Notes under the pieces: model-generated | The model's input: only the letters and a program-made list of their open reading frames with translations | What the model was told of the DNA's origin: nothing | Database searches by the model: none | Assembly: GCF_002205795.1 (NCBI RefSeq) | Contig: NZ_NIUY01000001.1 | Coordinates: 806,001-870,000 of the forward strand | DNA from: Chryseobacterium sp. VAUSW3 | GTDB lineage: Bacteria; Bacteroidota; Bacteroidia; Flavobacteriales; Weeksellaceae | Length of the DNA stretch: 64,000 nt | Direction of reading: 5' to 3' | Shown: one piece after another, positions 1-64,000 of the stretch | Numbering within the stretch: position 1 is the first letter of the stretch | Layout: each line of letters opens with the position of its first letter | Made by a program: the position numbers and the translations under genes

Positions 1-1
1 T

Positions 2-814
2 CAGTATCTTCTACCAAGACTTACAAGAATGTGGACTCACCTTGAAAGACAAAAAGGAGGAATCGGGATGAGAGGTCCGGGGGAAACAGAAATCGAGACC
101 GACAGAAGGATTATCCGCGATAGAATCTCATTGCTCAAAGAAAAACTGAAAACCATCGACCGCCAAATGGCTACCCAGCGCACCAACCGCGGAAAAGTAG
201 TGCGTGCAGCCTTGGTAGGTTATACCAACGTGGGCAAATCTACTTTAATGAACGCACTGGCAAAATCTGATGTGTTCGCTGAAAATAAACTATTTGCGAC
301 GCTGGATACCACAGTAAGAAAAGTTGTTATCGGAAATTTACCATTTCTGCTCACCGATACGGTAGGTTTTATCAGAAAGCTTCCTACCCAACTTGTTGAA
401 AGTTTTAAATCGACGTTGGACGAGGTTCGGGAGGCCGATCTGCTGATTCATGTAGTGGATATTTCTCATGAAAGTTTTGAAGACCATATTGCATCCGTGA
501 ACCAGATTCTGATGGAAATAAACGCCCATCAGAAACCGATGATCATGGTTTTCAATAAAATTGATGATTTCAGCTATGAGAAAAAGGAAGAAGATGACCT
601 GACACCGGAATCCCGCAAAAATATTTCGCTGGAAGAATGGGAAAAAACCTGGATGTCGAAATCAAAATATCCCACTGTATTTATCTCGGCCTTAACCAAG
701 CAGAATTTCGAGCAGATGAAGAAGCTGATCTACGACGAAGTGCTTAAAATTCATATTTCCAGATTCCCGTACAACGATTTCCTTTTCGAATATTTTGAAG
801 AAGAAACAACTTAA
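2..814 (+). CDS. hflX: GTPase HflX (5' end outside the window)
   Basis: Ribosome-associated GTPase that splits or rescues stalled ribosomes. The reading frame is open from base 2, so the N-terminal domain lies outside the window and the ATG at 29 is internal. The visible part has the HflX signature MRGPGETEIETDRR, then a coiled linker and a G domain with a P-loop (GYTNVGKST), switch I (TLDTT), G3 (DTVGF) and G4 (NKID). An HflX is usually about 400 residues; about 270 are visible here. It is followed after 14 nt by a small secreted-protein gene on the same strand. Confidence 0.95.
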   Translation, partial: QYLLPRLTRMWTHLERQKGGIGMRGPGETEIETDRRIIRDRISLLKEKLKTIDRQMATQRTNRGKVVRAALVGYTNVGKSTLMNALAKSDVFAENKLFATLDTTVRKVVIGNLPFLLTDTVGFIRKLPTQLVESFKSTLDEVREADLLIHVVDISHESFEDHIASVNQILMEINAHQKPMIMVFNKIDDFSYEKKEEDDLTPESRKNISLEEWEKTWMSKSKYPTVFISALTKQNFEQMKKLIYDEVLKIHISRFPYNDFLFEYFEEETT

Positions 815-828
815 ATCAAGGCTTTAGA

Positions 829-1482
829 ATGAAAGAATTGTATGGTGTTTTAATGATTTTCTGTGTTTCTGTTGTTTTCGGCCAGGTGAATATCGACGAA
901 ATTAAAAAAAACGTTACCGAAAACCCTCAGAAATTTTATTACCAAAATCTCGAAACGTTTAAAACGAATCCCTCTGCACTTTCTCAGGAACAGTTGAACT
1001 ATATTTATTATGGCAATAATTATGTGGATTATGGTTTCGACAGAGGTGATTTTAATAAAAAACTGAGTGAAGTCTCAAAATTTGCAGGAAGAAAACTTTC
1101 AAAAAAACTTTCGGGTGAAGTTTTAACTAAAGCTTTATCTCTTTATCAACTTAATCCGCTCAACAAAACATTACTTAATGACTTGGCACTCCTGTACGGG
1201 TACTCCGGCGATCATGAAAAAAGGGATTTCCATTTGCTACAGTATCAATTGTTGGTAGAAACTATCGGCAAAAGCGGAACAGGACTTTTAGAAGAAACGC
1301 CAATTGTGGTAACAAGCTTCCAGGACAAATTTCTGGCATTGGAGCAGTTTTCGAAAGTTCTTGCAAGTGGAATAAGTTTTAAAACAAAACAACTCGAAGA
1401 CGGATCCTGGTTAGACATTTTTAAAAACGGTCTTGACTTATATTTCATAAAAACCGTGCATCATAAAGACATGTTTAAATAA
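829..1482 (+). CDS. Secreted DUF4919-like protein
   Basis: A 217-residue protein of unknown function. An N-terminal signal peptide (about residues 1-19, hydrophobic core ending in VVFGQ) predicts export to the periplasm. The rest is helical and repeat-poor; the order NPQKFYYQNLETF, an NYVDYGF segment and an ALSLYQLNPLN segment resembles the Bacteroidetes DUF4919 family, which I recall from memory and cannot confirm. It starts 14 nt after hflX, and its stop codon overlaps the alkD start by one base (TAATG), so it is probably co-transcribed and translationally coupled with alkD. Confidence 0.75.
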   Translation: MKELYGVLMIFCVSVVFGQVNIDEIKKNVTENPQKFYYQNLETFKTNPSALSQEQLNYIYYGNNYVDYGFDRGDFNKKLSEVSKFAGRKLSKKLSGEVLTKALSLYQLNPLNKTLLNDLALLYGYSGDHEKRDFHLLQYQLLVETIGKSGTGLLEETPIVVTSFQDKFLALEQFSKVLASGISFKTKQLEDGSWLDIFKNGLDLYFIKTVHHKDMFK

Positions 1483-2198
1483 TGAATACAGTTCAGGAAA
1501 TAAAAGCTGCACTTCAGGATTTAGCTCTGCCCGAAAAGGCCGCTTTTTTTCCACGGTTTTTTAAAGCCGGAAAAGGCGAATATGCTGAAGGCGACAAATT
1601 TCTTGGCGTTATCGTTCCCGATCAGCGAAAAGTTGTTAAAGAATACTGGAACCGGATTTCATTAGAGGAAATTGCTGAACTTTTATCTTCAACAATCCAT
1701 GAACACCGCCACTGCGCTTTGCTCATACTGGTAAATAAATTCGAAAAAGCAAAGACTGAAAAGGAGAAAAAAGAGATTGTCAACTTTTATCTTAAACATA
1801 AAAAATTTATCAACAACTGGGATTTGGTCGATAATTCTGCTTATAAAATACTTGGCAGACATGCATACGAAACAAAGGATGATGACCTGTTAAGAACACT
1901 TTCCCGGGAAGAAAATATGTGGAGCAAAAGGATGGCCATTGTAGCGACGATGTTTCATGTAAAACTCGGAGAATTTTCGTTGCTTAAGGAACTGGCACTG
2001 TATAATCTGCAACATCCGCATGATTTAATGCACAAAGCTAACGGTTGGCTTCTGCGGGAAATGGGTAATGAAAATGTAGCCGAACTTCAGCATTTTCTTG
2101 TTAAAAATTACAAAAATATGCCGCGCACAACACTGCGTTACGCCATCGAAAAGTTTGATGAAGACTTAAGACAGGATTTTTTAAAAGGCAGAATTTAA
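1482..2198 (+). CDS. DNA alkylation repair protein, AlkD type
   Basis: A 238-residue HEAT-like (ALK) repeat protein related to the AlkC/AlkD DNA glycosylases, which excise alkylated bases such as 3- and 7-methylpurines. The motif NNWDLVD has Trp113 and Asp117 in the places where AlkD has its lesion-contacting Trp and catalytic Asp. Length matches the family. The start overlaps the stop of the preceding secreted-protein gene (TAATG). A small membrane-protein gene follows after 12 nt. No signal peptide, so cytoplasmic. Confidence 0.9.
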   Translation: MNTVQEIKAALQDLALPEKAAFFPRFFKAGKGEYAEGDKFLGVIVPDQRKVVKEYWNRISLEEIAELLSSTIHEHRHCALLILVNKFEKAKTEKEKKEIVNFYLKHKKFINNWDLVDNSAYKILGRHAYETKDDDLLRTLSREENMWSKRMAIVATMFHVKLGEFSLLKELALYNLQHPHDLMHKANGWLLREMGNENVAELQHFLVKNYKNMPRTTLRYAIEKFDEDLRQDFLKGRI

Positions 2199-2210
2199 AA
2201 ACTACTAAGA

Positions 2211-2558
2211 ATGACAGAATTATTTTATCTGCGCGAAATCTTTCATTATTTTCTGCACTTTATTTTCCCTGTTGTAATTGCGAGAGTTTTTTTTAAATCC
2301 AATTGGAGAAAAGCCTACTTTATCATGTTGGCGACCATGGCGGTGGATATTGATCATGCCTTTGCTGATCCTATTTTTGATCCAAACCGTGCAAGTATAG
2401 GTTTTCATCCGCTTCACACTTATCCTGCAATCGCTGTTTATTTTTTAGGAACTGTTTTTCTCAAAGGAAATTACAAAATAGCCGCTGTAGGCTTACTGTT
2501 TCATATGTTTACAGACTTTCAGGATTATTATTTCTGGCGATTAAATTTTAATTTCTGA
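2211..2558 (+). CDS. Small integral membrane protein (DUF6122-like)
   Basis: A 115-residue protein with about four hydrophobic segments. It holds conserved-looking polar residues inside membrane stretches: AVDIDHAF, a GFHPLHTYP segment and FHMFTDF. Spaced Asp/His residues of this type recall small membrane metal-dependent hydrolases, and the protein resembles the DUF6122 family found in Flavobacteria (from memory). Function is not known. It lies 12 nt after alkD on the same strand, so it is probably in the same transcript. Confidence 0.75.
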   Translation: MTELFYLREIFHYFLHFIFPVVIARVFFKSNWRKAYFIMLATMAVDIDHAFADPIFDPNRASIGFHPLHTYPAIAVYFLGTVFLKGNYKIAAVGLLFHMFTDFQDYYFWRLNFNF

Positions 2559-2619
2559 TTGGTTTTTTAAATAATTATTCTGTTTTTGATAGTTTTTTTG
2601 TATTTTGTCGAAAATTTTT

Positions 2620-3696
2620 ATGAAATTAAAAAACTTTCTTCACTGGACTGTTCTGGTCCCTGTCATCTCCGGTCTTTTTTATTTGGGCGGATTTTTAGTA
2701 GACAGTGTTATTTCTAATATCCTCGGAGGTTTACTGCTTTTCGGCAGCGTACTGGCAGCAGTACATCATGCAGAAGTTATCGCACATAAAGTGGGAGAAC
2801 CTTACGGAACCATTATTCTGGCAATCTGTATCACAATTCTGGAAGTGGGTCTGATTATTTCCTTTATGCTCTCAGGCGGGGAAGGTGCAATGACCTATGC
2901 CCGTGATACGGTGTTTGCCGCGGTAATGCTTATTCTTAATGGTATTTTGGGCGCATGTATCTGGATTGGTGCCGCAAAATACAAAGAACAGTTTTTCATG
3001 CGCAGTTCCGGCACTACATATCTTGTAAGTCTTGTTGCGATTCTGGTGCTTACGCTAATATTACCTAACTATACCTCGAGTGTGCGGGGTCCATTTTATA
3101 CTGAGGCACAGTTAATTTTTGTTTCCTTTGCGTGTTTAGTAATTTATGGCACGTTTCTCAGGGTGCAAACGGTACGTCACCGGAATTTCTTTGTAATTGA
3201 AGAAGAAGACCATACCACCCATGAAGCTGATCCGCCGAGCTTACCCAAAACTTTTCTAAGTCTCGCGCTTTTGATTGTAAGTCTGGCCGTTGTAATCTTC
3301 ATGGCAAAAGGACTTTCGCCGGTGATCGAAGATTTTGTGGAAAGCATTGGATCTCCAAGAGCTTTGGTGGGGGTAATAATTGCAACAGTGGTATTGCTTC
3401 CCGAAGGTTTTGCGGCGATACGTGCAGCAAAGAACAATCAAATCCAGACTTCTATCAATCTTGGACTTGGCTCTGCGTTGGCGAGTGTAGGGCTTACCAT
3501 TCCGGCAGTTTCTATGGTTTGTATCTGGTTTGATATTCCGTTTGTCCTTGGTTTGGATATGAAATCGATTATTCTGCTTGCACTTTCGGTATTTATAGTG
3601 ATGCTTTCTTTAAGCCGCGGAAAAACAAACATTATGTACGGCGCCGTACTCATCGTGAATTTGGCGGCCTATATCTTCACTGTAATCGTACCTTAA
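2620..3696 (+). CDS. Calcium/proton antiporter, ChaA type
   Basis: Polytopic inner-membrane cation/H+ antiporter of the CaCA superfamily, about 358 residues with roughly 11 hydrophobic segments. The two inverted halves carry the acidic alpha-repeat motifs expected for ChaA: HKVGEPYGTIILA with a following ITILEVG, and VLLPEGFAAIRAAKNNQIQ with SINLGLGSALASVGL. An acidic cytoplasmic loop (EEEDHTTHEAD) separates the halves. I chose ATG at 2620; a TTG 15 nt upstream is in frame but lies in a T-rich promoter-like stretch. A bidirectional terminator follows. Confidence 0.9.
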   Translation: MKLKNFLHWTVLVPVISGLFYLGGFLVDSVISNILGGLLLFGSVLAAVHHAEVIAHKVGEPYGTIILAICITILEVGLIISFMLSGGEGAMTYARDTVFAAVMLILNGILGACIWIGAAKYKEQFFMRSSGTTYLVSLVAILVLTLILPNYTSSVRGPFYTEAQLIFVSFACLVIYGTFLRVQTVRHRNFFVIEEEDHTTHEADPPSLPKTFLSLALLIVSLAVVIFMAKGLSPVIEDFVESIGSPRALVGVIIATVVLLPEGFAAIRAAKNNQIQTSINLGLGSALASVGLTIPAVSMVCIWFDIPFVLGLDMKSIILLALSVFIVMLSLSRGKTNIMYGAVLIVNLAAYIFTVIVP

Positions 3697-3701
3697 AAAT
3701 T

Positions 3702-3736
3702 AAAAGAGAATTTTCTAAGTCTGAAAATTCTCTTTT
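3702..3736. terminator. Bidirectional terminator
   Basis: A 14-bp perfect inverted repeat (3702-3715 with 3723-3736) and a 7-nt loop, followed by T residues on the plus strand and with A residues on the other side. It separates the convergent antiporter and truncated haemoglobin genes and can serve both. Confidence 0.85.
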
Positions 3737-3746
3737 TTTATTCTTT

Positions 3747-4130
3747 TTACTTCAATTTCCTGGCGATTTCCATTTTATATGCCATGAGATTGGCAATGTT
3801 TGAGGCTTTGTAAATCGCTGCTTCGGCGGTTTCACCTTCAAAATTCTCTTCCACGGTTTCAGTCCATAACTTTATCCAGTGAGCAAAATGAGGTTTTTCT
3901 ATCGCCACTTTTTCATTTACCGGAAAATGCATCGCCATAGGATTTCCTTTATAAGAAGCCTGCCCGAAAAGCAAAGACTCCCAAAACGAATACATCTTTG
4001 GTAAATGGAGATCCCAGTTCACCTTCGCAACATCGGTAAAGAAAAACCCGATGGTTTCGTCTTTTGCCACCTTTTTATAAAAAGTATTTACCAAAAACTC
4101 TATGTCTTCTCTGGATTCTAATAATTTCAT
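3747..4130 (-). CDS. Group III truncated haemoglobin
   Basis: A 127-residue globin of the truncated 2-on-2 fold. The order FVNTFYKKV, IGFFFTDV, a W-containing helix (MYSFWESLLFG), FPVNEKVAIEKPHFAHWIKLW and a C-terminal helix matches group III trHb, with the His in HFAHW as the likely proximal haem ligand. These proteins bind O2 or NO; the physiological role is usually unknown. A promoter element lies only 4 nt upstream of the ATG, so the mRNA may be leaderless. Confidence 0.9.
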   Translation of the reverse strand: MKLLESREDIEFLVNTFYKKVAKDETIGFFFTDVAKVNWDLHLPKMYSFWESLLFGQASYKGNPMAMHFPVNEKVAIEKPHFAHWIKLWTETVEENFEGETAEAAIYKASNIANLMAYKMEIARKLK

Positions 4131-4134
4131 GTTG

Positions 4135-4142
4135 CAAAATTA
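4135..4142 (-). promoter_or_regulatory. Promoter -7 element of the truncated haemoglobin gene
   Basis: On the minus strand the sequence reads TAATTTTG, matching TAnnTTTG, and the ATG begins 4 nt later. The predicted transcription start is at or next to the start codon. Confidence 0.6.
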
Positions 4143-4192
4143 AGATTTTAAAACGATTGGTTTTATGACCAGGGTCGTTAATCGTTATTTGT

Positions 4193-4290
4193 AGGGCGGA
4201 CAATTCGCGCTATCCGCTCATACTCCTCGCTCAGCGGCTCCACTGCGTTCCGCCGCTTCGCTGTGGGGTAACCGCTGCTATCGCGGCCGC
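4193..4290 (+). repeat. Dispersed intergenic repeat, copy 1
   Basis: GC-rich block in an AT-rich intergenic region. It shares the ordered segments GCTATCCGCT, ACTCCTC, and CCGCTGCTATC with the block at 59463-59578, and weaker similarity with blocks at 21684, 31338 and 61454. No coding potential is seen. It sits between the divergent truncated haemoglobin and YkgJ genes. Confidence 0.7.
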
Positions 4291-4311
4291 AGATAAGTTG
4301 CAGCAGAAAGC

Positions 4312-4340
4312 CTTGATTTTCAAAATATCAGTTATTTTTG
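4312..4340 (+). promoter_or_regulatory. Promoter of the YkgJ-family gene
   Basis: CTTG at 4312-4315, 17 nt, then TATTTTTG at 4333-4340, close to the Bacteroidetes consensus TTTG-N17-TAnnTTTG. The ATG at 4345 begins 4 nt after the -7 element, so the transcript probably has almost no 5' leader. Confidence 0.7.
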
Positions 4341-4344
4341 CACC

Positions 4345-4833
4345 ATGAATCTGGAATTCTATAAAAATCAGGCCGCTCTAAAACAGAAAGATCACAAAAA
4401 ATTTCTGGATCAGCTTAAGAAAAAACCGCCTAAAAACCTCGATTACAAAGTTCAGGAAACCCACGAAGAAGTTTTCAGTAAAATCGACTGTCTCCAGTGT
4501 GCGAACTGTTGCAAAACCACAGGACCGCTTTTCACCGAGAAGGATATGGAAAGAATATCTAAACATCTACGCATGAAGCAGGCCGATTTCGAAGCCAAAT
4601 TCCTGAGAACCGACGAAGACAATGATAAAGTCCTTCAAAATCTCCCGTGTTGGTTTCTGAATGCAGACAATACCTGCTCGATTTATGAAGTGCGTCCTAA
4701 AGCCTGTCGTGAATTTCCCCACACCGACCGGAAAAAAATTTATCAGATTAATCATCTTACCATCAAAAATACAGCGATATGCCCCGCTGCATTCGAATTT
4801 GTAGAGCTTTTGAAGAAAAATCTGGAAAAATAA
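4345..4833 (+). CDS. YkgJ-family cysteine cluster protein
   Basis: A 162-residue cytoplasmic protein with the metal-chelating cysteine pattern of the YkgJ/CxxCxxCC family: CLQCANCC, then LPCWFL, NTCSIYEVRPKACREFP and a final AICPAAF. Members are thought to bind zinc or iron-sulfur; no reaction is established. The start is fixed by a strong promoter element 4 nt upstream. It is a single-gene unit followed by a gap and a small secreted-protein gene. Confidence 0.85.
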   Translation: MNLEFYKNQAALKQKDHKKFLDQLKKKPPKNLDYKVQETHEEVFSKIDCLQCANCCKTTGPLFTEKDMERISKHLRMKQADFEAKFLRTDEDNDKVLQNLPCWFLNADNTCSIYEVRPKACREFPHTDRKKIYQINHLTIKNTAICPAAFEFVELLKKNLEK

Positions 4834-4948
4834 TTCAGTCTAAACAAATCACAAACTTTAATAAATTGTGTTAAATTTAAGAATCTGGAATAATTCCCTA
4901 TCCGAACCTGCGTTATTAACACACCAATAATTAAAAAATTGAATTATT

Positions 4949-5227
4949 ATGAGAAAGTCGTTATTCGCAGTAGTTTTAATTGCTGCAGGTGTGAGTTTTG
5001 CCAACGCGCAGAGTACAGAAAAAGCAAAAAAACTGAAAGCAGAGAAAGCAGTAAAAACTGAGGTGCAAACAGTAGTAAATGCGGAGGCCGCCGCAGCCGT
5101 GCTTCCTGCAGAACCCACAGAAATAAAAGCTACAGAACAGGCCGCAGTAAAAACCGAAACTGCCGCAGAATTAAAACAGGAAGAAACCACTGAAAAACCA
5201 GCCGCGAAAAAACCGGAACCCATGTAA
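4949..5227 (+). CDS. Small secreted Ala/Lys/Glu-rich protein
   Basis: A 92-residue protein with a clear signal peptide (MRKSLFAVVLIAAGVSFANAQ, cleavage expected after the second-last Ala). The mature part is low complexity, dominated by A, K, E and T, with repeated EKA, KTE and AVKTE units and a Pro-containing tail. No family is recognised. Such proteins are common in Chryseobacterium-like genomes; I cannot assign a function. A terminator follows the stop codon by about 30 nt. Confidence 0.7.
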   Translation: MRKSLFAVVLIAAGVSFANAQSTEKAKKLKAEKAVKTEVQTVVNAEAAAAVLPAEPTEIKATEQAAVKTETAAELKQEETTEKPAAKKPEPM

Positions 5228-5260
5228 AAAAATGTAAAGGTAAAAGTGAAAGAAGGAAGT

Positions 5261-5284
5261 CCTGCCCATTGGCAGGGCTTTTTT
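5261..5284 (+). terminator. Terminator of the small secreted-protein gene
   Basis: Stem CCTGCC/GGCAGG with a 4-nt loop, followed by GC and six T residues. It lies about 33 nt after the stop codon. Confidence 0.75.
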
Positions 5285-5319
5285 CATACAAAAAAATCCC
5301 GCCATTAATGACGGGATTT
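5285..5319 (-). terminator. Terminator of rplY
   Basis: Stem AAATCCCG/CGGGATTT (5294-5301 with 5312-5319). On the minus strand it is followed by a T tract, placing it just after the rplY stop codon. Confidence 0.8.
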
Positions 5320-5340
5320 CTGTTATATTTCGAGAAAATA

Positions 5341-5976
5341 CTATTCTGCACTTGTAGCTTCTGCTTCCGGAGCTTCTCCTTCTGCTGCAGTTTCTTCTTC
5401 ATCGTCTTCAACTGCTGCTCCACCTTTCATTGCCGTTCTAGACATCTTCACAGCTACTACTACTGCGTTGTCAGGATGCATGAATGTGAAATTGTTGGTC
5501 TTGATATCACCTACATAAAGTTTGTTACCAATTTTAAGCGGAGTAACATCTACTACGATTTCGTCTGGTAAGTTTGCTGGTAATGCTTTTAATTTAAGCT
5601 TTCTGTAAGTCTGTCTCATTGCACCACCGGAAACAACACCTTTTGCACGACCTGTAATTCTTACAGGAACTTCCATCACTACAGGTTTGTCATCAGCTAA
5701 CTGATAGAAATCTGCGTGAAGGATTTTGTCGGTGATTGGGTGAAACTGGATGTCCTGAAGTACGGCAGGAATTGTTTGTCCGTCAACCTCAATAGATACC
5801 GTGTGTGCTTCAGGAGTATATACCAAACCTTTAAAAGCTCTTTCTTCTGCAGAAAAATTTAAAGTTTCGGCTCCTCCGTAAACAACACAAGGAACTAATT
5901 CAGCATCACGTAAAGCTTTAGTAGACTTTTTGCCCACGCTTTCTCTTTTTGTACCTTGAATTGTAATTGATTTCAT
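5341..5976 (-). CDS. rplY: 50S ribosomal protein L25, long Ctc form
   Basis: Ribosomal protein that binds 5S rRNA. The 211-residue form has the N-terminal L25 domain ([22 protein letters not shown] at the start) and the C-terminal TL5/CTC beta domain, and ends in a highly acidic tail ([17 protein letters not shown]) typical of Bacteroidetes versions. It lies downstream of prs in the same direction, an old conserved pairing, but has its own promoter element in the 48-nt gap. Confidence 0.95.
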
Positions 5977-6004
5977 TATAATGTATTAAAAAATTTTAAG
6001 GGTG

Positions 6005-6012
6005 CAAAGATA
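6005..6012 (-). promoter_or_regulatory. Promoter -7 element of rplY
   Basis: Minus strand reads TATCTTTG followed by CACCC, matching TAnnTTTG, 28 nt before the rplY ATG. No clear -33 TTTG is seen. Confidence 0.55.
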
Positions 6013-6024
6013 TGTAATTATTTT

Positions 6025-6963
6025 TTAAATAATAAATTTATCGCTAATTGATTTATGCTCGTGAACCATTTTCATGACATCTGCAAACAATTCGGCACAG
6101 GAAAGCACTTTAATTTTTGAAGAAAGTTCAGCTTTTACAGGGATTGTATCGGTTACGATTACCTCAGAAATTTTGGATTTTTCAATGTTTTCGTAAGCTT
6201 TTCCTGAAAGAACAGCGTGGGTTGCCATGGCACGAACACTTTTTGCTCCTTTTTCTATAAGGATATCCGCAGCTTTGCAAAGTGTTCCAGCGGTGTCGAT
6301 CATATCATCAATAAGGATTACGTTCTTTCCTACTACATCACCGATAAGGAACATTTCTTCGATTACGTTTGCTTTTTTTCTTTCCTTATAAGCAATCACG
6401 ACTTCGGCACCTAAGTGACTTGCGTAATTTTTCGCTCTTTTTGCGCCACCCATATCCGGAGAAGCGATGGTAAGATTGTCTAAATTCAGTTTCTGTATAT
6501 AATCGATGAAAATAGTGGATGCGTACAAATGATCCACAGGAATTTCGAAAAACCCCTGAATCTGATCTGCGTGAAGATCCATGGTCATGATTCGGGTAGC
6601 GCCGGCTGCAGTAAGTAGATTTGCCACTAATTTTGCACCGATTGGTGCTCTGGGCTGGTCTTTTCTGTCCTGTCTCGCCAAACCATAATACGGAAGAACT
6701 ACGGTAATGCTTTTCGCTGATGCTCTTTTCGCAGCGTCAATCATTAATAAAAGCTCTAAAAGATTGTCTGCCGGTGGAAATGTAGAGCCTATTAAAAATA
6801 CCCTTCCACCTCTTACGGTTTGGTCCAAAACCGGCTCAAACTCTCCGTCACTGAAGTCCTGAAACTTAATTTTTCCTAAATCCTGCCCATAATGTTGAGC
6901 AATTTTTTCCGCCAAAACCTTACTGGTCCTCGTGGAAAACAGATAACTTGCCTGATCAGCCAT
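6025..6963 (-). CDS. prs: Ribose-phosphate pyrophosphokinase
   Basis: Makes PRPP from ribose 5-phosphate and ATP for purine, pyrimidine, His and Trp synthesis. At 312 residues it has the expected length. Visible motifs are the flexible-loop and ATP regions (RQDRKDQPRAPI), the metal-binding TMDLHADQIQGFF, and the PRPP-binding loop LIDDMIDTAGTL. A promoter with TAAATTTG lies 20 nt upstream of the ATG, embedded in the T tract of the terminator of the upstream gene. rplY follows in the same direction. Confidence 0.97.
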   Translation of the reverse strand: MADQASYLFSTRTSKVLAEKIAQHYGQDLGKIKFQDFSDGEFEPVLDQTVRGGRVFLIGSTFPPADNLLELLLMIDAAKRASAKSITVVLPYYGLARQDRKDQPRAPIGAKLVANLLTAAGATRIMTMDLHADQIQGFFEIPVDHLYASTIFIDYIQKLNLDNLTIASPDMGGAKRAKNYASHLGAEVVIAYKERKKANVIEEMFLIGDVVGKNVILIDDMIDTAGTLCKAADILIEKGAKSVRAMATHAVLSGKAYENIEKSKISEVIVTDTIPVKAELSSKIKVLSCAELFADVMKMVHEHKSISDKFII

Positions 6964-6983
6964 TTTTACTTTTTTAGATGGTG

Positions 6984-6991
6984 CAAATTTA
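6984..6991 (-). promoter_or_regulatory. Promoter -7 element of prs
   Basis: Minus strand TAAATTTG followed by CACC. It directly abuts the T tract of the terminator at 6991-7026. Confidence 0.6.
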
Positions 6992-7026
6992 AAAAAATAA
7001 AACCACCTGAAGAGTTCAAGTGGTTT
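6991..7026 (-). terminator. Terminator of the SGNH lipoprotein gene
   Basis: A 12-bp stem with one mismatch (7000-7011 with 7015-7026), 3-nt loop, followed on the minus strand by TTTTATTTTTTT. It lies about 28 nt after the stop codon. Confidence 0.8.
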
Positions 7027-7053
7027 TAAAGTTTGATTATTTTCAAATAGGCA

Positions 7054-8571
7054 TTACGGGAACTTAACTCCGGAATAGCTGTTTACATTCACCATCGGCA
7101 ATGTAGACTTATAAGTCGTGTTTATCGCCTTGATAAATTCATTGGCAATTAATGCATACCCTCTTCCTGTAAGGTGTACCCCATCCAGAGAGAAAGTCCC
7201 TCCCGTAACGAAAGTTGCTGTATATTTCACTCCATCAAACTGGATTCCTGATGCCTTGGATAACTCTATCATTTTAGCATTGGCATCTACGAAAGCTAAA
7301 CCTTTAGAAGTAGCGATCGCTTTCAGAGAAGCATTATACGCAGCTGTTGCAGTTAAAACTTTATTTTTTTCTGTATTTGTCAGGATATACTGATTAGCCA
7401 ATGGATAAGAAATTCCATTTAAATTAATACTTGCTGGCGCACCGGCAACCGGAGTTCCGATTACTGAACTTGTAGACAAAAGAACCAAATCTTCAGAAGT
7501 AGCCTGTCTTGCCTGCCCATAAATCTGGCCAAAAGCTGTTGCAGTTTGTACTCCCAGTGCAGGTGTAAGCGCTAAAGTGAGCTGCGCAGAAAGATTGGTT
7601 AAAGAATTATCTACAATTAAAAGTGGGTTTGCAGAGGTAGCTGAAAGCAAATTGATACGGTCCCCAGCTCCGAACGCAGTAAGCGCCTGTTTTAACGGAC
7701 CATATAATCCGCTGTTAAGTGCAGTAATATTTGATCCCAGTAAAGCCGGAGTCAGCGGATTGTAAGGAACTCTTGTAAAAAATGGAATGGATGTTACATT
7801 AGGAATATTTGCCATTACTCCTTTCGCACCGTTCGCGGTAAGCGCATTTACATATCCGCTGATTACTGAAGCAAAAACATTTGGATCAGTAATATCATTG
7901 GAACCGTAAGTCGCTGGGTTTGTATTCCCTGTCTGGTCTACACCCGTGCCTCCACTGGTTGCATAAGAAAGCACATCGTTATTTCCAATCCAGAGAGAGA
8001 AAAATGTAGGTGCCTGAGCTACTGCATCGCCAATTACTGAAGAAGTTCCGCTTGTAGCAAATCTTACATAATAAGGGTTTGCCTGTCCCGTAGCCAATCC
8101 TGCCATGTTACCATAACCTGCGGCTCCTAAGTGAAAGGATTTCGCACCAGGAACCCCAAGGTTTTGATACGGTCCTCCAGGAGTAACATTATCCAAAGCT
8201 GCCGCTGGCGCTGATGGCACTGGCGACAACGCTCCATTTACCACCTGAAGATTCAGTTTGCCTGCAAAACCTGGTAGATTAGTAAAACCACCAGTGTTAT
8301 TTGGCATCATAGGCTGCTTAAACGCTCCTCCACCCGCAAGCTGCATCTGTTGTGCGATCATGGAAGGGTAAGATTCGTTCTGCCCGTCAATATATAACGC
8401 ATTGTCACGGTAACCGGATGTAAGGGAGTTTCCTAAAGCTACATATTTGGTAAAGTCTGCATCTCCTTTAGAAACCACAATACTGCTTACATCCTGATCA
8501 AAATCTGTGTCGCAGCTGATATTAAATAATAATGCTGAGACTGCTATTGTTGAAATTAATATTCTTTTCAT
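7054..8571 (-). CDS. SGNH/GDSL hydrolase-family lipoprotein
   Basis: A 505-residue exported lipoprotein: signal peptide with lipobox ending at Cys20 (LFNISC). The hydrolase motifs are in order: block I as ALGNSLTSGY with the nucleophile Ser49, block III as IGNNDVL (residues 195-201), and the C-terminal DGVHLTGRGY with the Asp/His pair. These enzymes are esterases or lipases; the substrate here is not known. The downstream FadL-type gene's stop is separated by only 14 nt from its start, so a FadL-porin plus outer-membrane esterase operon for long-chain lipids is likely. Confidence 0.85.
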   Translation of the reverse strand: MKRILISTIAVSALLFNISCDTDFDQDVSSIVVSKGDADFTKYVALGNSLTSGYRDNALYIDGQNESYPSMIAQQMQLAGGGAFKQPMMPNNTGGFTNLPGFAGKLNLQVVNGALSPVPSAPAAALDNVTPGGPYQNLGVPGAKSFHLGAAGYGNMAGLATGQANPYYVRFATSGTSSVIGDAVAQAPTFFSLWIGNNDVLSYATSGGTGVDQTGNTNPATYGSNDITDPNVFASVISGYVNALTANGAKGVMANIPNVTSIPFFTRVPYNPLTPALLGSNITALNSGLYGPLKQALTAFGAGDRINLLSATSANPLLIVDNSLTNLSAQLTLALTPALGVQTATAFGQIYGQARQATSEDLVLLSTSSVIGTPVAGAPASINLNGISYPLANQYILTNTEKNKVLTATAAYNASLKAIATSKGLAFVDANAKMIELSKASGIQFDGVKYTATFVTGGTFSLDGVHLTGRGYALIANEFIKAINTTYKSTLPMVNVNSYSGVKFP

Positions 8572-8585
8572 AATTAATATAATAC

Positions 8586-9821
8586 TTAAAATGCGTTATA
8601 AGATAAACCTAAACCAAAGTAATAAGCTTTAGCTTTTGCCTGTCCGTAGAAATCCAGATAACTGTTGTTTACAGTCCTTGGAGTTTGGAAGTTGTATGCT
8701 CCGGATAAATCGATGCCCAAACCTTTCCATTTGTAGCCAATACCTCCTGTAATAACATTGGCATTGAAAGATGGTGTTTCCGGGATGAAGTTTTCATCGC
8801 TGTAAGGAGACTCATCATAATAATACCCCAATCTTGCAGCAAAATTATCGGTAACCATATATTGTGTTCCCACTCTCCAGCTTTGTGTGCTGTGGAAATT
8901 TTTAGGTGATACCAATTTTGTTGGATCATCAGGCTGATTCCCCACCGGTGCATTCTCGAAGTCTAAAGTTAGCTGTTGGTATCTATCCCAACCACTGTAG
9001 TTGAAATCCCCTGAAATCTGCCATTTCGGAGTAATTTTATAGGTAACCCCAAGCGTGTACTCATCAACCAGGGGTAAAATAGCTTTAAATTTATCCTGTC
9101 CGTTGGCATCTAATCCCAACAGAGGGTAAAGGCTCGACGACACATTAAAACTTGCAACACCTTCATCTGCTTTCATATCAACAGGTGATCGGTAGGCAAT
9201 ACTCACATCCAGTTTTTCGCTTGGTTTAAAATAGAAACCTAAGCCAAATCCTTTTCCTGTGGCCTGATCATCTTTAATGTTTAAAGTTCCTCCCAACTGT
9301 GAAACGGTTTTAGTCCAATCCACAGATCCTTTTGCATAGATAAAACTACCCCCTAAAGAAACCCATGGTGCGAGTTTGAAAGATACCATTGGCTGAAAAT
9401 AAAACGCTTTCAGTTCAATTTTCTGCACAATTTCGCGTCCTGCCCAATCGGTCGGCCATTCAACCGTACTTCCGAAAGGTGTCGCAAAGCTGAAACCAAC
9501 CGAAACCTCATCTACAATCTTATAAGCCACTGCCGCATAAATTGGTGTCCCCATAGGATTTTCGGTAGTGTAAGATTCAAGAGTCGAGGGATTTTGATAA
9601 GAAATGTCTGCGTTAATTCCAAATCCTCCCGCAGCAACACTCAGCTTGTTGGGAATAAAGGAAATACCTGCGGGGTTGAAAAACCCTACACTCGCATCTT
9701 CTGCGTGGGCACTTGTATGTGCCATAGCGAGTTGTTTCACGCCCTGTAATGCCACTCTAAAACCGCCCGCCTGCGCAAGAATCCCGGCTAAAAGTGCTGT
9801 TGTTACAACGATTTTTTTCAT
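8586..9821 (-). CDS. OmpP1/FadL-family outer-membrane transporter
   Basis: A 411-residue outer-membrane beta-barrel with a cleaved signal peptide ending near QAGG. The N-terminal hatch motif (HAEDASVGFFNPAGISF) contains the NPAG of FadL proteins, followed by alternating beta strands to a C-terminal aromatic strand (YYFGLGLSYNAF). FadL proteins admit hydrophobic compounds such as long-chain fatty acids. It is the first gene of a pair with the SGNH hydrolase lipoprotein. Confidence 0.9.
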   Translation of the reverse strand: MKKIVVTTALLAGILAQAGGFRVALQGVKQLAMAHTSAHAEDASVGFFNPAGISFIPNKLSVAAGGFGINADISYQNPSTLESYTTENPMGTPIYAAVAYKIVDEVSVGFSFATPFGSTVEWPTDWAGREIVQKIELKAFYFQPMVSFKLAPWVSLGGSFIYAKGSVDWTKTVSQLGGTLNIKDDQATGKGFGLGFYFKPSEKLDVSIAYRSPVDMKADEGVASFNVSSSLYPLLGLDANGQDKFKAILPLVDEYTLGVTYKITPKWQISGDFNYSGWDRYQQLTLDFENAPVGNQPDDPTKLVSPKNFHSTQSWRVGTQYMVTDNFAARLGYYYDESPYSDENFIPETPSFNANVITGGIGYKWKGLGIDLSGAYNFQTPRTVNNSYLDFYGQAKAKAYYFGLGLSYNAF

Positions 9822-10158
9822 AAATTCATTATTAATGTTCCAAATATAAAATTATTTTTTAAACAAATGTTAATTTATCATAAATTATTTTAAACAACTT
9901 CGGGCTTATGCCATCTGTTTAATTTTACTTTTACAATATTTTATTAAAAATGCCTGTAAAAACAGACTTTTCTGCTGAGAATTGATCTCGGCTTACAGCA
10001 TTTATTTAAATTAAATATTACCATGGAAACCATAACAATTACACATTTTTTGAATTATATGATTTACATAATAATATTAAAAATAATGCATTATTCATAA
10101 CAGATGTTGAATTTATATGAAAAATACTAATCCTTCCATGAAATTCTCAAAGGCATGG
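9822..10158. other. AT-rich intergenic stretch, no gene seen
   Basis: Between the divergent FadL-type and ricT genes. Very AT-rich, no open frame of useful length, no hairpin followed by a T tract, and no repeat in common with other gaps. It should hold the fadL-like promoter, which I could not place with confidence. Confidence 0.5.
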
Positions 10159-10187
10159 TTTGCACAAATAAATTTATACTAAATTTG
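10159..10187 (+). promoter_or_regulatory. Promoter of ricT-gldH-PBP1A
   Basis: TTTG at 10159-10162, exactly 17 nt, TAAATTTG at 10180-10187: a perfect match to the Bacteroidetes primary-sigma consensus. It lies 24 nt before the ATG at 10212 and shows that the in-frame ATG candidates further upstream are not the start. Confidence 0.85.
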
Positions 10188-10211
10188 CATGAATTTAATC
10201 AAAAAAACAAT

Positions 10212-11540
10212 ATGAGTTGTGGATGTAAAACATCCGGCGATTCGTCCCATTCATGCGGAACAAAATCTGCGAATGGCTGTGGAAGTGTAGATACCTGCGG
10301 AAATAGTTATAAACTTAGTGTTTTCGATTGGCTCTCGAATGTTAACAATCCATCAAAATCACAAACCGATTTTGTGGAAGTAAGATTCAAGAACGACCGT
10401 AAATTTTTTTATAAAAACGTACATCAATTACCGCTTCATATAGGAAGCGTTGTCACAGTAGAATCAAGTCCGGGTCACGATATAGGTGTAGTGAGCCTTA
10501 CCGGTGAATTGGTAAAAATTCAGATGAAAAAGAAACATGTTTCTGAAGATAACCCACTGAAAATCTATCGTTTGTCCAATCAAAAAGACATTGAGGTTTG
10601 GCACGAATCCAGAAGTAAAGAAGAAGCCGTGAAAATTCAGGCCAGAAAGATTTCTTACGCATTAAATCTGGATATGAAGATTACCGATGTAGAATTTCAG
10701 GGCGATGGTGCGAAAGTAACTTTTTACTATACTTCGGACAGCCGTGTCGATTTCCGGCAGCTGATCAAGGAATACGCCTCTGCTTTCCGTACGAAGATTG
10801 ACATGAAACAAATTGGGTTCCGTCAGGAAGCTGCAAAAGTTGGTGGTATCGGCTCTTGTGGGCGCGAATTATGCTGCTCGACCTGGCTTACAGATTTCCG
10901 TTCGGTGAACACCAATGCTGCACGTTATCAGCAGTTAAGCATTAATCCTCAAAAATTAGCGGGTCAATGTGGTAAACTGAAATGTTGCCTCAATTATGAG
11001 CTCGACAGTTATCTGGATGCGCTCAGCGACTTCCCTTCGTCTTCAACAACGATTGATACAGTGAACGGAAAAGCTTTCTGTATTAAAATCGACGTTTTCA
11101 AAAAAAGAATGTGGTTTGCGTATGTAGACCGGTCTATGGCGTGGTATGATCTGGATGTACAGGACGTAAAGAAACTTATTTCGCAAAATAAAAAAGGCGA
11201 GAAAGCACCGCCACTGGAAGAACTTCGCAACCAGCACGATATTCCGGTAAAATCAGTCGATCTGATTCAGGAAAATAATATGGACCGTTTCGAGAAGAAA
11301 AATCGAAACTCCGGTAAAAACCAAAACAGGAAAAAACCGAACGGTCCGAAAAATAATCCTAATCAAAAAACTGAGCAGAAGGCCACTGGCACGCCTCAAC
11401 GCAAAAACACACCTGAGAAAAAACCTCAGAATGCAAAGCCACAGGCTCAACCACAAAATGCGAAACCACAAAACCAGCAGAACCAGCAGCCGAAAAAATT
11501 TAAAAAGAAGCCTCAGCCTAAACGTGATGATAATGCATAA
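10212..11540 (+). CDS. ricT: RicT/YaaT-type PSP1-domain protein
   Basis: A 442-residue homologue of B. subtilis YaaT/RicT, part of an iron-sulfur RicAFT complex; in Bacteroidetes its job is not established. The N-terminus is Cys-rich (MSCGCKTSG, SCGTKS). The PSP1 core follows, with the cysteine clusters GSCGRELCCSTW and GQCGKLKCCLNYE. About 90 C-terminal residues are basic and low complexity (N, Q, K, P rich). The start is set by the consensus promoter. Its last 8 nt overlap the gldH start. The ricT-gldH-PBP order is common in the phylum. Confidence 0.9.
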   Translation: MSCGCKTSGDSSHSCGTKSANGCGSVDTCGNSYKLSVFDWLSNVNNPSKSQTDFVEVRFKNDRKFFYKNVHQLPLHIGSVVTVESSPGHDIGVVSLTGELVKIQMKKKHVSEDNPLKIYRLSNQKDIEVWHESRSKEEAVKIQARKISYALNLDMKITDVEFQGDGAKVTFYYTSDSRVDFRQLIKEYASAFRTKIDMKQIGFRQEAAKVGGIGSCGRELCCSTWLTDFRSVNTNAARYQQLSINPQKLAGQCGKLKCCLNYELDSYLDALSDFPSSSTTIDTVNGKAFCIKIDVFKKRMWFAYVDRSMAWYDLDVQDVKKLISQNKKGEKAPPLEELRNQHDIPVKSVDLIQENNMDRFEKKNRNSGKNQNRKKPNGPKNNPNQKTEQKATGTPQRKNTPEKKPQNAKPQAQPQNAKPQNQQNQQPKKFKKKPQPKRDDNA

Positions 11541-11997
11541 GATATTGGGTGTTTTTTCCGTTTTGCTAATGTTTACAGGATGTTCAGATAATTCCGAAAC
11601 GGTGGATATGAAAAACCTCAACGGAATCTGGCCCAAAAAAGCCGAACAGAAATTCGATTTTGTAATTGCGGATGCAGAAGATCCAAAAAATATTATATTT
11701 GTTGTAAGGAACAATAATGATTATCCCTACAGCAACATTCGCTTTATCGTAAATTTTATGGAGGCTGGTGCCAAAAACAAAACTACAGACACACTGAATT
11801 ATGTTTTGGCGAAACCCAATGGCGAGTGGCTGGGGAAAGGATTTGGTGATACCAAAGAAACACTGTTTCAGTATAAAGTAAATTATAAATTTCCGAAAAA
11901 CGGCGGTTACTCCATCGGTATAATCCAGGCAATGAGAACAGACAGTTTGAAGGGTATTGAAGATATTGGTGTAAAAATAGAAACGGCAAAACCGTAA
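11533..11997 (+). CDS. gldH: Gliding motility lipoprotein GldH
   Basis: A 154-residue lipoprotein, signal peptide with Cys17 in LMFTGC. Residues NNNDYPYSNIRFIVNF, WLGKGFGDTKETLFQYK and the C-terminal GIIQAMR region fit GldH, needed for gliding and associated with type IX secretion in Flavobacterium. The ATG at 11533 gives a proper signal peptide (an in-frame ATG at 11527 is possible) and lies inside the end of ricT, so translation is probably coupled. The PBP1A gene starts 8 nt after its stop. Confidence 0.85.
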   Translation: MHKILGVFSVLLMFTGCSDNSETVDMKNLNGIWPKKAEQKFDFVIADAEDPKNIIFVVRNNNDYPYSNIRFIVNFMEAGAKNKTTDTLNYVLAKPNGEWLGKGFGDTKETLFQYKVNYKFPKNGGYSIGIIQAMRTDSLKGIEDIGVKIETAKP

Positions 11998-12005
11998 CAT
12001 CATTT

Positions 12006-14387
12006 ATGGAAAACAAAAAAAACCAGGGAAGCAAACCAAAGCAGACTTTTCCGCTTCCTCCAAAAAAACAAAGGGACACTGGCTGGAAGAAGTGGGTGAA
12101 ATTCGTTTGGATGGCACTAATTGCTGTAATTTTAGGAATTGCAGCGGTATTTTTTGCAACCTCACAGGGATTTCTGGGCAGCATGCCGGATGTGAAGGAA
12201 CTCGAAAATCCTGACATCTATGTAGCTTCCGAAATTTATTCCTCCGATGGTAAATTACTGGGCAAATTCGAAAAAGAAAAAACCCAGCCCGTAACTTATA
12301 AAGATCTTCCGCCTCATCTTATTTATGCACTTCAGGCTAAAGAGGACGAACGATTCAAAGAACACTCAGGTATTGATTTACAGTCTGTTGCAAGGGCTGT
12401 TGTATACGGAGGACAGCGTGGTGGTGGGTCTACAATCACCCAGCAGCTGGCAAAACTGCTTTTTACCGACAGGGTTTCGCAAAATAAAATTCAGAGAGCA
12501 TTTCAGAAGCTTAAAGAGTGGGTTGTTGCGGTAAGTCTGGAGAAAAGATACACCAAAGAGGAAATCATTACGCTGTATTTCAACAAGTTCGACTTCCTTT
12601 ATAATGCCAACGGAATCGAAATGGCTTCAAGAATTTATTTCAACAAACCTACTTCCAAACTTACGCTTCCCGAAGCAGCAATGTTCGTCGCCATGCTCGA
12701 GAATCCGGTGAAAAATAATCCGATGCGAAATGAGAAGCGGGCAAAAGCCAGAAGAGATGTCGTTCTGGATCAGATGGTGAAAACCGGCTACATCGATCAG
12801 CAAACTTACCAGAAAGCGGTAGATACTCCAATCGTTTTAGATTACCATCCGGTAAAATCTATCGACGAAGGATATTCCGCCTATTACAAATTCTATCTTA
12901 GAAAAGAAATTGAAGGTTACTTAAAAGACTACGAAAAGCAAACCGGAAAAACATTAAACCTTTTCAAAGACGGATTGAAAATTTATGTCACTCTGGATTC
13001 TAAAATGCAGATTTATGCAGAAGAGGCGATTAAAGAACACCTTACCGATCTTCAGCAAAGATTTGATGCAGAACAGCGCGGACGTAAACAGAGACCATTC
13101 TATTTCCTTGATGATAAGCAGATTGAAGGAATCATGGTGCAGGCCATGAAGAGAACCGGCAGATATAAACAGCTGAAAAACGCTGGTGTTCCGGAAGATT
13201 CTATCATGATGGATTTCAAAAAACCAATCAAGACTTCAAGATTTACCTGGAATGGTGAAGAAGAAGTTGAAATGTCGCCTTGGGATTCCATCCGTTATCA
13301 CAAACAGATTGCTCAGGCAGGATTAATGTCTATGGTTCCCGGAACCGGCGAAATTAAAGCCTGGGTTGGAGGGATCAACTGGCAGCACTTCCAATACGAT
13401 CATATTAAGCAGGGGAAACGTCAGGTTGGCTCAACCTTCAAACCCTTCGTTTACGCCACTGCGATTATGAAATTGGGTATGACGCCCTGTTCTACCGTTT
13501 CCAACGCTACCTATACAAAAGGAACCTGGACAGTGGAAGGATCCGGCGGAATGCTCACTCTGAAAGACGCACTTGCCCACTCGAAAAACCCAGTGGCAGT
13601 AAGACTTATTGAAATGACGAGCCCTAAAAGCGTAATTCAAACCGCAAGAGATTTAGGAGTTACCGAAGAAATCCCGAACGAATACGCAGTAGCGCTGGGA
13701 TCTTCCGACATTACCATTTATGAAATGCTTGGTGCCTACAGTACTTTTGCCAACTACGGAAATTACATAAAACCTGAAATGATCTGGCGTATAGAAGACG
13801 CAAACGGCAGGGTAATTAAGGAAGTAAAACCCCTTCTGAAGGAAGTAATGAACGAACTCTATGCCTATACCATGATCGATCTGATGAAAGGGGTTGCTGA
13901 ATATGGTACCGCATCCGGCGAACTTGGAAGAAGAGGCGTGCAGAAAGGAATTGAAATTGCTGCAAAAACCGGAACCACCCAAAACAATTCCGACGGTTGG
14001 TTTATGGGAATTACGCCAAATCTCGCCACCGGAGTTTGGGTTGGCTGGGAAGATCGTGCAACGCACTTCCGCGGAACCGGCGAAGGTCAGGGTGCTAAAA
14101 TGGCCCTCCCGATCTGGGCAATATTTATGAAAAAAGTTTGGGCTGATAAAGATCTTGGCGTTACGGTAGAAGATAAATTCATTAAACCTTCAAACTGGAC
14201 CGGAAGCTGCTCTGATCTTCAGGGATTAGGCGGATACGGTGATGAAGGCGGGCTTCAGACCATGGAAGAGCTTAAGAATCCTAAAATTGAAGATCCTGCA
14301 GCCGCTCCAAAAAAATCTAACGGCAGAAAAGAAGAAAACGTCAACGAAACCATCAATACCGGCGACGAGATCGACTTCAATAAATAA
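12006..14387 (+). CDS. Penicillin-binding protein 1A, bifunctional
   Basis: A 793-residue peptidoglycan synthase anchored by one N-terminal membrane segment (about residues 30-55). The GT51 glycosyltransferase domain has EDERFKEHSGID with the catalytic Glu, and GGSTITQQLAK. The transpeptidase domain has SxxK as STFK, SxN as SKN and KTG as KTGTTQ. A short basic N-terminus and an Asn/Glu-rich tail bracket the domains. It is the third gene of ricT-gldH-PBP1A and is followed by a strong terminator. Confidence 0.95.
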   Translation: MENKKNQGSKPKQTFPLPPKKQRDTGWKKWVKFVWMALIAVILGIAAVFFATSQGFLGSMPDVKELENPDIYVASEIYSSDGKLLGKFEKEKTQPVTYKDLPPHLIYALQAKEDERFKEHSGIDLQSVARAVVYGGQRGGGSTITQQLAKLLFTDRVSQNKIQRAFQKLKEWVVAVSLEKRYTKEEIITLYFNKFDFLYNANGIEMASRIYFNKPTSKLTLPEAAMFVAMLENPVKNNPMRNEKRAKARRDVVLDQMVKTGYIDQQTYQKAVDTPIVLDYHPVKSIDEGYSAYYKFYLRKEIEGYLKDYEKQTGKTLNLFKDGLKIYVTLDSKMQIYAEEAIKEHLTDLQQRFDAEQRGRKQRPFYFLDDKQIEGIMVQAMKRTGRYKQLKNAGVPEDSIMMDFKKPIKTSRFTWNGEEEVEMSPWDSIRYHKQIAQAGLMSMVPGTGEIKAWVGGINWQHFQYDHIKQGKRQVGSTFKPFVYATAIMKLGMTPCSTVSNATYTKGTWTVEGSGGMLTLKDALAHSKNPVAVRLIEMTSPKSVIQTARDLGVTEEIPNEYAVALGSSDITIYEMLGAYSTFANYGNYIKPEMIWRIEDANGRVIKEVKPLLKEVMNELYAYTMIDLMKGVAEYGTASGELGRRGVQKGIEIAAKTGTTQNNSDGWFMGITPNLATGVWVGWEDRATHFRGTGEGQGAKMALPIWAIFMKKVWADKDLGVTVEDKFIKPSNWTGSCSDLQGLGGYGDEGGLQTMEELKNPKIEDPAAAPKKSNGRKEENVNETINTGDEIDFNK

Positions 14388-14408
14388 TATTGCTCAATTA
14401 AACCATAT

Positions 14409-14446
14409 AAACATCCTTTCAATTTTTTTGGAAGGATGTTTTTTTT
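14409..14446 (+). terminator. Terminator of the ricT-gldH-PBP1A operon
   Basis: Stem AAACATCCTT paired with AAGGATGTTT around a T-rich loop, followed by eight T residues, 22 nt after the PBP1A stop. Confidence 0.8.
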
Positions 14447-14461
14447 AGCGAACTTTGAAAG

Positions 14462-16006
14462 ATGAATTTAAATAAAATTACACAACAATATTACTCCCTT
14501 TTCCCCGCAGATTTATCGGGCAATACCATGCAGCGACAAACACCGGGAGTACTTCTGGCAGCAGTAGAAATCGAAAAGTTTCAAACTCCAAAACTCATTC
14601 TCTATAATGAAAAGCTCGCAGAAGAAATCGGGTTGGGAAAACTTGAAGATGAACACGATGCCATGTTTCTGAATGCCTCGGATGTTCCTCAACACCTTCA
14701 AACTTACGCCACCGCTTATGCCGGCCATCAGTTCGGTAATTGGGCCGGGCAACTCGGTGATGGCAGGGCAATTTTTGCAGGTGAAATCGCAAATAAAAAC
14801 GGCAAAAAAACAGAACTCCAATGGAAAGGCGCAGGCGCTACTCCCTACTCCCGACATGCGGACGGCCGCGCGGTGCTCCGGTCCACAGTCCGCGAATATC
14901 TGATGAGTGAGGCCATGTACCATCTCGGCATTCCTACGACAAGAGCTTTGTCGCTGTCTTTTTCCGGCGAAAATGTCCTTCGTGACATGATGTACGACGG
15001 GAATCCGGAATACGAAAAAGGCGCCGTGATGATGAGAACAGCCGAAAGTTTTCTGCGTTTTGGGCATTTCGAACTGCTTTCTGCTCAGAAGGAAACCGAA
15101 ATTTTAAAAAAACTGACCGATTTTACCATACAAAACTACTTTCGTGAAACTGATTCTAAAAGTTCCGCAAAATACGCGGAGTTCTTTGCAGAAGTTTCAG
15201 ACAGAACTTCAGACCTTATCGTGGAATGGTATCGCGTGGGATTTGTTCACGGGGTGATGAATACCGATAATATGTCGGTATTAGGTTTAACAATCGATTA
15301 CGGACCCTTTTCTTTTCTGGATGAATACAGCTTAAATTTTACTTCAAACACCACCGATTTGCCGGGCCGTAGATATGCTTTCGGAAATCAGGCTAAAATT
15401 GCCCAATGGAACCTCTGGCAACTCGCGAACGCACTATTTCCTTTAATTAAAGACGAAAAAATTCTGGAGAAAATTCTGAATGATTTCAGTACAGATTTCT
15501 GGCGAAAACATGATAAAATGATGGCCGCAAAATTTGGCTTCAATGAAGTACTGAAAAATGATGATCAGTTCTTTACAGATGCGCAGAAAATCTTGGAAGA
15601 TCTAAAAATAGATTACACGCTGTTTTTCAATAAATTAGAAACCTTAAAAGAAGACACAGACTTGAAATCTCATTTCTGTCATATTTTCTACCATAACCTA
15701 ACCGATGAGCAGTTTTCAGCATTTGAGAAATTCACCGAATCTTATTTTGAAAGGTTAAAATTAAATACCATTTCAGAAACCGAATCAAAGCAACTAATGC
15801 AGCAGAACAACCCGAAATTTGTTCTCAGAAACTATCTTCTGTTTGAATGTATCAATGAAATTAACAGCGGTAAAAGAGATTTGCTGAATAAACTTCTTAC
15901 GGCGCTCGAAAATCCTTATACAGAAATTTATCCTGAATTTTCGCAAAAACGGCCTTCACTGTATGACGGACAGACAGGAAGTTCCACGCTTTCGTGCAGT
16001 TCTTAA
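14462..16006 (+). CDS. selO: SelO/YdiU protein adenylyltransferase
   Basis: Pseudokinase-fold enzyme that transfers AMP from ATP to Ser/Thr/Tyr of target proteins, tied to redox stress in other bacteria. The 514-residue protein shows GQLGDGRAIFAGE, WKGAGATPYSRHADGRAVLRS, EYLMSEAMYHLGIPTTRAL and the catalytic GVMNTDNMSVLG with IDYGPFSF. The C-terminus is SCSS: the antepenultimate Cys takes the place of the selenocysteine of mammalian SelO. Starts at the ATG 15 nt after the terminator. Confidence 0.95.
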   Translation: MNLNKITQQYYSLFPADLSGNTMQRQTPGVLLAAVEIEKFQTPKLILYNEKLAEEIGLGKLEDEHDAMFLNASDVPQHLQTYATAYAGHQFGNWAGQLGDGRAIFAGEIANKNGKKTELQWKGAGATPYSRHADGRAVLRSTVREYLMSEAMYHLGIPTTRALSLSFSGENVLRDMMYDGNPEYEKGAVMMRTAESFLRFGHFELLSAQKETEILKKLTDFTIQNYFRETDSKSSAKYAEFFAEVSDRTSDLIVEWYRVGFVHGVMNTDNMSVLGLTIDYGPFSFLDEYSLNFTSNTTDLPGRRYAFGNQAKIAQWNLWQLANALFPLIKDEKILEKILNDFSTDFWRKHDKMMAAKFGFNEVLKNDDQFFTDAQKILEDLKIDYTLFFNKLETLKEDTDLKSHFCHIFYHNLTDEQFSAFEKFTESYFERLKLNTISETESKQLMQQNNPKFVLRNYLLFECINEINSGKRDLLNKLLTALENPYTEIYPEFSQKRPSLYDGQTGSSTLSCSS

Positions 16007-16013
16007 ATTTTAT

Positions 16014-16021
16014 TACTTTTG
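16014..16021 (+). promoter_or_regulatory. Promoter -7 element before the polytopic membrane protein
   Basis: TACTTTTG matches TAnnTTTG. It overlaps the first in-frame TTG codon (16019), which argues that translation starts further downstream. Confidence 0.45.
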
Positions 16022-16036
16022 CCGAAATTTTTCACC

Positions 16037-17311
16037 TTGGTATTTAAACAAAAATTTACAGATTTTCCTAAAACTGTTTTCCCTGCAACAAAATTCGAAA
16101 TTTTATTATTTCTGATTTTTCTTACCGTTTATGGGATTTTGGGGTCATTTATCGCCCTTAATTACCGAATAATTTTTGATGACAGAATTCCGTGGGATGC
16201 CTATTTCAGCTTTGATAACCGCGCTATTGTAATGACCGGCGGCGGCTTTGAGAGACATCCGCTTGCCAATTATTATTTTGACTGGCTTCGCAAGTTTGCC
16301 TATCTTTTTTCAGGTGGAAAAAAAGATGAAACTTTCCGTCTGGTTTTGGCCTGGTGCAGCAACTTTGCGATAAGTTTAAGTTTAATCCAGATTTACAAAT
16401 ATTTAAAAAATATCATTGCGTTACCAAAGAAAATCAGTGTGCTGATTGTCTTCTTCTTTGCCTTTTTTACGACCAATATTTTACTTTCCTTCACCCCGGA
16501 AACCTACACTTACACTTTGTTTTTCCTGGTACTTTTTAATTACTATGCCGCATTAAAACTAAAAAAAGAGCAGCAAATACCTGTGGCGGCGCTTACTTTG
16601 GCGGTCGTTTCGGTAGGCGGTTTAACGGTTACCAATGCCGTAAAAATTTATATCCCGCTACTTTTTGAAAACAAAATATTCCGTAGCTGGAAAAAGTTCG
16701 GACATGCATTCCTGAGCGTTTTTATTTCCGTTGCTGTTTTTGCCCTTTTATTTCTCAACCGGTTGAATTTTAATTATATGAATTTCTTCAATAAATCCGG
16801 TGAGCAGTTAGAAAAATTTTCAAAACCCAAAGTTACACCCATCTGGGATATGATATCATCGTGGTTTTTTGGTGGGAACATGCTTTTTCCGGGATTCGTG
16901 CTGCGCGATTATCACAACAAAAAAGGATTTGAATACAAAGCGCTTTTCATGGATGTTTATGCGTCATGGATTCCTTATATTTTTGTTGCTGCAGTACTGC
17001 TTTTGATTTTATGGAGTTATGTGAAAAACTTCAGAAACAGGTTTGTCCAGATTTTGATGATTTCGTTTTTCGCGGATATTATCATTCATTGCATTCTGAA
17101 ATTCGGCCTTCACACTTCGTACATTTATGGCGGCCATTTCGTTTTTGTAGTTCCGTTGCTCATCGGCTGGCTTTTTTATTCCTACCGGAATTCGCCAAAA
17201 ATACTTTCGTTTATTTACGCTTCGGTCTGGTTTTTATTTTCCTATTTAATACTGAACAATACGTTGAGAATGCAGGAATTCTTCGATTTCCTTAATACAT
17301 ATTACCAATAA
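16037..17311 (+). CDS. Polytopic membrane protein, DUF6080-like
   Basis: About 424 residues with some ten hydrophobic segments separated by short polar loops. The pattern of a large periplasmic loop after the first segment (FDDRIPWDAYF, GGFERHPLANYY) resembles membrane glycosyltransferases of the GT-C type and the DUF6080 group (from memory), but no catalytic motif is certain. No ATG exists near the 5' end. I chose TTG at 16037; TTG at 16019 is in frame but lies within a promoter-like element. It follows selO by 30 nt. Confidence 0.7.
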   Translation: MVFKQKFTDFPKTVFPATKFEILLFLIFLTVYGILGSFIALNYRIIFDDRIPWDAYFSFDNRAIVMTGGGFERHPLANYYFDWLRKFAYLFSGGKKDETFRLVLAWCSNFAISLSLIQIYKYLKNIIALPKKISVLIVFFFAFFTTNILLSFTPETYTYTLFFLVLFNYYAALKLKKEQQIPVAALTLAVVSVGGLTVTNAVKIYIPLLFENKIFRSWKKFGHAFLSVFISVAVFALLFLNRLNFNYMNFFNKSGEQLEKFSKPKVTPIWDMISSWFFGGNMLFPGFVLRDYHNKKGFEYKALFMDVYASWIPYIFVAAVLLLILWSYVKNFRNRFVQILMISFFADIIIHCILKFGLHTSYIYGGHFVFVVPLLIGWLFYSYRNSPKILSFIYASVWFLFSYLILNNTLRMQEFFDFLNTYYQ

Positions 17312-17314
17312 AAA

Positions 17315-17338
17315 GAACGCATTCCAAAGGATGCGTTC
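17315..17338 (-). terminator. Terminator of sodC
   Basis: Stem GAACGCAT-CC around AAA with one bulge; on the minus strand it is followed by TTTTTATT. It begins about 25 nt after the sodC stop and touches the end of the convergent membrane-protein gene. Confidence 0.7.
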
Positions 17339-17362
17339 CGTGTCTGTATCAGGAAATAGCTG

Positions 17363-17866
17363 CTATTTAATTTCTACGCAACCTACTCTACCGCCCGCAT
17401 TTCCTGTTGGCTGGGTTTTAAAATCATCAGGTCCTGCGTGAATGATCAGTGTTTTACCCACTATGTTTTTTGTTTCATCAGTACAGCCAATACACCACTT
17501 ATCTGTGCTGAACTGTAATCTTGCTGTTCCACTTTTATCGGCATTCAGGTTTCCGATGTCGCCTTTGTGATACTCATCATGCCCCCATTTTCCGTGAGAT
17601 TCGGTAGTGGGATTCCAGTGTCCGCCGGCAGAACTGGCATCGGTTGCAGAACAGTCTCCTTTTTCATGAAGGTGAACTGCGTGAATCCCCGGTGTCAGCT
17701 TGTAAACATTCAAATCCAGTGCAACATTTTTACCGGTTTGGGTAAATTTTGCCGTTCCCTGTGTTTCTGTTCCGCTTTTGGAATTTATTACGTAATTTTT
17801 TGTGGTTGAGCACGATACAGCCAAAACTGCGCTGCAGGCGAGGATCGAAAATTTAGCGATTTTCAT
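17363..17866 (-). CDS. sodC: Cu/Zn superoxide dismutase lipoprotein
   Basis: Exported dismutase of superoxide, anchored as a lipoprotein (Cys19 in LAVSC). All metal ligands can be placed: Cu by His65, His67, the bridging His83 and His143; Zn by His83, His91, His100 and Asp103. Arg160 is the substrate-guiding Arg, and Cys72/Cys163 would form the structural disulfide. An extra WCIGC (Cys125, Cys128) sits in a loop. At 167 residues length is normal. It is transcribed away from the TonB-receptor gene, and the shared region holds ACCTTT boxes. Confidence 0.95.
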   Translation of the reverse strand: MKIAKFSILACSAVLAVSCSTTKNYVINSKSGTETQGTAKFTQTGKNVALDLNVYKLTPGIHAVHLHEKGDCSATDASSAGGHWNPTTESHGKWGHDEYHKGDIGNLNADKSGTARLQFSTDKWCIGCTDETKNIVGKTLIIHAGPDDFKTQPTGNAGGRVGCVEIK

Positions 17867-17895
17867 AACTTTTTATTTTAGTGTTTAGATTTCAT

Positions 17896-17959
17896 AAAGG
17901 TAAGCATAATTTCAGGTAGAAGATAAGGTGCCTTTCAGCTGCATAATTTGACCTTTCGG
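17896..17959. promoter_or_regulatory. ACCTTT boxes between sodC and the TonB receptor
   Basis: Two forward 9-mers, GCCTTTCAG at 17930 and ACCTTTCGG at 17951, lie exactly 21 bp apart, two DNA turns. A third box, ACCTTTATG, lies on the minus strand at 17893-17901. Related boxes precede the TPR-like gene and the LytS kinase gene. Direct repeats on one face of the helix fit a LytTR-type binding site; this is inference. Confidence 0.45.
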
Positions 17960-17992
17960 GTATAAAAATTTTCAGCAAAATTCGTTCCGCAA

Positions 17993-18000
17993 TAGATTTG
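17993..18000 (+). promoter_or_regulatory. Promoter -7 element of the TonB receptor gene
   Basis: TAGATTTG followed by C, matching TAnnTTTG, 19 nt before the ATG. No TTTG at the -33 position, consistent with a promoter that needs an activator. Confidence 0.5.
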
Positions 18001-18019
18001 CTTCATAAAACTGCAAATC

Positions 18020-20239
18020 ATGTCAACCTTTATCCTCTCCAAAATTCTCGCAATTGTATTAATCATTATGGGATTTTTCATGAATGCCCAACTAACGATT
18101 TCGGGAAAGGTAAACTTTAAAAACAAAGGAATTAAGGATGTCTCCGTAACGCTTAAAAACACTTATGATGGTTCCACAACTGATGAAAGCGGAACATTTT
18201 CATTCCACACCTCGGAGAAAGGAAATCATATCCTTGTATTTTCTCACCCAAAATTTGTTGAAGTTGAAAAACCGGTCATCATCGAAAACCAGCCGCTCTT
18301 CATCAATGCGGATTTGAAAGAGCAGATTTCAGATATTGACGCTGTGGTCATTTCCGCAGGATCAATTGAAGCCAGCGACCGAAAAAGGGCGACTGTACTT
18401 CTGACGCCCATTGATATTTACACTACTGCAGGAGCCAATGGCCAGGTTTCCTCAGCGCTGGAAACACTTCCTGGAGTACAGAAAATCGGGGAAACCGAAG
18501 GTCTTTTTGTGCGCGGCGGCACCGGTGCTGAAACCAAATTTTTCATGGACGGAAACCTTGTGAATAATTTCTTCGGAAATTCTGTTCCGGGAATCAAGGC
18601 GATGGACCGGCTGAATACTTCACTTTTTAAAGGAAATGTTTTTTCCAGCGGCGGATATTCTGCGATGTACGGGCAGGCGCTGTCTTCGGTTCTTATTCTG
18701 GAAAGCATCGATTTCCCTGAAACAAACGCTGTCGATATCGGTATTTCGCCGATATTTTTGAGCGGCGGTTTCCAGAATGTAGATCAGGCAAAAACGAAAT
18801 CTTTCGGTGTATCTGCAGCGTACAGCCATTTGGGTTTAATGACTAAATTACTGAAATTCAACAATAACTTCACGAAAGCTCCTGAAAGCTTTGGCACCAA
18901 TTTTAATTTCAGGCTTAAAAATAAAAACGGTGGAATCTTTAAATATTACGGAAGTTTCGACACCAATACCTTCGCACTTCAGGAAGAAAGTCTGGAACCT
19001 GAAACCGATTCCGACAATACTGCATTGAAAGGTAAAAATACTTTTCACAATTTTTCTTACCGGCAGAAATTCGGGCAATATCTGGTGAATCTCGGCAGTT
19101 CTTATTCGTATAACCAAAATATTATCAATTTAAGCAACACCTTTCAAAACTCGGAATCCAACCTAAATTCGATCAATAGTACCGGAAATTATTTTAATGC
19201 AAAAGGAACTTTAGAGAGAAAAATCAATAAAATCTCAGCCATAAGAGGCGGAGTAGAATTTAACCAAACGCGGGAAAATACGTCTGTTGCTATTTCCCCT
19301 ATTTCCTATCCTTTTCAGGATCAAATTACCTCGGTTTTTGCGGAGACTGATATTGGTTTCAGCAATCATTTTTCTGCAAAAGTTGGGTTACGATCCGAAT
19401 ATTCATCCGCTGTTGATCAGTGGAATCTCGCGCCCCGACTTGCTTTTGCTTACAGGATTTCTAAAAACTGGACCAGTTCGCTCGCTTATGGAATGTTTTA
19501 TCAGAACCCGGAAAACAGATATTTTGGAATCCATGATCTGAATTTTCAGAAAGCGGAACATTATGTTCTGCAGGTTCAGAAAGCTGAAGAAGGCAGAAGC
19601 CTGCGGGTGGAGGCCTTTTACAAAAACTACACGAATCTGATCAAAACAAAAGTCGAAAATTACCTTCCTGCAGCAATCAACAACAATGGAGACGGTTTTG
19701 CGAAGGGCATTGAGTTGTTCTGGCGCGACAAAAAATCTCTTAAAAATATAGACTACTGGATTACGTATTCGTTTCTGGATTCCGAAAGAAATTTTCAGAA
19801 TTATGACCGAAGTTTATTCCCAAATTTTGCTGCAAAACATACGCTTTCGGTGGTCGCAAAAAAATTCGTGACCGACTGGAAAACCGGTTTCAACTTGTCT
19901 TACAATTATGCTTCAGGAAGACCTTATTATCATTTCCTTACCAATGACAGCGGGGATTATTATCTAAACACCCAAGGGAAACTGAAAGATTTTAACTCAT
20001 TGAATTTCAGCCTTAATTATCTACCCAATTTAGGTAAAAAAGAAGCGAAAGCATTCACTATTCTGGTGCTTTCCGTAAACAATATCTTAGGCCAGAAGAA
20101 TATTTACGGATACAACTTCTCGAACGACGGGATGCGGCGTAAACCAATTTTACCTTCTGCAAATACCTTTGTATTTATCGGCGCATTCATCAGTTTCGGG
20201 ATCGACAGGACGCAGGAAGCGATCGACAAGAATCTTTAA
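18020..20239 (+). CDS. TonB-dependent receptor
   Basis: A 739-residue outer-membrane receptor. The order is signal peptide (about 1-24), a carboxypeptidase regulatory-like beta domain (about 25-110, ISGKVNFKNKGIKDVSV), a plug (about 115-235, with SALETLPGVQ, RGGTGAETKFFMDG and GYSAMYGQALSSVL), then a beta barrel to the C-terminal strand. The substrate cannot be read from the sequence. The TPR-like secreted gene 105 nt downstream has similar upstream boxes, and both may be controlled by the LytTR regulator encoded nearby. Confidence 0.93.
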   Translation: MSTFILSKILAIVLIIMGFFMNAQLTISGKVNFKNKGIKDVSVTLKNTYDGSTTDESGTFSFHTSEKGNHILVFSHPKFVEVEKPVIIENQPLFINADLKEQISDIDAVVISAGSIEASDRKRATVLLTPIDIYTTAGANGQVSSALETLPGVQKIGETEGLFVRGGTGAETKFFMDGNLVNNFFGNSVPGIKAMDRLNTSLFKGNVFSSGGYSAMYGQALSSVLILESIDFPETNAVDIGISPIFLSGGFQNVDQAKTKSFGVSAAYSHLGLMTKLLKFNNNFTKAPESFGTNFNFRLKNKNGGIFKYYGSFDTNTFALQEESLEPETDSDNTALKGKNTFHNFSYRQKFGQYLVNLGSSYSYNQNIINLSNTFQNSESNLNSINSTGNYFNAKGTLERKINKISAIRGGVEFNQTRENTSVAISPISYPFQDQITSVFAETDIGFSNHFSAKVGLRSEYSSAVDQWNLAPRLAFAYRISKNWTSSLAYGMFYQNPENRYFGIHDLNFQKAEHYVLQVQKAEEGRSLRVEAFYKNYTNLIKTKVENYLPAAINNNGDGFAKGIELFWRDKKSLKNIDYWITYSFLDSERNFQNYDRSLFPNFAAKHTLSVVAKKFVTDWKTGFNLSYNYASGRPYYHFLTNDSGDYYLNTQGKLKDFNSLNFSLNYLPNLGKKEAKAFTILVLSVNNILGQKNIYGYNFSNDGMRRKPILPSANTFVFIGAFISFGIDRTQEAIDKNL

Positions 20240-20259
20240 CGGTTCAGGAAAGAAAACCG

Positions 20260-20312
20260 GCCTTTCGGGTAAAAACTTTCTTTGAAAAGTACCTTTAACA
20301 GATACCTTTATC
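20260..20312 (+). promoter_or_regulatory. ACCTTT boxes upstream of the TPR-like gene
   Basis: GCCTTTCGG at 20260, ACCTTTAAC at 20291 and ACCTTTATC at 20304. The first box with its 3' flank (CCTTTCGGGTA) is identical over 11 bp with the box at 17952 upstream of the TonB receptor. The spacings are 31 and 13 bp. Confidence 0.45.
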
Positions 20313-20344
20313 CCATCAAAAAATAACCACTAAAATATGTAAAT

Positions 20345-20986
20345 ATGAAAAAATTAGTCTTCGGAATCTGCCTCTTTATCGGAATGAATGCATTTTCTCA
20401 AACCGCTTACGAAAAAGCAATGTCAGAAAAAATTGCGCTCGTTGAAAACCATAAAAGCGCAGACGAATTCACTGCTTTGGCAAATGATTTTAAAAGGATT
20501 GGTGACAAAGAAAAAACACAGTGGCTTCCGTATTATTATGCTGCTTTTTCCACGATCCAGAAAGGAAGAATGGCGATGCGTGAAGGAAAACTTAGCGACC
20601 TGGATCCCATTGCCACTGAAGCACAGAAATTCTTGGATTTCGCCATGGATTTGAGCAAAGACAATGCAGAAAACCTCATCCTTCAAAAAATGATTCACGG
20701 GCTGAAGATGATGGTAAATCCACAGGAACGGTTTATGAGTGAAGGGATGCTGGCTGCCGACGCCTTATCTAAAGCTGAAAAAATTGATGCCGAAAACCCG
20801 CGAATAACCCTTATGAAGGCTGAAGACACCTATTTCACGCCCGAACAGTTCGGCGGAAGCAGAGCCAGAGGACTGGAACTTTTTCAGAAATCACTGAATC
20901 AGTTCAAAGTATATAAGACAAAATCTGCTTTGGACCCGAACTGGGGAAAAGGCGAGGCAGAATATTTTATCGCCAATAAACCGTAA
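20345..20986 (+). CDS. Secreted TPR-like helical protein
   Basis: A 213-residue protein with a signal peptide (cleavage after MNAFSQ). The mature part is helical with TPR-like spacing (WLPYYYAAFSTIQKGRMAM, AQKFLDFAMDLSKDNAENLILQ in two parts, AADALSKAEKIDAENPRI). A conserved-looking segment FTPEQFGGSRARGLELFQKS precedes the C-terminus. I recognise similar proteins paired with TonB receptors in Flavobacteria but know no function. It shares upstream boxes with the receptor and is followed by a perfect bidirectional terminator. Confidence 0.75.
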   Translation: MKKLVFGICLFIGMNAFSQTAYEKAMSEKIALVENHKSADEFTALANDFKRIGDKEKTQWLPYYYAAFSTIQKGRMAMREGKLSDLDPIATEAQKFLDFAMDLSKDNAENLILQKMIHGLKMMVNPQERFMSEGMLAADALSKAEKIDAENPRITLMKAEDTYFTPEQFGGSRARGLELFQKSLNQFKVYKTKSALDPNWGKGEAEYFIANKP

Positions 20987-20996
20987 CATATTAAGA

Positions 20997-21027
20997 AAAT
21001 CTCCTGAAAATTCAGGAGATTTTTTTG
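20997..21027. terminator. Bidirectional terminator
   Basis: A 12-bp perfect stem (20997-21008 with 21011-21022) followed by a T tract, between the convergent TPR-like gene and the outer-membrane protein gene. Confidence 0.85.
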
Positions 21028-21030
21028 TTA

Positions 21031-21567
21031 TTAAAGTCCGTAAACAATACCAATACTTGGGATAAAACCACCGCCGAGAAACGATTTTTGCTTATTATAA
21101 AGCACATTATACATCCCGCCAATCTGCATATAAGTCCGTTCCCCCAGCCGCTGCATATAACCGCCACCGAGATACAGGGCAGCTTCATCACCGGAGTATT
21201 TCAAGTTATCCACTTTATTTTTCTGATTGATAAAATATTCCTGAAACATTCCGCTCAGGAAAAAACTGCGCGAAAAGTAATAATTCACAAAAGGTCCTAC
21301 ACCCACCATGGTTGATGAATAGTATTTTGAGTTTGACCAGTTAACGTTGCTTGCAAGACCGGTTTCCAGATTTTCGGTAACCTTATAACCTACTCTTGGT
21401 GAAAGGTAAACGGACACTCCGCCACCATCTCCAAAAGCACCGCCAAGTCCGGCATATCCGCCGAATGTCCATTTCGAATCAGGATTACTGACCGTGGTTG
21501 CAGTTCCGATCTGGGCACTTACACCCACTGCTGCAATGAACGTCAGGAGAAGAATAATTTTTTTCAT
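21031..21567 (-). CDS. Small outer-membrane beta-barrel protein
   Basis: A 178-residue protein with a signal peptide ending AVGVSAQ and alternating amphipathic strands rich in Gly and Tyr (FGGYAGLGGAFGDGGGVSVYL, GPFVNYYFSRSFFLSG, GGGYMQRLGERTYMQIGGMY), ending in an outer-membrane-type strand (IPSIGIVYGL). It fits a small eight-stranded barrel of the OprB/OmpX kind; no specific family is recognised. I chose the ATG at 21567 because it gives the signal peptide; the frame is open further upstream. Confidence 0.75.
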   Translation of the reverse strand: MKKIILLLTFIAAVGVSAQIGTATTVSNPDSKWTFGGYAGLGGAFGDGGGVSVYLSPRVGYKVTENLETGLASNVNWSNSKYYSSTMVGVGPFVNYYFSRSFFLSGMFQEYFINQKNKVDNLKYSGDEAALYLGGGYMQRLGERTYMQIGGMYNVLYNKQKSFLGGGFIPSIGIVYGL

Positions 21568-21683
21568 AGATGTTGAAATAATAGATAAAATTAAACCTTT
21601 TTTTGAAATCGATATTTTCAATAACCGCAAAATATTTTGGTTTTGAGTGTTTCTGAATGTTCGGAAGAGAAGCAAAAAGAGGT

Positions 21684-21757
21684 TTTAGCCCCGATGGAAG
21701 CGGCATCCTTTATCTTTTTGGCAGAAAAGATAAAGATACAGCGTACAGCGGGTCGGG
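21684..21757 (+). repeat. Dispersed intergenic repeat, copy 2
   Basis: Outer arms TTAGCCCCGATGGAAGCGGC and ACAGCGGGTCGGG, with an inner inverted repeat CTTTATCTTTTT/AGAAAAGATAAAG (one mismatch). It shares the TTAGCCCCGAT arm and the general plan with the copy at 31338. Located in the 292-nt gap before mnmA. Confidence 0.7.
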
Positions 21758-21812
21758 TTTTCCAAAAAACATCCGGAGTTTGTTGCTCCTGAAAAATATG
21801 CATTTAAAACCG

Positions 21813-21820
21813 TAAATTTG
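21813..21820 (+). promoter_or_regulatory. Promoter -7 element of mnmA
   Basis: TAAATTTG followed by CACC, matching TAnnTTTG. The leader up to the ATG at 21860 can form a short ACTTTC/GAAAGT hairpin (21829-21847). Confidence 0.6.
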
Positions 21821-21859
21821 CACCGTGAAACTTTCCCTTGACGAAAGTGTAACTAAAAT

Positions 21860-23047
21860 ATGAAAATAGTAGTAGGTTTATCGGGCGGTGTAGATTCCAG
21901 TGTTGCCGCCTATTTGCTGCAAAAACAGGGTCACGATGTGGTGGCGCTATTTATGCGGAACTGGAATGATGCATCGGTAACTCTTGAGGACGAATGTCCG
22001 TGGATTGAAGACAGCAACGATGCGCTGATGGTGGCCCAGAAGCTTGGAATCCCCTTCCAGGTGATCGACATGAGCGAACTTTATAAGGAAAAGATCGTTG
22101 ATTATATGTTCGCCGAATACGAAAACGGCAGAACGCCAAATCCTGACGTTTTATGCAACCGCGAAGTGAAGTTTGACGTCTTCATGAAAACAGCCTTATC
22201 ACTTGGTGCTGAGAAAGTTGCAACCGGACATTACGCACGCGTGAGTTCGGATTTTGATGAAAACGGAAAAGAAATCTTTCATCTTTTGGCGGGGAAAGAC
22301 CAGAATAAAGACCAGTCTTATTTCTTATGCCAGCTGAACCAGGATCAACTTTCGAAAGCGCTGTTTCCGATTGGTGAACTGACGAAACCTGAGGTTCGTG
22401 AAATCGCCAGGGAAATGGGATTGGTAACTGCTGATAAAAAAGATTCTCAGGGATTGTGTTTCATCGGTAAGGTGAGCCTGCCAACTTTTCTGCAGCAGCA
22501 ACTCCAACCAAAAGAAGGTGAAATTATTGAAATATTCAACGATTTTGCTGAATATCATAGGGAAAACCCTCGTTTTGGATCAAAATTAGAGGAATTACAG
22601 TTTCTTTCAAGAAAAATAAAATACCGGAAATCTGACGGAAAAGTCATCGGCAAACATCAGGGCGCGCATTATTTCACGATTGGACAAAGCAAAGGTTTGG
22701 GAATTGGTGGGCATAAAGAATCGTGTTTCATCATTTCCCGTGATATGGAAACGAATACGATTTTCGTCGGTGAAGGAAGAAATTTCCCGGGACTTTTCCA
22801 ATCTGCTTTAAAGATTGCTACGCCGGAAATCCATTGGGTTCGCGAAGATCTGCGTTTAAAAGACGGCGAATCGATGAAAGTAAAAGCCAGAATCCGCTAT
22901 CGCCAGGCTTTGGAAGATGCAACTTTATATCAGTTTGAAGACGGACTATATATCGAGTTCGAAAATCCCCAGTCTGCAGTAGCTGAAGGCCAGTTTGCAG
23001 CGTGGTATCTGGAGGATGAACTTATTGGGAGCGGCGTGATCAGCTAA
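21860..23047 (+). CDS. mnmA: tRNA 2-thiouridine(34) synthase MnmA
   Basis: Adds sulfur to U34 of tRNA Lys, Glu and Gln, using ATP to adenylate the base. The 395-residue protein has the PP-loop [10 protein letters not shown], the first catalytic Cys in [20 protein letters not shown], the DKDQSYFL-like [11 protein letters not shown] and the second Cys in [10 protein letters not shown]. The C-terminal domain has [10 protein letters not shown]. Its partner in U34 modification, mnmG, lies about 18 kb downstream in this window. Confidence 0.97.
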
Positions 23048-23063
23048 ACACAGCATTTAAATT

Positions 23064-23100
23064 AAATAAAAGGTGGAACTAAAAATTCCGCCTTTTATTT
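23064..23100. terminator. Bidirectional terminator
   Basis: A 15-bp perfect stem allowing one G-T pair (23064-23078 with 23086-23100), between the convergent mnmA and LytTR regulator genes. Confidence 0.85.
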
Positions 23101-23103
23101 GCT

Positions 23104-23853
23104 TTATTTCGACAACCAGTCCTTAAAATCTTTCACCCGGTCGCGGCTTACCGTGATTTCTTCATCGGGCTGGAAATCCATTTCCACTTTGTAATAAGGC
23201 GAGGTATGGATGTTTTTGATGTAATTTGAGTTGATGATAAACTGCCGGTTTACCCGGAAGAAACATTTCTTATCAAGGACTTCCTGAAGCTCGTCTAAGG
23301 TGAAATCGGTGGGATAAGTACGTTCTTTGGTCTGGAGGTAAACAATCTTATTTTCGCTGAAAAAACAGGAAACTTCTTCGGTCTGAACAATTTTCAGATT
23401 GTAACCAATTTTAACCAAAATTCTTGAAAGCTTCTGCTTCTCTTCTTTAATTAAAGATTTGATATGCTTTAAGTTATGACTGCTTTCCGTTGGAAGGAAA
23501 CTTCTGTATTTTTCGATCGCCTGTCGCAAATCTTCTTCCATAATCGGTTTCAAAAGATAGTCGATTGAATTGAGTTTAAAAGCCTTCAAAGTATACTGAT
23601 CAAAAGCCGTGGTGTAGATGATGAAACTTTTGGTCGGTATTTTTTCGAAAATATCGAATGACAGCCCATCACCCAAAACGATATCAGAAAATATAAGATC
23701 CGGATGCTGGTTTTCTGAAAACCACTGTGCACCTTCTTCTACAGAATTTATAGTTGCAACTAATTCTAAATCAGGAAATAAAGTCAATAATCTTTCCAAT
23801 TTTCTGGCAGCGGGTTTTTCGTCTTCTATAATTACGGTTTTAATCATATCCAA
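23104..23853 (-). CDS. LytTR-family response regulator
   Basis: A 249-residue DNA-binding response regulator. The receiver domain (about 1-120) has the acidic pocket IIEDE, the phospho-acceptor Asp57 in LIFSDIVLG, and a following YTTAFDQYTLKAFKLNSIDYLLKP. The C-terminal LytTR domain (about 145-248) ends with FRVNRQFIINSNYI and a KVEMDF strand. LytTR proteins bind pairs of direct repeats. The gene is last in a kinase-2TM-regulator operon, and candidate repeats occur upstream of the kinase and of nearby envelope genes. Confidence 0.93.
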   Translation of the reverse strand: MDMIKTVIIEDEKPAARKLERLLTLFPDLELVATINSVEEGAQWFSENQHPDLIFSDIVLGDGLSFDIFEKIPTKSFIIYTTAFDQYTLKAFKLNSIDYLLKPIMEEDLRQAIEKYRSFLPTESSHNLKHIKSLIKEEKQKLSRILVKIGYNLKIVQTEEVSCFFSENKIVYLQTKERTYPTDFTLDELQEVLDKKCFFRVNRQFIINSNYIKNIHTSPYYKVEMDFQPDEEITVSRDRVKDFKDWLSK

Positions 23854-23863
23854 ACTTAAAATT

Positions 23864-24154
23864 TTATTTGTATTTATCCATTAATTCACGGATTTTCTTC
23901 TTTTCCCAGTCGGTTCCAAAAATAAAATTGGGAACAAAAACACTCAGGGCATGCGCTAAAACGCCGATTCCCCATAAAATTGCCGTCCAATAATTATCCA
24001 TGTCATACAAACTGTCGCCGCCCTGCACATATCTGGCAACAAGAAACAGGTTGACAATAATGTAGACGAAAAAGTGGATGTAGAACTCTTTAAGTTCTTT
24101 TACTTTTCTTTTGGCTTCCCTGTAGATGTGGTTATCGGGATGATTTGTTTCCAT
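23864..24154 (-). CDS. 2TM domain protein
   Basis: A 96-residue inner-membrane protein with two hydrophobic segments, the motif KVKELKEFYIHFFVYIIVN and a C-terminal WGIGVLAHALSVF then FGTDWEKKKIRELM. It is a clear paralogue of the C-terminal 87 residues of the adjacent kinase. It sits between the kinase (4 nt away) and the regulator (10 nt away), so all three are one operon. It probably helps membrane sensing or anchoring; no direct evidence. Confidence 0.85.
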   Translation of the reverse strand: METNHPDNHIYREAKRKVKELKEFYIHFFVYIIVNLFLVARYVQGGDSLYDMDNYWTAILWGIGVLAHALSVFVPNFIFGTDWEKKKIRELMDKYK

Positions 24155-24158
24155 GATT

Positions 24159-25478
24159 TTAGTTATTTGCCTGTTTTTCTTTTTCCATTATTTTGCGGAT
24201 CTGTTTTTCTTCCCAGTCTCTTCCGATTCCGAAGACCTGCAGTGCGTGGGAAGCAACGCCTATGCCCCAACCAAGCATGGGCCACCAAAACCATTGATAT
24301 TCTGGTACGGTCTTTAGGTTGATGAAAATTAAAAACGGAATTACCAGGCAGTAAGAGATCAGGTTTCCGTAAAAACCTTTCAGTTCTTTTACACGTTTAA
24401 AGGCTCTGTCGTAAGACAGTGATTCTTCGGAGGGTTGTGGTGTCATCGCGGTAATTTTTTGAGTTAATATTGGAATTTTCACCCGGAAAAAATCAGTTGA
24501 TTTTTCGATGAAAACGTTCTGTTTTGTCAGTAATGAATAACGCTGAACGATATTCGCAAGGCCGATTCCGGCACTTTCTTTCATCTGCTCTCTTTGCTGA
24601 AGATTGTTTTCAATAAACAGAAATCCACTGTTGGCATAAATCTTTATGTTTAAAGGTTTTTGTGCCGTCGCGAAATTATGTTTGATGCAGTTTTCCAAAA
24701 GCAATTGCAGGGAAAGCGGCACAACAAATAACTTCCTGTGGTCTTCATTTATGCTGAATTCAAAATTTACGCTGTCTTCGAATCTTGTTTTCAGGAGTTC
24801 GCAATAGGTTTTTGCAAAATCCAGTTCTTCTTCAATGGTAACGAGTTCTTTGTCTTTCTGCTCGAGAACATAGCGGTAAATCTTCGACATTGCTGCCGTG
24901 AAATGCTGTGCCTGACTGGGGTTTTCGTCAATCAAAGCACTTAAAACATTCAGTGAATTAAAAAGGAAATGAGGATCGAGCTGGTTTTTTAAACTTTCGA
25001 ACTGTGCGTTGGCTGATTTGGCGATGAGTTTCTGTTCTACAATTTCTTTTCGGGTAGATTTCTTCCATTCTTCAATAAAACCTTTGGCATGTAAAACAGC
25101 TGAAATAAGAAGCGCAATATTAATTCCAAACCAATTTGCAAAGCCCATTGTTCCTGAGAAAAAGCCGGTAAATTCCATTTTTTGGAACAGCACCAAATTG
25201 GTGTAGTTACAGAAAAGTATCAGTACTACGTTAACTAAAACAGTTGCAACGATTCCCAATATGGCACGCGTTCTTGTTTCTTCGACCCAGGAATAGTGAC
25301 GCGATAGATAATCATTGATCATGCCGTTGCCTGCGGAAATCGTGAGCGCATATAAAACCGCAATAAAGAGGTTTATAAAATACACGGAAACCGTTTTATC
25401 GCCTGTAAAAAAGATAAAAGTAAAGGTCCCGATAAAAAATGAAATCCAAAGGACAATGATGAAACTTTTGCGGTTCAT
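24159..25478 (-). CDS. LytS-type sensor histidine kinase with C-terminal 2TM domain
   Basis: A 439-residue membrane kinase. Four hydrophobic segments lie in residues 5-130. The His_kinase domain has His170 in NQLDPHFLFNSLN, then the N box as LLENCIKHN (Asn263) and a G-box as GIGLANIVQRY. Residues about 353-439 form a second membrane domain of the 2TM type (FKRVKELKGFY to DWEEKQIRKIM), homologous to the separate 2TM protein that follows. It should phosphorylate the LytTR regulator encoded two genes downstream. Its ligand is unknown. Confidence 0.92.
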   Translation of the reverse strand: MNRKSFIIVLWISFFIGTFTFIFFTGDKTVSVYFINLFIAVLYALTISAGNGMINDYLSRHYSWVEETRTRAILGIVATVLVNVVLILFCNYTNLVLFQKMEFTGFFSGTMGFANWFGINIALLISAVLHAKGFIEEWKKSTRKEIVEQKLIAKSANAQFESLKNQLDPHFLFNSLNVLSALIDENPSQAQHFTAAMSKIYRYVLEQKDKELVTIEEELDFAKTYCELLKTRFEDSVNFEFSINEDHRKLFVVPLSLQLLLENCIKHNFATAQKPLNIKIYANSGFLFIENNLQQREQMKESAGIGLANIVQRYSLLTKQNVFIEKSTDFFRVKIPILTQKITAMTPQPSEESLSYDRAFKRVKELKGFYGNLISYCLVIPFLIFINLKTVPEYQWFWWPMLGWGIGVASHALQVFGIGRDWEEKQIRKIMEKEKQANN

Positions 25479-25496
25479 GGAGTTAAATTCTGTTTC

Positions 25497-25545
25497 AAAG
25501 GTATCTTTTATTAAAGGTAGAAAAAAAAATTATTCGCTGAAGGGC
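25497..25545 (-). promoter_or_regulatory. ACCTTT boxes upstream of the LytS kinase
   Basis: On the minus strand: GCCCTTCAG (first base 25545), then ACCTTT (first base 25518) and ACCTTT (first base 25502), within 70 nt of the kinase ATG. They resemble the boxes upstream of the TonB receptor and TPR-like gene, suggesting autoregulation. The spacings are 27 and 16 bp, so the arrangement is less regular. Confidence 0.35.
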
Positions 25546-25568
25546 AGGTTTTCGGTACTGAACAGAAA

Positions 25569-25590
25569 AAACCACCGCAAAGGGTGGTTT
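25569..25590 (-). terminator. Terminator of the Prc protease gene
   Basis: Stem AAACCACC/GGTGGTTT with a 6-nt loop, followed on the minus strand by a T tract, 30 nt after the protease stop. Confidence 0.85.
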
Positions 25591-25620
25591 AATTTTATCG
25601 AATTATATGAATATTTCAGT

Positions 25621-27741
25621 TTATTTCAACTGTGAAGCGATGTTCACCGCTTCCTGAAGGTAGAGGTCGCGCTGGAGATTTTTCTTCCAGTTCTGAGATT
25701 TTTTAGCAAACACTTCATCTTTCTTTTCGCGAAGGATTTCATCAGGATTTAGGGTAAATACCAATCCGTTATTGAATTTATCCAGGATTTTGAATTTCTC
25801 GATCTGGGCTTTTCTGGTTTTCATCACTTCATTAAATTTTGTAAGATTAAGTGAAATGCTTTCTTCCTTATCCAGATTTTCTTTCCATTGTGCTGATTCC
25901 TGAACCAACTGGTAGGTTTTGTTATTCATAAGGCGTTCCTCCATATCTTTCTGAAGCGCCTGCGCGGTGAAATAGTTCATTGGCTGGTAAGGAACCGCCG
26001 GAATTTTGTCCCACGCGAGTGCGTAATCGTCATATCTTTCACCAATTTCGGCATAGGTAAAGAAATCTTTCATTTTGAAGTCGGATTCAATACCCTTTCT
26101 CTGGGTAGATTCTCCAGTAACTCTGTAGAATTTCTGAATGGTTAGTTTAAGTGAACCGAAATCATCATTGGTATTCAGGAATCTGTTTAAGTCAACAAAA
26201 GTCTGTACAGTACCTTTACCGAAAGACTGTGGAGAGCCTATTACCACGCCTCTACCGTAATCCTGAACCGCACCGGCAAGAATCTCAGATGCCGAAGCAG
26301 AAAGCTCGTTCTGCATGATGACCAAAGGCCCAGTCCAAAGCGGTGCACTTGTTTTATTTTTAAGCGTCTGGATTTTACCGTTTCCGTCTTTTACCTGAAC
26401 GTAAGGTCCGGTATTCATGAACAGTCCCAGGATATCACCCACTTCTGTTAAACTACCGCCGCCGTTATTTCTAAGGTCAAGAATGATTCCCTGAACGTTT
26501 TGGGCTTTAAGTTTAACCAACTCATTTTTAATATCATCGGAAGCATTTCTTCCCTTTTCGTCTTCAAAATCTGCATTAAAACTCGGCAAATTGATGAAGC
26601 CATATTTTTTACCGTCTTTTGAACTTACAATGATGCTTCGGGCAAAAGTATCTTCAATGGCCACTTCCTCGCGGATCATGGTCACTTCTTTGATGGTTTT
26701 ATCTTTTTTCTCAACCGTTAAAGTTACTTTCGTTCCCTTTTCGCCGCGGATCAGGCGCACCGCTTCGTCAGAAAGCATCCCTACTACATTTACAGGATCT
26801 TCATTCGGCTTAGAGCGGACTTTTAAGATTTTATCACCTTCTGAAAGCTGTTTCGATTTCCAGGCCGGAGCTCCAATGGTGAGTGCCCCAAGATACAGAT
26901 AACCTCTTTTTTCCTGAATGATGGCGCCAATTCCGATTACTTTTCCGGTAAACTGGGTATCGAAATCTTCCTTATTCTTAGGTGAATAATAATTGGTGTG
27001 CGGATCGAATACTTCGGTGTACGCATTCATGTACACGGTAAACCAATCCATTTTATTTCTTTTCTTGAACCTTCTGAAAGTGTCGGTAATAAGATCTTTT
27101 ACTTCTTCCGTTGCTTTAAGTCTTTTCTGTTCCGGCGTAAGGATTTCGAGCTTGATGGTATCCTTCAGATTAAACTTCTGTACCGAATCTTTTTTCTCTT
27201 TCTGAATTTCTTCCTTTGCTGTAAGAGACTCCATTTCCTGGAGGATATTGTACTTTATATACTTTTTCCACTCGGCGGAAAGTTCCTTCGCATTGGTTGC
27301 GTTTTTCTTGAGCTTTGGCTCCAGAATCAGGGTTTCATCTTCGTCCAAATTAATTGGTTTACTCAAGATATCCTGGGTAATCTTGTCGATTTCGTCCACC
27401 CTTTGGTACAGTCGGTCGATAGTGAGTTTATAGAAGGTAAGGTCGCCCTGGTTCAGGTAATCATCGAGTTTTGTTCTGTGCTTTGCAAACTCGTCCATAT
27501 CCGACTGCAGGAAATATCTTTTCGAGGCATCCACCATCTCGAAATAATGTTTGTACACCTCTTGCGAATAGGCATCATTAATAGGTTTAGGAGAATAATG
27601 AAGATAGCTGAGCGTATTTTTTACACTCACCATTATGGTCGACATTTTATCGTCATCATTTTTAGGGGAATTAAAGCAGAACACCAAGCTTGTAAGCGGA
27701 ATGAAGAGCAATAATGTATTGAATTTAAATTTATTGAACAT
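25621..27741 (-). CDS. prc: Tail-specific (carboxy-terminal processing) protease
   Basis: A 706-residue periplasmic S41 serine protease of the Prc/Tsp type. A signal peptide is followed by an N-terminal helical region, a PDZ domain (about 240-335), and the catalytic domain with the Ser in ELSASASEILAG and the Lys in SFGKGTVQ. The C-terminal DUF3340-like region starts after GIESDFKM. The enzyme degrades periplasmic proteins by C-terminal recognition and affects peptidoglycan hydrolases in E. coli. It has its own terminator and is transcribed alone. Confidence 0.95.
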   Translation of the reverse strand: MFNKFKFNTLLLFIPLTSLVFCFNSPKNDDDKMSTIMVSVKNTLSYLHYSPKPINDAYSQEVYKHYFEMVDASKRYFLQSDMDEFAKHRTKLDDYLNQGDLTFYKLTIDRLYQRVDEIDKITQDILSKPINLDEDETLILEPKLKKNATNAKELSAEWKKYIKYNILQEMESLTAKEEIQKEKKDSVQKFNLKDTIKLEILTPEQKRLKATEEVKDLITDTFRRFKKRNKMDWFTVYMNAYTEVFDPHTNYYSPKNKEDFDTQFTGKVIGIGAIIQEKRGYLYLGALTIGAPAWKSKQLSEGDKILKVRSKPNEDPVNVVGMLSDEAVRLIRGEKGTKVTLTVEKKDKTIKEVTMIREEVAIEDTFARSIIVSSKDGKKYGFINLPSFNADFEDEKGRNASDDIKNELVKLKAQNVQGIILDLRNNGGGSLTEVGDILGLFMNTGPYVQVKDGNGKIQTLKNKTSAPLWTGPLVIMQNELSASASEILAGAVQDYGRGVVIGSPQSFGKGTVQTFVDLNRFLNTNDDFGSLKLTIQKFYRVTGESTQRKGIESDFKMKDFFTYAEIGERYDDYALAWDKIPAVPYQPMNYFTAQALQKDMEERLMNNKTYQLVQESAQWKENLDKEESISLNLTKFNEVMKTRKAQIEKFKILDKFNNGLVFTLNPDEILREKKDEVFAKKSQNWKKNLQRDLYLQEAVNIASQLK

Positions 27742-27830
27742 ATAATTAATTACTAATAGCTGATTTGTTAAGGTTTATGATATTTTGTTACAGCATCGTA
27801 CAAAGTATCAAAATTAATACCTTATTTATA

Positions 27831-27859
27831 TTTAAACACTATATTTTTAAGTATTTTTG
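27831..27859 (+). promoter_or_regulatory. Promoter of surE
   Basis: TTTA at 27831-27834, 17 nt, TATTTTTG at 27852-27859. The in-frame TTG at 27857 is inside the element, so translation must start at the ATG at 27878. Confidence 0.75.
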
Positions 27860-27877
27860 TGGAAAACCCTTGTTTAT

Positions 27878-28642
27878 ATGCAGAGACCTTTGATATTAGT
27901 GACCAATGACGACGGAATTACCGCACCCGGCGTACGGAATTTAGTAAATTTTATGAATGAAATCGGTGAAGTGGTGGTGGTAGCACCCAACTCACCCCAA
28001 AGCGGAAAAGGTCACGCTATCACCATCAACTCTACCCTTACGTTTGAAGAAATAAACCTGGAAGGTCCGCAGAAAGATTACTCCTTAAGCGGAACGCCGG
28101 TAGACTGCGTAAAATTTGCCCTCGATAAAATCCTTACCCGCAAACCGGATCTTGTGGTTTCGGGAATTAACCACGGCGCAAATTCTTCCATTAATGTGAT
28201 TTATTCAGGAACGATGTCGGCGGCAGTGGAGGCCGGTGTAGAAGGCCTTCAGGCGATTGGTTTTTCGCTTCTTGATTTTTCGTGGGATGCCGATTTCACT
28301 CAGGCAAAAGAACATATTCAGGAAATTGTGAAGAAAGTTCTGGAAAATCCGATGCCTAAAGGAGTTGTACTTAATGTGAATATTCCGAAACTGGCGAAAG
28401 ACCAAATAAAAGGAATCAGAGTCTGTAAACAGGCCGACGCCAAGTGGGAAGAAAGTTTCGACCAGCGTGTGAATCCGCACGGGAAAACCTATTTCTGGCT
28501 ATCCGGATACTTCAATAATATGGATGAGAGTCCTGATGCTGATGAAGTGGCCCTGTCGGAAGGTTATATTTCGGTAGTTCCGGTAAAATTTGATTTAACT
28601 GCTTATGAATATATGCAGGATCTTAAAGGAATCCTGGAATAG
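27878..28642 (+). CDS. surE: 5'/3'-nucleotidase SurE
   Basis: Metal-dependent nucleotidase acting on nucleoside monophosphates. The 254-residue protein begins MQRPLILVTNDDG with the metal-binding Asp pair, then SGTPVDCVKFA and the SGINHGANSS loop. The start is the ATG 18 nt after the -7 element. GMP reductase follows after 45 nt on the same strand, so both enzymes act on purine nucleotide turnover and may be one transcript. Confidence 0.95.
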   Translation: MQRPLILVTNDDGITAPGVRNLVNFMNEIGEVVVVAPNSPQSGKGHAITINSTLTFEEINLEGPQKDYSLSGTPVDCVKFALDKILTRKPDLVVSGINHGANSSINVIYSGTMSAAVEAGVEGLQAIGFSLLDFSWDADFTQAKEHIQEIVKKVLENPMPKGVVLNVNIPKLAKDQIKGIRVCKQADAKWEESFDQRVNPHGKTYFWLSGYFNNMDESPDADEVALSEGYISVVPVKFDLTAYEYMQDLKGILE

Positions 28643-28687
28643 CATCTTATTTGTTTCTTCAGGATCAAAATCTTTAAAAATTACAGA

Positions 28688-29731
28688 ATGCGCATAGAAT
28701 ACGAAATAAAACTGGGTTTTAAGGATGTAATGATCCGCCCGAAGAGATCAACCTTAAAATCGAGATCTCAGGTAAGTTTAGAACGGAATTTCACGTTTGT
28801 CAATTCGAAGAAAAAATGGAGCGGCGTCCCGATTATCGCCGCCAATATGGATACGGTCGGAACTTTCGAAATGGCTGAGGCGCTGGCAAAAGAAAAAATT
28901 ATTACCGCCATCCACAAACATTATACCCCGGAAGAATGGACTGCTTTTCTGAAGAATCAACCCAATTCGATTTATGAATATATCGCATTAAGCACCGGAA
29001 CCGGGAAAACTGATGAGGAAAAAATCAAACAGATTATGGAGGAGCATCCTCAGATAGAATTTCTGTGCATTGATGTTGCCAACGGTTATTCAGAGCATTT
29101 TGTTGACTTTGTAAAAAGAGCACGGGCACAATTTCCCACGAAAACGATTATCGCAGGAAACGTGGTGACCGGAGAAATGGTGGAAGAGCTTATTCTGGCG
29201 GGAGCGGATATTATTAAAGTAGGGATTGGTCCCGGATCGGTGTGCACAACGAGAATTAAAACCGGCGTGGGTTATCCGCAGCTGTCAGCGATTATTGAAT
29301 GTGCTGATGCAGCGCACGGGCTTCGCGGACATATTATTTCCGATGGTGGGTGCAAAATTCCGGGAGATGTGGCTAAAGCATTTGGCGGTGGCGCAGACTT
29401 TGTGATGCTGGGCGGGATGTTCGCGGGGCATGATGAAAGTGGCGGCGATATTGTAGAAGAAGACGGCAAAAAATTCAGGCTTTTTTATGGCATGAGTTCG
29501 CAAACCGCGATGGATAAACACGCAGGCGGTGTGGCAGAATACCGGGCTTCCGAAGGAAAAACGGTGAAAGTGCCCTACAAAGGTCCTGTTGCCGAAACCG
29601 TGAAAGACATATTAGGCGGCGTTCGTTCCACCTGCACTTATGTAGGAGCGTCCGAGTTGCGCGAACTGTCGAAAAGAACCACTTTTATCCGTGTTGCGGA
29701 GCAGCACAACGAAGTTTTTGGAAATTCATAA
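28688..29731 (+). CDS. guaC: GMP reductase
   Basis: Converts GMP to IMP with NADPH. The 347-residue protein has the IMPDH/GMPR barrel without CBS domains: start [25 protein letters not shown], and the active Cys loop [17 protein letters not shown], followed by [21 protein letters not shown] and FYGMSS. The length and the RPKRST start favour GuaC over IMP dehydrogenase. It is preceded by surE and followed 9 nt later by a small secreted-protein gene. Confidence 0.93.
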
Positions 29732-29740
29732 ATATTTCAA

Positions 29741-30397
29741 ATGAAAAAATACGGATTAATTCTTCTCCTGTTCTACGGCATAATGAGTTTTTCACAAGAG
29801 AAAACCCAGACCGACCGAATGATTGAAGAAATTCAACAAATCAAGCAAAACCAAACCGAAATGAAACTCGTCTGGTGGATTCCAACGGAATACTGGGAAG
29901 TCGCTTTGCGAGAAAACGGCAGCGTTACGGCAGAACAACTAAATTATTTGAAGGAACTTTTGAATGACTATACCATCATTGCAGCGGGAAATTATAAATT
30001 AGATTCCGACAGCGGAGGACTTAATTTCACTGTGATTGATTCGAGTAAAAAGGTGGTTTTTTACGGACTTCAAGGTCAAAAAGTAACGCCTTTGAAGGAA
30101 TCGGAAATCGATAATAAAGTGCTCATTATCGTGAACCAAACCTTAAAACCACTCTTTGCTCAGATGCTCGGAAAAATGGGATCCGGCGTTAATTTTTTCA
30201 TTTATAACAATGTGGAAAATGGAAAAAGGATTATCGATCCTAATCAAACTGGAAATTTTAAAGTTGATCTTAACGGAGAAATCTTTCAGTGGAAGCTTCC
30301 TTTGGTTTCTTTAATGGATGAAAAAACCTGTCCTGTAGATCAACAAAAGATGAGTGGAAACTGGAATTTCTGCCCTTTCCATGGAAATAAATTGTAA
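29741..30397 (+). CDS. Secreted protein with C-terminal Cys/His motif
   Basis: A 218-residue protein with a signal peptide (cleavage near MSFSQ). I do not recognise a family. The body has WWIPTEYWEVALRENG and a beta-rich middle. The end carries CPVDQQKMSGNWNFCPFHGN: two CP motifs 13 residues apart with a nearby His, which looks like a small zinc site or a treble-clef-like knuckle. It starts 9 nt after guaC and is probably co-transcribed with it. Confidence 0.7.
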   Translation: MKKYGLILLLFYGIMSFSQEKTQTDRMIEEIQQIKQNQTEMKLVWWIPTEYWEVALRENGSVTAEQLNYLKELLNDYTIIAAGNYKLDSDSGGLNFTVIDSSKKVVFYGLQGQKVTPLKESEIDNKVLIIVNQTLKPLFAQMLGKMGSGVNFFIYNNVENGKRIIDPNQTGNFKVDLNGEIFQWKLPLVSLMDEKTCPVDQQKMSGNWNFCPFHGNKL

Positions 30398-30429
30398 TAT
30401 TTTCCCTTTTAAAGTTTAAAAAAATAATC

Positions 30430-30876
30430 GTGAAACTCCTAAGAACCCACTCCGAAAACCAGGATTTTATACAGCTTGTTAAAATGCTGGATGAGTATCT
30501 TGCTTTTATGGATGGCGACGATCACGCTTTCTATGATCAATTCAATAAAATTGACTTGTTGAATCACTGCGTTGTGCTATACCAAGAAGAAAACGCGGTA
30601 GGTTGTGGCGCGCTTAAAGGTTACGACGGAGAAACTGCGGAAATCAAGCGGATGTTCGTTATACCGGAATTTCGTGGTAAAGGTTATGCTACAGCAATTC
30701 TCACTGAACTTGAGGAGTGGGCAAAGGAGCTTCAGTTTAAAAAGATTATTCTGGAGACCGGAACCGGCCAAAAAGAAGCAATAAAGCTTTACAGGAAGAC
30801 TTATCTGCAAATTGAAAATTACGGTCAGTATAAAGGGGTGGAAACTTCAGTGTGCTTTGGTAAGGAGTTGGAGTAA
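30430..30876 (+). CDS. GNAT-family N-acetyltransferase
   Basis: A 148-residue acetyl-CoA-dependent acyltransferase. Motif A is visible as AEIKRMFVIPEFRGKGYATAIL with the R-G-K-G-Y-A pyrophosphate loop, and motif B follows as IILETGTGQKEAIKLYRK. The substrate is not evident. The start is GTG at 30430, chosen because the next ATG would remove the first strand-helix unit. It follows the secreted-protein gene by 32 nt. Confidence 0.9.
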   Translation: MKLLRTHSENQDFIQLVKMLDEYLAFMDGDDHAFYDQFNKIDLLNHCVVLYQEENAVGCGALKGYDGETAEIKRMFVIPEFRGKGYATAILTELEEWAKELQFKKIILETGTGQKEAIKLYRKTYLQIENYGQYKGVETSVCFGKELE

Positions 30877-30990
30877 AAAGCAAAAGCAATCATCGCTAAC
30901 TACCTGATTTTAGTGCTTTTGTTTTGAGACAAAATAACCGAAAGTTCAAGACTGGATCTTTGTCCCTCATCCTTGTTTATTTTTTTAATG

Positions 30991-31237
30991 GAATCGGCGA
31001 ACCTCCTTTGTCGGTTTTCTAAAAAACCTAAATTTCTTCTAAGAAAATCTCCAAACTCGCGCGGAAAGAAAAAGTTATTGTTTAAGTTATATGATTGCCG
31101 CGCGTCAAACAGTGGAAATTTTTAGTTATAATAGAAGATAACAGATTGAAGAAATTAAGATTTACCTCCTTATTAATTTTATATATTAGGAGTCGGCAAA
31201 CTTCTTCGAAGTTTTTCTTGACGCAAAAATCTCCTAG
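30991..31237. repeat. Two diverged copies of an intergenic repeat
   Basis: Copies start at 30994 and 31193 and share TCGGC(G/A)AAC(C/T)TC(C/T)T, a following TTTTCT and AAAATCTCC. Between them lies the GC-rich inverted repeat CGCGCGG/CCGCGCG in otherwise AT-rich DNA. No frame is long enough to suggest a transposase. Confidence 0.45.
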
Positions 31238-31273
31238 GTCATTACAAAAAAGGAACCGGGTCACCTTAACGTA

Positions 31274-31304
31274 AAAATCCCTTCAGCAGAACTGAAGGGA
31301 TTTT
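31274..31304. terminator. Bidirectional terminator
   Basis: A 13-bp perfect stem AAAATCCCTTCAG/CTGAAGGGATTTT with a 5-nt loop, lying between convergent genes. Confidence 0.8.
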
Positions 31305-31337
31305 GTTTATCTTCAAAAGAATACCTAAATTTTATAT

Positions 31338-31396
31338 TAGCCCCGATTGCAACGGAAATCCTTTTTTGAAAAAAAAGATTGCAGTGGAAAGCGGGT
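31338..31396 (+). repeat. Dispersed intergenic repeat, copy 3
   Basis: Reads TTAGCCCCGATTGCAACGG, AATCCTTTTTTG, AAAAAAAAGATTGCAGTGG, AAAGCGGG. Two GC-richer arms bracket a T-run/A-run stem. The left arm matches copy 2, and the reverse complement resembles copy 5 at 61454. Confidence 0.75.
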
Positions 31397-31430
31397 GTTT
31401 CTGTGGGAGAACAACCGACCTTTGTTGCTC

Positions 31431-32174
31431 CTAAGTCAGCATTCCACCGTCCACATTCAGCACCTGGCCGGTGATGTATGCCGACATATCAGAACCCAGG
31501 AACACACAGGCGTTGGCCACATCTTCGGGCTGTCCGCCGCGTTTCAAAGGAATTCCTTCTCTCCAGCCCTGCACTGTTTTTTCGTCCAAAGCGGCTGTCA
31601 TTTCAGTTTCAATGAAACCAGGAGCGATGGCGTTACAACGGATGTTTCTGGAACCCAATTCCAGCGCAATTGATTTCGAGAAGCCAATTACCCCAGCTTT
31701 GGATGCCGCGTAATTTGCCTGCCCGGCATTTCCTTTAACCCCAACCACGGAAGTCATGTTGATGATAGAGCCAGATTTTGCTTTCATCATCGGTTTAATT
31801 ACCGCTTTCGTAAGGTTGAATACGGAATCCAGATTCACCTTGATGATGGTATCCCAATCGTCTTTGGACATTCTGAGCATCAGGTTATCGCGCGTAATAC
31901 CGGCATTGTTGATTAAAATATCGATCCGGCCGAATTCTGCCAGTACATCTTCTACGAGTTTCTGCGCAGCATCGTAATCCGACGCGTCCGACTGGTAACC
32001 TTTTGCTGTTGTAATTTTTGAAAGTTCTTCTTCCAGAACTTTGGCCTTATCAACAGACCCCGCATAAGTAAAGGCCACTTTAGCGCCTTCCTTAGCGAAA
32101 ACCTCGGCGATTCCTTTTCCGATACCGCGTGTTGCTCCGGTAATTAAAGCAACTTTACCTTCTAATAATCCCAT
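31431..32174 (-). CDS. fabG: 3-oxoacyl-[acyl-carrier-protein] reductase
   Basis: NADPH-dependent reduction of 3-oxoacyl-ACP in fatty acid elongation. A 247-residue SDR with the cofactor motif GATRGIGKGIA, NNAG, the catalytic Ser in NMTSVVG, Tyr/Lys in YAASKAG, and a C-terminus VLNVDGGML typical of FabG. It begins 1 nt after the rsmI stop, so it is the second gene of a two-gene operon. Confidence 0.95.
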   Translation of the reverse strand: MGLLEGKVALITGATRGIGKGIAEVFAKEGAKVAFTYAGSVDKAKVLEEELSKITTAKGYQSDASDYDAAQKLVEDVLAEFGRIDILINNAGITRDNLMLRMSKDDWDTIIKVNLDSVFNLTKAVIKPMMKAKSGSIINMTSVVGVKGNAGQANYAASKAGVIGFSKSIALELGSRNIRCNAIAPGFIETEMTAALDEKTVQGWREGIPLKRGGQPEDVANACVFLGSDMSAYITGQVLNVDGGMLT

Positions 32175-32175
32175 G

Positions 32176-32910
32176 TTATGTATTTAAATTTTTGTATTTA
32201 TTCTTTGATAAAGATTTCTCCTGATCCTGTTCTTCGCTTACTGCATTATTGATAATGAGGACTATTTCTCCTTTTAAATTTTTACTTTTGGAAAACTCAA
32301 TTAAGTCATTGATATTCCCGCGTTTGGTTTCTTCGAATTTCTTTGAAATCTCGCGGCTTAAACTTACTTTAGTCTCTTCACCAAAGAACTCTTTGATCTG
32401 CTCTAAAGTCGTATTTATTTTGTGCGGGCTTTCGTATAAAACGATGGTTTTCTTTTCTTCCGCGAGTTGTTTAAGTTTTGTCTGTCTGCCTTTTTTCTGG
32501 GGTAAGAATCCTGCAAATATAAACTCATTATTCGGTAAACCGGAAACCACCAAAGCCGGCACAAAAGCTGTTGCTCCCGGAAGACAAATCATTTCAATAT
32601 CCTCATCAGAACCTGCTTTTGCCAACAGATAACCGGGATCTGAAATTCCTGGCGTTCCCGCATCGGTAATGATGGCGATATTCTGGCCGCTTTTCAGGTC
32701 TTCCATTACCTTTTGCGTCATCTGATGCTCGTTGTGCAAATGATAGGATTTCAACGGTTTAGCTATTTCGAAATGCTTAAGTAAAACGCCGGAAGTTCGC
32801 GTGTCTTCGCACAGAATATAATCAACGTCCTTCAGAACTTTGACCGCTCTGAAAGTCATATCATCCAAATTCCCAACGGGTGTTGGAACAAAATACAGCG
32901 TTCCTGACAT
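32176..32910 (-). CDS. rsmI: 16S rRNA (cytidine(1402)-2'-O)-methyltransferase
   Basis: Tetrapyrrole-methylase-fold enzyme that uses SAM to methylate C1402 in the ribosomal decoding centre. The 244-residue protein begins LYFVPTPVGNLDDMTFRAV and has ILCEDTRTSG, SYHLHNEH, IITDAGTPGISDPGYLL and LPGATAFVPALVVSGLP with FLPQKKGR. Length fits a short RsmI. It is co-transcribed with fabG. The region upstream carries a tandem repeat. Confidence 0.95.
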   Translation of the reverse strand: MSGTLYFVPTPVGNLDDMTFRAVKVLKDVDYILCEDTRTSGVLLKHFEIAKPLKSYHLHNEHQMTQKVMEDLKSGQNIAIITDAGTPGISDPGYLLAKAGSDEDIEMICLPGATAFVPALVVSGLPNNEFIFAGFLPQKKGRQTKLKQLAEEKKTIVLYESPHKINTTLEQIKEFFGEETKVSLSREISKKFEETKRGNINDLIEFSKSKNLKGEIVLIINNAVSEEQDQEKSLSKNKYKNLNT

Positions 32911-33000
32911 ATTATTTATGTTTCAGTCTTTGAGGGTTTATAAAGCCTCAAGTTTTCTTAATTTTTTGTGGACGATATCTTTTCTGCCGGTTTGTAAGCT

Positions 33001-33159
33001 TGGGCTAAAGCCAGCAAATCATCTGTCCGTTCAAGACGGGCTTGCCCGTCCCTATTTGATCTTTAAGATTTTAAATCTTATTTCGACTCTATAAATTTTG
33101 GCTAATGCCTAATTTAAATCTGTTATATTTTAGACGGCCTAAAGCCCGTCCATATTGAT
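33001..33159 (+). repeat. Tandem pair of GACGGGC/GCCCGTC hairpin repeats
   Basis: Two units of about 60 nt (33001-33060 and 33097-33159). Each begins with a GGCTAA(A/T)GCC element, then AAATC and CTGT, and ends with GACGG..GCCCGTCC and TATTGAT or TATTTGAT. Copy 1 contains a perfect GACGGGC-TT-GCCCGTC hairpin. Between the units is an AAGATTT-T-AAATCTT palindrome. Confidence 0.7.
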
Positions 33160-33173
33160 GTGAGTACAGGAAA

Positions 33174-34559
33174 CTAAATTCCGTTATATAGGTTTTTACA
33201 GAAATCTTCCAATCCAGGATCTCTGGCTCCCATTAAGAGGAGTACCGTTCCTTCTTTGAGTTCGGGTCTCAAGGCTTCAAGGAGGTTATTGCGGTCTTCA
33301 ACAAAATGAGCGTTTTTACCTTTGGCTTTGATGTCCTGAATCAAGTCATCTGCGGAGATATCTTTCACAGCAGTTCCGCCGGCATAGAATATTTCGCTCA
33401 TCCATATTTCGTCCTGAGGTCTTAGCGCGTTTGAGATTTCGTCTACAAAATCGTGGCGCAGAAATCTTGTAGGGCCATAGCCATGAGGCTGAAACCAGGC
33501 AATTACTTTTTCTGCCAAAGGCTGACATGCCCTGATGCTCGCGGCACATTTGGCCGGATTGTGCGCGTAATCATCGATCACCCATACCCCATTTTTCTGT
33601 CCAAGAACTTGGTGACGTCGGTAAATGCCTTCATATTTTGACAGGCTTGCCGCGCAGGTTTCCAAAGGCACTCCGATTTGATGGGCCACTGCGATGGCTG
33701 CGGCGGCGTTTTCAACACTGTGTCTGCCGAGCGAAGTCATCTGAAATTTTTGATTATGAAGATCAAATGTTAATGAAAGTCCGTTCTGGTCAAAATTCTG
33801 AGCCGAATATCCCGCATCTTCGTTTTCAAAACCAAAATCATTCTGAGGATTTGCCGACAGTGTTTTGGCAAGTGTATTCGATTGGTTTACAACGAATAAA
33901 CCTTTAGTATTTTTTTTAAATATAGTAAATAATTCTATGAGTTCATCAATTTCCTGATGGTCTTTATCGATGTTGAGCAGCAAGCCAATTTCCGGCTCAT
34001 ACTGAACGACAGAACCGTCACTTTCATCGGCTTCAATGATGAGCCAGTCTCCTTTGCCCACCGCGGCGTTTCCTATTTTACCATCTTTAATGATGGAGGT
34101 TAAGCCCGCTCCGGAAATAATACTCGGCTCCAAATCTGCATCAAGTAAAATTTGATATAACATCGCTGATGTGGTTGATTTACCGGAAGTTCCGGCAACA
34201 GCAATGGTTTTCTTGCTTTTGGCGATGATGGATAAAAGTTCACTTCTTTTGATGATGGTAATTCCGAGTTCCTTAGCTTTCTGAACTTCAAAAACCGTGT
34301 CTTCAATCGCTGTGGATACTACAACCAAATCTGTCTTATCTGAAATACCACTTCCGTCCTGTAAAAAACAGTGGATCCCCGCTGCTTCCAGCTGCTCTTT
34401 TGTGCGGTTATATTCAACGGGATGAAAATAGCGGTCGCTTCCGGAAACTTCTTTACCGATTCCTTTAAGATATTGTGCAATAGCGCTCATGCCCACACCG
34501 GCGACGCCTATGAAGAATACATTCTGAAAATCCTCCATCTTAGTTATCATTCCTTTCAT
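33174..34559 (-). CDS. MurC/Mpl-like Mur ligase
   Basis: A 461-residue ATP-dependent ligase of the UDP-MurNAc type. The N-terminal Rossmann domain has FFIGVAGVGMSAIA, the central domain has the P-loop AVAGTSGKSTT and the Lys/His region DESDGSVVQYEPEIG, and the C-terminal domain contains DDYAHNPAKC. It could be MurC or the recycling ligase Mpl; the genuine MurC of the mur cluster is not in this window. ATG at 34559 is the longest start; the ATG at 34538 fits the family start equally well. It follows an acidic hypothetical gene by 9 nt. Confidence 0.85.
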   Translation of the reverse strand: MKGMITKMEDFQNVFFIGVAGVGMSAIAQYLKGIGKEVSGSDRYFHPVEYNRTKEQLEAAGIHCFLQDGSGISDKTDLVVVSTAIEDTVFEVQKAKELGITIIKRSELLSIIAKSKKTIAVAGTSGKSTTSAMLYQILLDADLEPSIISGAGLTSIIKDGKIGNAAVGKGDWLIIEADESDGSVVQYEPEIGLLLNIDKDHQEIDELIELFTIFKKNTKGLFVVNQSNTLAKTLSANPQNDFGFENEDAGYSAQNFDQNGLSLTFDLHNQKFQMTSLGRHSVENAAAAIAVAHQIGVPLETCAASLSKYEGIYRRHQVLGQKNGVWVIDDYAHNPAKCAASIRACQPLAEKVIAWFQPHGYGPTRFLRHDFVDEISNALRPQDEIWMSEIFYAGGTAVKDISADDLIQDIKAKGKNAHFVEDRNNLLEALRPELKEGTVLLLMGARDPGLEDFCKNLYNGI

Positions 34560-34568
34560 CTGTATCCG

Positions 34569-35564
34569 TTACAAGAATTTATTTTCTACGAGGTTCCAAA
34601 GTCTCTGTGCATATTCATCCACTTTTCCCCAATCTTTCTGATAATACACTTCGCTTAAATACTGTTTCGCATCTTCAAGATTATCAAAGGAATTCAGTTT
34701 ATCTACAGTCGTTTTAAGTTCCTCTGCGTCGCCATTAAAAAGAAGTTTTGTAAAAGCTACCTTATCATTCAAATCGAGTCTGAATTCGTTTTTCTTTTTC
34801 TCGGCCTCCATAAAATCCGTAGGAATATTTGTTTTCAAAATACTTCCGGATTCTGTTTTAGGTTCAGCCATGTGGGTTTTTTCTTCTTCAAGCCGTTCCA
34901 GCGGATCTTCATCGAAAAGATTCTGCACTACTTTTAAGCCTTTTATATGGGCCAGTTTAATTTTTTTCTCGACGGAATGATGTTCAGGTTTTTTTTCCTC
35001 ATGAAAAATTTCCGGTTTCTGAGGGTGAATTACATCTTCTTTGTTGAATTCTACGATTTTTCTCCGGCGTTCTTCAAGTTCCTGAAATTCTTTTTCTTTC
35101 TGTGCAATGCGTTCTTCATAGCTGTATTCAGTTTCAATAGCTGCCAGCAGTTCCTCTTCTACCGCTTCTTCTTCAATTTCCAAAGGTTTTTCAACAGATA
35201 TTTCTGTAGAAACATCAGGTTCTTCGTTTTCAATTTCATTAAGCTCATTGGTAAACATCACCTCTTCTTCAATAAGATCTTCTTCCAGTGGTGCGTCATC
35301 AAAATGGCTGAATTCGGGGCTCATGATTTCGTTTCCGGAAAAAGTTCTGGATTCTTCATGGGCCGGTTTTTCCACGCTATCATCGCTCATGAAACTGTCT
35401 TTATTTTTCTCCAAAATCCTGAGAAATGCAATTCTGTCGCTTACTTCTGCAAATAAATCCTGCTTGTTGAGAAGTTCTTCTTTTGAATTGATCCGTGAAA
35501 GTGTTTCGAGAATTGTCTTGGATTCAAAAAAAATTTTTTCCTGTATGTCCTGGAGATTTTGCAT
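34569..35564 (-). CDS. Conserved hypothetical protein with acidic linker
   Basis: A 331-residue cytoplasmic protein of unknown function. A short conserved-looking N-terminal helical part (about 1-50), a long Glu/Asp-rich linker (about 60-180) with a coiled-coil stretch (EERIAQKEKEFQELEERRRK), and a helical C-terminal part (about 260-331, starting FRLDLNDKVAFTKLLF). The ATG at 35564 is chosen over one 78 nt upstream because the upstream extension overlaps the promoter region of tdk. Probably in one transcript with the downstream Mur ligase. Confidence 0.75.
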   Translation of the reverse strand: MQNLQDIQEKIFFESKTILETLSRINSKEELLNKQDLFAEVSDRIAFLRILEKNKDSFMSDDSVEKPAHEESRTFSGNEIMSPEFSHFDDAPLEEDLIEEEVMFTNELNEIENEEPDVSTEISVEKPLEIEEEAVEEELLAAIETEYSYEERIAQKEKEFQELEERRRKIVEFNKEDVIHPQKPEIFHEEKKPEHHSVEKKIKLAHIKGLKVVQNLFDEDPLERLEEEKTHMAEPKTESGSILKTNIPTDFMEAEKKKNEFRLDLNDKVAFTKLLFNGDAEELKTTVDKLNSFDNLEDAKQYLSEVYYQKDWGKVDEYAQRLWNLVENKFL

Positions 35565-35586
35565 AATAAAGTCTATTAAATTTCCG

Positions 35587-35594
35587 TATTTTTG
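35587..35594 (+). promoter_or_regulatory. Promoter -7 element of tdk
   Basis: TATTTTTG, 29 nt before the tdk ATG, in the divergent gap between the acidic hypothetical protein and tdk. Confidence 0.6.
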
Positions 35595-35623
35595 AGCTTT
35601 GAATATCACGGCTAAATTAACAA

Positions 35624-36214
35624 ATGTTTTTAGAAAATACAATTAATCACGCAAAACAAAGCGGCTGGATGGAAGTTATCTGTGGCTCGATGTTTTCGGG
35701 AAAAACTGAAGAACTCATCAGGCGGCTGCGGCGTGCTGAAATGGCCGGCCAGAACGTTGAAATTTTCAAGCCGAAACTCGATACCCGATACGCCGAAGAA
35801 GAAGTTGTTTCGCACAACCAAAATAAGATTAGAAGTACGCCTGTGGAAAGCCCGAGCGAAATACTATTGCTGGGTTCTACCTGCGATGTAGTAGGGATTG
35901 ATGAAGCGCAGTTTTTCGATGAAAGTGTGGTAGAGGTTGCCAATACTTTGGCCAATAACGGAGTGCGGGTGGTAATCGCGGGCCTCGACATGGATTTTAT
36001 GGGCAGGCCGTTCGGGCCGATCCCCAATCTGATGGCTACAGCGGAATATGTTACAAAAGTTCACGCCATCTGTAAAAGAACCGGAAATCTTGCCCATTAC
36101 TCGATGCGAACTTCAGCCAGTGAAGATTTGGTACAACTGGGTGAGACCGAGAGTTACGAAGCGGTAAGCCGGAAGGTTTTTAACGAAGAAATTTTGAAGC
36201 GGAAAAACAAATGA
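35624..36214 (+). CDS. tdk: Thymidine kinase, type II
   Basis: Phosphorylates thymidine in nucleoside salvage. The 196-residue protein has the P-loop [11 protein letters not shown], the DEAQFFDE segment and the lasso-region residues [17 protein letters not shown]. The zinc site usual for this family is degraded: the first pair reads CKRTG (Cys150, Thr153) and the second reads [10 protein letters not shown] without Cys. This looks like the Bacteroidetes variant. Its stop overlaps the murF-alr start by 4 nt (ATGA). Confidence 0.93.
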
Positions 36215-38655
36215 ATTACACGACCAAACAACTTGCAGACGTCACAAAATCCCAATTGATTGGGGACGGAGGTCTGCAGGTGACCACGATTTCGTTCGAC
36301 AGTCGAACCCTATATTCCTCGGCAGATACTGCATTTATCGCCATCAATACCCAAAAAAATTCAGGAGAAAAATATATTCAGGCTGCCGTTGAAAAAGGAA
36401 TTAAAATCATTATTTCTGAACATCAAGTCGCTGGTCTGAAAGATATTACCTGGATTATTGTAGAAAATTCTTTAAGATTCATCCAGCAACTGGCAAAGCA
36501 TCATCTTTCACTTTTTAATCTGAAGACGGTAGGGATTACGGGAAGCAACGGAAAGACCATCGTAAAAGAATGGTTGTATCAAAGTCTGTTTACGGATTTT
36601 AATACGGTGAAAAGCCCGAAAAGTTTCAATTCGCAGCTTGGACTTCCACTTTCACTCCTGAAAATTGACGGAAACCATGAAGTGGGCATTTTTGAAGTGG
36701 GCATATCCAAGCCTGGCGAGATGGAAATTCTGGAAGATATCTTCCCGCCTAAAATTGGTGTCCTTACGCATATCGGTTCTGCACATTCCTCAAATTTTGT
36801 GGACGAAGAAGAACTGACAGAAGAAAAAATAAAACTTTTCAAACATTCTAAAACTATTATTTTTAATGGTGACAATGATTTGGTATACAATAAAATAAAC
36901 AAGATCTATTCCTGTAAAAATTTAATATCGTATGGTTTGAAACACCGGAATGATACTACCATTACGAATGATCCGAATGATAAGTCTGAACCATTACAGA
37001 TCCGTTATTTCAAGGATGAATTTCAACTTCCGGCGCAGCAAAGAGACGAAGCGACACTTACAAATGCGCTCTGTGTTGTGGCGGTTCTGAAGGAATTTGG
37101 GTTTAATTTCAAACAGATTGTTGATAAGATCAATACCCTGAAATCTGTAGAAATGCGTCTTGAAAGTGTCAACGGACTTCGGAATAATCTTATCATCAAC
37201 GATTCCTTTAATCTGGATTTGGATTCTTTAAAAATTGCTTACCAATTTATCAAGGAATATAACAAACCAAAAAAGACGCTTATTCTTACCGATATTGTCG
37301 AAGGAAAAAACGCTGCACAGCTCTATGGTGAAGTTGTTAAAATCACAAACCAGCAGGATTTTAGCAAAATAATTCTCATTGGCGATGAAATAATAAATTA
37401 CCAAAACGACTTTAAAGCTGAAACTTACACTTTCAATAACGTTAATGAACTTATTGATAGTCATATTCTTAATCAGATCGAAAGCGAATTGATTCTCTTA
37501 AAAGGTGCAAGGAAATTCGAAATTGAAAAAATTAAAAATCACCTGGAACTTCAGAAGCACGATACTGTTCTTGAAGTAAACCTTAATGCCATTCTGCACA
37601 ACATCAATGTGCATAAAGCCTTATTAAAGCCTGAAACGAAAATGATGGCAATGGTAAAGGCTTATTCTTACGGGCTTGGCGGTTACGAGATCGCCGAGTT
37701 TCTCCAGCATCATCACATTGATTATCTTGGCGTTGCTTATGCAGATGAAGGGGTAGATTTAAGAAAAAACGGCATTACCGCTCCCATTATGGTGATGAAT
37801 CCTGAGCAGCACAGCTATAACATTATCATTGATTATAATCTGGAACCGGAGATTTACAGTTTCCGGGTACTTGAACTGTTCACCCAACAGCTCGCTCAAA
37901 AAGGAATTCAGGAGAAATATCCTATCCACATCAAACTTGAAACCGGTATGCACCGGCTTGGTTTTAAGGAAGATGAACTCAATGAACTTACCGAAAAGTT
38001 GAAGCACCTGAATGTAAAAGTTGCCTCCATTTTCAGTCATCTCTCCATTGCTGATGTTCCTGAAGGAAAAGATTACACTTTAGAGCAGATCGAAATTTTC
38101 AAAAAAAATTCCGATAATCTCATTTCCGGGTTACATTACCAGCCCATACGACATATTTTAAACACTTCCGGGATTGTACATTATTCTGATTATCAGTTTG
38201 ATATGGTTCGAATTGGTATCGGGATGGTAGGAATTTCTTCCAGTGAAAAAATAAAAAAACAATTGCAGGGTGCGGTAAGTTTTAAAACCGTAATTTCACA
38301 GATCTCAACGGTTAATGCAGGAGAATCAATTGGTTACAACAGGAATTACAGAACAAAAAACAGTACGCAGATCGCAACCATACCGGTGGGTTATGCCGAC
38401 GGAATCCCAAGGCTTATCGGAAATGAAGTTGGAAAGGTAGGCATCGCGAAGAAGCTTTTTCCTATTGTAGGCAATGTGTGTATGGACATGATGATGATCA
38501 ATATCGGAGATGCTGCCGCAAAGGAGGGAGATGAGGTGATTATATTCAATTCCAATCCTTCTCTCGAAGAATTTTCAAATTACTGTAAAACAATACCTTA
38601 TGAAGTTTTAACTTCGATCTCAAGACGTGTAAAGAGAATTTATATCAAAAATTAA
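36211..38655 (+). CDS. murF-alr: Bifunctional UDP-MurNAc-tripeptide:D-Ala-D-Ala ligase / alanine racemase
   Basis: An 814-residue fusion typical of Bacteroidetes. The MurF half (about 1-455) has [14 protein letters not shown] and a GARKFE-type end; the alanine racemase half (about 456-814) has the PLP lysine Lys483 in [10 protein letters not shown] and the catalytic Tyr709 in [11 protein letters not shown]. The first half adds D-Ala-D-Ala to the peptidoglycan precursor; the second supplies D-Ala. Coupled to tdk before it and to the patatin gene after it (TAATG). Confidence 0.95.
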
Positions 38656-40820
38656 TGAAGAAAATACTGGTGCTTTTTTCAGCCTTATTTATAAACTTCT
38701 ACCTTAATGCACAGGTAAAGGAAGGTTTTACTGTACCACAAAATCCAAAGATCGGTTTATCGCTTTCGGGTGGCGGTGCCAAAGGCTTTGCGCATATCGG
38801 CGTTTTAAAAGTTCTTGATTCGCTGGGCGTAAAGGTAGATTATATTTCTGGAACAAGCATGGGAGCGATTGTGGGCGGTCTTTACGCTTCAGGATATACA
38901 GGGAAAGAGATCGAAAAGATTGTAATGGAAACCGATTTTTACACCATCATTGCAAACGAAAAAACGCGTAAAGAAACCACCTTTTTTGATAAATCCGTTG
39001 ATAAGTATATTCTTAATATCCCTGTTAAAGACGGTAAATTCAACGTTTTACCAAAAGCAATCTCTACCGGTCAAAAAAACATCTATCTTTTAAAGGAGCT
39101 GTTTAAAAACGTTTCTACAATCGATGATTTCTCGAAACTTCCTATTCCCTTTATGTGTATTGCGACCAATTTAGAAAGCGGAAAAATTGAGATTTTCGAG
39201 AAAGGTGATCTGGTGAGTTCCATTATGGCAAGTTCTGCGTTTCCTTCTTTGATGGATCCGGTGATGATCAAAGATTCTCTATATATCGATGGAGCAATGA
39301 CCATCAACTATCCTTCAAAACCACTTAAAGATAAAGGGATCGATGTCGTTATTGGTGTGGATCTGAGCCAGGGCTTAGCAAACAGAGCAAATCTGCAGAG
39401 TGCCATTGATATTCTGAATCAGGTGATTGATTTTGGAATTCAGAAAGAAACCAAAAACCAGTATCACTATACTGATATCAATATTCATCCGGATTTAACG
39501 GGAATGAGCGCTACAAGTTACGATGCTAAGGGTGCCATATTAGATTCAGGTTATGTAGAGGCTAAAAAATATGCAGAAACGCTTTCGCTGTTGCCAAAAA
39601 GAAAAACTGATCTTCTGAGGGTACCTTTGAATTCGATATATTCCAATGTCTATAAAATCGACAGCTTGATTCTCGAAAACAATCATATTTTCGGTAAAAA
39701 CTATGTACAGGGGAAAATGAATCTCCGTGTACCTTCACTACAGACCTATGGGAGCATCAATAAAATGATTGACAGGCTGTATGCAACCAATAATTACAGG
39801 CTGATTAATTACGATATCACGCAACAGGAAGACCGGAATTATTTAAAACTAAATGTTACTGAAGAGGACACGCGTTTTTTCCTAAAATTCGGGCTTCATT
39901 ACGATGAAGTATTCAAAACCGGGCTTCTTCTTAATGCCACGGCAAAAAGACTCCTTTTCCGAAATTCTACGGTATCTCTGGATGTAGTGGTGGGCGATAA
40001 ACCGCGATACTATCTCAACTATTTTATCGATAACGGATATATTCCGGGTTTTGGTGTTTATGCTTCCGGAATGACGCTGGATTTAATCGATATCGATGCT
40101 AATGTGTACGAAAAATGGAACTGGTTCCGAAACGAAGCTTTTATCCAGTCCGTATGGCGGGATAAATACGCCATTGGTGGCGGTATAAGCCACGATTATT
40201 ACGAATCTAAGCTTATATCGGAGTCTAACTACTCAAATGCCCATAACTTCATCAATCCTTATGTATTTATTAAAACCGATACCCAGGATAATACGAGTTT
40301 TCCTACAAAAGGTTTATTCCTTTATGCCGAAGGAAAGATACTGGATCTTCTTAATGATGAGCAGGAAGGAAGAACGGTTCAGCTAAAAATCGTGTCCCAG
40401 ATCAATTTTCCTTTGAATTCGTGGTTTACTTACCGGCTTGGATTATTCGGCGGAGTTACGGTTGGGGAAGAGCTTTCTCCTTACTACCACTATCGGATCG
40501 GTGGAATATTCGAGCAGAATATGGGAAACCTATTTAAATTTCAAGGCTATGAATTCGGGCAGCTATATTCCAAAAACATGCTTATCGCAGCAAATACCTT
40601 CCAATTTAACTTTTATAAAAATTACTTTTTCGATGCCAACTTAAGCATAGGAAATCTCTTTAATGATATTAAAGTTGATGATATTTTTCATATTACCGAG
40701 TCATCGGCAGGTATTACTGCAGGTTATAAATCACCTTTTGGGCAGATAAAGTTCAATTACAGCAAATCTTTGAACCGTAATAATAATATTTTTAGTGTAA
40801 TTCTTGGACACTGGTTTTAA
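38655..40820 (+). CDS. Patatin-like phospholipase with outer-membrane barrel domain
   Basis: A 721-residue exported protein. After the signal peptide (about 1-20) comes a patatin domain with the oxyanion GGGAKGFAHIG, the nucleophile Ser68 in GTSMG and Asp212 in DGAMT. Residues about 310-400 look like a POTRA-type unit, and the rest is a BamA/TamA-like beta barrel ending in a C-terminal Phe (ILGHWF). This is the PlpD-like layout: an outer-membrane phospholipase. The start overlaps the stop of murF-alr; ybeY follows after 1 nt. Confidence 0.92.
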   Translation: MKKILVLFSALFINFYLNAQVKEGFTVPQNPKIGLSLSGGGAKGFAHIGVLKVLDSLGVKVDYISGTSMGAIVGGLYASGYTGKEIEKIVMETDFYTIIANEKTRKETTFFDKSVDKYILNIPVKDGKFNVLPKAISTGQKNIYLLKELFKNVSTIDDFSKLPIPFMCIATNLESGKIEIFEKGDLVSSIMASSAFPSLMDPVMIKDSLYIDGAMTINYPSKPLKDKGIDVVIGVDLSQGLANRANLQSAIDILNQVIDFGIQKETKNQYHYTDINIHPDLTGMSATSYDAKGAILDSGYVEAKKYAETLSLLPKRKTDLLRVPLNSIYSNVYKIDSLILENNHIFGKNYVQGKMNLRVPSLQTYGSINKMIDRLYATNNYRLINYDITQQEDRNYLKLNVTEEDTRFFLKFGLHYDEVFKTGLLLNATAKRLLFRNSTVSLDVVVGDKPRYYLNYFIDNGYIPGFGVYASGMTLDLIDIDANVYEKWNWFRNEAFIQSVWRDKYAIGGGISHDYYESKLISESNYSNAHNFINPYVFIKTDTQDNTSFPTKGLFLYAEGKILDLLNDEQEGRTVQLKIVSQINFPLNSWFTYRLGLFGGVTVGEELSPYYHYRIGGIFEQNMGNLFKFQGYEFGQLYSKNMLIAANTFQFNFYKNYFFDANLSIGNLFNDIKVDDIFHITESSAGITAGYKSPFGQIKFNYSKSLNRNNNIFSVILGHWF

Positions 40821-40821
40821 T

Positions 40822-41229
40822 ATGATACAATTTTTCTTTGAAGATATCGATAAAATCGAAATCGAAGGCAACCTTAGCAACAGTTTGGAAAATATTATCC
40901 TTTCTGAAGGCAAAAAGCCAGGTGAAATCAATTATATTTTCTGTGATGATGAGTATTTACTCCAGGTTAACAGAGAATATCTAAAACATGACTATTACAC
41001 TGATATCATCACGTTCGACTATGTAAAGGGCAAAACCATTTCAGGAGATATTTTTGTATCTTTGCCGCGCATTTTTGATAACGCTCAAACTTTGTCTAAA
41101 GATTTTGAATCTGAATTTTTCAGGGTTTTAGCACACGGACTTCTTCACCTTTGTGGATATAAGGACAAGACAGAAGAAGAAATCGCAGAAATGCGCAGTA
41201 AAGAAGATTATTATCTAAACAATAGATAA
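40822..41229 (+). CDS. ybeY: Endoribonuclease YbeY
   Basis: Zinc-dependent nuclease for 16S rRNA 3' processing and ribosome quality control. The 135-residue protein has the metal motif HGLLHLCGYKDKTEEE, in which Asp stands where many bacteria have a third His. I chose the ATG at 40822, since a TTG 18 nt upstream in frame lies inside the patatin coding region. It is the last gene of the tdk operon; mnmG follows after a gap with a parS site. Confidence 0.93.
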   Translation: MIQFFFEDIDKIEIEGNLSNSLENIILSEGKKPGEINYIFCDDEYLLQVNREYLKHDYYTDIITFDYVKGKTISGDIFVSLPRIFDNAQTLSKDFESEFFRVLAHGLLHLCGYKDKTEEEIAEMRSKEDYYLNNR

Positions 41230-41313
41230 ATCATTCGGTACCCCACCCCGTTTACTCAATCAAATTTAACATGAATTGCAGTATCCGATTAACGGGTATT
41301 AAAATTTATTAAA

Positions 41314-41329
41314 TGTTTCACGTGAAACA
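41314..41329. promoter_or_regulatory. parS partition site 1
   Basis: TGTTTCACGTGAAACA, a perfect 16-bp palindrome identical to the well-known chromosomal ParB-binding parS site. It is 30 nt upstream of the mnmG ATG in a short gap. Confidence 0.85.
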
Positions 41330-41358
41330 TTCAATTATTAATTATCATTTTAATATAC

Positions 41359-43221
41359 ATGATCAACGAGATATACGACGTAATCGTAGTCGGCGCCGGC
41401 CACGCAGGTTGTGAAGCAGCGGCTGCTGCAGCCAATATGGGATCTAAAACCCTTTTGGTTACAATGAATATGCAGACCATAGGTCAAATGTCCTGTAATC
41501 CTGCCATGGGCGGCATCGCCAAAGGACAAATTGTACGCGAAATTGACGCTATGGGCGGATATTCCGGTATTATTGCGGACAAATCAGCAATTCAGTTCAA
41601 GATGCTGAATCTCTCCAAAGGGCCTGCCATGTGGTCTCCACGAACCCAAAATGACCGAATGTTGTTTGCGGAAGAATGGCGTATTGCCCTCGAAAACACA
41701 CCAAATCTTGATTTCTTTCAGGATATGGTGAAAAGCCTCATCATCGAAAACCATAAAGTTACGGGGGTTGTAACTTCATTAGGAATACACATTAAAGCTA
41801 AATCTGTAGTATTAACCAACGGAACATTCCTAAACGGTTTAATTCATGTTGGTGACAAACAACTTGGAGGAGGAAGAATGGGCGAACCCAGAGCTTTCGG
41901 GATTACAGAACAGCTCGTATCATTAGGTTTTGAAGCAGGAAGAATGAAAACAGGTACCCCGCCGCGTGTTGATGGCAGGAGCCTTGATTACTCTAAAATG
42001 GAAGAACAAAAAGGAGATGAAAATCCGCAGAAATTCTCCTATTCCCATACGCCAAAACTTACAAAACAGCTAAGCTGTCACATTGTTTATACCAACGAAA
42101 CGGTTCATGAAATATTGCGAGAAGGATTCGACAGAAGCCCTATGTTTAACGGAACAATACAGAGTATTGGGCCAAGATACTGCCCAAGTATTGAAGACAA
42201 AATCAACCGTTTTGCAGAGCGGGAACGACACCAGCTTTTTGTAGAACCTGAAGGCTGGCGCACGGTAGAGATTTACGTTAACGGCTTCAGCTCCTCTTTA
42301 CCTGAAGATATTCAGATTAAAGCGATGCAGCACATCCCAGGATTCCAAAATGTAAAAGTTTTCCGCCCCGGATACGCTATTGAATACGACTATTTCCCTC
42401 CTACTCAACTTCATCACACCCTTGAAACAAAACTTATAGAAAACCTTTATTTTGCCGGTCAAATCAACGGTACAACCGGTTATGAAGAAGCTGCCGGACA
42501 GGGACTAATTGCAGGAATTAATGCACACAACAAAGTTCACGAAAAAGAAGAATTTATTCTCAACCGTGATGAAGCTTACATCGGCGTTCTTATCGACGAT
42601 TTAATTACTAAAGGAACCGAAGAACCGTACCGTATGTTCACTTCCAGGGCCGAATACAGGCTGCTTTTAAGACAGGATAATGCCGACATCAGATTAACTG
42701 AAAAGTCACATAAAATAGGTCTTGCTGATGAAAAACGTCTTAGAAACGTAGAAAATAAAATCGCCGCCAGTAATGAACTGGAAGAATATCTGAAATCTAC
42801 GTCTCTGAAACCCGGGATTATCAATCCTATCCTCGCATCCATTGAATCCTCTCCTGTCGATCAGGCATACCGCGCGTCGCAAATCCTTACAAGACCGAAT
42901 ATGACGCTTGAAAAACTGAGTGAAATTGATTTTATTGGTGAGAAAACTAAGGAATTTACAGAAGAAGCTAAAGAGCAGGCTGAAATCAATATCAAATACA
43001 AAGGTTACATTGAGAAAGAAAAAGAAAATGTAGCCAAGATAAACCGTTTGGAAACCATCAGAATTCCGGATGATTTTGACTACACTAAAATAGGTTCACT
43101 TTCTTCTGAAGCCAAACAAAAACTGAATAAAATTCAGCCCAAAACCATTGCGCAGGCAGCAAGAATCAGCGGCGTATCACCTTCAGATATCAACGTACTT
43201 CTTATCTATTTGGGCAGATAA
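41359..43221 (+). CDS. mnmG: tRNA uridine-5-carboxymethylaminomethyl modification enzyme MnmG
   Basis: FAD-binding subunit that with MnmE modifies U34 of tRNAs. The 620-residue protein has the dinucleotide motif VVGAGHAGCEAAAA, MSCNPAMGGIAKGQ, GRMGEPRAFGI, KTGTPPRV and the C-terminal GVSPSDINVLLIYL. In many bacteria this gene (gidA) sits beside oriC. Here it is bracketed by two perfect parS palindromes, 30 nt before its start and 22 nt after its stop. Confidence 0.97.
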   Translation: MINEIYDVIVVGAGHAGCEAAAAAANMGSKTLLVTMNMQTIGQMSCNPAMGGIAKGQIVREIDAMGGYSGIIADKSAIQFKMLNLSKGPAMWSPRTQNDRMLFAEEWRIALENTPNLDFFQDMVKSLIIENHKVTGVVTSLGIHIKAKSVVLTNGTFLNGLIHVGDKQLGGGRMGEPRAFGITEQLVSLGFEAGRMKTGTPPRVDGRSLDYSKMEEQKGDENPQKFSYSHTPKLTKQLSCHIVYTNETVHEILREGFDRSPMFNGTIQSIGPRYCPSIEDKINRFAERERHQLFVEPEGWRTVEIYVNGFSSSLPEDIQIKAMQHIPGFQNVKVFRPGYAIEYDYFPPTQLHHTLETKLIENLYFAGQINGTTGYEEAAGQGLIAGINAHNKVHEKEEFILNRDEAYIGVLIDDLITKGTEEPYRMFTSRAEYRLLLRQDNADIRLTEKSHKIGLADEKRLRNVENKIAASNELEEYLKSTSLKPGIINPILASIESSPVDQAYRASQILTRPNMTLEKLSEIDFIGEKTKEFTEEAKEQAEINIKYKGYIEKEKENVAKINRLETIRIPDDFDYTKIGSLSSEAKQKLNKIQPKTIAQAARISGVSPSDINVLLIYLGR

Positions 43222-43242
43222 ATCACCTTATGATTATCTTGA

Positions 43243-43258
43243 TGTTTCACGTGAAACA
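43243..43258. promoter_or_regulatory. parS partition site 2
   Basis: A second perfect TGTTTCACGTGAAACA, in the 69-nt gap after mnmG. The surrounding bases extend the symmetry (GATGTTTCACGTGAAACATC, 43241-43260). Confidence 0.85.
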
Positions 43259-43290
43259 TCAAGATAATCTAAATACAGTCTAATCATTTT

Positions 43291-44109
43291 ATGATAATTA
43301 AAGATCACTTTTTGACCAAAGAAGATTTTGAAATCAAAGAAACTTCTATTACGGGAATTTATAAAACCCATCCCGTTCCGGAGAACTTAGGCCGGTATTA
43401 TGAAAGCACCGATTATATTTCGCATTATCAGGATGAAAAAGGTTTAAAACATAAGCTTTATAAATTTTTACAGGGCTTTAATTTGAATTTCAAAAGAAAT
43501 ATACTTGCAAAGGAACTTCATAAAAATGCTACTGTGTTGGATTATGGTTTCGGTGCCGGAGAGTTTTTGAAATATATTGAAGATGATTTTACAACCTTCG
43601 GATACGAACCTAACCAGTCAGCCGGTGAATACGCAGTGAAAAAGTTATCAAAAACAAAAATTATTAAGGACCTTAGCAGAATTGAAAACCATTCACTTGA
43701 TGCGATTACCCTGTGGCATGTTCTTGAACATATTGAAAATCAAGAAGATATATTAAATATATTTCACTCAAAACTGAAAAGCAATGGTTTACTGATTATA
43801 GCGGTCCCCAATCACACCTCTTATGATGCGAAAAAATACAGGGAATTTTGGGCAGCTTATGATGTTCCCCGACATATTTATCATTTCTCGAAGACCGGAA
43901 TGCAGAAATTAATGAATAACGAAAAGTGGAAAATTAAATATATTAAGCCCCTCCTGCTCGATGCGTTCTATATTTCGATGTTGAGCGAAAAATATAAAAA
44001 TTCACCGCTTTTTTGGCTAAAAGGTTTTGTTTTCGGAGCGATTTCTAATTTTAAAGCATTAAAAAACGACGAATTTTCGAGTTTGATATATGTTATCGAA
44101 AAAAAATAG
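43291..44109 (+). CDS. Class I SAM-dependent methyltransferase
   Basis: A 272-residue methyltransferase. Motif I is VLDYGFGAGEFLKYI, motif II FTTFGYEPNQ, the acidic/post region DAITLWHVLEHIENQEDIL and motif V NGLLIIAVPNHTSYDAKKYREFWAAYDVPRHIYHF in parts. The pattern HVLEHI and PNHTS/PRHIYHF is common in methyltransferases that act on sugars, lipids or cell-surface intermediates; the substrate is not known. It follows mnmG by 69 nt with the parS site between. Confidence 0.88.
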   Translation: MIIKDHFLTKEDFEIKETSITGIYKTHPVPENLGRYYESTDYISHYQDEKGLKHKLYKFLQGFNLNFKRNILAKELHKNATVLDYGFGAGEFLKYIEDDFTTFGYEPNQSAGEYAVKKLSKTKIIKDLSRIENHSLDAITLWHVLEHIENQEDILNIFHSKLKSNGLLIIAVPNHTSYDAKKYREFWAAYDVPRHIYHFSKTGMQKLMNNEKWKIKYIKPLLLDAFYISMLSEKYKNSPLFWLKGFVFGAISNFKALKNDEFSSLIYVIEKK

Positions 44110-44194
44110 TTTTTCGATTTTTAAGGTATTTATGAAGGTCGATTTTTACTGTTTTTATTCAATTTTTAAAAAACTTTTCAAAGTTTAGCAAAAA

Positions 44195-44226
44195 AAAAAG
44201 TTTCCGGTAATTCCGGAAACTTTTTT
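44195..44226. terminator. Bidirectional terminator
   Basis: A 13-bp stem AAAAAGTTTCCGG/CCGGAAACTTTTT with a 5-nt loop, between the convergent methyltransferase and pgk genes. Confidence 0.85.
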
Positions 44227-44243
44227 ATTAATAATATCATCAA

Positions 44244-45434
44244 TTAACTGTTGATTGCTTTTACGCCAGGCAATTCCTTTCCTTCCAAACTTTCAAGCAT
44301 CGCACCTCCTCCAGTAGATACGTAACTTACTTTGTCATCATAACCAAACTGTTTTACAAAAGCAACACTGTCGCCCCCACCAACAAGTGAAAAAGCTCCG
44401 AGTTCGGTAGATTCGGCAATACTGTCACCTAAAGCTATAGTTCCAGCAGCAAAATTAGGCATTTCGAAAACTCCGATCGGGCCGTTCCATAAAATTGTTC
44501 TGGAATTCATAATTACATCATGGAAAAGAACTCTTGATTTAGATCCCGCATCCATTCCCATCCAACCTTCCGGAATATCATAAATATCTACTTCTCTTCT
44601 GTCTGCGTCATTACTAAATTCATCTGCAATTACAGCATCTGTCGGTAAAAATACCCTTACATTCTGCGCTTTGGCTTTTTCCAGAATTTCTAATGCCAGC
44701 GTTAATTTATCTTCTTCTAAAAGAGAATTTCCGATATGTCCACCCAACGCACGAATAAAGGTGAAGGACATTCCACCTCCGATAATCAAGTTATCGATAG
44801 CCGGTAAAATATTTTCTATAATTGTAATTTTGGTCGAAACTTTGGATCCTCCAAGAATAGCAGTAACTGGTTTTTCTCCATTTCCCAAAACTTTTTCTAC
44901 CGCTTCAAGCTCTTTGGCCATCAGTAAACCGAAAAATTTAGTTTCAGGGAAATATTCTGCAATTATGGCGGTAGATGCATGCGCACGGTGCGCTGTACCG
45001 AATGCATCATTTACATAAGCATCCGCATATTTAGAAAGTTTTTCAGCAAATTCCTTATCTCCTTTTTCTTCCTCGTTGTAGAACCTCAAATTCTCCAGCA
45101 ACAGAATTTCTCCAGGCTGAAGCTCTGAAGTCATTTCAGTCGCTTCATTCCCAATACAGTCAGCACAGAATTTAACTGTTCTCCTTAAAACCGTTTCTAT
45201 TTCACCTACGATATTCTTTAAAGAAAATTCTTCAGTTACTTTGCCTTTTGGGCGTCCGAGGTGAGTCATTAAAATCACGGAACCTCCATCATTCAGGATT
45301 TTATCAATGGTAGGTTTTACTGCCTGAATCCTGGTATTATCCGTAACTTTCAGATCGGCACTTTGAGGTACATTGAAATCTACACGCACCAATGCTTTTT
45401 TATCTTTAAAATTGAAATCGTTCACTGTTTTCAT
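44244..45434 (-). CDS. pgk: Phosphoglycerate kinase
   Basis: Glycolytic enzyme, 396 residues: transfers phosphate between 1,3-bisphosphoglycerate and ADP. The substrate motifs RVDFNVPQS and LMTHLGRPKG, the hinge region AILGGSKVSTK and the nucleotide-binding LVGGGDSVAFV with GAMLESLEG are present. A promoter TTTA-N17-TAAATTTG lies just upstream on the minus strand; the gene reads away from the candidate origin region. Confidence 0.97.
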   Translation of the reverse strand: MKTVNDFNFKDKKALVRVDFNVPQSADLKVTDNTRIQAVKPTIDKILNDGGSVILMTHLGRPKGKVTEEFSLKNIVGEIETVLRRTVKFCADCIGNEATEMTSELQPGEILLLENLRFYNEEEKGDKEFAEKLSKYADAYVNDAFGTAHRAHASTAIIAEYFPETKFFGLLMAKELEAVEKVLGNGEKPVTAILGGSKVSTKITIIENILPAIDNLIIGGGMSFTFIRALGGHIGNSLLEEDKLTLALEILEKAKAQNVRVFLPTDAVIADEFSNDADRREVDIYDIPEGWMGMDAGSKSRVLFHDVIMNSRTILWNGPIGVFEMPNFAAGTIALGDSIAESTELGAFSLVGGGDSVAFVKQFGYDDKVSYVSTGGGAMLESLEGKELPGVKAINS

Positions 45435-45459
45435 AAAAATCCTTTGTTTTTTAGTTTCA

Positions 45460-45488
45460 CAAATTTAAGATTTATTCACCTGAATAAA
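45460..45488 (-). promoter_or_regulatory. Promoter of pgk
   Basis: Minus strand TTTA (45485-45488), 17 nt, TAAATTTG (45460-45467), 25 nt before the ATG. Confidence 0.75.
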
Positions 45489-46016
45489 AATTTATTTCCC
45501 GCTAAAATTCCACAATCCCCGAAGACTCATTTTATCTACATTATATTCTTTTTTTAAAAGAAAGAAATGAATAGTGTTGTTGTAGAAGACGGATTTGTGG
45601 AGAAAAACACGCCTTTTAGTTCAACACATTTAGTTGAAGTTCAATTCATAAATGATTAACAATGCAAGTATTTGATTTTTAACGTTTATTAACGTTTATC
45701 AACATTTGTTAATAATTTTGCTACTCCGGCTTTCCTGAGAACCTTTGTATGGACAACTGTAGGAATTGATCACTGAAACTTTATTGAACATTCTTCTTCA
45801 AATTCCAAAAACATTTTCCAATAGGAAATAAAAACGGATAATAAAACCAAATGTTTTGAAGAGTTATCCACACCAATTCCGTGTTATCCTCACATGTTTT
45901 GTGGAATAGTCTTCTAAACCTACTTGCGCATCAGATTTTAGATTAAAATCAAGCTAAAAAGCGTTAAAAACATGATATTTAAAGCTTATAAAATCACTTC
46001 TTTCTATATATAATCT
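45489..46016. other. Candidate chromosomal replication origin (oriC)
   Basis: The longest non-coding, AT-rich gap, between the divergent pgk and rpiB genes. It has a perfect DnaA box TTATCCACA at 45864-45872; one-mismatch boxes TTATCCTCA at 45884, TTATCAACA at 45696 and, inverted, TTCTCCACA at 45596-45604; three direct repeats of 10 bp at 45681-45710; and an AT-rich right end. Two parS sites lie 2.2 and 4.2 kb to the left. No gene or terminator is seen in it. The assignment is inference. Confidence 0.55.
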
Positions 46017-46024
46017 TAAATTTG
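46017..46024 (+). promoter_or_regulatory. Promoter -7 element of rpiB
   Basis: TAAATTTG followed by TAGG, 31 nt before the rpiB ATG; no clear -33 TTTG. Confidence 0.5.
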
Positions 46025-46055
46025 TAGGAAATCTACCTTCTAATATCCTTTAAAA

Positions 46056-46487
46056 ATGAAAAAGATAGCCATCGCCTGTGATCATGCCGGTTTCGATTAC
46101 AAAGAAATTATAAAAAAACATCTGGAAACTCACTATGAAGTAAAAGATTTCGGTACGTTTTCCAAAGATTCTGTGGATTACCCTGATTTCGTTCATCCCA
46201 GTGCTAATGCCGTTGAGAGCGGCGAATGCGATTTCGGAATCCTGATTTGCGGAAGCGGCCAAGGTGTTGCAATTACAGCGAACAAGCATCAGCAGATCCG
46301 TTGCGCATTATGCTGGATGCCAGAATTGGCCGAACTTGCACGTAAGCACAACAATGCCAATATGATCGCGCTTCCGGCCAGGTTTATCGCCAGTGAATTA
46401 GCAGTTGATATTGTTGATAAATTCCTCGGCACTGATTTTGAAGGAGGTAGACATGAAAACAGGGTAGCAAAAATCTCGTGCTGCTAA
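46056..46487 (+). CDS. rpiB: Ribose-5-phosphate isomerase B
   Basis: Interconverts ribose 5-phosphate and ribulose 5-phosphate in the pentose phosphate pathway. The 143-residue RpiB/LacA-type protein begins IAIACDHAGFDYKE and has the catalytic Cys in ILICGSGQGVAITANK, with HNNANMIALPARF. It is followed by rnr after 31 nt. It is the first gene to the right of the candidate origin. Confidence 0.96.
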   Translation: MKKIAIACDHAGFDYKEIIKKHLETHYEVKDFGTFSKDSVDYPDFVHPSANAVESGECDFGILICGSGQGVAITANKHQQIRCALCWMPELAELARKHNNANMIALPARFIASELAVDIVDKFLGTDFEGGRHENRVAKISCC

Positions 46488-46518
46488 CCATTACCGCACC
46501 CATTAATAACCAATTTAC

Positions 46519-48672
46519 ATGGCTAAAAAAAGCAAATTTATATCCCATAAAAACAATCACAAACTCCAGGAAATCGGACGTTTGATATTGAAATTTATGA
46601 ACCAGAAAGCCTCTAAAATCTATAACTATAAACAGATTGCAGACGGTATTGACTATAAAAATCCTCGACAGCGCGAGCTGGTCATCCAGGCACTTCACAA
46701 ATTACTTTCTGAGGAACGGATTAAAGAAACTGAAAAAGGAAAATACATCATCAATCTCCGGATCGAAGGAACCTTAACCGGGATTATCGATTTCAACCAG
46801 GCCGGAAACGCTTATGTTAAAGTCGAAGAACTTGACGATGATGTTTTCATTCATTCCAAAAACGTAAAAGATGCGCTTCAGGGTGACAAGGTACTCATCG
46901 TCACCTATCATTTTAAAGGTAAAAAACTTGAAGGTTCTGTGCTGGAGGTTATCGAAAGAAACCGTGATGAGTTTGTAGGCACGTTCCAGCTCATTAAACA
47001 TAAGGATTTTGGATTTGTTGTATGTGATAAAAAGACCATCAATACTGATATTTTTGTTCCGAAAGGAAAAATTGCCGGTGCACAGGACGGAGATAAAGTC
47101 GTTGTAAAAATGACCGAATGGAAATCCGGCGAGAAGAATCCTGAAGGTGAAATCATTAAAGTGTTAGGCGCACCAGGCGAACATGAAACCGAAATTCATT
47201 CCATTTTGGCAGAATACGGTTTGCCTTATACGTTCCCTGAAGAAGTGGAAAAGGAAGCGCAAGAAATCGACCGGCGTATTCTCGACAGTGAAGTCGCAAA
47301 ACGCCGCGATATGCGCGGAATATGCACTTTTACCATCGATCCGAAAGATGCGAAAGATTTTGATGACGCATTATCGATACAGAAATTAGAAAACGGAAAC
47401 TGGGAAATCGGCGTTCATATTGCCGATGTTTCACATTACGTGGTTCCAGGAACGATGCTTGACGATGAAGCTTACGACCGGGCAACATCCGTTTATTTGG
47501 TAGACAGAGTGGTGCCGATGCTTCCTGAAGTTCTCAGTAATGACGTGTGTTCTTTAAGACCAAACGAAGATAAATATACTTTTTCTGCCGTTTTTGAACT
47601 TGATAAAAATGCAGATGTTGTGAAGGAGTGGTTCGGCAGAACCGTAATTCATTCCGATAGAAGATTCAGTTATGAAGAAGCTCAGGAAAGAATTGAAACA
47701 AAAGAAGGCGATTTAGCTGAAGAAATTCTGGTGTTAGATAGACTTGCTAAAATTCTACGAAAAAACAGAATTAATAATGGCGCGATTACCTTCGACCGAA
47801 GCGAAGTACGCTTTAACCTGGATGAAAACAGCGAACCGATCGGTGTTTATTTCAAAATAAGTAAAGATTCCAATCATCTGATTGAAGAATTTATGCTTCT
47901 GGCCAACCGAAAAGTTTCGGAATTTGTTTCGCTGAACCGAAAAGGAGATCCTACAGGAAACACCTTTATATACAGAATTCACGACGATCCCGATCCCACA
48001 AAACTCGAAGCACTAAGAGAATTTGTTTCCACTTTCGGCTATAAAATGGATTTGGCAAACACGAAAAAAGTTGCGGAATCGCTCAACCGTTTGTTAACAG
48101 ATGTAAAAGGCAAGGGCGAAGAAAATATGATTGAAACTTTAGCGATGCGATCCATGAGTAAAGCGATTTATTCTACCAATCCTATTGGCCATTATGGTCT
48201 GGGATTCGAGTATTATTCCCACTTTACCTCCCCGATCCGCCGTTATCCGGATTTAATTGCGCACCGTTTGCTTCAGCATTATCTGGATGGCGGAAAATCG
48301 CCGAACAAGCAGGATTTTGAGGAAAAAAGCAAACACTGCAGTGCGATGGAACGTTTGGCCGCCGATGCGGAAAGAGATTCTATTAAATTCATGCAGGTAA
48401 AATTCATGGAGAAACATTTGGGCGAAGTCTTCACCGGTGTAATTTCCGGGGTTGCCGATTTCGGATTCTGGGTACAGATTCCGCAAAACGGAGCTGAAGG
48501 TTTAATCAAACTACGTGATCTTATGGACGATTCTTATCAGTACGATGCCAAAATTCATGCGGTAATCGGTACGAGAACCGGAAACCAATACCAGTTAGGC
48601 CAGGAAGTAAAAATAAAAGTAATGAAAGCCAATCTCATCCAGAAGCAGCTGGATTTCAAGATTGTTGAATAA
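46519..48672 (+). CDS. rnr: Ribonuclease R
   Basis: Processive 3'-5' exoribonuclease for structured RNA, 717 residues. Order: winged-helix region (about 15-75), cold-shock OB folds, the RNB catalytic domain with FTIDPKDAKDFDDALS and HIADVSHYV, and a C-terminal S1 domain (about 630-715) GVISGVADFGFWVQI. Its stop codon overlaps the ATG of a broken membrane-protein gene (TAATG), implying an operon with lysE-like and further genes. Confidence 0.96.
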   Translation: MAKKSKFISHKNNHKLQEIGRLILKFMNQKASKIYNYKQIADGIDYKNPRQRELVIQALHKLLSEERIKETEKGKYIINLRIEGTLTGIIDFNQAGNAYVKVEELDDDVFIHSKNVKDALQGDKVLIVTYHFKGKKLEGSVLEVIERNRDEFVGTFQLIKHKDFGFVVCDKKTINTDIFVPKGKIAGAQDGDKVVVKMTEWKSGEKNPEGEIIKVLGAPGEHETEIHSILAEYGLPYTFPEEVEKEAQEIDRRILDSEVAKRRDMRGICTFTIDPKDAKDFDDALSIQKLENGNWEIGVHIADVSHYVVPGTMLDDEAYDRATSVYLVDRVVPMLPEVLSNDVCSLRPNEDKYTFSAVFELDKNADVVKEWFGRTVIHSDRRFSYEEAQERIETKEGDLAEEILVLDRLAKILRKNRINNGAITFDRSEVRFNLDENSEPIGVYFKISKDSNHLIEEFMLLANRKVSEFVSLNRKGDPTGNTFIYRIHDDPDPTKLEALREFVSTFGYKMDLANTKKVAESLNRLLTDVKGKGEENMIETLAMRSMSKAIYSTNPIGHYGLGFEYYSHFTSPIRRYPDLIAHRLLQHYLDGGKSPNKQDFEEKSKHCSAMERLAADAERDSIKFMQVKFMEKHLGEVFTGVISGVADFGFWVQIPQNGAEGLIKLRDLMDDSYQYDAKIHAVIGTRTGNQYQLGQEVKIKVMKANLIQKQLDFKIVE

Positions 48673-49203
48673 TGACGGAGCATTACAAGGCTTTTCTCAC
48701 CGATTTAGTTAAAGTGTTTGGATTTATTCTGAACGCTTTTCTCTTTTTTAGCATTATACGTTTATTTCGGTAAAAAAATCTCTTTATCAGCTTTATATTG
48801 TTGATGAGCATTGAGTTTATTCTGTTCCGGATTTTCCGGATTCAGATCAACAGATATGTCTTTTTTTTAATTTTTATTACCTTTACTTTTTAATTGTATC
48901 TTCCTGTTTAATTACGTCTTTTCTAAACGTCCTACGCAGGAGACCTGCCGTTATGCTTACGGAATAACTGATATTCAGGGAAGTGAAGGAAGATATTCTT
49001 CGCAAAAAGGCAGGTCAACAACAATTTATTTGGAAGGCGGAGTTTATAAAGAATATACCTTGCCGAGAATGTTTTTTAATTATGAAAAAATGAAGGATAA
49101 AAGCGTGATTACATACGATATAGAAGACGGTTTCTTCGGTTTTAGGGTGGTAAAGGATTATGAATTTTCTGAAGACAGCACGAATCATATATTTCAATAC
49201 TGA
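48672..49203 (+). pseudogene. Broken membrane-protein gene in the rnr operon
   Basis: Read from ATG 48672 the frame gives a hydrophobic start (VFGFILNAFLFFSIIRLF), hits TAA at 48771, continues in frame with two more hydrophobic stretches to TAA at 48891. A second frame, open from 48871 to the TGA at 49201, gives a soluble tail (SKRPTQETCRYAYG to NHIFQY) but has no start. Removing one T from the run at 48886-48891 would join the frames. Both ends are coupled to intact genes (TAATG with rnr, TGATG with the lysE-like gene). Either a young pseudogene or two sequence errors. Confidence 0.65.
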
Positions 49204-49883
49204 TGTTTGAACTTATACTTTCTGCCATTGGTTTAGGAATTATGCTCAGTCTGGTCTTCATTGGACCTATTTTCTTTCTTTTGATAGAAACCAGTTTTTC
49301 CCGCGGTCCGAAACATGCGCTGGCATTGGATTTAGGTGTAATTGTAGCAGATATACTGTGTATTGCGGCAGCTTTTTTCGCCAGTGCCGACCTGGTACAG
49401 CTTATTGATAAACATCCAGGATTTTACAGAATTACCTCCTTTATCATTTTAATTTACGCCATTTACATGATTGTTTCCCGAACCCGAATGCATCTTGCCG
49501 GTGAGGAAAAAATGATAGGGCAGAATTACTTCAAGACTTTTTTAAACGGATTTTTCTTCAATATCCTTAATATCGGGGTCGTGCTTTTCTGGCTTGTTAC
49601 CGTAATTTCTGTGCGGAATGCTTATCCGGATCTCAACGAATTTCTGCTGTACATGGCTTTGGTTGTTGCAACATATCTTGGTATCGATTTCTTTAAAATC
49701 TATCTGGCGAAACAGTTTCACGATAAACTTACTGAAAAACTCGCCAACCAAATCCGTAAAGGCGTAGGATTTATTCTTGTAGGATTCAGTATTTTTATAT
49801 TTCTGCAGAGTTTCAAAAAATTTAACCAGTTCGACAGGCAGCTGGAAGAAGCAGAAAAAACCGAGCAAAAACTTACGCAGTAA
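49203..49883 (+). CDS. LysE-family translocator
   Basis: A 226-residue inner-membrane exporter of the LysE/RhtB superfamily with about six hydrophobic segments. It has the N-terminal SLVFIGPIFFLLIETSFSRGPKHALALDLG motif (shown in parts) typical of the family and a middle NGFFFNILNIGVVLFW. These proteins export amino acids or related small molecules; the substrate is not evident. The start overlaps the stop of the broken gene, and its stop overlaps the ldcA start. Confidence 0.88.
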   Translation: MFELILSAIGLGIMLSLVFIGPIFFLLIETSFSRGPKHALALDLGVIVADILCIAAAFFASADLVQLIDKHPGFYRITSFIILIYAIYMIVSRTRMHLAGEEKMIGQNYFKTFLNGFFFNILNIGVVLFWLVTVISVRNAYPDLNEFLLYMALVVATYLGIDFFKIYLAKQFHDKLTEKLANQIRKGVGFILVGFSIFIFLQSFKKFNQFDRQLEEAEKTEQKLTQ

Positions 49884-50812
49884 TGAAAGCACCTATTTTC
49901 CCGGCATCCTTAAAGAAAGGCGATAAAATTGCGGTGATCTCTCCCGCCGGTTCTGTCGAAGAATCGCAACTTCAAAACGGCTTAAATCTTATTCGGACCA
50001 GAGGTTACGAGCCAGTTCTGGGCAAAAATCTTTATACAAAATTTTCAAACGGCTATAATTACGCGGGGACTGAGAAAGAAAGAATTTCCGATATGAACTG
50101 GGCACTGAACGATCCTGAAATTTCAGCAGTCTGGGCTTCCAGAGGCGGTTACGGATGCCAGCATTTAGTGGAACATTTAAAACTTTCAGAATTCAGAAAA
50201 AATCCCAAATGGTATATCGGCTATTCCGACAATACCGTGATCCAAAGCTATTTACTGAAAAAAGGTTTTGCTTCCATTCACGCACAAACCGTTAAAACGT
50301 CGGGTTTTGGAGTGACGCCGGAAGGTTATGATCTCACTTTCGATATTCTGAAGGGAAAAATGCCGGAATATTCCATCAAAAAAAATAAACTTAACACCTC
50401 CGGATTTGCCCAAGGCGAACTGGTGGGCGGAAACCTGGCACTTATTTACGCATTGCTGGGAACAAAATATTCGTTTGATTTCAAAGATAAAATCCTTTTT
50501 ATTGAAGATATCGGCGAGAAATTTTACGCGTTGGACAGGATGCTGATGTCGCTGGAACTTGCTGGCGTTTTCAGCAAAATCAAAGGGATGATCGTTGGCG
50601 GAATGACGCTTATGGAAGACGAAAAAGAAAACATCAACTACGAAGAAAGCTTCGATGAATTTTCTTACCGCATCATTGCCGAGCGGATTTCCAAATATGA
50701 TTTTCCTGTGATATTCGGCTTTCCGAACGGTCATATTTACGATAACCGCCCCATCATCATCGGAGCAGAAATTTCGATGAAAGTCGGTAATAAAGTTGAA
50801 GTAAAATTTTAA
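49883..50812 (+). CDS. LD-carboxypeptidase (S66 family)
   Basis: A 309-residue murein tetrapeptide LD-carboxypeptidase-like enzyme, cytoplasmic (no signal peptide). It has the N-terminal GDKIAVISPAGSV, the nucleophile Ser in WYIGYSDNTVIQ, GGNLALIYALLGTKY and FIEDIGEKFYALDRML with the charge-relay Glu, and a C-terminal FGFPNGHIYDNRPIIIG with the His. It removes terminal D-Ala during peptidoglycan recycling. Coupled with the lysE-like gene (TAATG). Confidence 0.9.
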   Translation: MKAPIFPASLKKGDKIAVISPAGSVEESQLQNGLNLIRTRGYEPVLGKNLYTKFSNGYNYAGTEKERISDMNWALNDPEISAVWASRGGYGCQHLVEHLKLSEFRKNPKWYIGYSDNTVIQSYLLKKGFASIHAQTVKTSGFGVTPEGYDLTFDILKGKMPEYSIKKNKLNTSGFAQGELVGGNLALIYALLGTKYSFDFKDKILFIEDIGEKFYALDRMLMSLELAGVFSKIKGMIVGGMTLMEDEKENINYEESFDEFSYRIIAERISKYDFPVIFGFPNGHIYDNRPIIIGAEISMKVGNKVEVKF

Positions 50813-50816
50813 AATT

Positions 50817-51188
50817 ATGGCAGAACACAACGATTTCGGGAATCTTGCAGAAGATCTTGCTGTGGAATACCTGGAAAAGAAAAATTACAGAATCATTGCC
50901 AGAAATTTCCGATATCAGAAAGCTGAAATCGATATTGTTGCTGAATTTGACAACCTGATTGTTGTTACCGAAGTGAAAGCCAGAAGTTACAACACCTTAA
51001 TCGAGCCTCAGGAAGCTGTGACGAAGAAAAAAATAAAATCGATCGTGATGTGTACCGATTTTTTCATGCAGGACCGGACGATTGATAAGCAAGTTCGGTT
51101 CGATATTATCACGGTTCTTCGCGATGAAAAGGGCGTTCTGCAACTCACTCATATCCAGGACGCGTTCCAGAGTTTCGATGCAAATTAA
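50817..51188 (+). CDS. YraN family protein (UPF0102)
   Basis: A 123-residue protein of the YraN family, with a restriction-endonuclease-like fold. It has GNLAEDLAVEYLEKKNYRIIARNFRY, then AEIDIVAE and VVTEVKAR, the E-x-K type pattern. A nuclease role is inferred from the fold; no reaction is established. It starts 4 nt after the ldcA stop. Confidence 0.9.
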   Translation: MAEHNDFGNLAEDLAVEYLEKKNYRIIARNFRYQKAEIDIVAEFDNLIVVTEVKARSYNTLIEPQEAVTKKKIKSIVMCTDFFMQDRTIDKQVRFDIITVLRDEKGVLQLTHIQDAFQSFDAN

Positions 51189-51215
51189 ATAATTCTGATA
51201 AATACTCATACTGAA

Positions 51216-51965
51216 ATGAAAACAGCACTCATCACCGGAGCAACTTCGGGAATTGGAAAAGCCACCGCCGAATTACTTGCAAAAAAAGGTTTCAGAATGA
51301 TCCTTTGCGGAAGAAGAACTGAAGTTTTAGAACAAATCAAGACACAACTTTCATCCGTTAACGAGGTTTATACTTTAAACTTCGACCAAAGACACCTACA
51401 TGAGGTTGAAAACGCCTTCGCTTCCCTACCCGATTCCTGGAAAAATATTGATGTGCTGGTGAACAATGCCGGCAATGCTCACGGTTTAGAACCTCTTTCC
51501 GATGGTAATACGGAGGATTGGGATGCCATGATCGACGGAAATGTGAAAGGGCTGCTGTATGTTTCAAAATGTGTGATTCCGGGGATGAAAGAGAGAAATT
51601 CCGGTCATATTGTAAATATTTCCAGTGTTGCGGCGAGACAAACTTATGCGAATGGTGTTGTTTACTGTGCTTCCAAAAAAGCTGTTGATGTGATTTCCGA
51701 CGGAATGCGCCTTGAACTTACAGAATTTGGCATAAAAGTGACCAATATTCAGCCAGGGCTTGTAGAAACCGACTTTTCGAAGGTCCGGTTCAAAGGCGAC
51801 GAAGAACGTGCCAATGCAGTCTATCAAGGTTATAAAGCTTTACAGCCGGAAGATATTGCCGACGCCATTTCTTACTGTATTAACGCGCCGAAGCATGTGG
51901 CAATTTCAGATTTAACCATTTATCCGAGCGTCCAGAGCGAACCGAGAACAGTTTATAAAAAATAA
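51216..51965 (+). CDS. SDR-family NAD(P)-dependent oxidoreductase
   Basis: A 249-residue short-chain dehydrogenase resembling YdfG (3-hydroxy acid dehydrogenase). It has the cofactor motif TGATSGIGKATAELLAKKGF with an RR following (favouring NADP), NNAGNAHG, the Ser in NISSVAA and Tyr/Lys in YCASKKA. The substrate is not certain. Its stop overlaps the ATG of a membrane-protein gene (TAATG). Confidence 0.92.
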   Translation: MKTALITGATSGIGKATAELLAKKGFRMILCGRRTEVLEQIKTQLSSVNEVYTLNFDQRHLHEVENAFASLPDSWKNIDVLVNNAGNAHGLEPLSDGNTEDWDAMIDGNVKGLLYVSKCVIPGMKERNSGHIVNISSVAARQTYANGVVYCASKKAVDVISDGMRLELTEFGIKVTNIQPGLVETDFSKVRFKGDEERANAVYQGYKALQPEDIADAISYCINAPKHVAISDLTIYPSVQSEPRTVYKK

Positions 51966-52522
51966 TGGATTTAGAAAAATTTTATTTGCAGACAAAGCAT
52001 TGGAAGCTATTCCTCTACTTTATTTTATTCTTAGTTATTTCGCAGATAATTGCCGTACCTGCTCTACTTAATAGAGGAAATTTACCCGTAGGCATTTTAT
52101 TTGGTTTGATTGGATCTGTTGGATTGTTGGCATTTTTAGGCTGGTTTTATTTCATAATTAAGGGTTTAAGTAAGAAGATTGAAGAAACAGGTTTAAAAGT
52201 TTTCAGAGCTTCGTATCTTTTTTTTGTTATTTTTCCTGCCCTTTATCTGCTCATTGTTTTTATCGTTTTGCCGTACGGATTTACCATTTCTACAGAAGGA
52301 AGTTCTGTAGGAACAGTAGCTCAGATGATTATTATTCCGGCACATTTGTTATCCATGTTCAGTATTTTCTTCATGATGTATAAAGCTGCGATGACAGTTA
52401 AAATAGCGGAATTCCAAAGAAAAGTAACCTTTGGGGATTTTGCAGGAGAATTTTTTTTAATGTGGTTTTTTCCATTGGGAATTTGGATTGTACAGCCAAA
52501 AATTAACAAATTTGCCGAATGA
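51965..52522 (+). CDS. Four-segment inner-membrane protein
   Basis: A 185-residue membrane protein with four to five hydrophobic segments and a typical end, DFAGEFFLMWFFPLGIWIVQPKINK, which I have seen in Bacteroidetes membrane proteins of unknown function. No enzyme motif. It overlaps the SDR gene upstream and tsaB downstream by 4 nt (ATGA), so it is embedded in a coupled run. Confidence 0.8.
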   Translation: MDLEKFYLQTKHWKLFLYFILFLVISQIIAVPALLNRGNLPVGILFGLIGSVGLLAFLGWFYFIIKGLSKKIEETGLKVFRASYLFFVIFPALYLLIVFIVLPYGFTISTEGSSVGTVAQMIIIPAHLLSMFSIFFMMYKAAMTVKIAEFQRKVTFGDFAGEFFLMWFFPLGIWIVQPKINKFAE

Positions 52523-53196
52523 AAATTCTCCATATCGAAACTTCATCCAAAAACTGCTCTGTCGCCATCTCTGATGGTGAAGAACTTCTATGTGTATGTG
52601 AAGAAGTCTCTGAAAACTATAAACAGTCTGAAAGTCTGCACACCTTTGTTAAATGGGCTTTACAAGGGGCTGAAATCTCACTGAAAGATCTGGATGCCGT
52701 TTGTTTGGGCATGGGTCCGGGTTCTTATACAGGACTCAGGATTGGTTCTTCCGCGGCAAAAGGCTTCTGTTATGGGTTAAAAATTCCGCTCATCGCTGTA
52801 AATTCTCTGGAGACGATGATTGAGCCGTTTTTAAGTCAGAACTTCGATTATATTATTCCTTTGCTCGATGCAAGACGAATGGAGGTTTATACGGCTGTTT
52901 TCGACGGAATTTCCGCCAACATGATCACCGAAACCGAAGCAAAAATCTTAGACGAAACCTCTTTTCAGGAATTTAAAGATAAAAAGGTCATGTTTGTAGG
53001 TGATGGATCCACGAAGGCAAAAGAAATTCTTCAGCTTTCGGATGCAGAATTCAGCGAAACCTTCTACCCTTCCGCAAAATATTTAGTTAAAAAGGCAGTT
53101 GGGAAATTCAATAACAAAGAATTTGAAGATGTCGCTTATTTCGAGCCCTTTTACCTGAAGGAATTTCAGGGCGTCAAGAAAAAGAAATCAGAATAA
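52519..53196 (+). CDS. tsaB: tRNA threonylcarbamoyladenosine biosynthesis protein TsaB
   Basis: Partner of TsaD/TsaE for the t6A37 modification of ANN-decoding tRNAs. The 225-residue ASKHA-fold protein has ILHIETSSKNCSVAIS, then SESLHTFV, GMGPGSYTGLRIG and PLLDARRMEVYTAVFDG. It overlaps the membrane-protein gene by 4 nt. A terminator shared with sprE follows. Confidence 0.94.
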   Translation: MKILHIETSSKNCSVAISDGEELLCVCEEVSENYKQSESLHTFVKWALQGAEISLKDLDAVCLGMGPGSYTGLRIGSSAAKGFCYGLKIPLIAVNSLETMIEPFLSQNFDYIIPLLDARRMEVYTAVFDGISANMITETEAKILDETSFQEFKDKKVMFVGDGSTKAKEILQLSDAEFSETFYPSAKYLVKKAVGKFNNKEFEDVAYFEPFYLKEFQGVKKKKSE

Positions 53197-53220
53197 ATTC
53201 CAAAGGATTTATAATAAAAA

Positions 53221-53244
53221 AAAGCGAAGAGTAATCTTCGCTTT
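53221..53244. terminator. Bidirectional terminator
   Basis: A 10-bp perfect stem AAAGCGAAGA/TCTTCGCTTT with a GTAA tetraloop, between the convergent tsaB and sprE genes. The right arm overlaps the sprE stop codon by two bases. Confidence 0.85.
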
Positions 53245-55741
53245 ATATTTTTATTTCCATTTGGGCAGGACTGGCGACTTTTTGAGGCTCGTCGGTCGTA
53301 CGCCGCGGTCTCAGTGGAGCAGGCTGGTCGTCCCTTTTCCCCGGTACCGGCGGTGAATCTGCGTCTGCTGGCGGTACAGGAGTTGCAGGCGGCTGGTTGT
53401 TTATTTTGTTCCCCGATTCATCGGTCGCTTCAATTTCGAGATCGCTTTTCAGATATCGCAGCATCTCTTCTGCTTTTGCACCTTCTAAAGTCCGCGAATA
53501 GTTCAGGGCAATCTGTTCCAGCTGCAGAATCATAATCTCTTTTCCGGCGGTTTTTCCTGTGTTAAAGGCATTCAGCAAAGCAAATTTAGGCACAAGCGCA
53601 TCTTTCGGATATTTTTGTAAAGAGGATTCGATCAGCGCCTTACTTTCTTCATATTTTTCTGTTGAATAAAGTTCGAACGCCTCCGCATAAGCTTTTTCCA
53701 CTTCTTCTGATGATTTCGAAAATGAATTGTTTCTTGGGTTTTTAACAAATTCCGCGTAAGAAGTGTAAGGAAAATCGGTCAGAATCATCTGTTTCGCTCG
53801 CTCTGCAGCCGCAGGATTTTTCTCGTAATTAAAGGCGAAAATATGGTAAAGTGCAAGAAGTTTGGTTTCCTCTTCCGGTTGGGCATCAACCAAATCATAA
53901 AGTGTTTTGGTGGCAAGCGGGGTGTCCGAAAAGTATGCCTCGTACATTCTTCCCAAACCTAAACTTGCTGTATCTCTGGCCTTTTTCAGCGCTAAAATGT
54001 CTTCGGACGCCGTAGGTATTTTTTCAATATAGAATGCAGGTTCAAGTCGTCTTGGGTCGGGAGCTGATGCAATTCCCATCGCCTCATTTTTTAAATCCTC
54101 AATAGAACTGCCCCTTGCAGAAGTACGCCAGTTATCGCTGAGGGCACGGTTTCCCCACAGTTGTTTGAACGTGGATTCTCCTTTGGCAACGGTACTTTGG
54201 TTGGCAAAATAAAAACCGCCCTTGTTACCGCCAAAATCCTGAAATCCACCGGTATTTCCGGCAAAAATAGAGTTTGCAGAATAATCGCCTGTATCGAAAC
54301 CTTTATTCCTTTCTGCCTTTTTTCTTTCCAGTTCTTCCCTGGCTTCTTTGGCTTTAATGCCTTCGATGTATTTGTTGAAATAGGCGATCCTTTCCGATTC
54401 CGGCATTTTTGTTAAGGCCAGAATACTGTCGTTTTTCCTGATCAGATAATAATTTGCGGAAACCTGCTTGATGTTGCCCGATTTTTCCGTCAACAGAACT
54501 TTCGACGGTTCATAAGTCATTACCGCGAGTGCAGAATCGTAGTACGCACCGGCAGAAAGATAATCACTTTCCTCAAAAAAACCTTTTCCGATTTCGTAAT
54601 AATTGAGGCCGCGAATCTGGGGATCCGACATTTTTTCTTTCAGTGACTTTGAAAAATATTCTTTGGCTTCTTCCTTTTTTCCGGCTTTATTTGCCATAAG
54701 CCCCAGGGCGTAATAAAACTCGTTTTTCCTGGAGCCATAAGTTCCTTTTTTACTGATTTTTTCAAGATATTCCTTCGCACCTTCGTAATCATCGCCTTTC
54801 CCGTTGAAGGTTTTTGCGATTTCAATCTGCGATTTTACTTCAAATTCGAAGTCATTGGCATTTTTATACGCGGTAACAAAACTTTCTCTGGCTTCTTCGT
54901 TTCTGTCGAGATTTGCCAGGATCTGTCCACGAAGAAATGCAATCCTGCTGCGCATTTTCCGGTTTTTATTCAGCGCGTAGGACTCTTCGAGCTCGTCAAC
55001 AGCCGCTTCTTTTTTGCCCGCCTGCAGCAGCATTTCAGAATAGTAAATGCTCAGTAATTTTTTATAATCTTTTTTAAGTTTATCGTCTTTCTTTACATCG
55101 GTAAAAACTTCTTCAGCTCTGTAGTAATCACCCATTTTAGAATAGGCCAGGCCCTGATAAATTCTTGCCAGCGGAATTCTTTTATCATTGCGCATATTTG
55201 CGAAAACATAGTTCAATCCGTCCAGCGCCTCGAGCGGTTTATTGCGGTAAATCCTTGCCTGAGCCAGCAGAAGATTCGCATCGAAAATTTTCCGGTTTTT
55301 TTCTTCGCCACCTTTCATCACCGAATATTTTGAAATGGCTTTCAATGCTTTTGCTTCCGATATTTCTAAAATTGAAGCCCCACTTTTAAAACCTGCAGTT
55401 GATGAATTCTGGGAATCTCCTCTTCCACCAGGAACTCCAGGTCCACCAGAATTCATGCTGCCCGGCGGTGTGGGATCATCGCCAAACATCCCTGCGGACT
55501 GCAGATCGCTGCCCAGGGGCTGTTCCTCGTACGTAAGAAGCTGAATATAGGGTGCATAAAAATTATCAACGTGTGCTTCGTCGCGGTTTTTCAACTCGGT
55601 CTGTAACGCATCTTTACTGTTGAAGAGTGTGTTGTAGTAGGAGAAAAATCCCTTCATGAAGGTAGAATCATCGGTTTTCTTTCGTGATGAACACGAATTG
55701 AAAACAACGATTGCAGAAAGGAAAAGTATAGTTTTTTTCAT
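53243..55741 (-). CDS. sprE: Type IX secretion/gliding lipoprotein PorW/SprE
   Basis: An 832-residue TPR lipoprotein of the PorW/SprE family, needed for type IX secretion and gliding. Signal peptide with Cys17 in VFNSC. The next part holds FMKGFFSYYNTLFNSKDAL, then a long helical-repeat region (about 140-480) with TPR-like units and a second set (about 600-760). The Pro/Asp-rich C-terminus (PVPPADADSPPVPGK) may be disordered. Another gliding gene, gldH, is in this window. No T9SS core genes are near. Confidence 0.85.
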   Translation of the reverse strand: MKKTILFLSAIVVFNSCSSRKKTDDSTFMKGFFSYYNTLFNSKDALQTELKNRDEAHVDNFYAPYIQLLTYEEQPLGSDLQSAGMFGDDPTPPGSMNSGGPGVPGGRGDSQNSSTAGFKSGASILEISEAKALKAISKYSVMKGGEEKNRKIFDANLLLAQARIYRNKPLEALDGLNYVFANMRNDKRIPLARIYQGLAYSKMGDYYRAEEVFTDVKKDDKLKKDYKKLLSIYYSEMLLQAGKKEAAVDELEESYALNKNRKMRSRIAFLRGQILANLDRNEEARESFVTAYKNANDFEFEVKSQIEIAKTFNGKGDDYEGAKEYLEKISKKGTYGSRKNEFYYALGLMANKAGKKEEAKEYFSKSLKEKMSDPQIRGLNYYEIGKGFFEESDYLSAGAYYDSALAVMTYEPSKVLLTEKSGNIKQVSANYYLIRKNDSILALTKMPESERIAYFNKYIEGIKAKEAREELERKKAERNKGFDTGDYSANSIFAGNTGGFQDFGGNKGGFYFANQSTVAKGESTFKQLWGNRALSDNWRTSARGSSIEDLKNEAMGIASAPDPRRLEPAFYIEKIPTASEDILALKKARDTASLGLGRMYEAYFSDTPLATKTLYDLVDAQPEEETKLLALYHIFAFNYEKNPAAAERAKQMILTDFPYTSYAEFVKNPRNNSFSKSSEEVEKAYAEAFELYSTEKYEESKALIESSLQKYPKDALVPKFALLNAFNTGKTAGKEIMILQLEQIALNYSRTLEGAKAEEMLRYLKSDLEIEATDESGNKINNQPPATPVPPADADSPPVPGKRDDQPAPLRPRRTTDEPQKVASPAQMEIKI

Positions 55742-55832
55742 TATTTCATAATAACTTCCAAATTAGCATTTTATTATGAAAAATGCCTCTTAATTTTTGT
55801 AAAAATAATTAAATTTTATTTTTGCTGACCGC

Positions 55833-56390
55833 TTATTCAAAATCTTTTAAAATGCCGTATACCAAATGGGTTGGCAATCCCATCACTGTATAGTAGCTGC
55901 CGGTAATGCGTTTGATTTTCGCCATTCCGAACCATTCCTGGACACCGTATGCGCCAGCTTTGTCGAAAGGTTTATAATTTTCAATATAGAAATCGATTTC
56001 TTCATCCGTCAAATCATCTGTTTCTACGTGGGTAACATCGGTTTGGGAAATGCTTTTCTGTGAATTTCTAATGGTAATTCCGGTATAAACCTCATGGGTT
56101 TTTCCTGAGAGTTTTCGAAGCATTTCCTTTGCTTCCAAAGCATTTTTCGGTTTTCCTAACACTTCATTTTCCAGCGCTACAATGGTGTCTGCGGTAATCA
56201 GTACTTCCCCATTTTGTAAATTTTTGTAAGCATCAGCTTTTAAATCAGAAAGATATTCGGCTATTTTGTCAACCGGCAAATTATCAGGATACACTTCATC
56301 ACAATCTACAGAAACGACCTCAAAATCGAAACCTAAAGCTTTTAAAAGTTCTTTTCTTCTCGGGGAATTGGAGGCTAATAATATTTTCAT
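55833..56390 (-). CDS. Maf-family nucleoside triphosphate pyrophosphatase
   Basis: A 185-residue house-cleaning enzyme that hydrolyses non-canonical NTPs. It has LLASNSPRRKELLKALG at the start, ADTIVALENEVLGKPKN, and the tail YFIENYKPFDKAGAYGVQEW as FYIENYKPFDKAGAYGVQ. It is preceded in the operon by KdsC (14 nt) and a DUF2520 protein. Maf proteins act on dTTP/UTP or m7GTP; I cannot decide between them. Confidence 0.93.
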   Translation of the reverse strand: MKILLASNSPRRKELLKALGFDFEVVSVDCDEVYPDNLPVDKIAEYLSDLKADAYKNLQNGEVLITADTIVALENEVLGKPKNALEAKEMLRKLSGKTHEVYTGITIRNSQKSISQTDVTHVETDDLTDEEIDFYIENYKPFDKAGAYGVQEWFGMAKIKRITGSYYTVMGLPTHLVYGILKDFE

Positions 56391-56403
56391 TCTTTAATCT
56401 GAA

Positions 56404-56922
56404 TTAAAGGCTTTTGGTATCATCCTGAATCCAGGTGCCCTGAACTTTCATCACCTGCTCGATGACATCGCGCACTGCACCCTTGCCGCCTTCGATGTTT
56501 GAGATATATGCGGAAACCGCTTTCACTTCAGGAACTGCATTTTTCGGACAGGTAGCGATACCCGAAGCTTTCATGATTCCGATGTCGGGAAGATCATCGC
56601 CCATGGTAAGGATTTCTTCGTTCAGCAGACCATATTTTTTGCGGAAATCTTCATATTTTTCTAATTTGTGGGATACTTTTGCATAATACTCTTCAATACC
56701 GAGGTAATGAATTCGGTTTCTTACAGCAGGATCGTCGCCGCCGGTGATTACGCAGATTTTATAATTGTTTTTTATGGCTTTTACCACGGCATAACCGTCG
56801 ATAACATTCATGACACGGCACATGCTTTTATCGGGCATCAGGTAAATGCTTCCGTCGGTAAAAACTCCGTCAACATCGAATACGAAGGCTTTAATATTTT
56901 TAAGTTTCGCTTTATAACTCAT
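56404..56922 (-). CDS. kdsC: KdsC-type 3-deoxy-D-manno-octulosonate 8-phosphate phosphatase
   Basis: A 172-residue HAD phosphatase without a cap domain. Motif I AFVFDVDGVFTDG, motif II VITGGDDPAV, motif III with the Lys in KYEDFRKKYG and motif IV GDDLPDIGIMKASG. The short HAD of this type removes phosphate from Kdo 8-phosphate in LPS core synthesis. It overlaps the end of the upstream DUF2520 gene by 11 nt. Confidence 0.9.
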   Translation of the reverse strand: MSYKAKLKNIKAFVFDVDGVFTDGSIYLMPDKSMCRVMNVIDGYAVVKAIKNNYKICVITGGDDPAVRNRIHYLGIEEYYAKVSHKLEKYEDFRKKYGLLNEEILTMGDDLPDIGIMKASGIATCPKNAVPEVKAVSAYISNIEGGKGAVRDVIEQVMKVQGTWIQDDTKSL

Positions 56923-57664
56923 ACATTTTTTTTATAGAATCGTTCATGGTTTTATAGATTTTCAGGTGTTCTTTACTGGTGATTAAATCCTCATGAAGCT
57001 GCAGCACGCGTTCATCGTTTCTCACGGCCGGTCCGGTTTGGGCAGCTTTAGGATCAATTTCATGTATTTTCTGAACGGTTTCGTCAATAAGCGGTAAAAA
57101 GTAACTGAAAGGAATCTGCTGACCATCGGAAATCTCCTTTGCTCTGGCAAAAAGATGATTCACAAAATTGCAGGCGAATACGGCTGTAAGGTGAATATAT
57201 TTTCTCTTTTCATAATCAGAATCCATTACATTTTCTGAAACCTGCGAAGCCAGATTTTTCAGCACTTCCAGATCTTCCTGATTTTCTGCCTCTACAAAAA
57301 AAGGAATTTCAGCATAATTAAGTTTCTTGGATTTAGAGAACGTCTGTAATGGATAAAAACTGGCCTTCCGGTAATTGCCTTCCAGAATTTCCTTCGGCAG
57401 CGAACCTGAAGTATGGGCGACAAGGCAGTCTTCTTTGATGATCTTTCTCGAAATTTCTGCTGTTACATCATCTTTCACTGCGATTATGTAGAGGTCGGCA
57501 TCCATCATTTCATCTGTAGAATACGGAATATTGCAGTGTTCTGAAATTTCTTTCAGGTCCTTTCCGTTGCGGCCAAAGATCTGCGAAACACCGATTTTAT
57601 TTTCACTAAAAGCTTGCGCTAAATGAAAAGCAACATTTCCCGAGCCCAGAATTACAATCCTCAT
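56912..57664 (-). CDS. Rossmann-fold and DUF2520 domain protein
   Basis: A 250-residue protein with a dinucleotide-binding N-terminus (MRIVILGSGNVAFHLAQAF; F420-oxidoreductase-like) and a helical DUF2520 C-terminus (HLTAVFACNFVNHLFARAKEI, DPKAAQTGPAVRNDERVLQLH). The function is not established. I chose the ATG at 57664, which starts at the cofactor strand; an in-frame ATG 18 nt upstream adds MFIFNF. It overlaps kdsC by 11 nt, so the two are translationally linked. Confidence 0.88.
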   Translation of the reverse strand: MRIVILGSGNVAFHLAQAFSENKIGVSQIFGRNGKDLKEISEHCNIPYSTDEMMDADLYIIAVKDDVTAEISRKIIKEDCLVAHTSGSLPKEILEGNYRKASFYPLQTFSKSKKLNYAEIPFFVEAENQEDLEVLKNLASQVSENVMDSDYEKRKYIHLTAVFACNFVNHLFARAKEISDGQQIPFSYFLPLIDETVQKIHEIDPKAAQTGPAVRNDERVLQLHEDLITSKEHLKIYKTMNDSIKKMYEL

Positions 57665-57768
57665 GAAATTAAATATGAACAAATATAAATATTTTGCTTT
57701 GGACTGAAAATTGAAATACTTATTTAACTTTTAGTTAAATTTACCATCAAAACACCGAAAGCATCTCA

Positions 57769-58320
57769 ATGAAGATTAAGGAAGAAGAAATTATCCGGCT
57801 GATGTCTGGCGAGAAATTCCGTGAAAAAGGAGTCCGCCTGATGATGGATGCTTATCAGAGCAGGTTGTATTGGCATATCAGAAGAATTATTGTAGATCAT
57901 GATCTGTCACAGGATGTTTTGCAGGAAACTTTTATAAAAGCTTACCAAAACTTTCACCAGTTTAAGCAGGACAGCCAACTTTACACCTGGCTCTACCGGA
58001 TTGCGACCAACGAATCGCTGCAGCAGCTTAACAAAATGAAAAAGATGCAGAAATCGGATGAAGATGCAGAATATCATCTTCAGAATCTGGTAGCAGATAA
58101 CGTATCTGCAGAAGCCGACGAGATTCAAGTTTTACTCCAGAAAGCAATCCATTCGCTGCCGGAAAAGCAGAAGCTCGTATTCAATATGAGATATTATGAC
58201 GATTTACCTTACGAGGAAATCTCAAAAATTCTGGATATGTCGGTAGGTACTTTAAAAACAAATTACCATTACGCGAAACAGAAAGTAGAAGATTATATAA
58301 AGTCAAATTATACAGAATAA
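57769..58320 (+). CDS. ECF-type RNA polymerase sigma factor
   Basis: A 183-residue sigma-70 factor with only regions 2 and 4. Region 2 has LYWHIRRIIVDHDLSQDVLQETFIKAYQNF and LYTWLYRIATNE; region 4 has LPEKQKLVFNMRYYDDLPYEEISKILDMSVGTLKTNYHYA (shown in parts). Such factors are held by a membrane anti-sigma. The next gene, 12 nt downstream, has one membrane segment and is a candidate partner. A Spy-like secreted-protein gene follows. Environmental cue unknown. Confidence 0.93.
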   Translation: MKIKEEEIIRLMSGEKFREKGVRLMMDAYQSRLYWHIRRIIVDHDLSQDVLQETFIKAYQNFHQFKQDSQLYTWLYRIATNESLQQLNKMKKMQKSDEDAEYHLQNLVADNVSAEADEIQVLLQKAIHSLPEKQKLVFNMRYYDDLPYEEISKILDMSVGTLKTNYHYAKQKVEDYIKSNYTE

Positions 58321-58332
58321 ATTTTTTCTAGA

Positions 58333-58872
58333 ATGAAAAATTTGGATATTGAGAAATTAGAACGTAAAAATATTTACACTGCACCCGATCATTTTTTTGA
58401 GGATATTCAGGCCAAAGTGTTGCAGGAAACTGTCCATCAGAAGCCGGCCAGGGTTTTTAAGATGAATTGGGCTTACGGTGCAGCTGCGGCAGTCGCGATG
58501 ATTTTCGGGATTACATTCTTTGTGAATCAGGGTGGTGAAGAAAACACCGCAGTAACTGAAAATCAGGCATTAGCAGTGAACGCGCCGGCTGTCAATACAT
58601 CACCACAAACTCAGGTACAAAATGAAGCGACAGTTGCCTATAAAATTTTAGAAAACGATTTAACTTCTGCTGCATCAGTTAATCAAAAAGGAAACAAAGA
58701 GCAATTTGCAGTTTCTACCAAAGCAGAAACAAGCGCAGAAGTTCAGAATAAGACAAAAACACTAAATCCTGAAGTGCAGGTAGATCAAATTCTGGCTGGG
58801 TTTACTTCGGCAGAACTGGCAGATTTAGGAAAAAATACTGAGCAGGACATTTATCTGGATTTGTATTATTAA
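58333..58872 (+). CDS. Single-pass membrane protein, candidate anti-sigma factor
   Basis: A 179-residue protein. Residues 1-44 are polar and helical (NIYTAPDHFFEDIQAKVLQE); a hydrophobic segment follows (about 46-66, YGAAAAVAMIFGITFFV); the outer part is Ala/Thr/Asn-rich with a final motif QILAGFTSAELADLGKNTEQDIYLDLYY. No zinc HxxxCxxC anti-sigma motif is seen. Position immediately after the sigma gene supports a regulator role; function is inferred only from context. Confidence 0.7.
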   Translation: MKNLDIEKLERKNIYTAPDHFFEDIQAKVLQETVHQKPARVFKMNWAYGAAAAVAMIFGITFFVNQGGEENTAVTENQALAVNAPAVNTSPQTQVQNEATVAYKILENDLTSAASVNQKGNKEQFAVSTKAETSAEVQNKTKTLNPEVQVDQILAGFTSAELADLGKNTEQDIYLDLYY

Positions 58873-58885
58873 AAAGGAAACCACT

Positions 58886-59398
58886 ATGAAAAAGATTTTA
58901 TTATTACTCATCGCAGTATTCTCTGGCTCACAACTTAGTTTTGCACAGGAACAGAAATACGACTGGAAGAATATGAAGCCTGAACAGCGAAAGGAGGTCA
59001 TCCAGAAAATGAGTCCGCAGGAAAAAATGTCGCTTTTGAAGCAGTTCCGCGAAAACATGATGGTTTCAGAATTGGATGTGCCGCAAACTGATCAGCAGGA
59101 ATTTAAAACGCTGTATGCGGAGTATCAGGAAAAACAGAACAGTATTAAAAGTAAGTTTAAGTCCAGCGAAGACTACGAAAATATGAGTGATGACGAAGCT
59201 AAAAGACAGCTCAATGAAAGTTTCGATATTGGGCAGCAGCTTTTAGACAACAGAAAAATATACGCGCAAAAATTCATGAAGGTTCTTAAACCACAGCAGG
59301 TTTTGCAAATGTACCAGACAGAAGGTAAAATGCGCAGCAAGATATTAGACAAAAAACAAGACGGGCGCTCCAACAGCCCGCAGAGCAGGCGACCATAA
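58886..59398 (+). CDS. Periplasmic Spy/CpxP-like helical protein
   Basis: A 170-residue exported protein with a signal peptide (cleavage after LSFAQ) and a long helical body: MKPEQRKEVIQKMSPQEKMSLLKQF, QEFKTLYAEYQEKQNSIKSKF and KFMKVLKPQQVLQMYQTEGKMR (in parts). The LKPEQ/LKPQQ-type repeated LxxxQ helices resemble Spy/CpxP-type chaperones and heavy-metal-resistance proteins. It is third in the sigma operon and may be the effector of an envelope-stress response. Confidence 0.75.
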   Translation: MKKILLLLIAVFSGSQLSFAQEQKYDWKNMKPEQRKEVIQKMSPQEKMSLLKQFRENMMVSELDVPQTDQQEFKTLYAEYQEKQNSIKSKFKSSEDYENMSDDEAKRQLNESFDIGQQLLDNRKIYAQKFMKVLKPQQVLQMYQTEGKMRSKILDKKQDGRSNSPQSRRP

Positions 59399-59462
59399 TA
59401 GTTTATTTTTTTAATGTTTGAGCGACCTCTACAAATTATTTTGCAGAGGTCGTTCTTTTTTT

Positions 59463-59578
59463 GGGCGATCCCCTCGCAGCCGCTGAATCCGTTCCCGGGT
59501 CGGGCTATCCGCTGCAACTCCTCACGCCACAGCAATCCCAACGCTGTTGCGGGGTTTCCGCTGCTATCCCTATCGCAA
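59463..59578 (+). repeat. Dispersed intergenic repeat, copy 4
   Basis: GC-rich block with GGGCTATCCGCTGCAACTCC, TCACGC and GGGGTTTCCGCTGCTATCCC. It matches copy 1 (4193-4290) in order and spacing of segments. Located in the 250-nt gap before lepA. Confidence 0.7.
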
Positions 59579-59621
59579 ATAGGATTAAGAAATACACACA
59601 AAAAATTCCGGGAAAAAACAC

Positions 59622-59629
59622 TAAATTTG
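59622..59629 (+). promoter_or_regulatory. Promoter -7 element of lepA
   Basis: TAAATTTG followed by CCCAC, 19 nt before the lepA ATG and downstream of the dispersed repeat. Confidence 0.6.
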
Positions 59630-59648
59630 CCCACTATCTGAATATTCA

Positions 59649-61445
59649 ATGAAAAACATACGAAACTTTTGCATTATTGCACATATCGACCATGGTAAGT
59701 CAACGCTGGCAGACAGGCTTCTGGAGTATACCAATACGGTAACTCAAAGAGAACTGCAGTCCCAAACCCTGGATGATATGGACCTGGAAAAAGAACGCGG
59801 GATTACCATAAAATCCCACGCCATCCAGATGGATTACGAACTCAACGGTGAAAAATATGTACTGAATCTTATCGACACGCCGGGGCACGTAGATTTTTCC
59901 TACGAAGTTTCCCGCTCTATTGCTGCCTGCGAAGGTGCGCTTCTAATTGTAGATGCCGCGCAAAGTGTTCAGGCACAAACGATAAGCAACCTTTACCTGG
60001 CTTTGGAAAACGATTTAACCATCATTCCAATCCTTAATAAAATCGACTTGCCTTCAGCAAATCCTGAAGAAGTTACCGACGAGATTATGAACCTGATCGG
60101 CTGCGAATACGAAGACGTTTTGCGCGTTTCTGGAAAAACCGGTGAAGGCGTTCACGATCTTCTGGAGCAGATTGTAAAAAGGATTCCTGCTCCGGTGGGC
60201 GATCCAGATGCACCCCTGCAGGCTCTTGTTTTCGACTCTGTTTACAATCCGTTCCGCGGAATTGAAGCTTATTTCAAAGTCGTAAACGGAAGCATTAAAA
60301 AAGGCCAGCGAATTAAATTCATGGCGACCGGGAAAATGTACGAAGCTGATGAGGTGGGAACTTTAAAGCTGAAACAGCAACCAAAGAAAGAAATTCTAAC
60401 CGGCGACGTGGGTTATATTATTTCCGGAATCAAAGATGCCCGCGAAGTAAAAGTGGGAGATACCATCACCACTTTCGAAAACGGAGCTGAGGCACCGATT
60501 GAGGGTTTCGAAGAAGTAAAACCTATGGTTTTTGCCGGTATTTACCCAATTGAAGCTGAAGATTTCGAAGAACTGAGATTTTCATTGGAAAAACTTAGAC
60601 TCAACGATGCATCTTTGGTTTTCGAGCCGGAAAGTTCTGCAGCATTAGGTTTTGGTTTCCGTTGCGGATTCCTCGGCATGCTTCACATGGAAATCGTTCA
60701 GGAAAGACTCGACAGAGAGTTTAATATGGACGTGATTACCACGGTTCCCAACGTTTCTTACCACGGATACTCCAAAAAAGATCCGGACAAGATGATCCTC
60801 ATCAACAACCCGTCGGAAATGACAGATCCGGTTTTGCTGGACCGTGTGGAAGAACCTTACATCAAAGCTTCAATCATTACCAAATCAGATTTCGTGGGTC
60901 CGGTAATGACTTTATGTATTGAAAAACGCGGCGAGATTGTTAACCAAAGTTATCTGACTTCAGACCGTGTAGAACTTGTTTTCAACATGCCTTTGGCGGA
61001 AGTGGTTTTCGATTTTTACGACCGTTTGAAATCTATTTCCAAAGGTTATGCTTCTTTCGATTACCATCCGATTGGTTTCAGACCTTCCAAACTTGTTAAA
61101 ATGGATATTCTGATCAACGGTGATATGGTGGATGCGCTTTCTTCCCTAATTCACGACTCAAACGCTTACTATATCGGTAAAAGAATGTGCGAGAAACTTC
61201 GCGAACTCATCCCGAGACAGCAGTTTGATATCGCGGTACAGGCGGCTTTAGGAGCGAAAGTAATCGCTAGGGAAACCATCAAAGCTTTAAGAAAAGACGT
61301 TACAGCGAAATGTTACGGGGGTGATATCTCCAGAAAGCGTAAACTCCTTGAAAAGCAAAAAGAAGGAAAGAAAAAGATGAAGCAGATCGGCAGGGTAGAG
61401 GTTCCACAATCCGCATTTATGGCGGTGCTGAAACTGAATGATTAA
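59649..61445 (+). CDS. lepA: Elongation factor 4 (LepA)
   Basis: Ribosomal back-translocase GTPase. The 598-residue protein has the P-loop [14 protein letters not shown], the RGITIKSHA switch, [12 protein letters not shown], and NKIDLP. Domains II to V and the specific C-terminal domain ([39 protein letters not shown] in parts) are complete. It has its own promoter and terminator. Confidence 0.97.
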
Positions 61446-61453
61446 AATGAGTT

Positions 61454-61536
61454 GGGCGCCTTAATCCGCCTTCCACTCCCGCTTTTTTTCTTTTTAAGAA
61501 AAAAGAGCTCCGTTCAAGTCGGGGCGCGGGTTTTCG
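61454..61536 (+). repeat. Dispersed intergenic repeat, copy 5
   Basis: Arms CCGCCTTCCACTCCCGC and GCTCCGTTCAAGTCGGGGCGC around a TTTTTTTCTTTTT/AAGAAAAAAG stem. The reverse complement of copy 3 (31338-31396) has the same arms and layout (CCGCTTTCCACTGCAATC, then CCGTTGCAATCGGGGC). Confidence 0.65.
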
Positions 61537-61563
61537 CATATTATCCAATATTTTATAACAACA

Positions 61564-61592
61564 AAATTCCTGTTTCGACGGGAATTTTTTTA
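61564..61592 (+). terminator. Terminator of lepA
   Basis: Stem AAATTCCTGT/ACGGGAATTT with a TTCG tetraloop and one G-T pair, followed by a T tract. Confidence 0.85.
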
Positions 61593-61744
61593 GTATAAGA
61601 CTATTTATTTGAAGAAGATAAATCAGAGAACAATGAAAGACCAGGTGAATTGGGTTAATTTCCTTTTCTAATTCCGATAATGTAGATTGTGTATTCCTGA
61701 TTTTTTAAGGAATTTTTTATTTACTTTCGTTAAAAATTTTAATA
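61593..61744. other. Intergenic stretch with a second hairpin
   Basis: No gene. At 61699-61722 a weak ATTCC/GGAAT hairpin followed by TTTTTTATTT could be another terminator. It could end a short transcript, but no promoter is evident. Confidence 0.35.
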
Positions 61745-63439
61745 ATGAAGTTCAAATTACTCATCATTCTATTCTCTTCTAATCTGCTTTTCGCTCAAGA
61801 TTTCAAAACCCCTTACGAAAAGGGCAACGGAAACCAAACCGTTACCTATGAGGAAATGGTACAATACTACGATGAACTTGATAAGAATTTCGAAAGTATA
61901 ACTGTACAGAATTTCGGGAAAGATGATAACGGCGAACCGATAAAAGTAGTGGTTTTTGATGATTCTAAAAATAAAAATACACCAGTAATCCTTATAAACA
62001 ACGGAATTCATCCGGGAGAGCCCGATGGAATTGATGCTACGATGATGCTGATGCGCGATTTAGCCACCGGAAAAGTTTCTGCTAAAAACCTTAAAATCGC
62101 CGCAATTCAGTCTTATAATATTTCGGGAATGCTGAGAAGAGGGAAATTCAGCCGTGCCAACCAAAACGGACCGGAAGAATACGGCTTCCGCGGAAATGCC
62201 AGAAACTATGACCTGAACCGCGATTTCATTAAAAATGATACGGAAAATGCCAAGACCTTTCAGCAGATTTTTCAGCATTTTAAGCCAATCTTTTTCATCG
62301 ACAATCATGTGAGTAACGGAGCAGATTACCAATATCTTTTCACCTATATTTCTACCAACAAGGAACGTTTAGGCAGTAAACTAGGCAACTACTTCAATGA
62401 AAAAATGCAGCCGGAAATTCTGGAAAATATCGAAAAAAAGGGAATTCTCACGACGCCTTACGTGAATATCCACGGTGATTCACCGGATGAAGGTTTCCCG
62501 GCATTTATGGATTCTCCGCGTTATGCAACTGGTTATACCACGCTTTTTAACACTTTGGGAACCGTTGCCGAAACCCATATGCTGAAGCCCTATCCGGAAA
62601 GGGTTCGCGCCACTTATGAATATATGGTGAGTGCCATTAATTACACAAGAAAAAACACCAGGGAAATTCAGAAACTGATGGCGGAAAACTTAAACAGTCT
62701 GAAGCCTGGAACATCATATCCGATCCAGTGGAAACTCAACGAAAATAAGTTTCAACATATTGATTTTAAGGGTTATGAAGCCGGTAAGAAAAACAGTGAG
62801 GTGTCCGGAAAGCCAAGACTTTTTTACGACAGACGTAAACCTTTCACCAGAAAAGTTAAATTTTTTAGTGACTATGTTCCAACTAAAGAAATCAGGATTC
62901 CGAATTATTATGTGATTCCAAAATCTGAAAATAAAGTGATAGAATACCTGAAAAGAAACAATATCGAAATGAAGGAAATCGCTCAGGATTCTACAATAAG
63001 TGTTGAAGTTTACAGGATCACAGATTACAAAACCGTAAAAAACCCGTACGAAGGACATTATCTGCATTACGACACCAAAACCAAATCTGAATTGAGAAAC
63101 GTGAACTTCAGAAAAGGCGATCTGTTGGTTTCAACGAAACAGCCAGGTGTAAAATACCTGCTCGAAACCCTGGAGCCGGAAGCGACCGATTCTTTCTTTA
63201 ACTGGAATTTCTTTGATGCCATTTTGGGGCAGAAAGAGTACTTTTCAGATTATGTTTTTGAAGATACAGCGGCCGAACTGCTCAGAAATGATCAGGTTCT
63301 AAAAACTGCTTTTGAGTTAGAAAAAATTTCAAATCCTGATTTTGCAAAAGACGGACAAGCCCAGCTGGAATATATTTACAGGCATTCCGAGTATTATGAA
63401 GGCAGCGTAAATCTATATCCAATTTATAGGATTCTCTAA
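61745..63439 (+). CDS. M14-family metallocarboxypeptidase, secreted
   Basis: A 564-residue exported zinc peptidase; signal peptide ending LLFAQD. The zinc site is His/Glu in NGIHPGEPDGID, and the third ligand is His in FIDNHVSNGAD. The catalytic Glu fits VAETHMLKPYPERV. The C-terminal 200 residues (about 350-564) are beta-rich and may be an accessory domain. Substrate probably peptides or peptidoglycan stems. A strong terminator follows. Confidence 0.88.
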   Translation: MKFKLLIILFSSNLLFAQDFKTPYEKGNGNQTVTYEEMVQYYDELDKNFESITVQNFGKDDNGEPIKVVVFDDSKNKNTPVILINNGIHPGEPDGIDATMMLMRDLATGKVSAKNLKIAAIQSYNISGMLRRGKFSRANQNGPEEYGFRGNARNYDLNRDFIKNDTENAKTFQQIFQHFKPIFFIDNHVSNGADYQYLFTYISTNKERLGSKLGNYFNEKMQPEILENIEKKGILTTPYVNIHGDSPDEGFPAFMDSPRYATGYTTLFNTLGTVAETHMLKPYPERVRATYEYMVSAINYTRKNTREIQKLMAENLNSLKPGTSYPIQWKLNENKFQHIDFKGYEAGKKNSEVSGKPRLFYDRRKPFTRKVKFFSDYVPTKEIRIPNYYVIPKSENKVIEYLKRNNIEMKEIAQDSTISVEVYRITDYKTVKNPYEGHYLHYDTKTKSELRNVNFRKGDLLVSTKQPGVKYLLETLEPEATDSFFNWNFFDAILGQKEYFSDYVFEDTAAELLRNDQVLKTAFELEKISNPDFAKDGQAQLEYIYRHSEYYEGSVNLYPIYRIL

Positions 63440-63453
63440 ACGATTTCGAAATT

Positions 63454-63489
63454 AAAAACCCTTTCAAATTTGAAGTTGAAAGGGTTTTT
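63454..63489. terminator. Bidirectional terminator
   Basis: A 14-bp stem AAAAACCCTTTCAA/TTGAAAGGGTTTTT with an 8-nt loop, between the convergent M14 peptidase and cupin-like genes. Confidence 0.85.
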
Positions 63490-63510
63490 TCTTCACAATA
63501 TCTTTTAAAA

Positions 63511-64000
63511 TTATCTTGGTAATCCTTTTTTCAGGGCGTAATTGGCTCTTTCAACGGCTTTTTTCTCTTTCCAGTCCATGTATCTTTTCTTGAATTTGGC
63601 TTTCATGAAATTATCAAAATTACGCTGAACGGTTAAATTCCAAAGCGAATGCGCTTTCACTGCCCATGATTTATCCCAGGCTCTGAGTGAGATCGAAAAA
63701 CTTCCGTCGAGGTATTTCATCCAATGCCACCAGCCGGTCGGCATAAAAAGGGTGTCACCGTGTTCCAGGAAACACTCAATGCCTTCCACACCATCCAAAG
63801 CCGGGAATTTTTCAAAATCAGGGTTTGAAATATCGTAATCTTCAAGGGCATATGTCGCATACGGAATTTTATAAAGCCGGTCTTTCCATTTGTAATCAAA
63901 AAGCAGAATATGTTTTCTGCCGTTGAAATGCGTGTGGAAAATATGCGCCATATCAATATCATAATGCAGGAAAGTTACCGAACCTTTTCCGCCGAAGAAC
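63511..64000 (-). CDS. Cupin-like (JmjC-type) domain protein, partial
   Basis: The visible 163 residues are the C-terminal part; the frame stays open to the edge of the window, so the N-terminus is outside and the ATG at 63951 is internal. Iron ligands of a JmjC/cupin_8 fold are placed: HxD as FLHYDID and the distal His in FMPTGWWHWMKYL; GDTLFMP marks the beta-barrel. Members are Fe(II)/2-oxoglutarate oxygenases; the substrate is not known. Confidence 0.85.
   Translation of the reverse strand, partial: FFGGKGSVTFLHYDIDMAHIFHTHFNGRKHILLFDYKWKDRLYKIPYATYALEDYDISNPDFEKFPALDGVEGIECFLEHGDTLFMPTGWWHWMKYLDGSFSISLRAWDKSWAVKAHSLWNLTVQRNFDNFMKAKFKKRYMDWKEKKAVERANYALKKGLPR

Follow-up and report, generated by a model that had tools for sequence, protein, structure and literature searches.

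The 621-nt gap between pgk and rpiB in Chryseobacterium sp. VAUSW3 is, on comparative sequence grounds, very probably the origin of chromosome replication (oriC) in this Kaistella/Chryseobacterium-like bacterium and in its family. The gap lies in a 64,000-nt stretch (the window; contig C1:806001–870000) of a 2.63-Mb draft assembly in 10 contigs, and positions given without a contig name are those of the window. An origin function had been proposed for this gap in an earlier sequence-only reading, and support for it comes from its DnaA boxes, a pair of parS sites, a switch in GC skew, and conservation throughout the family. What is directly observed is that the gap has boxes that are conserved and is rich in AT, that two parS sites are near, that GC skew changes sign, and that dnaA is distant. 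As expected of an oriC, the region combines a box cluster above chance with an AT-rich and (by prediction) easily melted stretch; its place and boxes are conserved, a cumulative-skew minimum is found at an offset of 10–36 kb, and parS is nearby.

The gap extends from 45435 to 46055 and its flanking genes are divergent, with pgk (44244–45434) on the reverse strand starting at 45434 and rpiB (46056–46487) on the forward strand starting at 46056, so that the length of 621 nt and the divergent genes given in the sequence-only reading are correct. It was also described there as the longest gene-free AT-rich stretch; among the nine gaps of more than 250 nt between the hand-listed open reading frames (orfs) of the window no other is as long, its GC content is 28%, and only 0.1% of the 621-mers of the window are equally AT-rich. 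A shorter gap at 9822–10154 (333 nt) has a lower GC content (0.22); it contains four loose DnaA-like sites and lies near the lowest cumulative skew of contig C1. Orfs wholly within the pgk–rpiB gap have at most 33 residues, and one of 64 residues overlaps pgk. A search of positions 45200–46300 against Rfam with E-values up to 1 gave no match, and the gap is thus not associated with a known RNA.

By nearest-neighbour energies, the weakest 50-mer of the gap belongs to the 0.12% of the window with the lowest stability. A candidate unwinding element at 45529–45578 is among the least stable 50-mers, a second low-stability 50-mer that may have the same role is at 45669–45718, and the least stable of all (45974–46023) overlaps the putative rpiB promoter. 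The Bacteroidota −7 promoter element is TAnnTTTG, and TAAATTTG, which fits it, is present at both ends of the gap, as a putative pgk promoter at 45460–45467 (reverse strand) and as a putative rpiB promoter at 46017–46024 (forward strand). Of 79 gaps, 40 have a match to TAnnTTTG no farther than 70 nt from pgk and 66 have one no farther than 160 nt from rpiB, as raw counts uncorrected for chance matches.

All four of the DnaA boxes claimed previously are present: the exact consensus TTATCCACA at 45864–45872 (forward), which is the most conserved box of the gap; its tandem neighbour TTATCCTCA at 45884–45892 (forward); TTATCAACA at 45696–45704 (forward); and TTCTCCACA at 45596–45604 (reverse). One more site differing from TTATCCACA at no more than one position, the fifth, had not been named: TTATCTACA at 45532–45540 (forward). 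The site at 45696 is the first half of an inverted pair, the second half of which is TTATTAACA at 45707–45715 (reverse). When the gap is shuffled with its dinucleotides preserved, sites with no more than one mismatch to TTATCCACA average 0.2, against the five observed, a number that none of 1000 shuffles reached. With the looser motif TTWTNCACA (at most one mismatch) there are eight sites against a shuffle mean of 3.0, a count reached by 7 of 1000 shuffles. The gap also holds the best 600-mer of the window by this looser motif, with a small margin (eight sites versus seven at 34.2, 28.9 and 9.6 kb); the other gaps of more than 250 nt have four looser sites at most.

Box density was compared with other places in three genomes. 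In the 1.065 of 2.633 Mb of VAUSW3 that were scanned, the gap shares first rank by exact consensus with C3:65.6 kb, the promoter region of parAB, and four places outscore it by the looser motif. The homologous gap of C. indologenes AA5 contains three sites with no more than one mismatch, and six places in that genome score higher by the exact motif, as do two in Chryseobacterium sp. E1; by the looser motif the gap ranks first in both. A stronger box cluster elsewhere had been named as an observation that would speak against an origin here; it is seen weakly only, in that counts elsewhere equal or exceed that of the gap. Because other places score as high, box counts alone are insufficient proof, and we rejected box density as a sole criterion for the origin.

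Judged by RpiB, Kaistella and Chryseobacterium are the nearest named relatives. Of 80 related RpiB loci, 78 have a gap bordered by pgk and rpiB. The two exceptions, neither of which gave a gap, are L073, at a contig edge, and L056, which lacks pgk; in the latter, from Riemerella columbipharyngis, pgk is absent from the 6 kb examined before rpiB. The number of box-like sites is above that of the gap's own shuffles in 78 of 79 gaps, and at 73 of 79 loci all other 600-mers of the locus have fewer such sites than the gap. For column-by-column comparison, 65 gaps of 550–766 nt were aligned, excluding the 14 of 79 that are at least 800 nt long. A TTWTNCACA site with no more than one mismatch occupies the 45864 column in 62 of the 65 aligned gaps, the halves of the inverted pair are represented by sites in 44 (45696) and 42 (45707), and the 45596 and 45532 positions in 12 each. 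Relatives have further tandem boxes at about 45874 (30/65) and 45886 (33/65), as well as a conserved reverse-strand column at 45748–45756 (TTTTCCATA and similar; 50/65), at which the VAUSW3 letters fail the one-mismatch test. Most boxes are degenerate: just 33 of the 79 gaps contain exact TTATCCACA, and in a same-genus genome, G060, the main box reads TTATCAACA.

Nine relatives (L021, L027, L032, L036, L038, L040, L042, L043 and L057) have an orf of 488–541 residues inside the gap, and five others have a long gap with no such orf. All nine inserted orfs are between the boxes and rpiB, and in all 14 of the long or orf-bearing gaps the farthest listed forward site is 464–611 nt from pgk. Since the boxes stay on the pgk side when the gap is enlarged, the working unit probably corresponds to about 45435–45910 and is attached to pgk, with the stretch before rpiB tolerating insertion.

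Nearby parS sites were part of the original proposal, and two exact copies are indeed present, clustered nowhere else in the genome: TGTTTCACGTGAAACA at 41314–41329 and a second at 43243–43258. They stand just before and just after a forward-strand gene (41359–43221) that we take from its sequence to be mnmG (gidA), and are 4.1 and 2.2 kb from the gap. These are the only exact parS sites in VAUSW3, the next most similar (two mismatches) being at C1:48 kb and C1:960 kb. Exact parS is found in 63 of 80 related loci, several of which end before mnmG, and in 62 of these 63 it is within 50 nt of an mnmG match; eight of the 17 loci with no exact parS are from Epilithonimonas. Among 30 further family genomes, parS (at most one mismatch) is within 6 kb of pgk in 21; in the other nine it is 10–42 kb away (three), on another contig (four), or absent (two). 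Across the order, 20 of 119 genomes have exact parS and 11 of the 20 belong to this family; parS adjoins mnmG in eight of nine parS-bearing genomes from other families, and in one other-family genome (G051) it is 25 kb from pgk. This occurrence of parS next to mnmG in other families indicates that the parS–mnmG link is older than the pgk–rpiB site.

GC skew was determined from sampled 20-kb stretches and contiguous runs round the locus rather than from whole chromosomes, in VAUSW3 C1 and in the relatives E1, AA5 and G060, each of which is a single contig and the first two of which are complete. The sign switches at the locus in all four. On C1, 12 of the 15 stretches on the left of the window have negative skew, and five of the six from rpiB rightwards have positive skew; in E1, 9 of the 10 stretches on the left side of the homologous gap are negative and all 10 on the right side are positive. 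AA5 has the orientation opposite to E1: none of the 11 stretches that run from 5.16 Mb through the coordinate start to 2.43 Mb has negative skew, and seven of the nine at 2.70–4.86 Mb do; in both E1 and AA5 the opposite switch is about half a chromosome away. In G060 all seven stretches to one side of the gap have positive skew and 7 of the 12 to its other side have negative skew, and the sampled minimum falls in the stretch holding the gap. Third-position skew, computed over genes of both strands, is negative in 6/7 versus positive in 7/7 in E1, and on C1 it is negative in 9 of 11 on the left side and positive in only two of four right of the gap.

The cumulative minima are displaced to the mnmG side of the gap in all four genomes, by about 10–36 kb. 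Local minima are at 2,373 kb in E1 (gap at 2,384.5–2,385.1 kb) and at 5,150 kb in AA5 (gap at 5,138.1–5,138.7 kb), each 11–12 kb off; the G060 minimum is at 1,449 kb, with a nearly equal low at 1,438 kb and the gap at about 1,438.6–1,439.2 kb. The C1 minimum is at 816 kb, 36 kb from the gap (851 kb), in a broad trough (−4434 at 816 kb versus −4371 at 853 kb). If only the widely spaced AA5 samples are used, counting from coordinate 1, the minimum is at 281 kb. The GC-skew check suggested by the sequence-only reading is thus borne out by the sign switch, which occurs here in four genomes, with minima that sampled stretches and local runs place 10–36 kb to the mnmG side. Gene direction near the gap may shift a skew minimum: the window genes at 35.6–43.2 kb point towards the gap and those at 31.4–35.6 kb point away, and mnmG with the four genes before it (35.6–43.2 kb) would run against the fork. 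With offset minima, a broad trough on C1, and a box density that is not unique, the exact position of the origin is less fixed.

The single DnaA match of VAUSW3 (C1:81179) places dnaA 770 kb from the gap on the same contig, so the two are not adjacent. This accords with the earlier remark that oriC in this phylum is often away from dnaA, and with passages of a Prevotella intermedia study (PMC4755523), in which such origins are described as common in Bacteroidetes. The origin of chromosome I of P. intermedia is given there as about 0.5 kb long; it contains several DnaA boxes, coincides with a skew switch, and is away from dnaA (PMC4755523). The pgk–rpiB gap is similar as a multi-box stretch at a skew switch and not near dnaA; P. 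intermedia belongs to another class, and the likeness is one of description in those passages.

In the classical origins of E. coli and B. subtilis, DnaA boxes and AT-rich DNA share one gene-free stretch. The VAUSW3 gap likewise has boxes and AT-rich DNA together, with parS near as in B. subtilis, but it is not beside dnaA (770 kb) and its boxes are mostly degenerate; we make no claim of DnaA-trios, for which the sequences were inspected by eye only. Elizabethkingia is in the same family as Chryseobacterium. As set out in sections of one genome report, the oriC predicted by Ori-Finder in E. meningoseptica G4076 is 649 bp long, has AT-rich elements and three DnaA boxes with no more than one mismatch, and is far from dnaA (740 kb versus 2,613 kb; PMC8994065). 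In size, few-mismatch boxes, AT-richness and separation from dnaA it resembles the gap described here; it is a prediction whose flanking genes are unnamed in those sections, so identity with the pgk–rpiB gap is not implied. For Algorimicrobium (Flavobacteriaceae), parts of a further report place the origin at mnmG using Ori-Finder 2022 and GC skew (PMC12843772). Going by that account, mnmG is common to both as the parS-bearing neighbour in VAUSW3, and the difference is that the box-rich gap of VAUSW3 lies between pgk and rpiB, at a distance of 2.2 kb beyond mnmG. We found no paper naming this gap as an origin in the open-licence PMC literature, DoriC being outside the search; it adds a well-supported example to the known origins away from dnaA.

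If the gap acts as proposed, DnaA would bind the conserved 45864 box together with the adjacent tandem box and the two inverted sites at 45696 and 45707, and its assembly on the boxes would be followed by melting of AT-rich DNA nearby, presumably at one of the low-stability stretches. Helicase would then be loaded and two forks would depart in opposite directions, and ParB bound at the two parS sites flanking mnmG may move the new origins apart. Origins in Bacteroidota are for the most part predictions, located at a distance from dnaA, and a syntenic one that can be found by pgk–rpiB and parS in Chryseobacterium, Kaistella, Epilithonimonas and relatives would offer a fixed landmark for orienting genomes, estimating growth rates from sequencing depth, studying strand bias, and constructing replicating plasmids. 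Natural variants of the gap could reveal which boxes matter.

An origin close to the gap but outside it, within about 40 kb on the mnmG side, with the gap being a DnaA-binding neighbour, is improbable, and it is nonetheless the alternative with most in its favour. The skew minima are on the mnmG side in four of four genomes, parS flanks mnmG rather than the gap and adjoins mnmG in eight of nine loci of other families, and the Ori-Finder 2022 origin at mnmG in Flavobacteriaceae, as described in parts of that report (PMC12843772), would fit as well. Against this, the minimum can be displaced by gene direction, the gaps beside mnmG are just 130 and 69 nt long, other window gaps of more than 250 nt have no more than four looser sites, and the best box clusters listed in AA5 and E1 do not include the positions of the minima.

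That the gap is simply a divergent promoter region, with boxes that regulate pgk or rpiB or are there by chance, is more doubtful still. The flanking genes are divergent and there are promoter-like elements at both ends, but the numbers of boxes and their conservation, the parS sites, and the skew switch argue otherwise, as do the nine relatives in which orfs separate rpiB from the boxes. An origin on contig C3, at an inverted pair of exact DnaA boxes upstream of parAB (C3:66084–66114), seems hardly credible. The pair equals the gap in exact-consensus score and is widely conserved, and parAB is near oriC in some bacteria; yet skew is positive in five of five sampled stretches of C3 from 1 to 210 kb, with no switch, there is no parS with two or fewer mismatches at that place, and the short space between the genes has a T-run after it, which is a terminator-like feature.

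This C3 pair, with its T-run, is about 110 nt before parAB and consists of exact TTATCCACA and its inverse; in pairs of this type upstream of parA, the two are 12–14 nt apart. Among 20 family loci chosen regardless of the pair, 12 have an exact one 137–142 nt before ParA, and it is 107–112 nt before ParA in 25 of 30 loci cut from family genomes. Such a pair occurs somewhere in 49 of 80 family genomes, and a reversed control pattern in none. The inner stem is variable, in many cases without pairing, and most of the pairs have a T-run after them. The pair is possibly a terminator; the retention of the 9-mers and of the 12–14-nt spacing despite the variable stem is suggestive of a site for a protein rather than of a terminator alone, and the fixed 9-mers point to DnaA as the putative ligand. 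We tentatively suggest that the family has a two-part DnaA circuit, in which there are a pgk-linked origin with degenerate boxes and, as a separate strong element, an exact inverted pair 107–112 nt before parA that might tie parAB expression, or the level of free DnaA, to initiation. A shorter pair, TTATCCACATTTTTTTGTGGATAA, is present at C3:200859–200882 between convergent genes, beside a gene that is presumably uvrA. It was set aside in view of its convergent-gene setting and its resemblance to a two-way terminator; the same or a similar 24-nt form is present in several other genomes of the family.
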